From Haloarcula marismortui ATCC 43049 (GTDB lineage Archaea > Halobacteriota > Halobacteria > Halobacteriales > Haloarculaceae), in assembly GCF_000011085.1 (NCBI RefSeq), contig NC_006390.1:1-33452 (forward strand): DNA of 33,452 nucleotides, in the 5' to 3' direction. Positions 1-33,452 of the stretch are shown here, in pieces (position 1 is the first letter of the stretch; each line of letters starts with the position of its first letter). Position numbers and translations under genes: made by a program. Under the pieces are notes generated by a model, which saw nothing but the letters and a program-made list of their open reading frames with translations, was not told the origin of the DNA and ran no database searches.

Positions 1-358
1 CAGTCTGGCTGCCTGTAGCTGCAGAAAGAACACCACTGCGCTCGTCGGATGCACTGAGTCTACACCTATCGCCGCCCTCACACAGGTCAATGCCAGTCTC
101 GGCCACCGCCTCCGGTCAGTTGCTCCTGTTAATTGGAATGGATGCTCTCGTGTGAGTAGGGCGCCACAGTCAGACTGCGGTCATCCTACGAACACGAAAC
201 CGGTGGCAGACTACGGACAAATATGGCTGGATTAGTACAGTATTCTGTCACTCTCTGTATGGTCCTGAAACAGTCTGGTAAGAGATTGTAAGAGGGAGAC
301 ACTGGAATGGAGTGGACAGCGCCGATGCCCTTTTCTCAAATACTGCTAATCCGTGGGC
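1..358. other. gene-poor left edge
   Basis: No convincing gene was found in this stretch. A minus-strand frame is open from about 190 to the window edge, but it has no start codon and no recognisable motif, so it is not called. The stretch may hold the promoter for the gene at 359. Confidence 0.4.
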
Positions 359-745
359 ATGGCCAATTCAGTCATGCTGGGGCGAAGTGTAGTCCAGCGA
401 GGGGGCGTCAGTCTGTATCTGAGTATCGACCATGGTTGGCAGGAGGCCGCCGGCTTGGACGTCGACGATACGTGCCGACTGGAGATCGAGGAAGTTGGTG
501 ACGCGTCGCTGACGGTGGCGCTGTTCATCGATAAAGACTACGGGACAGTGGCAGACCCACCAGGGCAGTTCGATATCGAGCCAGTGGACATCCAGACCGA
601 TCTTCAGTGGTGTCTGCCCGCCGATATGCGCCACGAGTTCGGTATCTCCGAGGAGTTCACATACAGTGCCGAGTACCACGGCGACGGTGAGATCCACTAC
701 GAGCTCACGTCGCCGACCGTTCGCGACGACCGACTGCTTGCCTGA
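359..745 (+). CDS. small conserved-looking protein, unknown function
   Basis: This gene encodes about 128 residues and I do not recognise the family. The protein is acidic and predicted to be beta-rich. The stretch VQRGGVSLYLSIDHG followed by GLDVDDTCRLEIEE loosely resembles the swapped-hairpin pattern of AbrB/SpoVT DNA-binding proteins, where a strand leads into a 'G-L-x-x-x-D' turn. This is a weak analogy only. Start choice is uncertain: GTG at 353, ATG at 359 and ATG at 374 are all in frame, and the conserved-looking part begins after 374. It is followed by two more small plus-strand genes, at 898 and 1107, with gaps of 50-150 bases, so each may have its own promoter. Confidence 0.55.
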   Translation: MANSVMLGRSVVQRGGVSLYLSIDHGWQEAAGLDVDDTCRLEIEEVGDASLTVALFIDKDYGTVADPPGQFDIEPVDIQTDLQWCLPADMRHEFGISEEFTYSAEYHGDGEIHYELTSPTVRDDRLLA

Positions 746-897
746 ACTGGAGTGGCGGTAGTAGTAGGTGTGCCCGTGACGGCGGAGCAAACGTTTCTGT
801 TGAGTGGCCTGAGACCGTGGCTAAACGCTTATATCCGAGGATAGGCAATTTTTGCGTAGAAGGAACACTGTCACACGCTCCTTCCATTCCCCTTTCC

Positions 898-1050
898 ATG
901 TCTGATGACACGCAGCGTCTCGGCCGGTGCCCAGACTGTAGCGAGCGTATCACAACTCCGTGGCTGCTGGTTGAATACGAGAAAGACGATGGTACAGAGG
1001 GTATCTGGGCCGAGTGTCCGACGTGTGAAGACGTCGTTGCGCCGGAGTAG
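898..1050 (+). CDS. 50-residue zinc-ribbon protein
   Basis: This is a very small acidic protein with two Cys pairs, CPDC at residues 11-14 and CPTC at residues 40-43. They are 25 residues apart, which is the spacing expected of a single zinc ribbon. Small zinc-ribbon proteins of this size are abundant in haloarchaea and some affect transcription or surface phenotypes, but nothing here fixes a role. The frame is open further upstream, to 817. I prefer ATG 898 because the residues before it are basic and low in acidic content, unlike haloarchaeal protein. The partner, if any, is unknown. Confidence 0.7.
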   Translation: MSDDTQRLGRCPDCSERITTPWLLVEYEKDDGTEGIWAECPTCEDVVAPE

Positions 1051-1106
1051 GCGCAGACAGCAGACTCAAGTGCGTCTCTGTAAGTATCTCGCATAGGAGA
1101 CTAGTG

Positions 1107-1523
1107 ATGGATATTCCTTCCCAACTTCGGTGTCTGTTTTCTGCGTCTATCGAAGAGCGCAAAAACTCCTACGTGGTCGAGATCCCAGAGCAAGAACTGG
1201 AGCTCGGTGATCTACAGCAAGGCGAGACATACCGTGTCGCGGTTTTGTCGCTGCCGACGGATACTGAAACCGAGGAGCCGCCCAGTTCAGAACCACAGCG
1301 TGAACGTGAGCCACCAGAACCGCCAGTCGAAGAAGGTGAGCAGCGCACTGTCGACATCGAAGATATCGGTGACAAAGGTGACGGGATTACCCGTGTCGAG
1401 CGCGGATTTGTTGTGATTGTTCCAGATACTGACATCGGAGAGCGTGTTACTGTCGAAATCACTGATGTGGGCAAGAACGTCGCCTTTGCAGATGTGGTTA
1501 CGCGGCTCTCATCGAACGGATAA
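1107..1523 (+). CDS. TRAM-domain protein
   Basis: The C-terminal part (about residues 80-134 of 138) is a clear TRAM domain: VDIEDIGDKGDGITRVE, then GFVVIVP, then GERVTVEITDVGKNVAFADVV. TRAM is a small beta-barrel that binds RNA. In haloarchaea it occurs as stand-alone proteins and fused to tRNA-modifying enzymes, and stand-alone TRAM proteins have been proposed to act as RNA chaperones. The N-terminal 50 residues are short strands of unknown fold, joined by a Pro/Glu-rich linker at about residues 51-79. A GTG three bases upstream (1104) is the alternative start. The RNA target cannot be read from the sequence. Confidence 0.88.
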   Translation: MDIPSQLRCLFSASIEERKNSYVVEIPEQELELGDLQQGETYRVAVLSLPTDTETEEPPSSEPQREREPPEPPVEEGEQRTVDIEDIGDKGDGITRVERGFVVIVPDTDIGERVTVEITDVGKNVAFADVVTRLSSNG

Positions 1524-1597
1524 TCCAATGGATTCCTTCAGATGTGCCACGACCTCCGGCAAGGCTCGTAGTTTGCTAAGCCCCGGCGGTAGCAGTA

Positions 1598-1618
1598 ACG
1601 ACTTGTATAACAAGTCGT
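1598..1618. promoter_or_regulatory. 9-bp inverted repeat upstream of recombinase
   Basis: ACGACTTGT and ACAAGTCGT form a perfect inverted repeat around a 3-base centre. It lies about 95 bases before the recombinase start. It could be an operator for a dimeric regulator or a recombinase binding site near an attachment site. No matching second copy was noticed elsewhere in the window. Confidence 0.45.
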
Positions 1619-1713
1619 AACAGATTCGGTGTTTGACAGCGGAAATCCGGTGTGTATACCCCTATTCCTACCAACCACTAGATACTTTACTAACGGAAAT
1701 AAAAGTAATCGTA

Positions 1714-2310
1714 ATGCGTATCGAATCGACTGCTGGAAACGAGCATAAGGTGTGGCTCACCGACAGTGAAATCGAAGAACTGCGCCGAGCTACCAACAGC
1801 CAACGCGACGACATAATCATTCAACTCGGGGCATTTGTCGGCCTTCGGGCATTCGAGATTCCACAGGTGTGTCCTGCCGACGTAAAAGAAGCTGAGAGCG
1901 GCCAGTACCGACTCAGAGTCACAGCTGGGAAAGACACCAGCGGTAACGGTGGAAAGCCTCGCGATGCCTACCTCCCCGACCGCGTTGAGCGCGATCTCAA
2001 ACGGTATCAGAACGAACACAACATCGCTCCCAACGACCCATTCATCGATCTGACTCAACCCGGCGTTCGCGCGGTTGTCAGGCGTACCGCCAACCGTGCA
2101 GCACAAACGACCGGCGAGGACGATTTCGAGAAAGTGAGTACACATGACCTCCGGCGCCGGTATGCCCAGCGACTCCTCGTCGACGAGCAAATGAATCCTC
2201 GCGTGGTGATGGCTGTCGGTGGTTGGGACAGTTTCGCCGCCATCGAGCCATATCTGAACGCACCGAGTGAGGAGATTATCGACCAAGCTTTTGCTGAGAT
2301 CAAGCTTTGA
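1714..2310 (+). CDS. compact tyrosine recombinase / integrase
   Basis: This 198-residue protein carries the tyrosine-recombinase catalytic set. There is R45 in GLRAFEI, a candidate Lys in the beta-hairpin (K73 or K81), H144 and R147 in THDLRRRY, W171 in the position often held by His/Trp, and Y180 in IEPYLNAPSEE. It would cut and rejoin DNA through a 3'-phosphotyrosine, for element integration or resolution of plasmid dimers. It is short: the usual N-terminal SAM-like core-binding domain is missing, since the fold starts almost directly with the catalytic domain. The frame is open to 1633, but ATG 1714 follows an A/T-rich promoter-like stretch and begins typical haloarchaeal protein. No tRNA gene, the usual attachment site, is visible alongside. 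Confidence 0.88.
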   Translation: MRIESTAGNEHKVWLTDSEIEELRRATNSQRDDIIIQLGAFVGLRAFEIPQVCPADVKEAESGQYRLRVTAGKDTSGNGGKPRDAYLPDRVERDLKRYQNEHNIAPNDPFIDLTQPGVRAVVRRTANRAAQTTGEDDFEKVSTHDLRRRYAQRLLVDEQMNPRVVMAVGGWDSFAAIEPYLNAPSEEIIDQAFAEIKL

Positions 2311-2420
2311 CTGAGGGCAATGGCGAATTCAAGCGCGCAATTCTGATTGGTCGATGAGAACCCTGCTGCAAGCGGTACTATGCAGTGGTCAGTACAGGAA
2401 ATAAACTGACCGGGCGAGTC

Positions 2421-2759
2421 TCAATCTAGTCCTCCGATGAGCGTTGCTGCCTCTCGGGCGATAGTATCGACGGTGTCTACTCTCAGTTGCCCTTCAATTT
2501 CAGCAACATCGGCGTGTTTAATCGTGACCAGAACCCACGGATTGACGTAACTTTCACGAGGGAGTCCGCCACTTGTGAAGTCTTTTTTCGCAAGCGGGAT
2601 TGCAGCGGAACGACGTGTCGTTGTGACAACCGCATAGACAGCTTCTTCATCACGAAATGGTGGATCTTCTGTGCTCAGACAGACGTATGGGCGATATTCG
2701 TGGGGTCCCAAAAGGTCCGGTCCTTTCACGACGGTACCCCGGGCATATTGCTCGGTCAT
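2421..2759 (-). CDS. PemK/MazF-family toxin
   Basis: This 112-residue protein has the PemK/MazF pattern: an N-terminal 'RGTVVKGPDLLG' strand and loop, the PYVCLS segment, a central VVTTTRR segment, and late residues YVNPWVLVTI. In bacteria such proteins are sequence-specific endoribonucleases that stall growth when released from an antitoxin. Here the gene overlaps the upstream winged-helix gene by four bases (ATGA at 2756-2759), the usual toxin-antitoxin order with the antitoxin translated first. The annotation rests on the motif pattern and operon layout. RNA cleavage by the haloarchaeal members of this family is inferred. Confidence 0.82.
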   Translation of the reverse strand: MTEQYARGTVVKGPDLLGPHEYRPYVCLSTEDPPFRDEEAVYAVVTTTRRSAAIPLAKKDFTSGGLPRESYVNPWVLVTIKHADVAEIEGQLRVDTVDTIAREAATLIGGLD

Positions 2760-3079
2760 GTATCTGTGTCTGCGTAGTAGTCGTCGGTTGTTGATGCCGA
2801 GCTTGCAGCCTGCTGTGCTGCGAACGAGGCGAGTCGGTCGTCGTCTGCAATAGCCCAGTAGCGGCCACGATGGCGGACAAGTCCTCGATCTTCCAACCGT
2901 GACAGCACGACACCGACGCTCCCGCGAGGAATGTCGGTCGCCTCGTAGATTTCAGTCTGTGTGAACGCCTGATCGTCATTGGCTGCTAAAAAAGTGAGAA
3001 TCCTGTGGGGCTGTGTCCCCTCCGTAATGTCGAGGGTATCTTCGGACTCATCTTCGAACCGGTCAATGTTGATTGGCAT
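2756..3079 (-). CDS. winged-helix regulator / putative antitoxin
   Basis: This 107-residue protein has a central MarR-like winged helix: FTQTEIYEATDIPRGSVGVVL is the helix-turn-helix, followed by a wing at RGLVRHRGRYWAIADD. The C-terminal 35 residues are Ala/Asp-rich and probably wrap the toxin. It is the first gene of a two-gene operon with the PemK-type protein and is likely both antitoxin and autorepressor. ATG 3079 is preferred to the upstream alternative at 3133. It gives a typical acidic N-terminus and leaves an A/T-rich promoter immediately upstream, around 3080-3115. Confidence 0.78.
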   Translation of the reverse strand: MPINIDRFEDESEDTLDITEGTQPHRILTFLAANDDQAFTQTEIYEATDIPRGSVGVVLSRLEDRGLVRHRGRYWAIADDDRLASFAAQQAASSASTTDDYYADTDT

Positions 3080-3215
3080 GTGTAGTAATATGTTATAGAC
3101 TGTAATAAACGGTTTGGTGCGGTCAATCCGCACACTTATCGAACAGCGTATTCAACCACTCAGGGCTGAAAAATAGCTACTGCGTGAACTACGATGCTGC
3201 CCCTGATACAAGCTG

Positions 3216-3500
3216 TCAGGAAGGGTGAGTGGTTATGTGCTGCCTCTCCCACTCACTCCGAGCAGTAAGCTCCCGTTCACCACGCTGTGTGGTTGCATAG
3301 ACATTGGTCCGCCCGTCTTTCTCTCCTTTTTCGACGAGTCCTTTCTCAACAAGCGTGTCCAGATTTGGGTATAGCCTCCCGTGATAGATATCTTGCTGAT
3401 AGTACTCATCTATCTCTTCTTTGATCGCCAGGCCATGAGGCTCGGATAGCCCATGTACTATATGGAGCAGGTCACGTTGGAAACCGGTTAGATCGTGCAT
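3216..3500 (-). CDS. PadR-family transcriptional regulator
   Basis: This 94-residue protein is a compact PadR-type winged helix. It starts with LTGFQRDLLHIVHGLSEPHG, carries the recognition segment GRLYPNLDTLVEKGLVEKG, and continues with the wing RTNVYATTQRGERELTAR. The motif 'G-R-L-Y-P-N-L-D-x-L' is the signature of the family in haloarchaea. It lacks the long C-terminal dimerisation helices of PadR-s1 proteins, which is usual for archaeal stand-alone forms. It is divergent from the rpa gene. A perfect palindrome 12 bases before the start codon suggests that it represses itself. Confidence 0.85.
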   Translation of the reverse strand: MHDLTGFQRDLLHIVHGLSEPHGLAIKEEIDEYYQQDIYHGRLYPNLDTLVEKGLVEKGEKDGRTNVYATTQRGERELTARSEWERQHITTHPS

Positions 3501-3512
3501 TTCACCGCTAAC

Positions 3513-3525
3513 TACCAGCCTGGTA
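3513..3525. promoter_or_regulatory. palindromic operator candidate before PadR gene
   Basis: TACCAG-C-CTGGTA is a perfect 6+1+6 palindrome directly upstream of the PadR-type start codon at 3500. A dimeric winged-helix repressor would bind such a site. It lies about 250 bases from the rpa start, so an effect on rpa is possible but not shown. Confidence 0.45.
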
Positions 3526-3649
3526 TCGTTAATCCCAGTGAACCTACTGTACTACGCTCATCAGAGAGAGCACAAGGTCCACCCCCGGCAGAGAAGAATG
3601 TGTGTACATACGCGGAAACCAGACGGCTTACATCCGAAACCAGTCAGCC

Positions 3650-3676
3650 ACTGTCCAGTGATTGACACGGGACAGT
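3650..3676. promoter_or_regulatory. inverted repeat upstream of rpa
   Basis: ACTGTCC (3650-3656) and GGACAGT (3670-3676) are perfectly complementary around a 13-base centre, about 100 bases before the rpa start. The repeat could be an operator or a leader hairpin; I cannot tell which. Confidence 0.3.
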
Positions 3677-3777
3677 CGGAGTGGCGCAGCTTCACTTTCA
3701 CCACGATTTGCATGGGTTTTAGACCACGCCAAGCGTACCGCCAGCCGTCTCCCATCGCAAACGAGACGGAGAACACT

Positions 3778-4716
3778 ATGAGCAACTCTAATATACAGCA
3801 GGAAGCCCAAGACATCCACGACCAGTTACCAGAATCAGTTGATGCCTCCCCCGAGGACATTGAGGAACGGCTCACCACACTTGTCGACGACTACAGAGTC
3901 CCGCTCGACGAAGCTCAACGCAGTGTCGTAAGTACCTATCTTTCCGACAGCGATGTCGACCGTGACGATGTCAGCAGCGAGAACGAGAATCAACAGGTCG
4001 ATCTCGAGGAAATTACCGAAGCCGAACAGTGGGTCGATATCACCGCGAAAGTCGCCGACCTCTGGGAGCCCCGTAGCGACTCGATAGCACAAGTCGGCCT
4101 TCTCGGTGACGAAACTGGAACCATCAAGTTCACCAAGTGGGCCAAGTCCGACCTCGAAGCACTCACTGAAGGCCAGGTCTACCGCCTTGGAAATGTCGTC
4201 ACTGATGAGTACCAGGGCCAGTATTCGGTCAAACTCAATCGGACCACCACCATCGAAGCACTCGACCAAGATATCGAAGTCGGCGACGACACCACCGACG
4301 CTGAAGGGGCACTCGTTGATATCCAGTCAGGTAGCGGGCTGATCAAACGCTGCCCCGAAGACGACTGCACACGTGTCCTTCAAAACGGGCGATGCAGTGA
4401 ACACGGCGAGGGTGAAGGCGAGTTCGACCTCCGCATCAAAGGCGTGATTGACAACGGCGATACAGTCCAGGAGGTCATTTTCGACAAAGAGGCGACTGAG
4501 CAGGTCGCCGATATTACGCTGGCCCAAGCCCAAGAGATGGCCATGGACGCTTTAGATACAAGCGTCGTCGCCGACGAGATACGTGAGGTGACGCTTGGGC
4601 GGTACTATCGCGTTCAAGGCCCTGAACTGGGCCGGTATTTGCTCGTCAACGAGTTCGAGCAACTCGCCGAGATGCATGATCCAGAGCAACTCCTCATCAC
4701 TGCGAGGTCGATCTAA
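3778..4716 (+). CDS. rpa3: RPA-type single-stranded DNA-binding protein (Rpa3-like)
   Basis: This 312-residue protein binds single-stranded DNA during replication and repair. After a helical N-terminus (about 1-75) comes an OB fold beginning WVDITAKVADLWEP with the TGTIKFTKWAKSDL core. A zinc finger follows (C192, C197, C206, H209), and then a second OB-like half ending in VNEFEQLAE. This length and the zinc finger match Rpa3 of Haloferax volcanii better than the longer Rpa1. ATG 3778 is chosen over an upstream in-frame extension to 3538, which is not acidic. The gene is followed with no gap by its RPA-associated partner, as in the known rpa3-rpap3 operon. The exact paralogue assignment (Rpa1 versus Rpa3) is inferred. 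Confidence 0.85.
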   Translation: MSNSNIQQEAQDIHDQLPESVDASPEDIEERLTTLVDDYRVPLDEAQRSVVSTYLSDSDVDRDDVSSENENQQVDLEEITEAEQWVDITAKVADLWEPRSDSIAQVGLLGDETGTIKFTKWAKSDLEALTEGQVYRLGNVVTDEYQGQYSVKLNRTTTIEALDQDIEVGDDTTDAEGALVDIQSGSGLIKRCPEDDCTRVLQNGRCSEHGEGEGEFDLRIKGVIDNGDTVQEVIFDKEATEQVADITLAQAQEMAMDALDTSVVADEIREVTLGRYYRVQGPELGRYLLVNEFEQLAEMHDPEQLLITARSI

Positions 4717-5451
4717 ATGAGCCAAGGACAAGCCCCGATGCGTGAACTCGCACAGCGGGCCTTCGCTGGGGAATTCAACGATGCAGGCTACACCTTTCGG
4801 GAGTCAGATGATGACCGCGCACCCGTCTATGCCCTGCTCCCGACAGGCGCGAAAGCAAACCGCGTGTTCGTCGTCGGCACCCTGACCGAAACCGATGATG
4901 TCGGCAGCGATGATGAGTACTGGCAAGGCCGAATTGTCGGGCCCACAGGGACGTTCTTTACCTATGCTGGGCAGTACCAGCCCGAAGCAGCCGCAATGCT
5001 ACGAGAGGTTGACCCGCCCGTCTTCGTCGCGCTCGTTGGCAAGCCCCGAACCTATGAAACCGACGACGGCGACACCAACGTCTCGCTGCGACCAGAGCAC
5101 CTGACCGTTGTTGATGCAGACACCCGCAATCGCTGGGTGACAGAAACAGCGAAGCGAACTCTTGAGCGAATCCAACGCTTTGACGACGATACCAACGAGT
5201 ACGCTGCCATGGCTCGCGAAGAGTATGACACCGATCCTGACCAGTACCGACAAACCGTGATCCAAGCGCTCGAAGAACTCACCGACGACGCCGAAACTGT
5301 CCCGACTTCGCAGGATCAAGCCGGTGGCGTGACACCATCAACAGCAGAGGACGCATCCGGTAGTGCCACAGAGGTCTCAACAGACGAAGACAGTACGTCA
5401 CAGTCGGGTGACGACATCGGCGACTTCGATACTACCGACCTCGATTCGTAG
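4717..5451 (+). CDS. rpap3: RPA-associated protein (RPAP)
   Basis: This 244-residue protein is of the COG3390 type, co-encoded with haloarchaeal Rpa1 and Rpa3. It starts with MRELAQRAFAGEFNDAGYTF, then an OB-like domain (RVFVVGTLTETDDVG, WQGRIVGPTGTFFTYAGQYQ, VFVALVGKPRTYET). A helical segment follows at about residues 130-190, and a long acidic Ser/Thr/Asp tail. Work in Haloferax shows that RPAPs bind their cognate RPA and that deletions share DNA-repair phenotypes. The ATG directly follows the stop codon of rpa, so the two are translationally coupled. The last 45 residues are low complexity and probably disordered. Confidence 0.87.
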   Translation: MSQGQAPMRELAQRAFAGEFNDAGYTFRESDDDRAPVYALLPTGAKANRVFVVGTLTETDDVGSDDEYWQGRIVGPTGTFFTYAGQYQPEAAAMLREVDPPVFVALVGKPRTYETDDGDTNVSLRPEHLTVVDADTRNRWVTETAKRTLERIQRFDDDTNEYAAMAREEYDTDPDQYRQTVIQALEELTDDAETVPTSQDQAGGVTPSTAEDASGSATEVSTDEDSTSQSGDDIGDFDTTDLDS

Positions 5452-5453
5452 GG

Positions 5454-5702
5454 TTACTGCTCGCTTTTCGAGTCTTCAGAGCCATCCCGGTGTTCGGTAA
5501 TATACAGCTGTCCGTCAACCTTGTACAGGTAGCCACGGTCGACCAGTCGTTCAACTACGTGCTCAGCGGTACCGACTGAGCGCTCTGTCTCACGCACTTT
5601 GGTCACGGCGGCATCAACCCCGATGCTGTCTCCGGGCTCAATTTCCTCGTAGAGCATATCATAGACAGCTCCTAACGATCCAGGTGGGCGATTACGCCTC
5701 AT
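5454..5702 (-). CDS. small winged-helix-like protein
   Basis: This 82-residue acidic protein is convergent with the RPAP gene, with two bases between the stop codons. The order GSLGAVYDMLYEEI, TAEHVVERLVDRGYLYKVDGQLYITE reads as a winged helix. The second helix pair and the beta-wing (GYLYKVDGQLYIT) are the clearest part. Proteins of this size in haloarchaeal accessory regions usually act as DNA-binding regulators, but no partner or target is apparent. I do not recognise the family by name. Confidence 0.65.
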   Translation of the reverse strand: MRRNRPPGSLGAVYDMLYEEIEPGDSIGVDAAVTKVRETERSVGTAEHVVERLVDRGYLYKVDGQLYITEHRDGSEDSKSEQ

Positions 5703-5858
5703 ATGTGATTAATACAATTTCACTCGCCGGCTACCTATGCATTGACTTCGGAGATAGTAGCAGTCACCTCTGATTAGATGTACCGGTAGCGATCGTTGCG
5801 AAAGCGGTTTGTTACTCATAGAGAGATGAAACAACTGCTCAGTAGATGTGCAAGCTGC

Positions 5859-6305
5859 TCAATTCTCCCAGAGCGTTTGGATACGTCCCTCAATAGCATC
5901 AAGAACCGTAGAGTAGACATCTAGTGGGTGGCGTGATGACAGTGACAAGTCGGTGGCTTCCACTGCGGTTGGTGGTTCATGGAAGTGCAGCCGTGCGTTG
6001 TGTGGATTGGGATGACAATCCCAGCGACACTCCCATCGGCTATCATCCTCGTATGTTTCAACGTAGTGGAACGAGAAATCTCCGGTCGTGAACCAGCGAA
6101 TATCGAGCCGAGCCGCTACAACGGTCTCAGGATACTGTCCCACGTCGACTAAGGCGTGAAGCAGGCGAGGTTCGTAGCTGTCGGGGTCGAATTTCGTCTC
6201 GAAAATGAGTGTCTCAGTTCGAAGATGCCGGGCCAGGAGTTGTAGCGTCTGTCGGTCGGGTGGACCAGGCGATCCTGAATTCAGAGTAGTTGGGTCTGGC
6301 CCCAT
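5859..6305 (-). CDS. putative toxin-like partner (TumE/DUF6516-like?)
   Basis: This 148-residue protein is encoded directly after a winged-helix gene: the stop codon of that gene (TAG) is followed at once by this ATG. The pattern is LARHLRTETLIFETKFDPDSYEP with repeated beta strands, then VVAARLDIRWFTTGDFSFHYVE, WECRWDCHPNPHNARLHFH, and a final helix at DVYSTVLDAIEGRIQTLW. This loosely resembles haloarchaeal proteins grouped as TumE/DUF6516-type toxin components. The conserved Trp-rich and His-rich centre (HPNPHNARLHFHEPP) may hold the active or metal site. Toxin activity is inference from the operon layout and a remembered family likeness. Confidence 0.6.
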   Translation of the reverse strand: MGPDPTTLNSGSPGPPDRQTLQLLARHLRTETLIFETKFDPDSYEPRLLHALVDVGQYPETVVAARLDIRWFTTGDFSFHYVETYEDDSRWECRWDCHPNPHNARLHFHEPPTAVEATDLSLSSRHPLDVYSTVLDAIEGRIQTLWEN

Positions 6306-6833
6306 CTATGCCGAAATTAGGTGCCCATCGTTCTCTGCGAGCTGACGGGCGAGTTCGTACAGTCGAATATCCCGAATGACACTGCGCCACTCACTGACTG
6401 CAGTCATCCGGTCATGAATAGCCTCGTGGCTGCCGTGGTCGTAGACGTTCACAGCAGTTGGATCGGTAGCGCCAAATTTATCTTCATAGTCGGCCCGATC
6501 TTCTTCAAGTTCACTGACTCGGTTGATGATCTCTTTGACAGTCAGTTCGTCGGCAATCCGGCTGGCATCTTGCCATTCTAGATACCCCTCGTTGCGTTCG
6601 TACTGCACGGGTCGGCCGTCATGGTTCACGCTGATAATGCCCATTTTGGCCAGTCGATCAAGATGCTTTTTCGCAGCGTTCGGAGAACAATCTGCAACGT
6701 CTGCAATCTCGGCAGCGGGGGTGGGTGAAGTAATCCCCATAGCGACATCGTAGACACGACTGAACGTATCCTCCCCCTGCTGCCACCGTGGTTCGGTGGC
6801 TGTTGACTCCGGTGCCGGATCAAACTCCGTCAT
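6306..6833 (-). CDS. winged-helix regulator with coiled coil, putative antitoxin
   Basis: This 175-residue protein has an N-terminal winged helix at about residues 25-80 (TPAAEIADVADCSPNAAKKH is the helix-turn-helix; RLAKMGIISVNHDGRPVQYE the wing). It is followed by the helical segment LTVKEIINRVSELEEDRADYE and a C-terminal helical domain. It is common in haloarchaea as the first gene of a pair with a protein like the one at 5859. It probably represses its own operon through the symmetrical A/T-rich site at 6854-6890. Other roles, such as a stand-alone transcription factor, remain possible. Confidence 0.72.
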   Translation of the reverse strand: MTEFDPAPESTATEPRWQQGEDTFSRVYDVAMGITSPTPAAEIADVADCSPNAAKKHLDRLAKMGIISVNHDGRPVQYERNEGYLEWQDASRIADELTVKEIINRVSELEEDRADYEDKFGATDPTAVNVYDHGSHEAIHDRMTAVSEWRSVIRDIRLYELARQLAENDGHLISA

Positions 6834-6853
6834 TAGTATTGATAGGATACGAA

Positions 6854-6890
6854 GCGCAATATATCTTTTCGAAAAATCAAATATATGCGT
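6854..6890. promoter_or_regulatory. nested palindromic promoter/operator
   Basis: A perfect 10-bp palindrome TTTTCGAAAA (6866-6875) is flanked by roughly symmetrical arms, GCGCAATATAT on one side and ATATATGCG on the other. It lies 20-57 bases upstream of the winged-helix start at 6833 and includes A/T-rich TATA-like sequence. A dimer bound here would block the promoter. The rest of the gap, to 7253, shows nothing I can support as a gene. Confidence 0.5.
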
Positions 6891-7253
6891 TTCTCCTCTG
6901 GGGACTCTGGAATCATAAGAACGGTGAGTTGGTCAAGCAGTAGGCACGCTATACTGACCGACACAGCCTGAATTATCAAAAATGTTATATGTGGTGCAGG
7001 GATCAAACACCGTTGGGGTCCGGTCCACCACCCCAATGGCTTCTCGCTCCTGATGAGTTATTTCGTGAATCTCGCGTGAAGTACCTCGGGGACAAGGCCC
7101 AAGACACTCGGCCTGTTCCGCCTGTAGAACACTTCTTGCGCCCCTTCGATATCGTGATCCCAAGGCGATAACGTGCAAAGCCGAGTTAGAAGGGTGACTT
7201 TCTATGTGCTACCCTGGGGTTGGGATAGGGAGATGCCGGTTGCAGAATCGCGT

Positions 7254-7646
7254 TCACTCGGTTCCATCAGTATTGTGGCCTTCCAATCGCTGCGCGATGT
7301 CCTCAACGTCCATTTCGTCCACCTGCTCCAACCCGAGCTCGACGAGGAGCGGGTAGAAGTGCCGAGTCTTCTTTAGATCCACATCAGAGTTGCTTTCCGA
7401 GAGTGCAAGATCAAGGCGCTTGAACGCGGCCGTGACCTCATCGTCGAGGTCATCATCTAAGTAGAAGCTCCTCACGTTCCATTCTTTCTTGATGTTCTGT
7501 GCTTTCTTGTTCTTCTGTGCGTTCTGTGAAGTACTTGAACTCATGTCGGTCTGTGATTTCGTATCGTTCAGTGACTCATTGTCGTCTCCGTCACCGTCAG
7601 CATCGAAGCGCCTCGACAGACGATCGTCGAGATCGTCGCCGCTCAT
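7254..7646 (-). CDS. ParA-coupled partition accessory protein
   Basis: This 130-residue protein overlaps the upstream ParA gene by four bases (ATGA at 7643-7646), the usual place of a centromere-binding partner. The N-terminal third is acidic and disordered. A basic Gln/Asn/Lys-rich stretch follows at about residues 38-55. The C-terminal half (VRSFYLDDDLDDEVTAAFKR to the end) is helical and may dimerise or bind DNA. It has no ParB sequence signature. Its role in segregation is inferred from position. A separate ParB-like gene lies at 9464. Confidence 0.65.
   Translation of the reverse strand: MSGDDLDDRLSRRFDADGDGDDNESLNDTKSQTDMSSSTSQNAQKNKKAQNIKKEWNVRSFYLDDDLDDEVTAAFKRLDLALSESNSDVDLKKTRHFYPLLVELGLEQVDEMDVEDIAQRLEGHNTDGTE
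7520..7532. repeat. 13-bp repeat shared with the parA start region
   Basis: CGTTCTGTGAAGT occurs here inside the partner gene and again at 8422-8434 around the parA start, in the same orientation. Shorter CTGTG-containing relatives (TTCTGTGC and GTCTGTGA) lie beside both copies. This could reflect duplicated TSQN coding or binding sites for the partition proteins. Confidence 0.35.
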
Positions 7647-8410
7647 GGCGCCACCTCTTCACCAATCTCGGCATACACAGCCGCCATATCGACATCTTCG
7701 GCGTCGTCAGCGAACACTGACCCACCGCTCTTTACCGCACGCTTCAGGGCTGCTCGGGAACGGATGATCCATACCGGTACACGACCTTCGAACCGGTCCT
7801 CGTACCAGTCAATGCTGGATTGCTGCTCGTTATCTAGTGGGTAGCTGACGTTCGAAACGATGACTCCGAGGATGTCGATTGCGGCTCCATAGTTGTCTTC
7901 GAGAGTATCGAGTTGGCGGAGCAAGTGCGTCAGCGCCAGCTGACTGGATTCGTCGGCTTCGACCGGGACGAGAAGATTCTCCGCAGCGAGGACAACGTTG
8001 TCGTTCAGCGGTCCGAGACTTGGTGGGGAGTCGATGACCATGACGTCCCAATCATCGACACTCTCGAGAACGTCGCTGAGTCGGAGCCTGGGGCGCATTC
8101 CGGAGCCGATGAGTTCCTGCTCCAAGTGGAACATATCGATGTTTGCGGGGAGCAAGTCGTATTCGTCGTGTGTGACGACGAGGTTCCGGATATCGTAGTC
8201 AGACGGCGAGTTCAAAGCGTCTGCGAAGTTCGGTGAGTCAGCCTTGTACGCCTCTTTGAAACCGAGACGGTGGGTGAGATACCCCTGTGGGTCCATGTCG
8301 ATGGCCAGGACATCCAGGCCGCGATCGGCGAGCCCGCCGGCAACGTTGATCGTGTTCGTCGTTTTCGACACGCCCCCTTTCTGGTTCGTGATTCCGATTC
8401 GTTTCGTCAT
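7643..8410 (-). CDS. parA: ParA-family partition ATPase
   Basis: This ATPase drives segregation of a low-copy replicon. From ATG 8410 the protein is 255 residues and opens MTKRIGITNQKGGVSKTTN, which holds the deviant Walker A motif KGGVSKTT (residues 11-18). It continues with VLAIDMDPQGYLT (Walker A' region) and DVMVIDSPPSLGP (Walker B). There is no N-terminal helix-turn-helix, so it is the small type Ib-like or Soj-like kind. An in-frame ATG at 8446 would add 12 residues (NSQTSQNDRND), probably untranslated. It overlaps its partner by four bases. The next gene, a pilin, is divergent and unrelated. Confidence 0.9.
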   Translation of the reverse strand: MTKRIGITNQKGGVSKTTNTINVAGGLADRGLDVLAIDMDPQGYLTHRLGFKEAYKADSPNFADALNSPSDYDIRNLVVTHDEYDLLPANIDMFHLEQELIGSGMRPRLRLSDVLESVDDWDVMVIDSPPSLGPLNDNVVLAAENLLVPVEADESSQLALTHLLRQLDTLEDNYGAAIDILGVIVSNVSYPLDNEQQSSIDWYEDRFEGRVPVWIIRSRAALKRAVKSGGSVFADDAEDVDMAAVYAEIGEEVAP

Positions 8411-8421
8411 GTCGTTCCTAT

Positions 8422-8434
8422 CGTTCTGTGAAGT
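8422..8434. repeat. 13-bp repeat, second copy, at the parA start
   Basis: This is the second copy of CGTTCTGTGAAGT (see 7520-7532), located just upstream of the preferred parA start codon. That position would suit autoregulatory binding by the ParA/partner complex. Confidence 0.35.
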
Positions 8435-8541
8435 CTGTGAGTTCAAATAACTACGTCAGACATAGGACAGGGACCATGGAATCACGAGCTTCGACGTCTG
8501 GGTTCCAGAAAGCCGACGCACGCACCGTCCCTGAGTGTGAA

Positions 8542-8551
8542 GTATTTTTAC
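8542..8551 (+). promoter_or_regulatory. TATA-like element for the pilin gene
   Basis: A TATTTTTACT stretch lies about 30 bases before the pilin ATG at 8575. This is the spacing expected for a leaderless haloarchaeal transcript starting at or near the start codon. Confidence 0.4.
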
Positions 8552-8574
8552 TAAACGAGGGGTTGTATATTGTA

Positions 8575-9090
8575 ATGCACCTGAAACAGTTGTTGTGCAC
8601 TGATGACGACGCAGTTTCGCCAGTCATCGGGGTTGTGCTCATGGTCGCAGTTACCGTGATCCTCGCGGCTGTCATTGCAACGTTTGTATTAGGAGTAGGC
8701 GATAGCGTCAATGACACTGCGCCACAGGCAAGCTTCAATTTCAATTATGAGCAGAATGGCGGGGGCTCAGATGAGCTTGCAATCACCCACAATGCGGGGG
8801 ACGCCATTGCGGGCGAGAATCTCAATGTCACCTCTACCGGTGCTGCAACTGAAGATGATGACAGCGCAAGTATTGGTACCGATGTGTTCACTGGCACAAT
8901 AGACGCAGGAACAACAGCGACTATCAACAATACGACCTTCAAAAGAGACTCTGACAACAAGGTCCTTAGCAGCGCTGGTGGACCAGACTCACGGCTCAAT
9001 CTCTCTGCCGCGACTGTCAGGGTCGTTTACATTGATACCAGTAGTGATAGTTCCGCAACGCTTGGACGCTGGGAAGGTCCCGATGTCTGA
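8575..9090 (+). CDS. archaeal type IV pilin (PilA-like)
   Basis: This 171-residue pilin precursor has a short charged leader, then DDDAVSPVIGVVLMVAVTVI and a further hydrophobic run to about residue 42. This is the haloarchaeal PilA H-domain, and the prepilin peptidase PibD would cut just before VSPVIG (between A13 and V14). The remainder is an acidic, Thr/Asn-rich exported domain with several N-x-S/T sites that could be glycosylated. Such pilins build adhesion pili and are assembled by PilB/PilC, neither of which is present here. The frame is open to 8428, but the leader fixes ATG 8575. Confidence 0.9.
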   Translation: MHLKQLLCTDDDAVSPVIGVVLMVAVTVILAAVIATFVLGVGDSVNDTAPQASFNFNYEQNGGGSDELAITHNAGDAIAGENLNVTSTGAATEDDDSASIGTDVFTGTIDAGTTATINNTTFKRDSDNKVLSSAGGPDSRLNLSAATVRVVYIDTSSDSSATLGRWEGPDV

Positions 9091-9463
9091 CTGAGCTACC
9101 GGAGTCTTGATTCGTGATACTACTGTCTGCATATTACACTGGATTATGCGTATACCACGGCAGTAGGCTGTACTAATGCTGATGGATGACACGGGCCCAC
9201 TGATTGGTATATAATACGCTCTGTGTCGGTATCAGGTAGACCGTGACAAAGTGGATTGAGAGAGTGCTGACACGCAGTGGAACAGGGTGATGTCGGTTGG
9301 GGCTTCTTGCGCGTCAACTCCAGAGTCCGCCGTCAGCACTCAAGCTGGCGATGACGAGGGCAATCAATGTTGATAGATCCATCTATCGCTTGATCCTACT
9401 GATGTCAGCTGTGGGGTCGATATCGAATGGGTCCTGTGCCTTCTCAGCTACACCTGCTGCAGT
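9091..9463. other. convergent intergenic region
   Basis: This gap separates the pilin from the convergent ParB-like gene. I see no credible gene here. The open frames that run into it are antisense to the ParB-like gene and have atypical composition. Confidence 0.4.
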
Positions 9464-10045
9464 TCAGTCACTTTCACTGTTGGCATCGTCAGAACTGTCT
9501 TGCGCCTCGGCTTCTGGGCCATCTTCGGAATCGTTCGCGTCATCGGAAGTGTTGTTGAGTTGACTCCGGTGGGCGACGGCGAACAACTCGGCGGCTTGGT
9601 CGTCGGTCACATCGATGACTTCGACGGGATGGTGGTCGAGACCAGCGACACGAGCGGCCTTGATGCGTTTGTGGCCGTTGATGATCGTCCCATCCTCTCG
9701 CACGACGGGGAAGCTCTTGGCGTACTGGTTGCGGTAGCAAGACCGGATTATGCTATCCTTCGGTTCGAAATCGAGATCGTGGTCGGGGAATGGCTGGAGT
9801 TCGTTGACATCCCACCATTCGACCCGTTTCTGTGGTTTGATGACCTCAACGATATCTGGCGTGCGAATGAAGACGCTGCCGAGTTCCTCTGTGTTGTCGA
9901 CGGTCACAGTGTGCATTACGACACTGCCTCGGCTGTGGTGAACACGTTCGACCCATCCCTCGTATGTTCGCCCCTCTGTGACGACACGGGCGTACTTGCC
10001 CTGTAAGGCCCTGTCCATCGAGTCATGAAACGGGTTGTTGGTCAT
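9464..10045 (-). CDS. ParB/Srx-fold nuclease-like protein
   Basis: This 193-residue protein has a short beta-barrel-like N-terminus (KYARVVTEGRTYEGWVERVH to about residue 65). The ParB N-terminal fold follows: WWDVNELQPFPDHDLDFEP, then FPVVREDGTIINGHKRIKAA with the GHKR motif (ParB box II, usually GHRR), and then VPV-like HHPVEVIDVTDD. The tail of about 30 residues is acidic and disordered. No helix-turn-helix is visible, so this is not a full centromere-binding ParB. Related haloarchaeal proteins occur on plasmids and viruses and could bind CTP or act as regulators or nucleases. It lies 1.1 kb from ParA and in the same direction, but is not in its operon. Confidence 0.75.
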   Translation of the reverse strand: MTNNPFHDSMDRALQGKYARVVTEGRTYEGWVERVHHSRGSVVMHTVTVDNTEELGSVFIRTPDIVEVIKPQKRVEWWDVNELQPFPDHDLDFEPKDSIIRSCYRNQYAKSFPVVREDGTIINGHKRIKAARVAGLDHHPVEVIDVTDDQAAELFAVAHRSQLNNTSDDANDSEDGPEAEAQDSSDDANSESD

Positions 10046-10115
10046 TCTTGGAGTGGCTATGTGCTCTTCTCGAAGTAGCTCAGAAATCGGTTCACATCAC
10101 TGCACAGTCCGCTTA

Positions 10116-10256
10116 GAAGCATACTTTTTGTGGCGGCGACTGAACGTATAAACTACCCACCTTCTCGTTGAACCGTCTAAACCACTACCCTTCTGCTGCC
10201 GAAACCGATTCATTCCCAATTATCAGTTGATGTGACTGACTGACAAAAAGTGCTTC
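10116..10256. repeat. small MITE-like inverted-repeat element
   Basis: GAAGCATACTTTTTGT (10116-10131) and ACAAAAAGTGCTTC (10243-10256) are inverted repeats matching over 14 bases apart from a two-base insertion. They bound about 110 bases of non-coding sequence. The element is upstream of the ParB-like gene. No clear target-site duplication is seen. It may be a decayed miniature transposable element or a long-range regulatory repeat. Confidence 0.4.
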
Positions 10257-10266
10257 CAGCAGCATA

Positions 10267-10623
10267 CTAGTCATTGAATTCCCTTTTCACATAGTGGAGC
10301 AGATTATCCGCTGCAAATGTGGGAATGAAGTCCTGTAGTAGTGTATCCCGCTCCACGTTTCTACCCTCAGAGACATCCCCTTCAATCGTGTTGAGACGGA
10401 TGGCTTCTTTCTCTATGACGGGAGAAATATCCACTTTCGGAGTTGCCTCTCTCGTCTCTCCTGTTTCTAAATCTTTCATCCAAAGCGTCCATCGCAAACC
10501 GTCGGTCCCGATACCGACTAAGTATCGTTGGTCGACGTCGCGTAGATACTTGCAAGAAGTATCCTCTTCAAGATACTCTCTGATATCATCGGTAGCCTTC
10601 TGCAGCGTGTCATATAATACGTC
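10267..10623 (-). pseudogene. 5'-truncated gene fragment
   Basis: A coding-like frame runs from 10623 to the stop at 10267 and reads DVLYDTLQKATDDIREYLEE and so on to LLHYVKREFND. It has no ATG or GTG near its upstream end, and stops (TGA at 10624-10626, TAG at 10633-10635) close it. The first usable start is a TTG at 10497, which would discard 42 coding-looking residues. The fragment is therefore probably the remains of a longer gene that lost its beginning, perhaps with a frameshift. The family is not recognised. Confidence 0.5.
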
Positions 10624-10773
10624 TCACGCTCTCTAACTGTCGTTTAGACAGCCCTGACCTCGCGCTTAACTCCGTGGTTTCGCCATTCACTAGTTCTATT
10701 CAACATAGAAGGTGTGAATTATATTTGTTGAGAACTATTGTATGACAGTCTCTCCAGAGCTACGTACTCCATC

Positions 10774-11718
10774 CTACGCCTGAGAGACAGTTCCACCGGC
10801 GTCGACAGACCCTTTTATCTGTTCCTTCTTACCGAGAGAAACGTCTCCATCGGCGTTGACAGACCCTTTTATTTGTGCCTTCTTACCGAGTGAAACGTTT
10901 CCATCGGCGTTGACAGACCCTTTTATTTGTGCCTTCTTACCGAGTGAAACGTTTCCATCGGCGTTGACAGACCCTTTTATTTGTGCCTTCTTACCGAGTG
11001 AAACGTTTCCATCGGCGTTGACAGACCCTTTTATTTGTGCCTTCTTACCGAGTGAAACGTTTCCACCAGCCTCCACAGACTGCTTGACTTTCGCTTTTGA
11101 ATTAAGAACCACGCAGCCGACGGCATTAATATGGTTGTGAACTATTACGTTTGACAACAGCTCCACAGTCTTGCCTTCGTCAATGGTCTCTTCAGTATCT
11201 TCTTGAATTACCAGACGTGGGCCGGCACAAGGATTAGTTACCTCAACTGGTGTCGACCGTGACAGCGATACGCTAAAGTCTCCGGTCGCTGTGTCAACGG
11301 CCTCTAAAGTGAACTCAATCTGGTCGGGTTGTTTTGCTGGGTTCACATCGACAGTGAACTTGGCTTCTCTTTCGGAGGGAATCGGCTGCTGTTGGGTGTC
11401 GGTAGGAATCGTAACGCCGTCGATATCTTCGGTAAGACTAATATCAACACGCAACCGCTCTGTTGTGTTGTTCGTTACTGTGACGAGTGGGCTCCCAATA
11501 GTTGCCTCAACCGGCTTCTCGACATCAACTCCAACGAGCGCAGACGTATCATCAGCGGTGTCGATATTGGTCTCTCGTTTAGCAGCCACATTCGAGAAGG
11601 CCCCCGTAACATGGATACTCGCTCCGCTGAGGCCACCGCCCACAAGCGACAGGAGTAATCTTCGTCGACTCAGGAGGCTACTTGACTCGCCTCGACTCCG
11701 GTTTCGGTGTTTAGACAT
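10774..11718 (-). CDS. exported TasA-like protein with bactofilin-like beta-helix repeats
   Basis: This is a 314-residue protein with a twin-arginine signal (SRRRLLLS at residues 17-24, hydrophobic to about 36). Then comes TGAFSNVAAKRETNIDTADD, which matches the start of the DUF1102-type proteins at 13082 and 13858. After this TasA-like beta domain (to about residue 165) there is a beta-helix part. It has two degenerate rungs (about 184-219) and then five 18-residue rungs (220-309) of the pattern [N/D]VSLGKK-x-QIKGSV-x-A-x-G. Four of these are identical, and the fifth has three changes. The rungs resemble bactofilin polymer-forming repeats. I infer a surface or fibre protein. The identical repeats point to recent expansion. 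This fusion is unusual to my knowledge. Confidence 0.75.
   Translation of the reverse strand: MSKHRNRSRGESSSLLSRRRLLLSLVGGGLSGASIHVTGAFSNVAAKRETNIDTADDTSALVGVDVEKPVEATIGSPLVTVTNNTTERLRVDISLTEDIDGVTIPTDTQQQPIPSEREAKFTVDVNPAKQPDQIEFTLEAVDTATGDFSVSLSRSTPVEVTNPCAGPRLVIQEDTEETIDEGKTVELLSNVIVHNHINAVGCVVLNSKAKVKQSVEAGGNVSLGKKAQIKGSVNADGNVSLGKKAQIKGSVNADGNVSLGKKAQIKGSVNADGNVSLGKKAQIKGSVNADGDVSLGKKEQIKGSVDAGGTVSQA
10792..11061 (-). repeat. five tandem 54-bp repeats
   Basis: The 54-base unit recurs with exact period; the marker AGACCC occurs at 10807, 10861, 10915, 10969 and 11023. The inner copies are nearly identical even at third codon positions, so the array has been expanded or homogenised recently. 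It encodes the 18-residue beta-helix rungs of the exported protein. Confidence 0.95.
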
Positions 11719-11884
11719 GGAAGTGCGCTAGTGTCCGGTACAGCAATAATTTCAATCCGGAGGAATATAACATCTCTTGTCTTCTGGAAGGTGTATAATA
11801 GTTTTCTGACATAAACAGTATTCAAGAGAATACTGGTTGAGTAGTTCAGGTCGAGCAATGCTCTGCTGCAGTAACGTAGCAGTG

Positions 11885-13003
11885 CTATCTAATGGTTGGT
11901 ACATCGAGATCCGGGACCAGTCGATACCCAGTCACTGTACCGACGGCGGTAGAAACCGTGAGCGCCGTGACTAACTGCGAAACCGGGCCGAGACCAGCGC
12001 TTGAAGCCGCTGATACGGCAAGCACTGTGAACACGAGCGCGGTAAGGCCGATTATCGCTTCCCGGACGGCGACACGGCGGAATCGGCGACGGCGGTCGCT
12101 TGGGTGCGTCTGGAGCACCGGGAGGACACTATGATATCGCGTTTGCACAAGGTAGTTCGTCACTACAGCGAGCAAGCCAGCGACGGTCGTCCATAGTCCC
12201 CAGCCAATACCAAATATCGGATCAAACTTGAGCGAAAATCCGCTCGGTTCTGCCGACTGCTGGTCTCCGGGTGACGGCGACACAGGTTCGGCCCCACCGC
12301 CAGCCACGGCTTCCGCCTCGTCCTGGGTGTCAACAGGCGTTACGGCCGGTTCATCGGTCGATATATCGACCTCAGTACCACCGCCACCGCCCCCGCTGGC
12401 AGGCGTTTCAGTCGGGTCATCCGCCGGCGTCACAGTCCCGGGGCTGACACCGCCCCCGCCGCCCACACTGCCGCCACCGCCTCCACCACCGCCGCCTCCG
12501 CCAGTACTTGGCTCGGCATCTGGAATTTCCATTGTGTAAGTCACTGTCTCCGAAAGAGACGCCGGGCTGTCAGCCGTTGTTGTCACAGCAAACCCGAGCG
12601 TTGCTTGTTCGTCTGGATCGAGGGTAAGTGTATTATTCGCTTCATCAACCGACTCGCGTGCGCCTGTGTCTGTGCTTCTGTAGATATCCAGCCACACACT
12701 ATCGTGTTCAATCCGTATCGTCGCTGGTTCGTCACTACCGGTAACGCCCCCAAAACCGACGACAAACACATTGTCGAATACGGCCTTTGTACCGGAAATG
12801 ACATCAACAGAGAGACGAAGCTCGCCGTTGCTGTCGAAGGATGCATAGCGATCACCATTGGGCGTGTCAGCCGGAGCCAGTGCAACCCCAGTGTCTTCCG
12901 CTGGAGCGAGATCATCAACTGGTCCTGAAAGTGGGACTGCGGCCGTAGAAATGACTGTTCCGCAGACGATGAGCGCGAACCCAAGAGCAACGTACCATTT
13001 CAT
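11885..13003 (-). CDS. membrane-anchored DUF1102-type protein
   Basis: This 372-residue protein starts with a hydrophobic signal or anchor (MKWYVALGFALIVCGTVIST). An outer beta domain follows at about residues 35-160 (NGELRLSVDV, PATIRIEHDSVWLDIY, ETVTYTMEI). Next is a Gly-rich linker with an 11-Gly run and a Thr/Pro/Asp-rich stretch (about 166-250), and then three predicted membrane helices in the C-terminal third (about 265-290, 315-342, 347-366). The basic loop SDRRRRFRRVAVRE between the helices suggests a cytoplasmic side. It follows the TasA-like gene at 13082 in the same direction, with 78 bases between. It could anchor or nucleate that fibre. Function is inferred. Confidence 0.72.
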   Translation of the reverse strand: MKWYVALGFALIVCGTVISTAAVPLSGPVDDLAPAEDTGVALAPADTPNGDRYASFDSNGELRLSVDVISGTKAVFDNVFVVGFGGVTGSDEPATIRIEHDSVWLDIYRSTDTGARESVDEANNTLTLDPDEQATLGFAVTTTADSPASLSETVTYTMEIPDAEPSTGGGGGGGGGGGSVGGGGGVSPGTVTPADDPTETPASGGGGGGTEVDISTDEPAVTPVDTQDEAEAVAGGGAEPVSPSPGDQQSAEPSGFSLKFDPIFGIGWGLWTTVAGLLAVVTNYLVQTRYHSVLPVLQTHPSDRRRRFRRVAVREAIIGLTALVFTVLAVSAASSAGLGPVSQLVTALTVSTAVGTVTGYRLVPDLDVPTIR

Positions 13004-13050
13004 ATTATAGCTGAGAGAGACGACTTACGCAGACAATGCCAATGCCGGTC

Positions 13051-13074
13051 TCCACCTGCTACTCATCAGGTGGA
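13051..13074 (-). terminator. hairpin between two exported-protein genes
   Basis: TCCACCTG and CAGGTGGA form a perfect 8-bp stem with an 8-base loop, just after the stop codon of the 13082 gene and before the next gene. It may reduce read-through or protect the upstream transcript, so that the small subunit is made in excess over the membrane protein. Confidence 0.45.
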
Positions 13075-13081
13075 CTGCCGA

Positions 13082-13684
13082 CTATGAACTATTGTAGTCC
13101 TCTTGGCGTGCTGCGAAAACGATTGAGTCTATATCACCGATTTCTGCGCCAGTGTGGTTCTGGAGATCGACGACAATTGTAAGCGTAACAGAAGCACCAT
13201 CGGCTAAGTTAACAGCGTTGTTGCCTTCGCTACCGACGATTGAACTCCCGCTTTGGCCTGTTTTAATATCTAGTGCACTTCCGACAAGGTCTTTTCCCGA
13301 TGTGTCTCCATCGTACTCGGTCTTACTGGAATCTACTGAAAGACCGACATTCTTGTTGCTGTCATTAGTGACTTTAAGTGCATTCTTGAATGTGGTCGTC
13401 GCCTTTTCATTGAGATCGGTCTGTTTGAGTTTGATTACGGACGTGTCTGCTCCGTCTGGAGAGTCCGTAACAATAATGCCGTTCTTATCTTCAGGGGTAC
13501 CACCATCAGCATCACTCAGCTTATTCGCTTCAAAACTCAACAGCGCTGTTGAATCATCAGAGGTCTGAACATTAACTGACCGGGTCGCCTCGACCGAGGA
13601 GAACGCACCGGAGCCAAACACGCCACCAACAGTCGTACTGAGCGACCCAAGTCCGAGCAGGACATTTCGTCGAGTTACTCGCAT
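13082..13684 (-). CDS. TasA/camelysin-like DUF1102-type exported protein
   Basis: This 200-residue protein opens with TRRNVLLGLGSLS, a likely Tat signal, then SGAFSSVEATRSVNVQTSDD. That is the conserved start of haloarchaeal DUF1102 proteins, which appear to share the fold of TasA, camelysin and the archaeal bundling-pilus subunit AbpA. The mature part is beta-rich with conserved segments TTTFKNALKVTNDSNKNVGL and SVTLTIVVDLQNHTG. In TasA-like fibres the N-terminal strand is donated to the neighbouring subunit. It shares a divergent, mirror-symmetric promoter region with the paralogue at 13858. Filament formation is inferred by homology, and no sipW-like signal peptidase gene is present in the window. 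Confidence 0.8.
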   Translation of the reverse strand: MRVTRRNVLLGLGSLSTTVGGVFGSGAFSSVEATRSVNVQTSDDSTALLSFEANKLSDADGGTPEDKNGIIVTDSPDGADTSVIKLKQTDLNEKATTTFKNALKVTNDSNKNVGLSVDSSKTEYDGDTSGKDLVGSALDIKTGQSGSSIVGSEGNNAVNLADGASVTLTIVVDLQNHTGAEIGDIDSIVFAARQEDYNSS

Positions 13685-13714
13685 TTGTTATGCGATACAA
13701 TGCTAGCCCACCAG

Positions 13715-13801
13715 TTACTATTGGCGTGCTTGAGCGGGGTTAAGGGTGCCCATTAATTCGTCAAGCACGGCTTTATCCCGGCTCAAGCAACCCAATAGTA
13801 A
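13715..13801. promoter_or_regulatory. mirror-image divergent promoter region
   Basis: The left arm, starting TTACTATTGG at 13715, and the reverse complement of the right arm ending at 13801 match at 25 of 29 positions. Three TCAAGCA-type boxes occur (one in the left arm on the minus strand, then at 13761 and 13783). A TTTATCC stretch at about 13772 is a plausible TATA element for the plus-strand gene. The symmetry means the two divergent TasA-like genes probably share one regulator and are expressed together. Confidence 0.6.
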
Positions 13802-13857
13802 GTCCCCGGACCCTGTTACAAGTGGTACGGCACGCATAACGTGCTGACTAACGAACT

Positions 13858-14577
13858 ATGAATCGCAGAAACGTACTTACGGGACTTGGTGGATTGGCAA
13901 TTAGTGGTGGTGCACTCTTTGGCACAGGCGCATTCACGAGTGTCAGTGCAACACGCTCAGTTGAAGTGAACGTCTTCGGCGACAGTGGCGGGACAACGGG
14001 TCTCGTTGACGATGCAAACAGCGATGAGGAAGAGAATATCGCAGAGACAATCACTGGAGGTAGTGGTGAGGATGAAACTGGTGGCGCTGTTGATGTGCTT
14101 ATCAATACAGCGAACAAGTCCATCTCTGTCGCAGGACCGGACGGAGGGGATGTCAGCGCAACTAATCTGTTCCCGTCTGCCGCTAGCATTTACGGCGATG
14201 CTATCGATACCGAGTACGTGAGCCTTGTTGCCAACGACGTGACAATCGTTTTCGGCGACGAGCAAGGGCTCCCACCGAGTAGCTCAGTTGGGTTCAGCAA
14301 CCTGTTTGCGTTCGTGCCAAACACAAATGGTACTGAGTTCGACGTTCGCTTCGAGAGCGATACGGCAGCTAATGCAAGCCTCCTCACAGAGATAGGAGGA
14401 ACAGGTCTTAACAGTGATGATGACACGAGTAATGATCCAAGCTTCACCATTAGTGGTGTGTCCAAACCTAATGGTCAATCAGCCATAGAGTCGGGAGATA
14501 TCACAGAACAGCCTGCTAGCGTCGACACCACAACGTCAGATAACACTAGTCAGACGCTCGATATAACTATCGAATAA
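13858..14577 (+). CDS. TasA/camelysin-like DUF1102-type exported protein
   Basis: This 239-residue paralogue of the 13082 product has a Tat-like signal NRRNVLTGLGGLAI (residues 2-15) and the conserved join GTGAFTSVSATRSVEVNVFGD. The mature domain contains TEYVSLVANDVTIVFGDEQG, VGFSNLFAFVPNTNGTEFD and VRFESD. A Thr/Ser-rich tail follows (TTTSDNTSQTLDITIE). It is longer than its partner by inserted acidic loops. It is transcribed away from 13082 through a symmetric promoter region, and converges on the 14675 gene. Likely role: a subunit or minor component of the same surface fibre. This is inference. Confidence 0.8.
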   Translation: MNRRNVLTGLGGLAISGGALFGTGAFTSVSATRSVEVNVFGDSGGTTGLVDDANSDEEENIAETITGGSGEDETGGAVDVLINTANKSISVAGPDGGDVSATNLFPSAASIYGDAIDTEYVSLVANDVTIVFGDEQGLPPSSSVGFSNLFAFVPNTNGTEFDVRFESDTAANASLLTEIGGTGLNSDDDTSNDPSFTISGVSKPNGQSAIESGDITEQPASVDTTTSDNTSQTLDITIE

Positions 14578-14595
14578 CTGTCATCGTAAGGACAG
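14578..14595 (+). terminator. weak hairpin after the TasA-like gene
   Basis: CTGTC (14578-14582) and GACAG (14591-14595) could pair as a 5-bp hairpin directly after the stop codon, between convergent genes. No strong T run follows. Confidence 0.25.
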
Positions 14596-14674
14596 TCTGT
14601 CAGTTTACGGCTCAATCAAAAGCATATGCAGTTCTTTGGTGAAAATAGGGACATCCAGAGCGTCAGATTCGCGT

Positions 14675-17527
14675 TTAGTTTGCAGAACTGACGAGCGAAG
14701 CCTGGGTCGTCGTTGGATCGGGATCAAGCCCCAGCACGACCGATTTGGGGGATTGGTAACGCACTGATTCGGTCCCAGTAGTCAGTTTTTCCAGCGTCAT
14801 CCCCTGCAGGTGAGCGACCAGCGACAAGACCGGTCGACAACTGGGGTGCTGGTCCAGCCACTCGTCGAACCGATCACCGCGTCCTGTCACAGCCAGCGTC
14901 AGTTCACCGCCGTAGTCGATCTCCTGGTGCCCCAATTCGTAGAGAACTTCCGCGATAACAGCCATTTCGTCGGAGAACGCCGGCCCGTAGGCCGTTGTGT
15001 CCACCTCAGGGGTAGGGGTTGCAGTCCGTAAATCGCCTTCCTCACCGTCGAATGGCAAGCAAATCCGCCATTCCGTCGCTCGACCCGGTCCAAGATCCTC
15101 GCGTTGGATGACGCCAGCGGCCTCGAGGTCGGCAAAGTACGTCTCGTTGTTCCGAAGCGTCTGTGTCGAGACGTCCAGAAGGTCGGCAAGGTCACCCGTC
15201 GCCAGGGGTTCATCGACATCCAGCAGTATCGCGACAGCCTCGGAGACCGACTGAGGTCCGAGATCGGGCAGGAGTTCGTCGACATCCAGCTCCGACAGCG
15301 CATACCGGAGATCGTCGGTCGTGAGGGTCCGTGGCTGGTCCGCCTCCCCGCCGAGGTGGAAGACAGCCCGCGCCGCAGCGAACGTTCCGCTCGTCAGGGC
15401 ATGGAGGATCGAAACCGTCTCTCGGGTCGGTTTCAACGATTTGAGGCTCAGTTGGCGAGAAAGAGCGGTCGCAACAGCATCACGACGGTCGCCATCGACG
15501 ATATCGAGGTTCACCATGAACGCTGAGAACCCATCGGCGCCGTCCTGCAAGTCCAGATGATCGTCAAGGTCCTCGAGGTGGGGTCGCATCGAGTCGACCG
15601 TTGGGCCAGCAAGCACCCAGCTGCCGGTCGTGTCACCGGTTGGGTCCGCTGCGTCGACGTCGGGTGTCGCGAGCAGTTGTGACCGTTTCTCTTCACGGTC
15701 CTCGTAGAGCACTCGGTACGCGGAATAGAGCCCGTAGCGGCTGGACACCGCAGTCTGGGTTGCGATCATCTTCGCGAGATTGTCTCGGCGAGTGCCATCT
15801 TCAACCGCCCAGTCAGGGACCTTGAGGACGCGAGTGATATCGATGCCGAGCATATCATAGATCCGGGAGACGGTTCCCAGCAGGCCGTGGGCGTTGCGCA
15901 TCACCGTCGAGAGGCTCTCGTTCTCGTCGTCGTCGCCGTTGCCCTGGGCGTCGGTCGTCATCCGGAGTAGCTCATCACGAGCGTCTCGAAGCCGGGACCG
16001 GAGGCCTTCGGCGGTAGCGTCTTCATTCCGGAGATAGCCCAGACACCCCCCATCGCGGAGGAGATACGGGTCGGACACCGGGAGTCCATCCAATCCAGAC
16101 CGGTCTGGCCCGCCAGCAAGCCGATTCTGCGTTAAGACCTGCTGAAACGCCGGTTCCGAGAGTAACGCCGCACAAAGACGGACCACTGTGTAGACCTGGT
16201 AGCCGGCTGCTTCGACTTCGACAACGATCTCATCGCGTTCCTCCAGGAATGAGTAGCTGACCCCACGAGAGTCCCCGGTCGAATCGACCGTGCGGGAGCA
16301 AAGCGCGATTTCACCGGGAGCAGCCGCCGAGACGGCCCCATCGTGGATGTGGCCATCAAGGAATGAGACGGTCGGAGTGGTGTTGGAGCCGCCGCGGGTG
16401 GCGGTCGCGGCCTCGCCGTCGGGCCGGTCCCCCTCCTCTCTCTCGGCGGTTGGGGTGTACACGGTACTGTGCTGAGATTTTGGGGGGTCAGTAACGCCGG
16501 GTGAATCGGCCCGCTGGCCGGAACCCGCTGCCTGCTGGCTCTCGTCAGTACGACCCGAACCGCCAGCAGACGGGACGTACGGCGAGTCAATCGAGAAGTC
16601 TGGGTGTTCGTCCAGCAGTGCATAGCCAGCCGGCAGCAACCGCACAGTCCGATCTCCAGAGCCATGAGATTTCACCAAGTCGAGGTCGGCCATACGCTTC
16701 ATCCACGCGCGCAGCGCCTCACGAGAGGCCCACTCCAAGAGCGTGTGATTCTGCAGCGCGTCGTAGGTCAATTGCTCTCTGTCAGCGTCTGCAACGGCGT
16801 AGAGACGCTTCCAGTCCTCGTGGCGTGCGCCACGGTCGGCAAGCAACTCCCGGACGTGCTGGCGGCGCTGGGCAGTTCTGGTCGACGCGGAGTCGGACCC
16901 ATATAGGCGCGACTCCAGGGAGTGAGTCACGCTGGCCGGCAGCACGTCGTCGAACTCGGTCAGCAGATGACGCTGGACGCGCGGCGTTGCGTTAGTCAGG
17001 ATCACGTCGAGGCCAGCACTCAGTTCGACAAGGAACTCGATCAGCGACGAGCGCTGGGTTCGAGAGAGCTCCCACAGCTCACGCACGTCAACGGCAAGCG
17101 TGGGCTGGACATCGGCGGCTTCAAGCACCGCGATCGGCCCCTCCAGTACATCAGCAAGCGATGAATGAGTCCCGATAGATGTTGTGCCACCGAGCTGGCG
17201 AGACACTTCTAGCAGCCGGAACCACTGCAACTGTGAGTCGGCTGCTTGGGCGGCGAGTGCTGCGTAGTGGTGTTCAGCACCAACACCGGGAATCTCATCA
17301 GCGAGCGCCGTGACACCGCACTCTTCGATCAGTGTCGCCCGCCACTCGTCGCGAGGCACATCCGCGAGCAGTTGGCGTAGCGCTGTCAAGAGTGCATCCG
17401 AGAGTTGCGTATCGGGCTCCCAGAGAGCGCGATTGAGAGCCCGCGGGCTGGACACGGCATCTGGACCCAACCTCAGACCTACTGTGGAGTCTATCGACCC
17501 CTCGGGGCGAACGGTGATACTCGTCAT
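14675..17527 (-). CDS. 950-residue element protein: degenerate ATPase and winged helices
   Basis: This is the largest gene of the window, starting MTSITVRP; an in-frame extension to 17614 is non-acidic. The N-terminal part (about 1-200) resembles a P-loop ATPase without its Walker A: PTLAVDVRELWELSRTQR reads like Walker B, and LDVILTNATPRVQRHLLTEF like sensor and arginine finger. A winged-helix-like part follows at about 250-320 (REALRAWMKRMADLDLVKSH), then a disordered linker to about 390, and a mixed domain from about 395 (TVSFLDGHIHDG). A clear helix-turn-helix lies near 770-805 (LATGDLADLLDVSTQTLRNN). A replication, control or transfer role is possible. I do not know the family. Confidence 0.8.
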   Translation of the reverse strand: MTSITVRPEGSIDSTVGLRLGPDAVSSPRALNRALWEPDTQLSDALLTALRQLLADVPRDEWRATLIEECGVTALADEIPGVGAEHHYAALAAQAADSQLQWFRLLEVSRQLGGTTSIGTHSSLADVLEGPIAVLEAADVQPTLAVDVRELWELSRTQRSSLIEFLVELSAGLDVILTNATPRVQRHLLTEFDDVLPASVTHSLESRLYGSDSASTRTAQRRQHVRELLADRGARHEDWKRLYAVADADREQLTYDALQNHTLLEWASREALRAWMKRMADLDLVKSHGSGDRTVRLLPAGYALLDEHPDFSIDSPYVPSAGGSGRTDESQQAAGSGQRADSPGVTDPPKSQHSTVYTPTAEREEGDRPDGEAATATRGGSNTTPTVSFLDGHIHDGAVSAAAPGEIALCSRTVDSTGDSRGVSYSFLEERDEIVVEVEAAGYQVYTVVRLCAALLSEPAFQQVLTQNRLAGGPDRSGLDGLPVSDPYLLRDGGCLGYLRNEDATAEGLRSRLRDARDELLRMTTDAQGNGDDDENESLSTVMRNAHGLLGTVSRIYDMLGIDITRVLKVPDWAVEDGTRRDNLAKMIATQTAVSSRYGLYSAYRVLYEDREEKRSQLLATPDVDAADPTGDTTGSWVLAGPTVDSMRPHLEDLDDHLDLQDGADGFSAFMVNLDIVDGDRRDAVATALSRQLSLKSLKPTRETVSILHALTSGTFAAARAVFHLGGEADQPRTLTTDDLRYALSELDVDELLPDLGPQSVSEAVAILLDVDEPLATGDLADLLDVSTQTLRNNETYFADLEAAGVIQREDLGPGRATEWRICLPFDGEEGDLRTATPTPEVDTTAYGPAFSDEMAVIAEVLYELGHQEIDYGGELTLAVTGRGDRFDEWLDQHPSCRPVLSLVAHLQGMTLEKLTTGTESVRYQSPKSVVLGLDPDPTTTQASLVSSAN

Positions 17528-17836
17528 TTGCGTCGAGTACGACCTTCTAACGGCTCTCTGGCGACACGAATAGGCCCGAACTGCGCAGAGATGGCTCTCG
17601 CTGTTCGGGCACAACGCTTATTCTATCCCGGTCAGAAACAGTAGGTGAGAACAACTGAGCGTTCGTCACCTTCTCAGCCGAGGTCGGTGGGACGACCCCG
17701 GCATCCTGCCTCTTACCGATTAGCGGTGAGTGTCTTCTCTGTGCTTGATGTTGAATCGGTTTGGTCGGCTGTGTGTTAAGTACGTCGGCTATTGTAACGG
17801 GTTGCGTCAGACGTACGTCTGACGATTTGCAGGCTC
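17528..17836. other. spacer with 20-bp perfect palindrome
   Basis: CGTCAGACGT followed by ACGTCTGACG (17805-17824) is a perfect 20-bp palindrome, upstream of the 950-residue gene. This is the only large gap in the minus-strand gene series from 20.0 to 14.7 kb. It could be an operator, or a binding site of an origin served by the large DNA-binding protein. A minus-strand frame across it (17547-17840) begins at an ATGA overlap with the upstream gene, but its composition is basic and unlike its neighbours. Confidence 0.5.
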
Positions 17837-18139
17837 TCATTGTGCCACCTCTGCGCTGACCTGCATCCGCAGGCGTTCAGTCGCACTCTCGCTGCGGGCG
17901 TGTTCCTCAAGGACGATCACGTCGATCACGTCGCCGGACCGGGGCCACGCTTCCACGACAGCGACGAGATCGCCGTCGGCGACGGTCGACCTATCGATAG
18001 CTCCGTAGAGGTCACGAATGAGCGCCCACGGACTGTCGAGTGCAGCCTTCGCGTCAGCTTCGTCTTCCGGAACCCACTCCAGCACAGAGCCGTGCTGATT
18101 GCGACGAGCACGGACCCGCAAGCGGACTGGGTCAGACAT
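17837..18139 (-). CDS. small operon protein, unknown
   Basis: This 100-residue protein (MSDPVRLRVRARRNQHGSVL at the start) has a basic beta-strand N-terminus and then an acidic helical centre (EDEADAKAALDSPWALIRDL). A beta part follows (DLVAVVEAWPRSGDVIDVIV), with the tail ARSESATERLRMQVSAEVAQ. No metal-binding pattern was seen and I do not recognise the family. Its ATG lies inside the end of the preceding gene (8-base overlap), so it is translated from the same message. It is the last of the tightly overlapping genes before the spacer with the palindrome. Confidence 0.7.
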   Translation of the reverse strand: MSDPVRLRVRARRNQHGSVLEWVPEDEADAKAALDSPWALIRDLYGAIDRSTVADGDLVAVVEAWPRSGDVIDVIVLEEHARSESATERLRMQVSAEVAQ

Positions 18140-18386
18140 CAGTCTGCCCCCGCGTTGCATCTCTGGCAGCCGCGGACCAGTTGTGACAGTCGAAGCACTG
18201 GGTTGCGTGTGGTTCGTCGCGAGATTCCGGTGCGCCATCGTACCACTCCCGGTCGACAGTCTCAGGGTCGAACGATTCTCCACACATCGTCAGACCGGAA
18301 ACCCACTCGAAGCAGACCCCGGAGTGGCCGTTATCGAGGTTGACAGCCCAGCCGGTCGGGCTAAGCGTCTGATTCGCCGCCGTCAT
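18132..18386 (-). CDS. small Cys-rich operon protein
   Basis: This 84-residue protein has scattered Cys residues (GVCFEW, LTMCGESF) and a late QCFDCHNW motif. Together these could hold one zinc ion. It starts MTAANQTLSPTGWAVNLDNG. Both ends overlap neighbouring genes: ATGA with the 18383 gene, and eight bases with the 17837 gene. The family is unknown. Small zinc proteins of this kind are typical of haloarchaeal virus and plasmid operons and often bind nucleic acid or a larger partner. Confidence 0.7.
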   Translation of the reverse strand: MTAANQTLSPTGWAVNLDNGHSGVCFEWVSGLTMCGESFDPETVDREWYDGAPESRDEPHATQCFDCHNWSAAARDATRGQTDV

Positions 18387-19003
18387 GCCAGATCACGCTC
18401 CTCAAGCAACTCGTCACGGCGGCCGTACAGCGCCTCGCTGTGGCACTTTTCGCATGGGACGCCACTGTCCAGCCGGTCCCGTGCAGCCTGTGTGACTGCC
18501 TGTGGATCGTCCACTTCTGTGAATCCCGTCCACTGCTCGTTGGCAATCGCGAAGTAGTGGTCAGCACAGTAGAGGTGGAACTCTGCTTGGTCGTTCCACC
18601 AGATGTGTGTCGCCTGCGGGAGGTCGTCGTCGTCCAGTTCGGCATCGATAGCCTCCATCAACCGGTCTTGGGCGTCGAAGAACCGCTCTACTGTGCCGGG
18701 CTCTGCTTTGGTAAGGTCGATACCCTCGAACGATTTGAGTTCGTCGAGGATCGACTCGATATCGGCTTCGGAGACGCGCCCGCCGTCGGACATGGCGATG
18801 GGCTTTGTTGCGACGGTCTCGCAGTCGGCTGTCTGAAGCAGGTGCGCCGTCGATGTCTTCACGTAGGTCCAGACGCCCTCGCAAGCCAGACACAGGACGT
18901 TGAAGCGGTCCTGTTGCTGTAGTTCGCCGTCACAGTTGTCGCGAGGACAGTCTTCGTGGTCCCAGCACAGCTCCGTGCCGGTCGCTGACTGCTCACTCTG
19001 CAT
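18383..19003 (-). CDS. zinc-binding operon protein with two Cys clusters
   Basis: From ATG 19003 this is a 206-residue acidic protein. The N-terminal zinc finger is CWDHEDCPRDNCDGE with LCLACEGVW. In the middle is a helical part starting MSDGGRVSEADIESILDEL, and near the end a second finger-like pair VPCEKCHSEA. The middle motif DGG-x-VS-x-ADIE also occurs in the next gene upstream (18993-19211), which suggests a shared binding element or a duplication. A second in-frame ATG stands at the start of that motif, so an internal product is possible. It overlaps both neighbours. Function unknown. Confidence 0.72.
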   Translation of the reverse strand: MQSEQSATGTELCWDHEDCPRDNCDGELQQQDRFNVLCLACEGVWTYVKTSTAHLLQTADCETVATKPIAMSDGGRVSEADIESILDELKSFEGIDLTKAEPGTVERFFDAQDRLMEAIDAELDDDDLPQATHIWWNDQAEFHLYCADHYFAIANEQWTGFTEVDDPQAVTQAARDRLDSGVPCEKCHSEALYGRRDELLEERDLA

Positions 19004-19211
19004 TGTCGCCCTCCTGTTCGTCGCCTTCGTCGAGGACGATTCGTTCGAGGCGGGCCAGCCGCTGCTCGATATCGGCGTCGGAGACACACCCGCCGTCGGT
19101 CTTTGGCTCCCGAACCGGGCCGCCAACAGCGGCGACCGCGTCGGCGGTGGGCCAGCGCTCGTCGAGCGAGCGGCCGTCTGTATCGTTGTGGGTGCCGTGG
19201 TCGGTGCTCAT
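18993..19211 (-). CDS. 72-residue acidic operon protein
   Basis: This very acidic 72-residue protein is MSTDHGTHNDTDGRSLDERW and onward, with the shared motif KTDGGCVSDADIEQRLARLE followed by a short helix. The motif is paralogous to one in the 18383 gene. The start overlaps the end of the 19208 gene by four bases, and the end overlaps the start of the 18383 gene by 11 bases. Function unknown; it is probably a small adaptor. Confidence 0.65.
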   Translation of the reverse strand: MSTDHGTHNDTDGRSLDERWPTADAVAAVGGPVREPKTDGGCVSDADIEQRLARLERIVLDEGDEQEGDNAE

Positions 19212-19525
19212 GCCGACCCTCCCGTGGAGTCTTCGGGCACCTCAAAGCCGTTCTCGCGGAGGACATCAGCCGGTGAGCGGCCGGACCCGCCGTGGTTCCC
19301 GCGTGGGTCGGGCTTGTCGTTGGCTTTGGCTGCACAGACACTGCAGAGGCCATAGCGCTCGCGGTCGGTCTCATCGGCGACACGGAACACTTCGATGTCG
19401 TCGGTGCCGGCATCACACAGTGGCGTCGGGTCCTCGCGGGTGGCCTCGGGGGCTGGATGGTGGACTTTACCGTCGTTCCACTGGGATTTGGGCATGACGT
19501 AGAACTCGTCGTCGGTGGGCGTCAT
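19208..19525 (-). CDS. small zinc-binding operon protein
   Basis: This 105-residue protein starts MTPTDDEFYVMPKSQWNDGK. It has one Cys in PLCDAGTDDIEVFRVADETD and a second cluster GLCSVCAAKAND, a likely zinc ribbon of the haloarchaeal plasmid type. The C-terminus SPADVLRENGFEVPEDS may be a short helix that docks on a partner. The ATG overlaps by four bases with the TGA of the upstream frame described at 19522-19754. Function unknown. Confidence 0.7.
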   Translation of the reverse strand: MTPTDDEFYVMPKSQWNDGKVHHPAPEATREDPTPLCDAGTDDIEVFRVADETDRERYGLCSVCAAKANDKPDPRGNHGGSGRSPADVLRENGFEVPEDSTGGSA

Positions 19526-19754
19526 CTGACACCTCCGTTGTGGCAGTGATGCGGGCAGACGATGGCGCGACCCGGAGGCCGCGGGCGTGACCGTACTCGG
19601 TGCCGTCGCTGACTGTGACCCGGCGTCGGCACTCGGTACACAGCGCTTCGTTGCGAGCGCGTGTGATCGAGACTGTGGAGGGCTCGGGTGGCTGGGCGAC
19701 CAGATGCGGGTGGCCCTGCAGGTAGGCCGGGCGGTTTGGGCGGTGCATACTCAT
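19522..19754 (-). pseudogene. zinc-finger operon gene with apparent frameshift
   Basis: The frame from ATG 19754 (MSMHRPNRPAYLQGHPHLV) contains ALCTECRRRVTVSDGTEYGH and then turns into an atypical sequence that runs through the next gene. One base out of register, from about 19571-19581, the DNA reads GRAIVCPHHCHNGGVR and stops at a TGA sharing the ATGA of the next gene. That is the junction style used elsewhere in the operon. The two halves together give a sensible zinc finger (CxxC, H, then CPHHC). So either one base was lost in the sequence or the gene is frameshifted. The start overlaps the upstream gene by four bases. Confidence 0.6.
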
Positions 19755-20029
19755 TGTGGGCCTCCGCTGACGGCGACCAGCACCTGTCTGGCTTCGCGCG
19801 TGCGTTTGGTTGTGGTGTCTATCTGTGCGAGCGCGAGTCGGACTGTGCAGGCGTCTACTCGTGCTTGGCTGTGGCTGCGGTCGTAGCCGGGCCGGGATAG
19901 AACAGTCTGGCAGTCCTCGATGACAGCGGCGTCGGTGTCGGCTTCGGTGAGGAGTCGTTTCGCGGTTTGGAGGCGACACTCCTGTCGGTCCTGTGCGGTA
20001 TCGTTATCAGAATGGTGTGTGTTCGTCAT
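19751..20029 (-). CDS. first gene of the minus-strand operon
   Basis: This 92-residue helical protein (from MTNTHHSDNDTAQDRQECRL) continues through KRLLTEADTDAAVIEDCQTV and RVDACTVRLALAQIDTTTKR. It reads as a small three-helix bundle with Cys residues too scattered for a clear zinc site. It is promoter-proximal, next to the divergent winged-helix regulator gene, and its stop overlaps the next start (ATGA at 19751-19754). ATG 20029 is preferred over 20113, because the extension is basic and runs into the likely promoter. Function unknown. Confidence 0.65.
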   Translation of the reverse strand: MTNTHHSDNDTAQDRQECRLQTAKRLLTEADTDAAVIEDCQTVLSRPGYDRSHSQARVDACTVRLALAQIDTTTKRTREARQVLVAVSGGPQ

Positions 20030-20133
20030 AGTGCTGTGCGTGACCGGGTCAGCGGGGCCCCAACCCCGGTGGCTCGATTTTAGTAGCCTATTACTCCCCG
20101 GTAAGCCACGCATATTCGGTGATGTACCATCAC

Positions 20134-20166
20134 AAGCACTTAGTGCTTTGCATAGATTAGTGCAAA
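20134..20166. promoter_or_regulatory. paired palindromes in the divergent control region
   Basis: AAGCACT-T-AGTGCTT (20134-20148) is a perfect 7+1+7 palindrome. TTTGCA (20147-20152) and TGCAAA (20161-20166) form a second inverted repeat around 8 bases. They lie between the minus-strand operon (start 20029) and the winged-helix gene (20255), where a repressor would set the on/off state of both. Confidence 0.5.
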
Positions 20167-20254
20167 TATGGGACTAAAAAACGCAGAATGCACTTATTGC
20201 ACGAATTCCAGAACATTCGGTGGGAATAAGCGCCAAGTTACCGACGGTAGAGAT

Positions 20255-20557
20255 ATGCCCCCAGAGGCCCGTCGGGAACTGGTTTTGGAATTTGTCGTTC
20301 ATCACGATATACCACTGCCACCACTCGCAATCTGGGCTGGTTTGAACCGACAACACAGGGTCACGTTTTCGTACAGAACGATGCAGAATATTCTGAGTGA
20401 TCTTGTGGATAACGGAGACTTGTTCAAAGTGGATACAGAGAAACTCCGTGACGGCGAAATTTCGCAGATTGAGGGCGATAGTTCTTCCCGACGAGCATAC
20501 TATTTTGCGACGGAACAGGGCATAGAGCGAATTGAGAATAAAATAGACGATAAATAA
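20255..20557 (+). CDS. winged-helix regulator, likely operon repressor
   Basis: From ATG 20255 (MPPEARRELVLEFVVHHDIP) this is a 100-residue winged helix: IWAGLNRQHRVTFSYRTMQN holds the helix-turn-helix, ILSDLVDNGDLFKVDTEK the wing strand, and YYFATEQGIERIENK the C-terminal helix. The longer form from 20168 would add 29 residues containing CTYC. I prefer 20255 because a TATA-like GGAATAAGC sits about 30 bases before it. It is divergent from the large minus-strand operon, with paired palindromes between. This is the classic arrangement of an element's immunity or copy-control repressor, though its target is inferred. Confidence 0.72.
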   Translation: MPPEARRELVLEFVVHHDIPLPPLAIWAGLNRQHRVTFSYRTMQNILSDLVDNGDLFKVDTEKLRDGEISQIEGDSSSRRAYYFATEQGIERIENKIDDK

Positions 20558-20565
20558 AACTATTT

Positions 20566-20583
20566 TTTCGTAGATAGACGAAA
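20566..20583. promoter_or_regulatory. TTTCGT/ACGAAA inverted repeat
   Basis: TTTCGT-AGATAG-ACGAAA is perfectly symmetrical and follows a T run, nine bases after the stop codon of the winged-helix gene. It may end that transcript or be an operator for the downstream gene. Confidence 0.35.
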
Positions 20584-20614
20584 TTACTAAGTGGCCGGAA
20601 GCCGTGACTACTGA

Positions 20615-20706
20615 GTAGGAACAGACGCGCCGCTGGGCGATTTCGTGCCTTCGAGAACACGAGTTGCCCACCCTGCTAGAGACAGGGCAGGCGCGTCGGT
20701 TCCTGC
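20615..20706 (+). ncRNA. three-way-junction leader RNA candidate
   Basis: The outer stem pairs 20615-20631 with 20690-20706 (17 pairs with one A-G mismatch and one G-U). Inside are two hairpins placed end to end: 20634-20670 (TGGGC/GCCCA plus TCGTG/CACGA, small internal loop) and 20671-20687 (CCCTG/CAGGG with a 7-base loop). The structure ends eight bases before the ATG at 20714, so it could be a cis-acting RNA, such as a riboswitch or protein-binding leader. Alternatively it is a DNA-level structure such as a single-strand origin. It is not a tRNA: no T-loop or anticodon arm fits. Confidence 0.6.
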
Positions 20707-20713
20707 AAAACCC

Positions 20714-21043
20714 ATGAGTAAGTCTGCTTCGCCGACTGGTAAATCTGTCGGCACGACTGACGCACATCCACAGGAACGTACCGCCCGCGAACTGCTCACC
20801 CAGGGCCGCCCGCTCTTCTTGGGCGTCGATGGCGAAGGCGCGGCCCACTACTGGGACTCGTATGAATTCGCTGTGGCCGTCGTTGCGACGGACGACCAAG
20901 CCGAGAAAGTCCCACTTGCTGAGACGCCGTATGAAACACTCGCAGGCTGGTGCGAGTACACGCAGGACGAACGCGGCTGGGCTGTCGGCCCACACGTCGG
21001 CGGCAGTATTGTCGACGATCTCGCTCGGGGGCTGGACGGATGA
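20714..21043 (+). CDS. hypothetical protein after structured leader
   Basis: This 109-residue acidic protein starts MSKSASPTGKSVGTTDAHPQ. Its core is LLTQGRPLFLGVDGEGAAHYWDSYEFAVAVVATDD (given as the stretch about 28-62), followed by a Trp-rich region and DDLARGLDG at the end. I do not recognise it. The start lies eight bases after the foldable leader, and its end overlaps the next gene by four bases (ATGA at 21040-21043). The pair is thus a two-gene operon, perhaps regulated through the leader RNA. Confidence 0.65.
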   Translation: MSKSASPTGKSVGTTDAHPQERTARELLTQGRPLFLGVDGEGAAHYWDSYEFAVAVVATDDQAEKVPLAETPYETLAGWCEYTQDERGWAVGPHVGGSIVDDLARGLDG

Positions 21044-21303
21044 GTAAGACCGTTCGCTGCACGGTCGAGAACCGCCAGCGCGTTCGGCGGGCCGCCCGAG
21101 CGCTACGAGAGACGGCCCCGACCGCCGTAGTCGAGACGACGCCGCCGGTGCGCTCGGAACACGACGCTTGGACGCTTGATGCCGTGTTTCCCGAGACTGA
21201 GGGTGTCCCGCCGGAAGTGCTTCGGGAGCTGGCGCTGGCCGGGCTGACGCTCCAGCCGACGCCCACGCAGGCTGAGCATCAACACGTCGTTGCGACGGCC
21301 TGA
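21040..21303 (+). CDS. small hypothetical protein, second gene of the pair
   Basis: This 87-residue protein starts MSKTVRCTVENRQRVRRAAR, a basic helix rich in Arg. It continues with a beta/loop part (TAVVETTPPVRSEHDAWTLD) and an acidic helix (PPEVLRELALAGLTLQP). The basic-then-acidic layout could suit a nucleic-acid or protein adaptor. Translation is coupled to the 20714 gene by an ATGA overlap. Function unknown. Confidence 0.6.
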   Translation: MSKTVRCTVENRQRVRRAARALRETAPTAVVETTPPVRSEHDAWTLDAVFPETEGVPPEVLRELALAGLTLQPTPTQAEHQHVVATA

Positions 21304-21809
21304 ACTGGGTAGCGATACCTCTATTTTTTGGCGACTTGCATAGCTATTTGACATGGGTTGCGATGGTTTCCGAGACTATTCCTGACAGTTCGCGACCCCG
21401 CGCCGACAGTGAGTACAACTGGGCAGTAGAGCATGGGGAGCACGAGGGTCGGCGAACTGGTTCGTAGAAACAGTCTCATACGGTGGTCTCGACGACACAC
21501 TCAAACCGAGTGTATCTATATCACTTATAGATGGGTCAGCGAAGGATTTTCGATGCCATTCGTGAGGGTGACCCGAAACGGTGGCCGACTGGGGCAGTAT
21601 ACGACCTCGGTAAACATCCGGGATGGAGCACCATTGAGGGGAATGAGGCCCGGCTATCACACAGATCCCGTACCCCACATAGTACCGGCCACCCGCCCCG
21701 ATCAGCGTGCAACAAACTGGCTTAAAATCCGGAATCACTGGTAATAGGCGACATACGAGCGTATGGAACACTGAATGTCGATCAGGAAGGAAATGTCTCA
21801 GACCCGCAT
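21304..21809. other. decayed repeat copy A and spacer
   Basis: Between about 21538 and 21747 lies a degraded copy of the family found inverted at 27279-27500 and, in part, at 29336-29396. Its plus-strand reading is IFDAIREGDPKRWP then TGAVYDLGKHPGWSTIEG, homologous to the IRELNPEKVPDWGGVYD and DAGWTNIRG readings of the other copies. The frame is broken and no intact gene remains. Both sides of the copy are non-coding as far as I can see. Confidence 0.6.
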
Positions 21810-22487
21810 ATGGACGCAGAGTGGGACAGCTACCAAAGCGATGAATTCCACTGTCGGGATTGTGGCGAGAAGTTCCCGAACGAGGAAGCCGTCAAAGAGC
21901 ACTTAAGAAAGGCACAGAAAGATGTCTGCTTCTGGCTGATGGGGCTTCCAGAGGCAAAGTGGAGAGATGCACCGCTGCCGGATTTCAACGACGAATCAGA
22001 AGAAGTCTCAATCGGTGGTCAAACCGTCCCCGTCCGTATGGGGCCGGCCTGCTCGCTCGCACTGGCAGAAAGTGGCTACGAAGGTCTGATCGAACAGTCG
22101 ATAAAGGTGGGACCAATCCCAGCAAACTTCCAGTTTGACGACTGGGACAAGTTGACTGATGAGGCGAGTCCGCTGACTTATGACGGAGGTAGCCCCCGGC
22201 TTTCAAGGCGGCTACTCGCCAAAGCGGTCAAGCACCTCGCGGCCGGGGCAGGTGCAACATACAGTCCAAAGCGGTTCACGCTCTACAGAAATGGCGACCC
22301 AGAAGCGCCGATGGTTCTCGTTGGGAACGGCAGTGCAATTCTTATCGCCCCCCGAGTTCGAGATTGATCGCGAAAGAGCGGCAATATCCATGAAGAGCGT
22401 TCGCAGGTATATGTGCAGCAAGCAGTCCAAATCTGGCAAGCGATCACGGGGAAAGAAACTGCCTGCACGCTGACCGAGTCGGTCTGA
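21810..22487 (+). pseudogene. zinc-finger protein gene with in-frame stop
   Basis: The gene starts MDAEWDSYQSDEFHCRDCGE, with a finger-like C15-C18-H31-C40 cluster (CRDC, EHLRKAQKDVC). It continues through RMGPACSLALAESGYEG and APMVLVGNGSAILIAPRVRD, where a TGA stands at 22365-22367. The same frame then resumes with coding-like sequence (SGNIHEERSQVYVQQAVQIW) to a TGA at 22487. This points to a once longer protein of about 225 residues cut to 185 by a nonsense change. The shorter form could still be functional. Family not recognised. Upstream is the decayed repeat A. Confidence 0.6.
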
Positions 22488-22595
22488 CTCTTCAGCGTAG
22501 GTTAGAGTGAGCTTCTAACAAGCAGTCATTTTTCTTACAGCAGCGACTGGAGGCTGCCGGCCAACAGAGCTCAAACGCCTGTACGATAAAATAGT

Positions 22596-23081
22596 TCACA
22601 GGCCGGCGGCTGTCCCGCCGGTCCAGATACCAAGCGTTGCGCTGGCAATTCCCAGCCCCAGCAGCGCGTAGTTCGCGAGTGGGTTCTTCGCTCTAACGAT
22701 GTCGAGCGAGTACCGCGTGTCGTCAACGGGGCTCCACGGCCGGACACCAGCCGGCGTCAGTGCGTCGGCAGCGATATGCGACATGATAGTCCCTGTCCCG
22801 ACAGCAAATCCGGTTACAGTCCCTATCAGCGAGGGCGCGATTGTCACAACTGTTCCGGCCCCAGCGAGCAGGAACCCGACGACCAGCGCAAACCAGACCG
22901 TGTGGGTCAGGCCACGGTGTGTTACACCCGGTAGGCGTTGATCGAGATCTGGGACCATCGCGAAGCCGACCGCTGTAATCCCGGCGACAAAGGCGAGCCT
23001 GACGAACCCGATGCTGATGAGGACCGCGCTGATTGGCGTAACGAACAGCAGCGCTGCGCCATAGTGGCCGTTCCGATACAT
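22596..23081 (-). CDS. YdjM/DUF457-family membrane protein
   Basis: This 161-residue integral membrane protein is of the YdjM (DUF457) family, often named metal-dependent hydrolase. Conserved features are PDLDQRLPGVTHRGLTHT and MSHIAADALTPAGVRPWSP, whose His and Asp residues would bind metal. Four to five hydrophobic segments surround them. In bacteria YdjM-type proteins are in the LexA/SOS regulon, but the substrate is unknown. Here it is a single gene with no clear operon partner, and the next gene is a plus-strand helicase. Confidence 0.85.
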   Translation of the reverse strand: MYRNGHYGAALLFVTPISAVLISIGFVRLAFVAGITAVGFAMVPDLDQRLPGVTHRGLTHTVWFALVVGFLLAGAGTVVTIAPSLIGTVTGFAVGTGTIMSHIAADALTPAGVRPWSPVDDTRYSLDIVRAKNPLANYALLGLGIASATLGIWTGGTAAGL

Positions 23082-23336
23082 ATGGACTATACCGGATGAG
23101 ACGAGTCACAGGGTACTAAAAATGAGCTGTGTCCCAGAAACCAGGCATAGTTTCAGACGGGCCCTTTGGCGGTTGAAGCTGTCATATCTGACGTTTACTC
23201 CGGAAACAGTGGTGTGCAAAAACGTACTCGATGACTTCACTCGATATATCCATGAAACACGACCGTTGAACTGTGAGTAATAGTACAAAAAATATCTAGC
23301 CAAAGTTTCAAATCAATTCATGGCATACAGCCGATA

Positions 23337-25775
23337 ATGAGCCAGCACAACGCCCGAGAGACACTTTCTTGGCTCAAAGACCGAGGTCACTACAGTGGTC
23401 AGATTGTACACGAACGGACTGTCAACGGGCAAGAGGCGCAAACAGATTCGCTTTCGATACTGCCGTCAGTCAAGATTGCACTGTCTCAGTTTGGAATCGA
23501 AGACCTCTACGAGCACCAGATTAGTTCAATTGAGGCGACCCGAGCGGGTGAGAACACGGTCGTTGCTACTCCAACAGCATCAGGGAAATCGCTGACATAT
23601 GCTGTTCCCGCATTAGAGCGGGCGGTTGACCACAGTGGAAAAGCGCTTTATATCGCACCGATGAGGGCGCTCATAAACGATCAGGCGGGGACGCTTCAAG
23701 CCATGGCGGATGCCCTTGGATTCGGTGAACAAGTTGACGTCGGCGTGAAAACAGGCCAGTCATCGAAGGCTGAAACGCGGAGTATCAAGCAGCGGCAACC
23801 AGATGTCCTCTTGGCGACAATCGATCAACTCCATCTCTCATTTCTCCCGTACGCACACTTAACCGATCACTGGCGATGGCTGTTCCAACAATTAGAGACT
23901 GTGATCATCGACGAAGTGCATACGTATAGAGGGTACTTTGGCAGCCACGCAGCGCTGATCTTCCGTCGGCTGAATCGATTGTTAGACCACTACGGGAAGG
24001 ACCCTCAGTATATTTGCTGTTCAGCTACGATCGGAAATCCCGTTGATCACGCCGCCGCCGTCACAGGGCGACCTACGGACTCATTTACGCTCGTCGACAA
24101 CGATACGAGTGCCTCCGGTGATAAGCAGTGGGTGTTCTGGAATCCACCACAGAAAGACCGTGAAGACGACTCTACTGCTGATGTAGATGAAGAGACAGCG
24201 TCCACTCAACAGGGGGCAGGTCAAGCCGGAGAAACAACGGCAACACAAGATGATAGCGATGTCGGCGGTGAACGACTCTCTCAGCACGTCGAGTCAGTCC
24301 GGATTTTTGCAGATCTTGTGACGCGGGGGTATCAGACACTCGTTTTCACCGCTGCTCGACAGGGGACAGAGCAATACGTCGACTGGGCCGACAGTAAACT
24401 CCGGTCGCGTGGTGAACACGACATTGCTGACTCCGTTCACGCATATCACGCTGCACTCGAGTCAGAGCGACGGCGAGAGTTAGAAGCCGGGCTAAAAAGC
24501 GGCGACATCCGAGGGCTGTGGTCCACGCGAGCACTTGAGTTAGGAATCGATATCGGATCGCTTGACGCAGTGATTCTTGATGGATATCCAGGGACCGGTA
24601 TGAGCACATTCCAGCGTGCCGGACGTGCTGGCCGCGGCGACGATTCCTGTCTTGTCATCATGGTCGGGAGCGACAATCCGCTCGATCAATATCTGCTCAA
24701 AGAACCAGAACAACTCTTTGAGGGCGGAGCAGAGCAGGCAGCAGTAAATCCCAGCAACCGGTCAGCGCTTCCAGAGCATCTTGTGTGCGCCGCAGACGAC
24801 CACTACCTGTCCCCCGATGATGAGCAATACTTCGGTGAAGCACTTCCAGAAATGGTGGACCAGTTGACAGCTGAAGGGAGACTTAAACGAACAAACGAAG
24901 AGCAGGTACGGTGGGAAGCAGCGAACAACGACATTCAAATCCAGACAGATATTCGAAATATCGACGAAGAAGAAATCAAGCTCGTCGACAGAAATCGGGG
25001 AGAAATACTCGGCAGTCTTGAACGAGATGCCGCCCTTCGAGATGCTCATCCGAATGCTATCTATATGTACGACAAACAGTCGTACAAGGTTGTCGAGTTG
25101 GATCTAGAAGAGCGAACAGCATATCTCGAAAGCGTTGAAACGAGCGAGTATACACGCGCACTCCGCGAAAAGGAGGTAACAGTTAACGACACGCTTGATA
25201 CTCGGACACTGGAATTCGATGGTGAAGATATGAAGGCAACGCTAGGCTCGCTCACTGTTCGCAATCAAATCACTGGGTATCTGCGCTACTCCAGCCCGCG
25301 AGATGAATCGCCATCCGAGCACGAGTTCGAGACACCGCTACCCCCATCAGAAATAGCCACGACAGGGCTGTTCTTCGAGGCCCCACAGAAGATCGAACGG
25401 AAGATGCTCAAGCAGGTGGACAGTCCGGAGCAGTACCTCAGCGGTCTTCATGCCATTGAACACGCACTCATATCGCTGTATCCGAGCGAAGTCCTGTGTG
25501 ACCGTGGAGACATCGGCGGGCTATCGACGGTCTCTCACCCGCAGACCGTCGGCGGGACTGTGTTCGTCCACGACGGCTATCCGGGCGGGGCCGGGTACTG
25601 TCGCGCTGCATTTGAACAGCTTGACTCGCTGTTGAGCCAGACAGCAGACCTCCTCGCTTCATGTAGTTGTTCGGACGGCTGTCCGTCTTGTATCCATAGT
25701 CCTCACTGTGGGAACGGGAATCGGAGCCTCAGCAAAGACCACGCTAACAGAGTTCTAAGAGATTTGATTGACTAG
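23337..25775 (+). CDS. DEAD/DEAH-type helicase with DUF1998 C-terminus (MrfA-like)
   Basis: This 812-residue superfamily 2 helicase has motif I PTASGKS (residues 79-85), DEVH (192-195), SATIGNP (229-235) and motif VI QRAGRAGR (426-433). The C-terminal domain ends with the Cys cluster CSCSDGCPSCIHSPHCG (776-792), the DUF1998 zinc-binding site. This matches YprA/MrfA and Hrq1-type 3'-5' helicases, implicated in repair of mitomycin C damage. Other DUF1998 proteins belong to defence systems such as DISARM (drmB). An acidic insert at about 275-310 is a haloarchaeal feature. The start is the first ATG after an A/T-rich promoter-like region. No methylase or other DISARM partner is next to it. Confidence 0.92.
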   Translation: MSQHNARETLSWLKDRGHYSGQIVHERTVNGQEAQTDSLSILPSVKIALSQFGIEDLYEHQISSIEATRAGENTVVATPTASGKSLTYAVPALERAVDHSGKALYIAPMRALINDQAGTLQAMADALGFGEQVDVGVKTGQSSKAETRSIKQRQPDVLLATIDQLHLSFLPYAHLTDHWRWLFQQLETVIIDEVHTYRGYFGSHAALIFRRLNRLLDHYGKDPQYICCSATIGNPVDHAAAVTGRPTDSFTLVDNDTSASGDKQWVFWNPPQKDREDDSTADVDEETASTQQGAGQAGETTATQDDSDVGGERLSQHVESVRIFADLVTRGYQTLVFTAARQGTEQYVDWADSKLRSRGEHDIADSVHAYHAALESERRRELEAGLKSGDIRGLWSTRALELGIDIGSLDAVILDGYPGTGMSTFQRAGRAGRGDDSCLVIMVGSDNPLDQYLLKEPEQLFEGGAEQAAVNPSNRSALPEHLVCAADDHYLSPDDEQYFGEALPEMVDQLTAEGRLKRTNEEQVRWEAANNDIQIQTDIRNIDEEEIKLVDRNRGEILGSLERDAALRDAHPNAIYMYDKQSYKVVELDLEERTAYLESVETSEYTRALREKEVTVNDTLDTRTLEFDGEDMKATLGSLTVRNQITGYLRYSSPRDESPSEHEFETPLPPSEIATTGLFFEAPQKIERKMLKQVDSPEQYLSGLHAIEHALISLYPSEVLCDRGDIGGLSTVSHPQTVGGTVFVHDGYPGGAGYCRAAFEQLDSLLSQTADLLASCSCSDGCPSCIHSPHCGNGNRSLSKDHANRVLRDLID

Positions 25776-25803
25776 CCAGGACAGCCCCGAAATCGTATAA
25801 CAG

Positions 25804-26196
25804 CTAAGAAGTCCGTTTTTCTTTTGCCCACTCAAGTGCCGGTTCAAGCTCGTTGAAGCCCTTCGTGACGACATCTTCAGCCTCGTTTTTCTGGCTAATT
25901 GAAAGGCGTGCAATCCCGTCAGCAACGTAGGCAGTGAAGTCGACACCCGACTCGGCGGCTACGGCTGTCCACTCTTCTTCGACGTGCTCTAGCACCTCAG
26001 AATCCATGTTCTCAACACCACCGATGGTGACAACGACGCTTTGCATCTCCGGGTCACTAGCTGTCTCGACGTAGTGCTGCTCGGCCGCTTTCATGTCCCC
26101 TGCTTCGATGGCTGCGGGGAAGTCCTCGATTTTCCAGATTCCAACGCCGTCTTTCTCTTCATAGTCAACATATTCGGATACTGAAGTTGCCATCAC
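25804..26196 (-). CDS. STAS-like small protein
   Basis: This 130-residue acidic protein has two possible starts, ATG 26196 and 26193. The order VSEYVDYEEKDGVGIWKIED, MQSVVVTIGGVENMDSEVLE and DFTAYVADGIARLSISQKNE alternates strands and helices, and looks like a SpoIIAA/STAS or SEC14-like fold of haloarchaea. No metal or catalytic motif was found. It is convergent with the helicase (28 bases apart) and divergent from the PP-loop gene. It may be a regulator or a chaperone-like protein. Function unknown; the fold guess is from pattern only. Confidence 0.6.
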   Translation of the reverse strand: MMATSVSEYVDYEEKDGVGIWKIEDFPAAIEAGDMKAAEQHYVETASDPEMQSVVVTIGGVENMDSEVLEHVEEEWTAVAAESGVDFTAYVADGIARLSISQKNEAEDVVTKGFNELEPALEWAKEKRTS

Positions 26197-26361
26197 AAAG
26201 TCGTACTCGCGACATCCTACAAGAACCCACTCCAGCCATTTTCAAAAGTAGTACTCACAGTTCTTATCAGTGGGAATTTCTCGGTAATTGGTATTTTGAA
26301 TTCGTGCAAGAATGGCCGGCATACTGGGTTTCCCCCACGTGCCCCGGCGGGTTACATATCC

Positions 26362-27342
26362 ATGACCGACACCGATCACTCACGTGCTGCAGAGACGAAA
26401 GCGATGACGTGCCCTTGTGGGAAAGCCGCACCATGTGCAGGCTCAAGGCCAAGTAATGGCGCAGGGACCGAGAATGCCAACACTGGGCCGACCCTCCCCG
26501 ACACAACTAGTGAAACGCGGGAGGAGTTCGGGGGCATCAAAGCCCAGATCCCAGAGACGGATGCCCCTGATGAAATACTCCAACGAGCGAACAGCAGGGA
26601 ATGGGACAATGCGTTCGCACTCTGTAGTGGGGGAAAGGACTCCACTGCGGCACTTCACCATACGTATCGCAATGCTGAGTTTCCTTTAGACGGGATTATT
26701 TTTATTGATACCAATATCGGGTTACATGAATCCAAAGAGTACGTTCAAAACCTCGGCGAGAAGTTTGACCTTCCCGTCCACATCGCAGACACACGCAACA
26801 AAGCAGACAGATACCGAGAGCGGATTGAAAAGTACGGATTTGCCGGCCCGACGCGCCAGTCTCACCGGTTCGAGTATATCTGCAATAAAGACAAGCCACT
26901 TCAAAAGTTTCTCACCGGGTTCGAGGGGCAATCGTTGCTCATCAGCGGCGCCACGCGGCAGGAGTCAGACGCTCGGTACGAAGCCGTCAGTGCTGACGGG
27001 ATCGAGCAGGACGGGACTCGAACGTTCGTCTCACCCCTAGCCCGATGGACACAGTCCGACGTCGACGACTACCTCAACGAACACGGTGTCGAGGTATCAG
27101 AGGTAACCGAATTGCTGGAATCATCGGGAGACTGCCTCTGTGGTGCGTACGCCGACCGATATCTTGAGTTGTCCCAGTTGCGAGAGCACTACCGGTACCT
27201 ACACACGTATATCCAGTCGCTGGAAGCCCGAGTGATTGACGCCGCCAGAAATGATGAACTTCTGAAAGACCAATATAGCAGTTGTTCCGGATTTCGGGGT
27301 AGTTTGTTGCACACCGATCACACCGGGTACCCGGTGCGCTGA
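26362..27342 (+). CDS. PAPS-reductase-family PP-loop protein
   Basis: This 326-residue protein has the PP-loop SGGKDST (residues 89-95), then IIFIDTNIGLHES, DTRNKADRYRERIEKYGF, LLISGATRQESDARYEAV, SPLARWTQSDVDDYL, and a late SSGDCLCGAYADRY. This is the phosphoadenosine phosphosulfate reductase-like fold, seen also in haloviruses and as DndC/SspD in DNA phosphorothioation. The N-terminus (MTCPCGKAAPC) may hold a second Cys site. No dnd partner is visible. Its last 20 or so residues (from about 306) lie in a sequence shared with the repeat at 21.5 kb. The native C-terminus may therefore have been replaced. The reaction cannot be assigned. Confidence 0.82.
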   Translation: MTDTDHSRAAETKAMTCPCGKAAPCAGSRPSNGAGTENANTGPTLPDTTSETREEFGGIKAQIPETDAPDEILQRANSREWDNAFALCSGGKDSTAALHHTYRNAEFPLDGIIFIDTNIGLHESKEYVQNLGEKFDLPVHIADTRNKADRYRERIEKYGFAGPTRQSHRFEYICNKDKPLQKFLTGFEGQSLLISGATRQESDARYEAVSADGIEQDGTRTFVSPLARWTQSDVDDYLNEHGVEVSEVTELLESSGDCLCGAYADRYLELSQLREHYRYLHTYIQSLEARVIDAARNDELLKDQYSSCSGFRGSLLHTDHTGYPVR

Positions 27343-27500
27343 GGGGGGTACGTGGGCGGCAAGAAAACCGGGTGTCAGGCCCCCCTGATATTGGTCCACC
27401 CTGCGTCCGCTTCGGGGTCGTATACACCGCCCCAGTCAGGTACTTTCTCCGGGTTGAGTTCACGAATCGTGTGGAGCGGTCCTTCGCTGGTCTACACACG
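27279..27500 (-). repeat. decayed repeat copy B
   Basis: The minus strand matches copy A (21538-21747) at the start and end of the unit. It shares a block (27379-27438) with copy C (29336-29396), about 90 percent identical by eye. It reads TSEGPLHTIRELNPEKVPDW, GGVYDPEADAGWTNIRG and then stops, so this is a remnant of a lost gene. Its 3' portion overlaps the end of the PP-loop gene. Confidence 0.6.
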
Positions 27501-28124
27501 GGCGCAATACGCTCAGTTTCGGTTATCTGCTTGTAATTACCACATGGGCTCTACCCTACCTGGTGACCAGCCGGCGACGATCGCGACACCACCTGACGCT
27601 TGGGGCCGGTCCATCCCGAAATGACAACTGCGCTTGCTTGAGCGAACGGAGTATACCGAATGCAAAACCGAGCGATATGCGAGTACAGCGATTCTGCTGC
27701 CGGTTCTCTCAATCAAAAGAGAAGATATCTGAACCAGTGTAGCCCCCGTGTCAGTAAATATTGCCGGCAGATGCAAAAGCGACGTTTGGGCTGAACAGAC
27801 ACCCCCCACCCGGTGGTCGGTTGCCGGTGAACGTCATGACAGGATTCGTTGGAGCTTGGGTATTTGGATCGATGGCCATGTGTGCGTAATTCAAGCGATA
27901 GATACTGAATGCAAAACCGACCAATATGCTGGTACAACTCCTCTACAGCCAGTTCTCTCAATCACGGCAAAGAAGGTTCGAAGTGGCGCGGGGCCCCGCG
28001 CCAGTTTATGTTGCCGCTAGATGCAAAACCGAGGCATAATGTTCCCAATTGCGTCAGCACCGTTTGATGCAATTCCCCTGAGCGCGTTAATGAATGCGTC
28101 TTCAAACCCTCCAAACTGCATATA
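27343..28124. repeat. non-coding zone with tandem TGCAAAA units
   Basis: No intact gene is seen. TGCAAAA followed by [C/G]CGA occurs at 27661, 27772, 27910 and 28022. Two imperfect units of about 249 bases each carry the motif at their start and middle. The motif with its flank also recurs at 29482 next to copy C. A perfect 20-bp palindrome lies at 27984-28003. Minus-strand readings such as GFAFGILRSLKQAQLSF at the first copy match FAFDAPRSLERAQLSF near 29470, so this too is probably derived from a lost coding element. Confidence 0.55.
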
Positions 28125-29099
28125 TTACCCTTGATCCACTTGTTTTGTCGCAATAAGTGCATCATCTGGTTGGTGAGTTAGTCCAGCTGATGTCCCGATG
28201 TTCTCCCAAGTCACGGTCTTTGTGATTGAACTTCGATCAATAGACTCACCGCCTATGGTGACGGTAAAGTCGTACTCGACACCCTCCTGAACCTTCCACC
28301 CTTTCTCATCGGGGTCCTCTGTGATTGTCCTATCTTTCTCCATCCTAATGGTGAGCAGTCGCTTGTTACTCGTGTCGACTAACTGCGTCTGCTGACCTGC
28401 ATAGACTGTTATTGGTAACTCTTTGCCACCCTTGAAATCTGGCTTGTAATCAAGACGCCCTTTCTGTGAGAGGCTTTCTACCTGCGACTCAGGTGAAGAA
28501 TATCCATAACTACTCATCGGGTTTGGATCTCCATCTCTTGACCATTCTGGAGTGAACTCTTCAGACTCATAGCCAACCCAGTCAAGTTCGCCGGGGGCAT
28601 TTCCAGTATTCTCAACCGACATGACGATATCCGTCAGTGCAATATCGTTCTCCGACGTATACATATCCGTCTCGCTCGCCGTTTGCCAGTCAACGAGCTC
28701 AATGTTCGGCTCAAGCACTTCGGTGACTTCGGACACAACGGTATCGTCGTCTGAGTTGACCGCAGCAAAGCGATACTCACCGGGAGAGTAATCAGTAAAG
28801 TCGAGTGAGACTTGGCCAGCCGATGGCGTCACACTGGTACTGGCGAACTGCTTGCCGTCGCTGTCGAAGGCCACGATCTCGTCGTAGCCATCGGTCGTGG
28901 CAAGCGAAATGTTCAGTGTGTATTCTTCGAACGAGAATTCACCAAAGATGTCTGCTCCGCCACCGGAAAGCCCATCTCCACTGTTGTCAGCGGAACTATT
29001 GCTACCCCCGCTGCCAGAATTCCCGCCGCATCCAGCAGTAGCAAGAGTTAGCGACGTACCGATACCAGCCAAGAGTTGACGACGTGTTCTTTCAGTCAT
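28125..29099 (-). CDS. Tat-exported lipoprotein, unknown function
   Basis: This 324-residue protein has a Tat signal with lipobox: TRRQLLAGIGTSLTLATAGC, the twin arginines at residues 6-7 and the lipidated Cys at 24. After a Ser/Gly/Asn-rich spacer come beta-sandwich-like domains (YTLNISLATTDGYDEIVAFD, VSLDFTDYSPGEYRFAAVNS), then a mixed beta domain to the end (VEYDFTVTIGGESIDRSSIT). It is an outer-face anchored protein, possibly a ligand or adhesion factor. No transporter genes are near. The gene is bracketed by related repeats, B plus tandem units on one side and C on the other, in the same orientation. Confidence 0.85.
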   Translation of the reverse strand: MTERTRRQLLAGIGTSLTLATAGCGGNSGSGGSNSSADNSGDGLSGGGADIFGEFSFEEYTLNISLATTDGYDEIVAFDSDGKQFASTSVTPSAGQVSLDFTDYSPGEYRFAAVNSDDDTVVSEVTEVLEPNIELVDWQTASETDMYTSENDIALTDIVMSVENTGNAPGELDWVGYESEEFTPEWSRDGDPNPMSSYGYSSPESQVESLSQKGRLDYKPDFKGGKELPITVYAGQQTQLVDTSNKRLLTIRMEKDRTITEDPDEKGWKVQEGVEYDFTVTIGGESIDRSSITKTVTWENIGTSAGLTHQPDDALIATKQVDQG

Positions 29100-29567
29100 A
29101 AGTGAACACCATCCCGAAGGTTTACGTCAATAATTATCCCGTTTTTGATATTTGAAATTGGCGATAAAAACGGGGCATAAATGCCTTTGAACCGATATCG
29201 CGTTTTCATTACTGAGAGCGTACAAACTCTGGTACGGTATCTATAGAGCTCAGTAGCAGTTGCTTTCGATCTTGGACTGATTAAGCTGGGCGACGCTGTG
29301 GGAGAGATATAATCGCTGCATGAGTACCAAGTATCAACCCCCCTGATATTGGTCCACCCTGCGTCCACTCCGGGGTCGTATGCACTGCCCCAGTCGGCGA
29401 CGGTCGCCACAATCTAGCCGTTAGAACTGTGTCATCCCAGAATGACAATTGTGCTCGCTCAAGCGACCGGGGCGCATCGAATGCAAAATCAAAATATCCA
29501 TTGGACATCAATCCGCCCCTGCTGCAACACACGCCGCCAGCAGGGCGGCTTACGCGACTCTCGATGG
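29100..29567. other. spacer with decayed repeat copy C
   Basis: Copy C covers 29336-29396 (block matching 27379-27438) and 29432-29490 (block matching 27612-27668). The piece between the blocks is short here and long in copy B, about 35 against 170 bases. The minus-strand reading gives ADWGSAYDPGVDAGWTNIRG. No functional gene is seen. Confidence 0.55.
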
Positions 29568-30203
29568 TTACGGGAGCCGCCGCCGAATCCAGTCTAAGGC
29601 TTTGACTGTAAGCGGGCGGGCGTGTTTCACCTCTTGCCGTAGCTCGTCGCGTATCTCATCGCGGAGTTCCATCACCAGTTCACGCTGTTCAGTTGTTCCG
29701 TGCCACTGACGGTCGGCCTTCTCTTCGATGGTTTCTTCCATTGATTCGAGATCCTCGGTCGTGGCTGTGGTTTCGATCAGCTCCGAGGCATTCCCGGCCA
29801 GCTCCCCAGTCTTCTCTATTATCTGCAGTTTGTCCTCTTGGCGGAGCGCGTCGTTCTCTTCTTTCAGTTCGCGGATTTGCTGCCGGTATTCGCCGCGGAC
29901 CGCTTGCACTGCTTCGTCGGCCGTCTTCTCGATTGTTTTTTCCATCGACTCAACCCGCGACCTGGCAATGCGCATTCGCTCTTCGAATTCATCACGCTCG
30001 CGCTTGAGATTTTTAATCGTCTCCTCCATCTCTTCTTTCTCCTGTTTCGTTATCACCTGGTCGTCGAGGTCGTCTTTGATATGCCGAGCACGCAGCACCG
30101 ACCGAATGAACTCGCTCCGGCTTTTTCCCTCTGCATTCGCTTCGCGTTCGAGTTCAGCGACCTCATCTTCTGGCAACTTAAATGAGACTGTTTGCAGAGC
30201 CAC
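29568..30203 (-). CDS. ribbon-helix-helix protein with long coiled coil
   Basis: From GTG 30203 this is 211 residues. The N-terminal ribbon-helix-helix is clear: VALQTVSFKLPEDEVAELER, then GKSRSEFIRSVLRAR (residues to about 42). A long charged coiled coil follows (about 50-180, KQEKEEMEETIKNLKRERDE and related), then a Trp-containing basic tail. It binds DNA as a dimer and could organise DNA or partition it, in the manner of CopG/ParG-type proteins. No ATG is in frame near the ribbon-helix-helix start; an upstream extension is basic and improbable. The A/T-rich region upstream may hold its operator. Confidence 0.78.
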   Translation of the reverse strand: MALQTVSFKLPEDEVAELEREANAEGKSRSEFIRSVLRARHIKDDLDDQVITKQEKEEMEETIKNLKRERDEFEERMRIARSRVESMEKTIEKTADEAVQAVRGEYRQQIRELKEENDALRQEDKLQIIEKTGELAGNASELIETTATTEDLESMEETIEEKADRQWHGTTEQRELVMELRDEIRDELRQEVKHARPLTVKALDWIRRRLP

Positions 30204-30539
30204 AGCACGCCGTGCGAGCAGCGTCCACAAAAGGCATTGAGATTGTTTATTTCCGTATGTGTCGGTATACATATTGATAACGTCTGGACGTGCCGTAAAC
30301 CGGCGTCTTAGACAGTGAAATCCAAATACCAGTAAAATATACGGAAGTAACACGGTGTACCATCAAAGTCTATCGATAGATCACCAGTATACACACCCCA
30401 AGACCGCGGATCTATCGATAACATTTGTCCAAAGAAAAAGGGGGTAATCAGGTAAACAAAATCAGGCAAAATAGTGTAAAAACTCTTAGATGAGGAGTAA
30501 CTGAGATAATATTCAGGCTCGCGCCTTGGTGCCGATGCG
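30204..30539. promoter_or_regulatory. A/T-rich region with TCTATCGATA repeats
   Basis: This region is markedly A/T-rich compared with its neighbours. TCTATCGATAGA (a perfect 12-bp palindrome at 30369-30380) and a second ATCTATCGATAAC at about 30409-30421 are spaced 40 bases apart. An A/T-rich stretch with repeats next to a ribbon-helix-helix gene could be an operator, a centromere or a replication start. No gene was found. Confidence 0.45.
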
Positions 30540-30683
30540 TTAGTGTTCAGAGTAGACGGTGAACCAACGGTGGCACTCGGCGCACCGGGTGCCACGGCTC
30601 ACCTCACCGTCATGGATCGGGTCTATCTCGTTCTCAACGCCGCAGTGTGAACACTCGACAGCCATCGTATACTCGTCGGTCAT
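30540..30683 (-). CDS. 47-residue zinc-ribbon protein
   Basis: This is a very small gene, MTDEYTMAVECSHCGVENEI and on to CAECHRWFTVYSEH. Its two CxxC pairs (CSHC and CAEC) would bind one zinc. It is acidic and well composed for a haloarchaeal protein. ATG 30665 (MAVECSHC) is an alternative start. It stands alone with gaps of more than 200 bases on both sides. Role unknown, probably a nucleic-acid or protein binder. Confidence 0.75.
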   Translation of the reverse strand: MTDEYTMAVECSHCGVENEIDPIHDGEVSRGTRCAECHRWFTVYSEH

Positions 30684-30962
30684 CAGGTGCCACCAATGGC
30701 TACAGCGTCCTTAGACCGGCGGTGTGAGTACGGAGAGTAATCAACAAAAGAGGAAGCTAACGACCAATGGGGCCGACTGTCCCTGTCGGTGAAAAAGATA
30801 GAGACGCGAGAACTATTATCCCCAGTGGCGACACGAAGGCAACGTCAAAACGCAGTATGTTGCGCCGGTCAATCCAGCCGAGTAGTCAGCGATTCACATC
30901 GGATCGCTCATAGCTGAACACGACCCGGTCACGCTAACGCACTATCACCGGGGTGACCACAA

Positions 30963-31277
30963 TCACTCCAGCGTCCGCCCAAGACTGTCGCGCATCCCGC
31001 TCAAGACCTCGCGCCCGTCGTCGGTGACCGAATACGTCTGTCGGTGCTTGTTCGGTCCTGTTGACTCAACCAACCCCGCCGACTCCAGATCTGCAAGCGA
31101 GCGCCGGACATGGCGGTCACTCACGTCAAGACCCTCCTGTGCGGCCTGTGCGATCAGGCCACCCCAGGCGTCGCCGTCGTAATTCGCGACCAACAGCAGG
31201 CACGTCTGTGCCGTTGGCGTGAGGTTCTGATACGCCGCCCAGTCCGGCTGGTCGCTGGCATCGCTGTCGGCTGTCAT
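30963..31277 (-). CDS. winged-helix protein, last gene of ATPase operon
   Basis: This 104-residue protein from MTADSDASDQPDWAAYQNLT has a winged helix: TAQTCLLLVANYDGDAWGGL, then VSDRHVRRSLADLESAGLVE (the helix-turn-helix) and NKHRQTYSVTDDGREVLSG (the wing). ATG 31277 overlaps the previous stop (ATGA), so it belongs to the operon that starts with the P-loop ATPase at 33280. An in-frame extension to 31376 is basic and rejected. It may control the operon or act in the same machine. Confidence 0.78.
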   Translation of the reverse strand: MTADSDASDQPDWAAYQNLTPTAQTCLLLVANYDGDAWGGLIAQAAQEGLDVSDRHVRRSLADLESAGLVESTGPNKHRQTYSVTDDGREVLSGMRDSLGRTLE

Positions 31278-31537
31278 CGGCTCACCGCCGTTGTGAGCGT
31301 GGTCTGTGTTGGTACTGCCAGTGACCGCTCGCCATCGAACAACCACAGTCGCTCGATAGCACTGATTGGGAGCCACTGTTCGACGGTGATCGCCTCGACC
31401 CAGCAGCCACCAAGCACCGACATGACGACCGCGACCAGTGCTCGCAGTGTCGCCCGGATCGCGCCGACGCCAGATGCGAGTGGCACCACCAATGTTGCCC
31501 GCCCAGCGCGAGCCAGTGAGCGCACATCACTGGCCAT
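31274..31537 (-). CDS. small membrane-associated operon protein
   Basis: This 87-residue protein starts MASDVRSLARAGRATLVVPL. A hydrophobic segment at about residues 15-50 (VPLASGVGAIRATLRALVAV and VVMSVLGGCW) probably forms one or two membrane helices. The C-terminal half is soluble (ITVEQWLPISAIERLWLFDG). The start overlaps the upstream stop (TGATG) and the end overlaps the next start (ATGA). It may tie the ATPase machinery to the membrane. Family unknown. Confidence 0.68.
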   Translation of the reverse strand: MASDVRSLARAGRATLVVPLASGVGAIRATLRALVAVVMSVLGGCWVEAITVEQWLPISAIERLWLFDGERSLAVPTQTTLTTAVSR

Positions 31538-31740
31538 CAGTTTCCACCTCGAACAGCGTTCAGGGGGGTCCCCCCTTCCGTTCCTGTTCCTGATACGCGC
31601 GCGTACCCAGCGGACATTTTGGTCCACTCAGGCCGATTGGTGCCGCTCGGCCCGCCAGCCGGGTCACCGTCGACGGCTGTCATCAACGTAAAAGGGCGTT
31701 CGGTGTCGGTCTCCACCAGTCGCTTCGCTGGGTCACTCAT
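31537..31740 (-). CDS. 67-residue operon protein
   Basis: This small protein starts MSDPAKRLVETDTERPFTLM. It continues with a Gly/Pro/Thr-rich disordered stretch and no recognisable motif. Its ATG lies inside the end of the P-loop ATPase gene (8-base overlap), and its stop overlaps the next start. Real translation is supported by the overlaps and acidic N-terminus, less by content. Function unknown. Confidence 0.55.
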   Translation of the reverse strand: MSDPAKRLVETDTERPFTLMTAVDGDPAGGPSGTNRPEWTKMSAGYARVSGTGTEGGTPLNAVRGGN

Positions 31741-33280
31741 CGGCCTCGACCTCCGTCGTCGTGCCGGGCCCAGTTCGTCTCGGAATGCGTGCCGCAACGA
31801 TCTCTGCGTTCGCGTCTGGCTTGAACATGATATCGTAGTGGGTCTGTGTCGTTTTGATCGGGTTCTCGGGGAACTCGGCGTCGGGATACGGGCTCGATAG
31901 CACCTCCAGTGGCTCGGGTTTCTCACCGGAGATGTCGATAATCCCGCGACCAGGCGCGAGCACGCGCAGTTCGTGCACGGCGCCGTCGGCTGCGCGGTAC
32001 TCCTTGAGGATGGTCGGCTGGCCCTCATCGTCGGTCGCCACCTGGAGGTCCTCGACGATCATACCGCTATCGTCGCTCGTCGGGACATCGACGGCTTGCG
32101 GGATCCCGAGCCGGAGTTGGAACTCTGGCGTGTCGTGTGGGTAGCCCAGATCGGAGAACTGAAACTCCGAAAACCGGTTGGCCGTGTAGCACAGTCCAAA
32201 CCCCTTTGGCCGCTTCGAGAGGAGGTCTTGGTCTTGCTCGATATCGCGGAATGGCTTCGGTGCTTCAGCCTTGGTCGTCCGGTTGCCACGATCGTGGTTC
32301 GAAAGTTCGACCCAGAAGTCGAACTCCTTGAGCCAGTGATTGTGGACGTCCTCTTCGTGATGGCCATAGCCGACCAGCGATAGCCCGGCCGACCGCATCT
32401 CCTTCGCGATGTCGGCCATGATCTGGACACACTGGTGAGTCCAGTGGCCGGACTCCCCACCCGGCGCTGACTCCGGGGCCAGCATCCCGAACTCGTCGAT
32501 GTGAGCGGTCATCCAGTTGCGCTCGCCATCGCCGTCGACGCGAACTCCGTCGAAGGTCCGTGCTGCAAGGAAGCCAAACCACCAGTGTGAGGCTGGCGTG
32601 GGGTTTGGCTCGTTCTTGGGGATGAACTCCGGCTGTTGGACCGTCGCATCTGCCGTCGACAGTGCTTCAACACAGCCCCGGAAGTACGGGTCCGGGAACA
32701 CGACGTTGTAGGTACCTTTCGGATGGTCCTGCAGTCGTGCAACCAGTTCGTGGACATCCGAGTAATACCGTACGTCTCGGCAGAGTTCGTCGGGATCTGG
32801 ATCGTCGCGGTCGACGGTTTCCATCCAGCGGCCGTCAACCTCGACGCCGCTGGGGAGCCACAGCGTCGTCCAGTCAGCTAGCCGCCGCCAGTCCGAGCTC
32901 TTCTGGCGGCCGTTTCTGACGATGCGCTCGTCGTTGTGTTCCATCTGGTACGTGGCAAACTGGTCGGCGGCTGTGGATTTGCCTGAGCCCTTCGGCGCTT
33001 CGACCATCGTCAGTGATGCACCCGGTGAGTTCACCGTCGACGGGCCATCGGCGGAGTTCTCGATATGCACGAGAAAGTCCGGATACACGCCCGACAGTGC
33101 CGCGCCCTCACGCGGGTAGAACGCTTCCGGGTCGAACGCCGGGATATCGAACCGGTTTCGAATTTCCTCAGCGTCGGTCGGCCACTTTCCGTGCGGGTCC
33201 GCGCCGTGGATGATCTGTGCGCCCTGTATCGTCTTCTCTGTAAACCCGTCCTGTTCGGATTTCGGGATGTTCTGAGACAT
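31733..33280 (-). CDS. P-loop ATPase of element, packaging or transfer-like
   Basis: This 515-residue protein has Walker A APKGSGKST (residues 95-103) and a likely Walker B AHIDEFGML (D262, E263), with a sensor-like segment GLSLVGYGHHEEDVHN after it. The N-terminal about 90 residues and the beta-rich C-terminal about 150 (QPTILKEYRAADGAVHELRV) are unfamiliar. HerA/FtsK-like and packaging ATPases have this layout in haloviruses and conjugative elements, but no signature proves either. It opens an operon of overlapping small genes on the minus strand and sits just after another gene's 3' end. I infer a DNA-translocation or assembly motor. Confidence 0.8.
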   Translation of the reverse strand: MSQNIPKSEQDGFTEKTIQGAQIIHGADPHGKWPTDAEEIRNRFDIPAFDPEAFYPREGAALSGVYPDFLVHIENSADGPSTVNSPGASLTMVEAPKGSGKSTAADQFATYQMEHNDERIVRNGRQKSSDWRRLADWTTLWLPSGVEVDGRWMETVDRDDPDPDELCRDVRYYSDVHELVARLQDHPKGTYNVVFPDPYFRGCVEALSTADATVQQPEFIPKNEPNPTPASHWWFGFLAARTFDGVRVDGDGERNWMTAHIDEFGMLAPESAPGGESGHWTHQCVQIMADIAKEMRSAGLSLVGYGHHEEDVHNHWLKEFDFWVELSNHDRGNRTTKAEAPKPFRDIEQDQDLLSKRPKGFGLCYTANRFSEFQFSDLGYPHDTPEFQLRLGIPQAVDVPTSDDSGMIVEDLQVATDDEGQPTILKEYRAADGAVHELRVLAPGRGIIDISGEKPEPLEVLSSPYPDAEFPENPIKTTQTHYDIMFKPDANAEIVAARIPRRTGPGTTTEVEADE

Positions 33281-33304
33281 ACGTTGTTTACTGCAGTTAG
33301 TTGG

Positions 33305-33452
33305 TCAATTCCGTCTCTGTGCGTTGTCGCCGAAGCCAGCGTTGCGAGGGTGCTCATCGTGAGAGCCAATACTGTCGTGACCGCCCGTCTCGTCGGCTCC
33401 GGTAGCGCCACCGGCCAATCCGTGGCCAGCCGCTTCGAGCGCGTTCACGGCT
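33305..33452 (-). CDS. 3' end of upstream operon gene (partial)
   Basis: The last 48 residues of a minus-strand gene run into the window edge. They read AVNALEAAGHGLAGGATGAD, then ETGGHDSIGSHDEHPRNAGF and GDNAQRRN before a TGA at 33305. The Gly/Asp/His-rich tail looks disordered. It lies 24 bases before the ATPase start, so the same operon probably continues beyond the window. Product unknown. Confidence 0.6.
   Translation of the reverse strand, partial: AVNALEAAGHGLAGGATGADETGGHDSIGSHDEHPRNAGFGDNAQRRN

What the first reader, a model, noticed from the sequence alone, without database searches (positions are those of the whole stretch)
10774..14577. Four-gene exported locus with TasA/DUF1102-like subunits: candidate archaeal fibre or matrix system
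Three genes (10774, 13082, 13858) share the join 'GAF-x-x-V-x-A-x-R' after Tat-like signals, and the fourth (11885) has a similar beta domain plus a Gly-rich linker and membrane helices. DUF1102 proteins appear related to TasA/camelysin and the archaeal AbpA fibre subunit. The set would give two subunits, a membrane anchor or nucleator, and a fusion to a polymer-forming beta-helix. This combination, on what looks like a mobile replicon, is not one I know as described.
Basis: partly seen in the sequence, partly recalled or inferred. Interest (0 to 1): 0.75.

Follow-up and report, generated by a model that had tools for sequence, protein, structure and literature searches.

The report
Plasmid Tat-fimbriae genes, swapped TafC tail
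A small plasmid of the Dead Sea archaeon Haloarcula marismortui carries a second, cut-down set of genes for an already named kind of cell-surface fibre (Tat-fimbriae), in which one component ends in an unusual lysine-rich beta-helix; this suggests that the fibre's working end can be exchanged like a tool head.

Summary
In detail: four exported-protein genes lie at 10774-14577, and three share GAFxxVxAxR after a twin-arginine signal. The claim that the set is undescribed is wrong. Curated NCBIfam models above cut-off make 13858 TafA, 13082 TafE and 11885 TafF, subunits of the haloarchaeal Tat-fimbriae ("tafi"). The window is a whole plasmid of H. marismortui ATCC 43049, whose chromosome holds a complete taf locus, including the signal peptidase, DUF5305 and DUF7344 genes that the plasmid lacks. 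The 10774 protein has a TafC-like N-domain, but its tail is a predicted beta-helix.

Across haloarchaea the TafC slot keeps one N-domain, while the tail is LamG, ricin-B-like, FG-GAP-like, beta-helix or other types. The plasmid tail is lysine-rich (net +10 over 112 residues) where relatives' tails are acidic.

Best explanation: an alternative fimbrial subunit cassette that borrows the chromosomal processing machinery, with a basic beta-helix as adhesive end. The organism's plasmid-encoded archaellin FlaA2 is a published precedent for such borrowing. Export, polymerisation and adhesion are inferred, not shown. No link to TasA or AbpA was found at sequence level, and the TafA fold prediction failed. 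New variant of a known kind; moderate interest.

The parts
13858..14577 (+). TafA: likely major fimbrial subunit, Tat signal, GAFTSVSATR
   Evidence: NCBIfam NF052520 214.5 bits, cut-off 190; first 33 aa 97% identical to chromosomal TafA, the rest 33%
13685..13857 (.). Divergent spacer between tafE and tafA (173 bp), the same arrangement as in chromosomal taf loci
   Evidence: sequence; continuous 77.7% DNA identity with the chromosome from inside TafF to the start of tafA
13082..13684 (-). TafE: fimbrial adapter-type subunit, Tat signal, GAFSSVEATR
   Evidence: NCBIfam NF052522 191.6 bits, cut-off 155; sister to chromosomal TafE in the tree, support 100/99
11885..13003 (-). TafF: N-terminal hydrophobic segment, beta domain, Gly-rich linker, C-terminal hydrophobic segments; likely membrane anchor
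   Evidence: NCBIfam NF052523 559.7 bits, cut-off 420; hydropathy
10774..11718 (-). TafC-like protein with swapped tail: Tat signal, TafC-type N-domain, basic beta-helix
   Evidence: TafC model aligned to residues 19-163 only, 38.4 bits against cut-off 410; Bactofilin PF04519 35.9 bits, cut-off 27.9
11224..11580 (-). N-domain (residues 47-165) shared by TafC-type proteins
   Evidence: AlphaFold mostly strands but low confidence
10777..11220 (-). Beta-helix tail (residues 167-314), 18-residue turns, Lys-rich
   Evidence: AlphaFold pLDDT about 80-95 in blocks from residue 171 on; residues 203-314 net charge +10
10791..11065 (-). 54-bp tandem array, 5.1 copies, 96% matching, coding for the 18-aa turns

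Best explanation
The four genes are a plasmid-borne, reduced taf (Tat-fimbriae) cassette. TafA is the main fibre subunit, TafE an adapter-type subunit and TafF the membrane-anchored base protein. The 10774 protein stands in for TafC: its Tat signal and N-domain join the fibre, and its tail, a Lys-rich beta-helix, is the exposed working end that binds acidic partners such as S-layer glycans, acidic exopolysaccharide or DNA. The plasmid has no processing genes. The SipW-like signal peptidase, the DUF5305 protein and the DUF7344 regulator of the chromosomal taf locus would act in trans, so the plasmid gives the cell an alternative version of the same fibre. Shown by computation: family membership of TafA/E/F, layout, absence of the processing genes on the plasmid and their presence on the chromosome, the exchanged tail, its charge and its predicted beta-helix. 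Inferred: export by Tat, polymerisation, use of the chromosomal genes, tip position and ligand.
For: TafA, TafE and TafF pass curated cut-offs. Chromosomal contig C8 holds a full locus: TafF-TafE divergent from TafA-DUF7344-TafC-DUF5305-signal peptidase. The same layout or close variants recur in H. vallismortis, sebkhae, argentinensis and amylolytica and in Halovenus rubra. In G115 a beta-helix TafC (43% identical to the window protein) sits in a locus with signal peptidase, DUF5305, DUF7344, TafE-like and a weak TafF-like gene, so this tail belongs to such loci. The TafC slot has a constant N-domain and a block-swapped tail: tails are 44-81% identical within the LamG class, 36-44% within the malectin-like class and 42-53% within the beta-helix class, but about 18-31% between classes, where N-domains are 21-47%. 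Pfam finds LamG, RicinB_lectin_2 and Bactofilin tails above cut-off. The plasmid tail is net +10 while the G115 and G280 tails are -32 and -27. Precedent in the same organism: plasmid pNG100 supplies archaellin FlaA2, the main subunit of wild-type archaella, while the archaellum accessory genes lie on chromosome I (PMC6528647). A solved 'Pilin' chain, 9p0a_C, matches the TafE family profile at E=1.2e-33 over residues 1-186.
Against: The 10774 protein fails the TafC cut-off by far (38.4 against 410 bits), but so do the chromosomal TafC and the Halovenus-type TafC. It is separated from tafF by 166 bp and could have its own promoter. TafC-N-like genes also occur without other taf genes nearby (6 of 29 loci; also Natrinema plasmid L048 and H. 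marismortui contig C9). The G115, G280 and G331 beta-helix proteins have Sec-like, not Tat, signals. In G280 and G331 the gene is about 70 kb from the nearest tafE on the same contig. The plasmid tail lacks the C-terminal cap of its relatives, so it may be degenerate. No expression data were found for these genes.
Confidence: 0.6

Rival explanations
1. The beta-helix tail is a polymerising module, as in bactofilins: tails stack end to end and cross-link or brace fibres into a matrix, rather than binding a foreign ligand.
For: Bactofilin is the best Pfam match; the plasmid tail lacks the C-terminal cap seen in relatives, leaving an open helix end; repeat number varies between homologues.
Against: Other TafC tails in the same slot are lectin-type folds (LamG, ricin-B), which points to binding; charge repulsion between Lys-rich helices, though salt would screen it; no test of oligomers was run.
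Confidence: 0.2
2. The plasmid cassette is a decaying or silent copy, or a reservoir of alleles for recombination with the chromosomal locus, and makes no fibre of its own.
For: No processing genes on the plasmid; uncapped tail; TafA has a conserved signal but a mature part of another type, a sign of past exchange.
Against: All four frames are intact; TafE and TafF are 69-73% identical to the chromosomal copies over their mature parts; FlaA2 shows that a plasmid subunit without its machinery can be used.
Confidence: 0.15
3. The 10774 gene is an independent surface protein that lies next to tafFEA by chance; only TafA/E/F are a unit.
For: Orphan TafC-N-like genes exist; the NCBIfam TafC cut-off is not met; 166 bp gap.
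Against: 21 of 29 loci with relatives of its N-domain hold two or more other Taf-type families; same strand and next to tafF; shared Tat signal and GAFxxVxAxR; a close relative in a taf-like locus in G115.
Confidence: 0.15
4. A new TasA/AbpA-type donor-strand fibre system, as first proposed.
For: Small exported beta-rich subunits with a SipW-like peptidase in the full (chromosomal) locus; TasA-like fibres are known in archaea (PMC9674648).
Against: A named system already covers it; the TafE profile finds no TasA or AbpA chain at E<=5; DUF1102 below cut-off; the TafA model is unusable.
Confidence: 0.1

Closest known systems
Tat-fimbriae (tafi) of haloarchaea (TafA, TafC, TafE, TafF; Galeva et al. 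2025, iScience 28:111793, cited in PMC12687288)
   Same: TafA, TafE and TafF above curated cut-offs; Tat signals; divergent tafFE/tafA layout
   Different: No signal peptidase, DUF5305 or DUF7344 gene; TafC replaced by a TafC-N/beta-helix protein; on a 33-kb plasmid beside a complete chromosomal copy. The primary paper was not readable here.
Chromosomal taf locus of H. marismortui (G000:C8, locus L010)
   Same: TafE and TafF mature parts 69% and 73% identical; same spacer
   Different: TafA mature part only 33% identical; TafC tail of another type; processing genes present
Plasmid archaellin FlaA2 of H. marismortui (pNG100; PMC6528647)
   Same: Plasmid supplies a filament subunit while assembly genes are chromosomal
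   Different: Archaellum (type IV pilus family), not Tat-fimbriae; another plasmid (the published flaA2 primer maps to contig C1, not the window)
Bactofilins (PF04519)
   Same: Beta-helix repeat tail, above Pfam cut-off
   Different: Exported fusion with N-terminal Tat signal and extra domain; strongly basic; no evidence that it polymerises
TasA (B. subtilis) and archaeal bundling pili AbpA
   Same: Exported beta-rich subunits; SipW-like signal peptidase in the complete locus
   Different: No sequence match found; fold untested

Membership tests
Tat-fimbriae (Taf) | TafA, TafE and TafF above NCBIfam equivalog cut-offs | tested here: met
   214.5/190, 191.6/155, 559.7/420 bits
Tat-fimbriae (Taf) | TafC above the equivalog cut-off | tested here: not met
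   38.4 against 410 bits, N-domain only; the model matches LamG-type TafC over its full length
Tat-fimbriae (Taf) | Twin-arginine signal with GAFxxVxAxR processing box | tested here: met
   three motif hits against 0.005 expected; RR motifs read directly
Tat-fimbriae (Taf) | Divergent tafFE / tafA layout | tested here: met
Tat-fimbriae (Taf) | Signal peptidase, DUF5305 and DUF7344 genes in the locus | tested here: not met
   absent from the window in HMM scans, present on the chromosome
Tat-fimbriae (Taf) | Tat-dependent thin filaments on cells | not testable with these tools
   needs microscopy and a deletion strain
TasA / AbpA fibres | Sequence similarity to TasA or AbpA chains | tested here: not met
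   profile of 21 TafE against PDB: only 9p0a is significant
TasA / AbpA fibres | Jelly-roll fold with donor-strand contact | tested here: inconclusive
   TafA model pLDDT 38; the structure 9p0a could not be compared here
DUF1102 | Pfam gathering score | tested here: not met
   TafF 15.4 against 22.2 bits; the other three no hit
Bactofilin | PF04519 domain above cut-off | tested here: met
   35.9 against 27.9 bits
Bactofilin | Cytoplasmic polymer-forming protein without signal sequence | tested here: not met
   N-terminal RRR + hydrophobic signal in the sequence; polymer formation not tested

The most novel reading that the evidence does not exclude
Tat-fimbriae are modular: TafC is a tip adhesin whose binding domain is exchanged as a block between strains and between plasmid and chromosome. 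Here a plasmid supplies a whole alternative subunit set with a basic beta-helix head, so that a cell can switch what its fibres stick to by gaining or losing a 33-kb plasmid.
Probability: 0.3. Interest if true: 0.65.

Novelty: new variant of a known kind. Interest (0 to 1): 0.42.

Why it matters
If right, it makes TafC the likely adhesive end of a little-studied archaeal fibre and shows that its head is swappable, which gives direct hypotheses for what haloarchaea bind. It also adds a second filament, after the archaellum, for which H. marismortui may draw alternative subunits from a plasmid while the machinery stays on the chromosome. A strongly basic extracellular beta-helix in an organism with acidic proteins is unusual and testable.

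Tried and rejected
DUF1102 as the family label: below cut-off, TafF only. DUF1102 in the whole genome: no match, but the control search rang nowhere either, so uninformative. TasA/AbpA by sequence: no match. TafA fold: AlphaFold failed with 6 sequences (pLDDT 38), so no fold search was run on it. Foldseek of the 10774 model: no match at E<=0.001; weak hits to ASH/PapD-like and fimbrial Ig folds are not used as evidence. TafF beta domain as homologue of TafE by hhalign: probability 8.9%, not supported. Relatives on viral contigs: none. A lost C-terminal cap through a recent frameshift: no cap sequence found downstream in any frame. The window as pNG100: rejected, since the published flaA2 primer is absent from the window and lies on contig C1; with a RepH-type gene and no annotated orc/cdc6 it fits pNG200 (inferred). 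Literature: the primary tafi paper is not held, so what it says about TafC is unknown to me.

Full report
What is there. The four genes exist as described. GAF..V.A.R occurs three times in the six-frame translation, in exactly the three genes named; shuffled windows give 0.005. The motif is best read as the end of the signal peptide plus the start of the mature subunit, with a type I signal peptidase site (V-x-A) in it; that reading is inference.

What it is. NCBIfam release 20 has curated models for Tat-fimbriae. 13858-14577 is TafA (214.5 bits, cut-off 190), 13082-13684 TafE (191.6/155) and 11885-13003 TafF (559.7/420). The 10774 protein matches TafC only over its N-domain (38.4 bits, cut-off 410). 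Its tail hits Bactofilin (35.9/27.9). AlphaFold gives a confident beta-helix for the tail and a low-confidence beta-rich N-domain. Tat-fimbriae were described in haloarchaea in 2025; I could read only a citing paper, which says that the Tat system exports components of thin surface filaments with TafA as core component (PMC12687288). The system is therefore not undescribed.

Where it lies. The window is a whole replicon (contig C2, 33452 bases), 100% identical at the locus to plasmid pHMA34 of H. marismortui ATCC 43049. It is probably pNG200: it has a RepH-type gene and no annotated orc/cdc6 gene, and a published flaA2 primer for pNG100 lies on another contig. RefSeq starts for the TafC-like protein (V44) and TafE (V22) cut off the signals (from coordinates), which helps to explain why the genes read as plain hypothetical proteins.

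The complete system. Contig C8 (3.13 Mb) carries TafF-TafE divergent from TafA-DUF7344-TafC-DUF5305-signal peptidase, with a second DUF5305 gene beside TafF. The signal peptidase passes the archaeal model (66.4/51.85) and weakly matches SipW (35 bits, cut-off 190). The same order or close variants occur in H. vallismortis, sebkhae, argentinensis and amylolytica, Halovenus rubra and unnamed relatives. TafF matches 70 of 146 genomes of the family at E<=0.001 and passes the cut-off in 13. Haloferax plasmids carry TafF relatives too, so plasmid location is not unique.

Mosaic history. Plasmid and chromosomal TafE are sisters (100/99), and the TafF copies are 73% identical. But TafA is 97% identical in the first 33 residues and 33% after them. 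In the tree plasmid TafA groups with vallismortis/sebkhae/argentinensis/G070 types (99/97), while chromosomal TafA groups with G075 (92/94), in a set with Halovenus types (90/87, open). This suggests exchange of the mature subunit; long branches make the chromosomal placement less sure.

TafC is modular. In fetched loci the TafC slot has a common N-domain. Tails include LamG (86.5 and 81.6 bits, cut-off 27.6), RicinB_lectin_2 (61.8/25.6), FG-GAP (weak), Bactofilin-type beta-helix (60.8-70.2 bits in G115, G280, G331) and a malectin-like type recognised only by eye. Tails are conserved within a class (LamG 44-81%, malectin-like 36-44%, beta-helix 42-53%) and near background between classes (about 18-31%), where the N-domain is 21-47% identical. 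The NCBIfam TafC model covers only the LamG type at full length among those tested. Of 29 loci found through the 10774 N-domain, 23 hold at least one and 21 at least two other Taf-type families. These loci were picked by score, and no random-locus background was measured.

The odd tail. It has 18-residue turns coded by a 54-bp x 5.1 array at 96%, so the array has probably expanded recently. It is basic: 16.1% Lys/Arg, 7.1% Asp/Glu, net +10 over residues 203-314, against -32 and -27 in G115 and G280. It lacks the C-terminal cap that those share. A ladder of lysines, one set per turn, would suit binding of polyanions; this is inference.

How it most likely works. Tat exports TafA, TafE and the TafC-like protein folded; a chromosomal signal peptidase trims them; TafF anchors the fibre in the membrane; TafA polymerises; the TafC-like protein is displayed with the beta-helix outward. 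Only family membership, layout and sequence features are shown. The idea that a plasmid subunit uses chromosomal machinery has a precedent in this organism: FlaA2 from pNG100 is the main archaellin of wild-type cells, and a strain lacking pNG100 builds archaella of chromosomal FlaB alone (PMC6528647).

TasA and AbpA. The TafE family profile hits one solved chain, 9p0a_C 'Pilin', at 1.2e-33 over its residues 1-186, and no TasA or AbpA chain at E<=5. Part of the 9p0a score comes from the signal region. The TafA model is unusable. So the TasA relation is neither shown nor excluded at the level of fold.

Verdict. Real, coherent and mostly known. New here: a reduced plasmid cassette beside a complete chromosomal one, a basic beta-helix TafC, and evidence that TafC tails are swapped as blocks. 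I could not check whether the primary paper already notes the last point.

Noticed in passing
window 23337-25775 (+) and 26296-27342 (+): DEAD helicase with MrfA Zn-binding domain, and a PAPS-reductase-like protein with weak SspD/BrxP matches: possible DNA-modification or defence cargo on the plasmid.
   Followed up: partly
window 8428-9090 (+): Archaeal type IV pilin (Pilin_N 91 bits) about 1.7 kb from the taf cluster on the same plasmid.
   Followed up: no
window 11718-11589 and 13684-13621 (-): RefSeq start codons remove the Tat signals of the TafC-like protein (43 aa) and TafE (21 aa).
   Followed up: yes
L011 5319-6338 (-) (G000:C9, about 13.3-14.3 kb): Orphan TafC-N-like exported protein on the 288-kb replicon, next to a transposase-like gene; no other taf gene seen nearby.
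   Followed up: partly
L048 6896-7762 (+) (Natrinema thermotolerans plasmid): Orphan Tat-signal protein with TafC-type N-domain and bactofilin-like tail, next to a glycosyltransferase and a DUF2334 protein.
   Followed up: partly
PDB 9p0a chain C: Solved 'Pilin' chain with a Tat-like signal and GAFSSVEADR, clearly of the TafE/TafA family; no paper found.
   Followed up: partly
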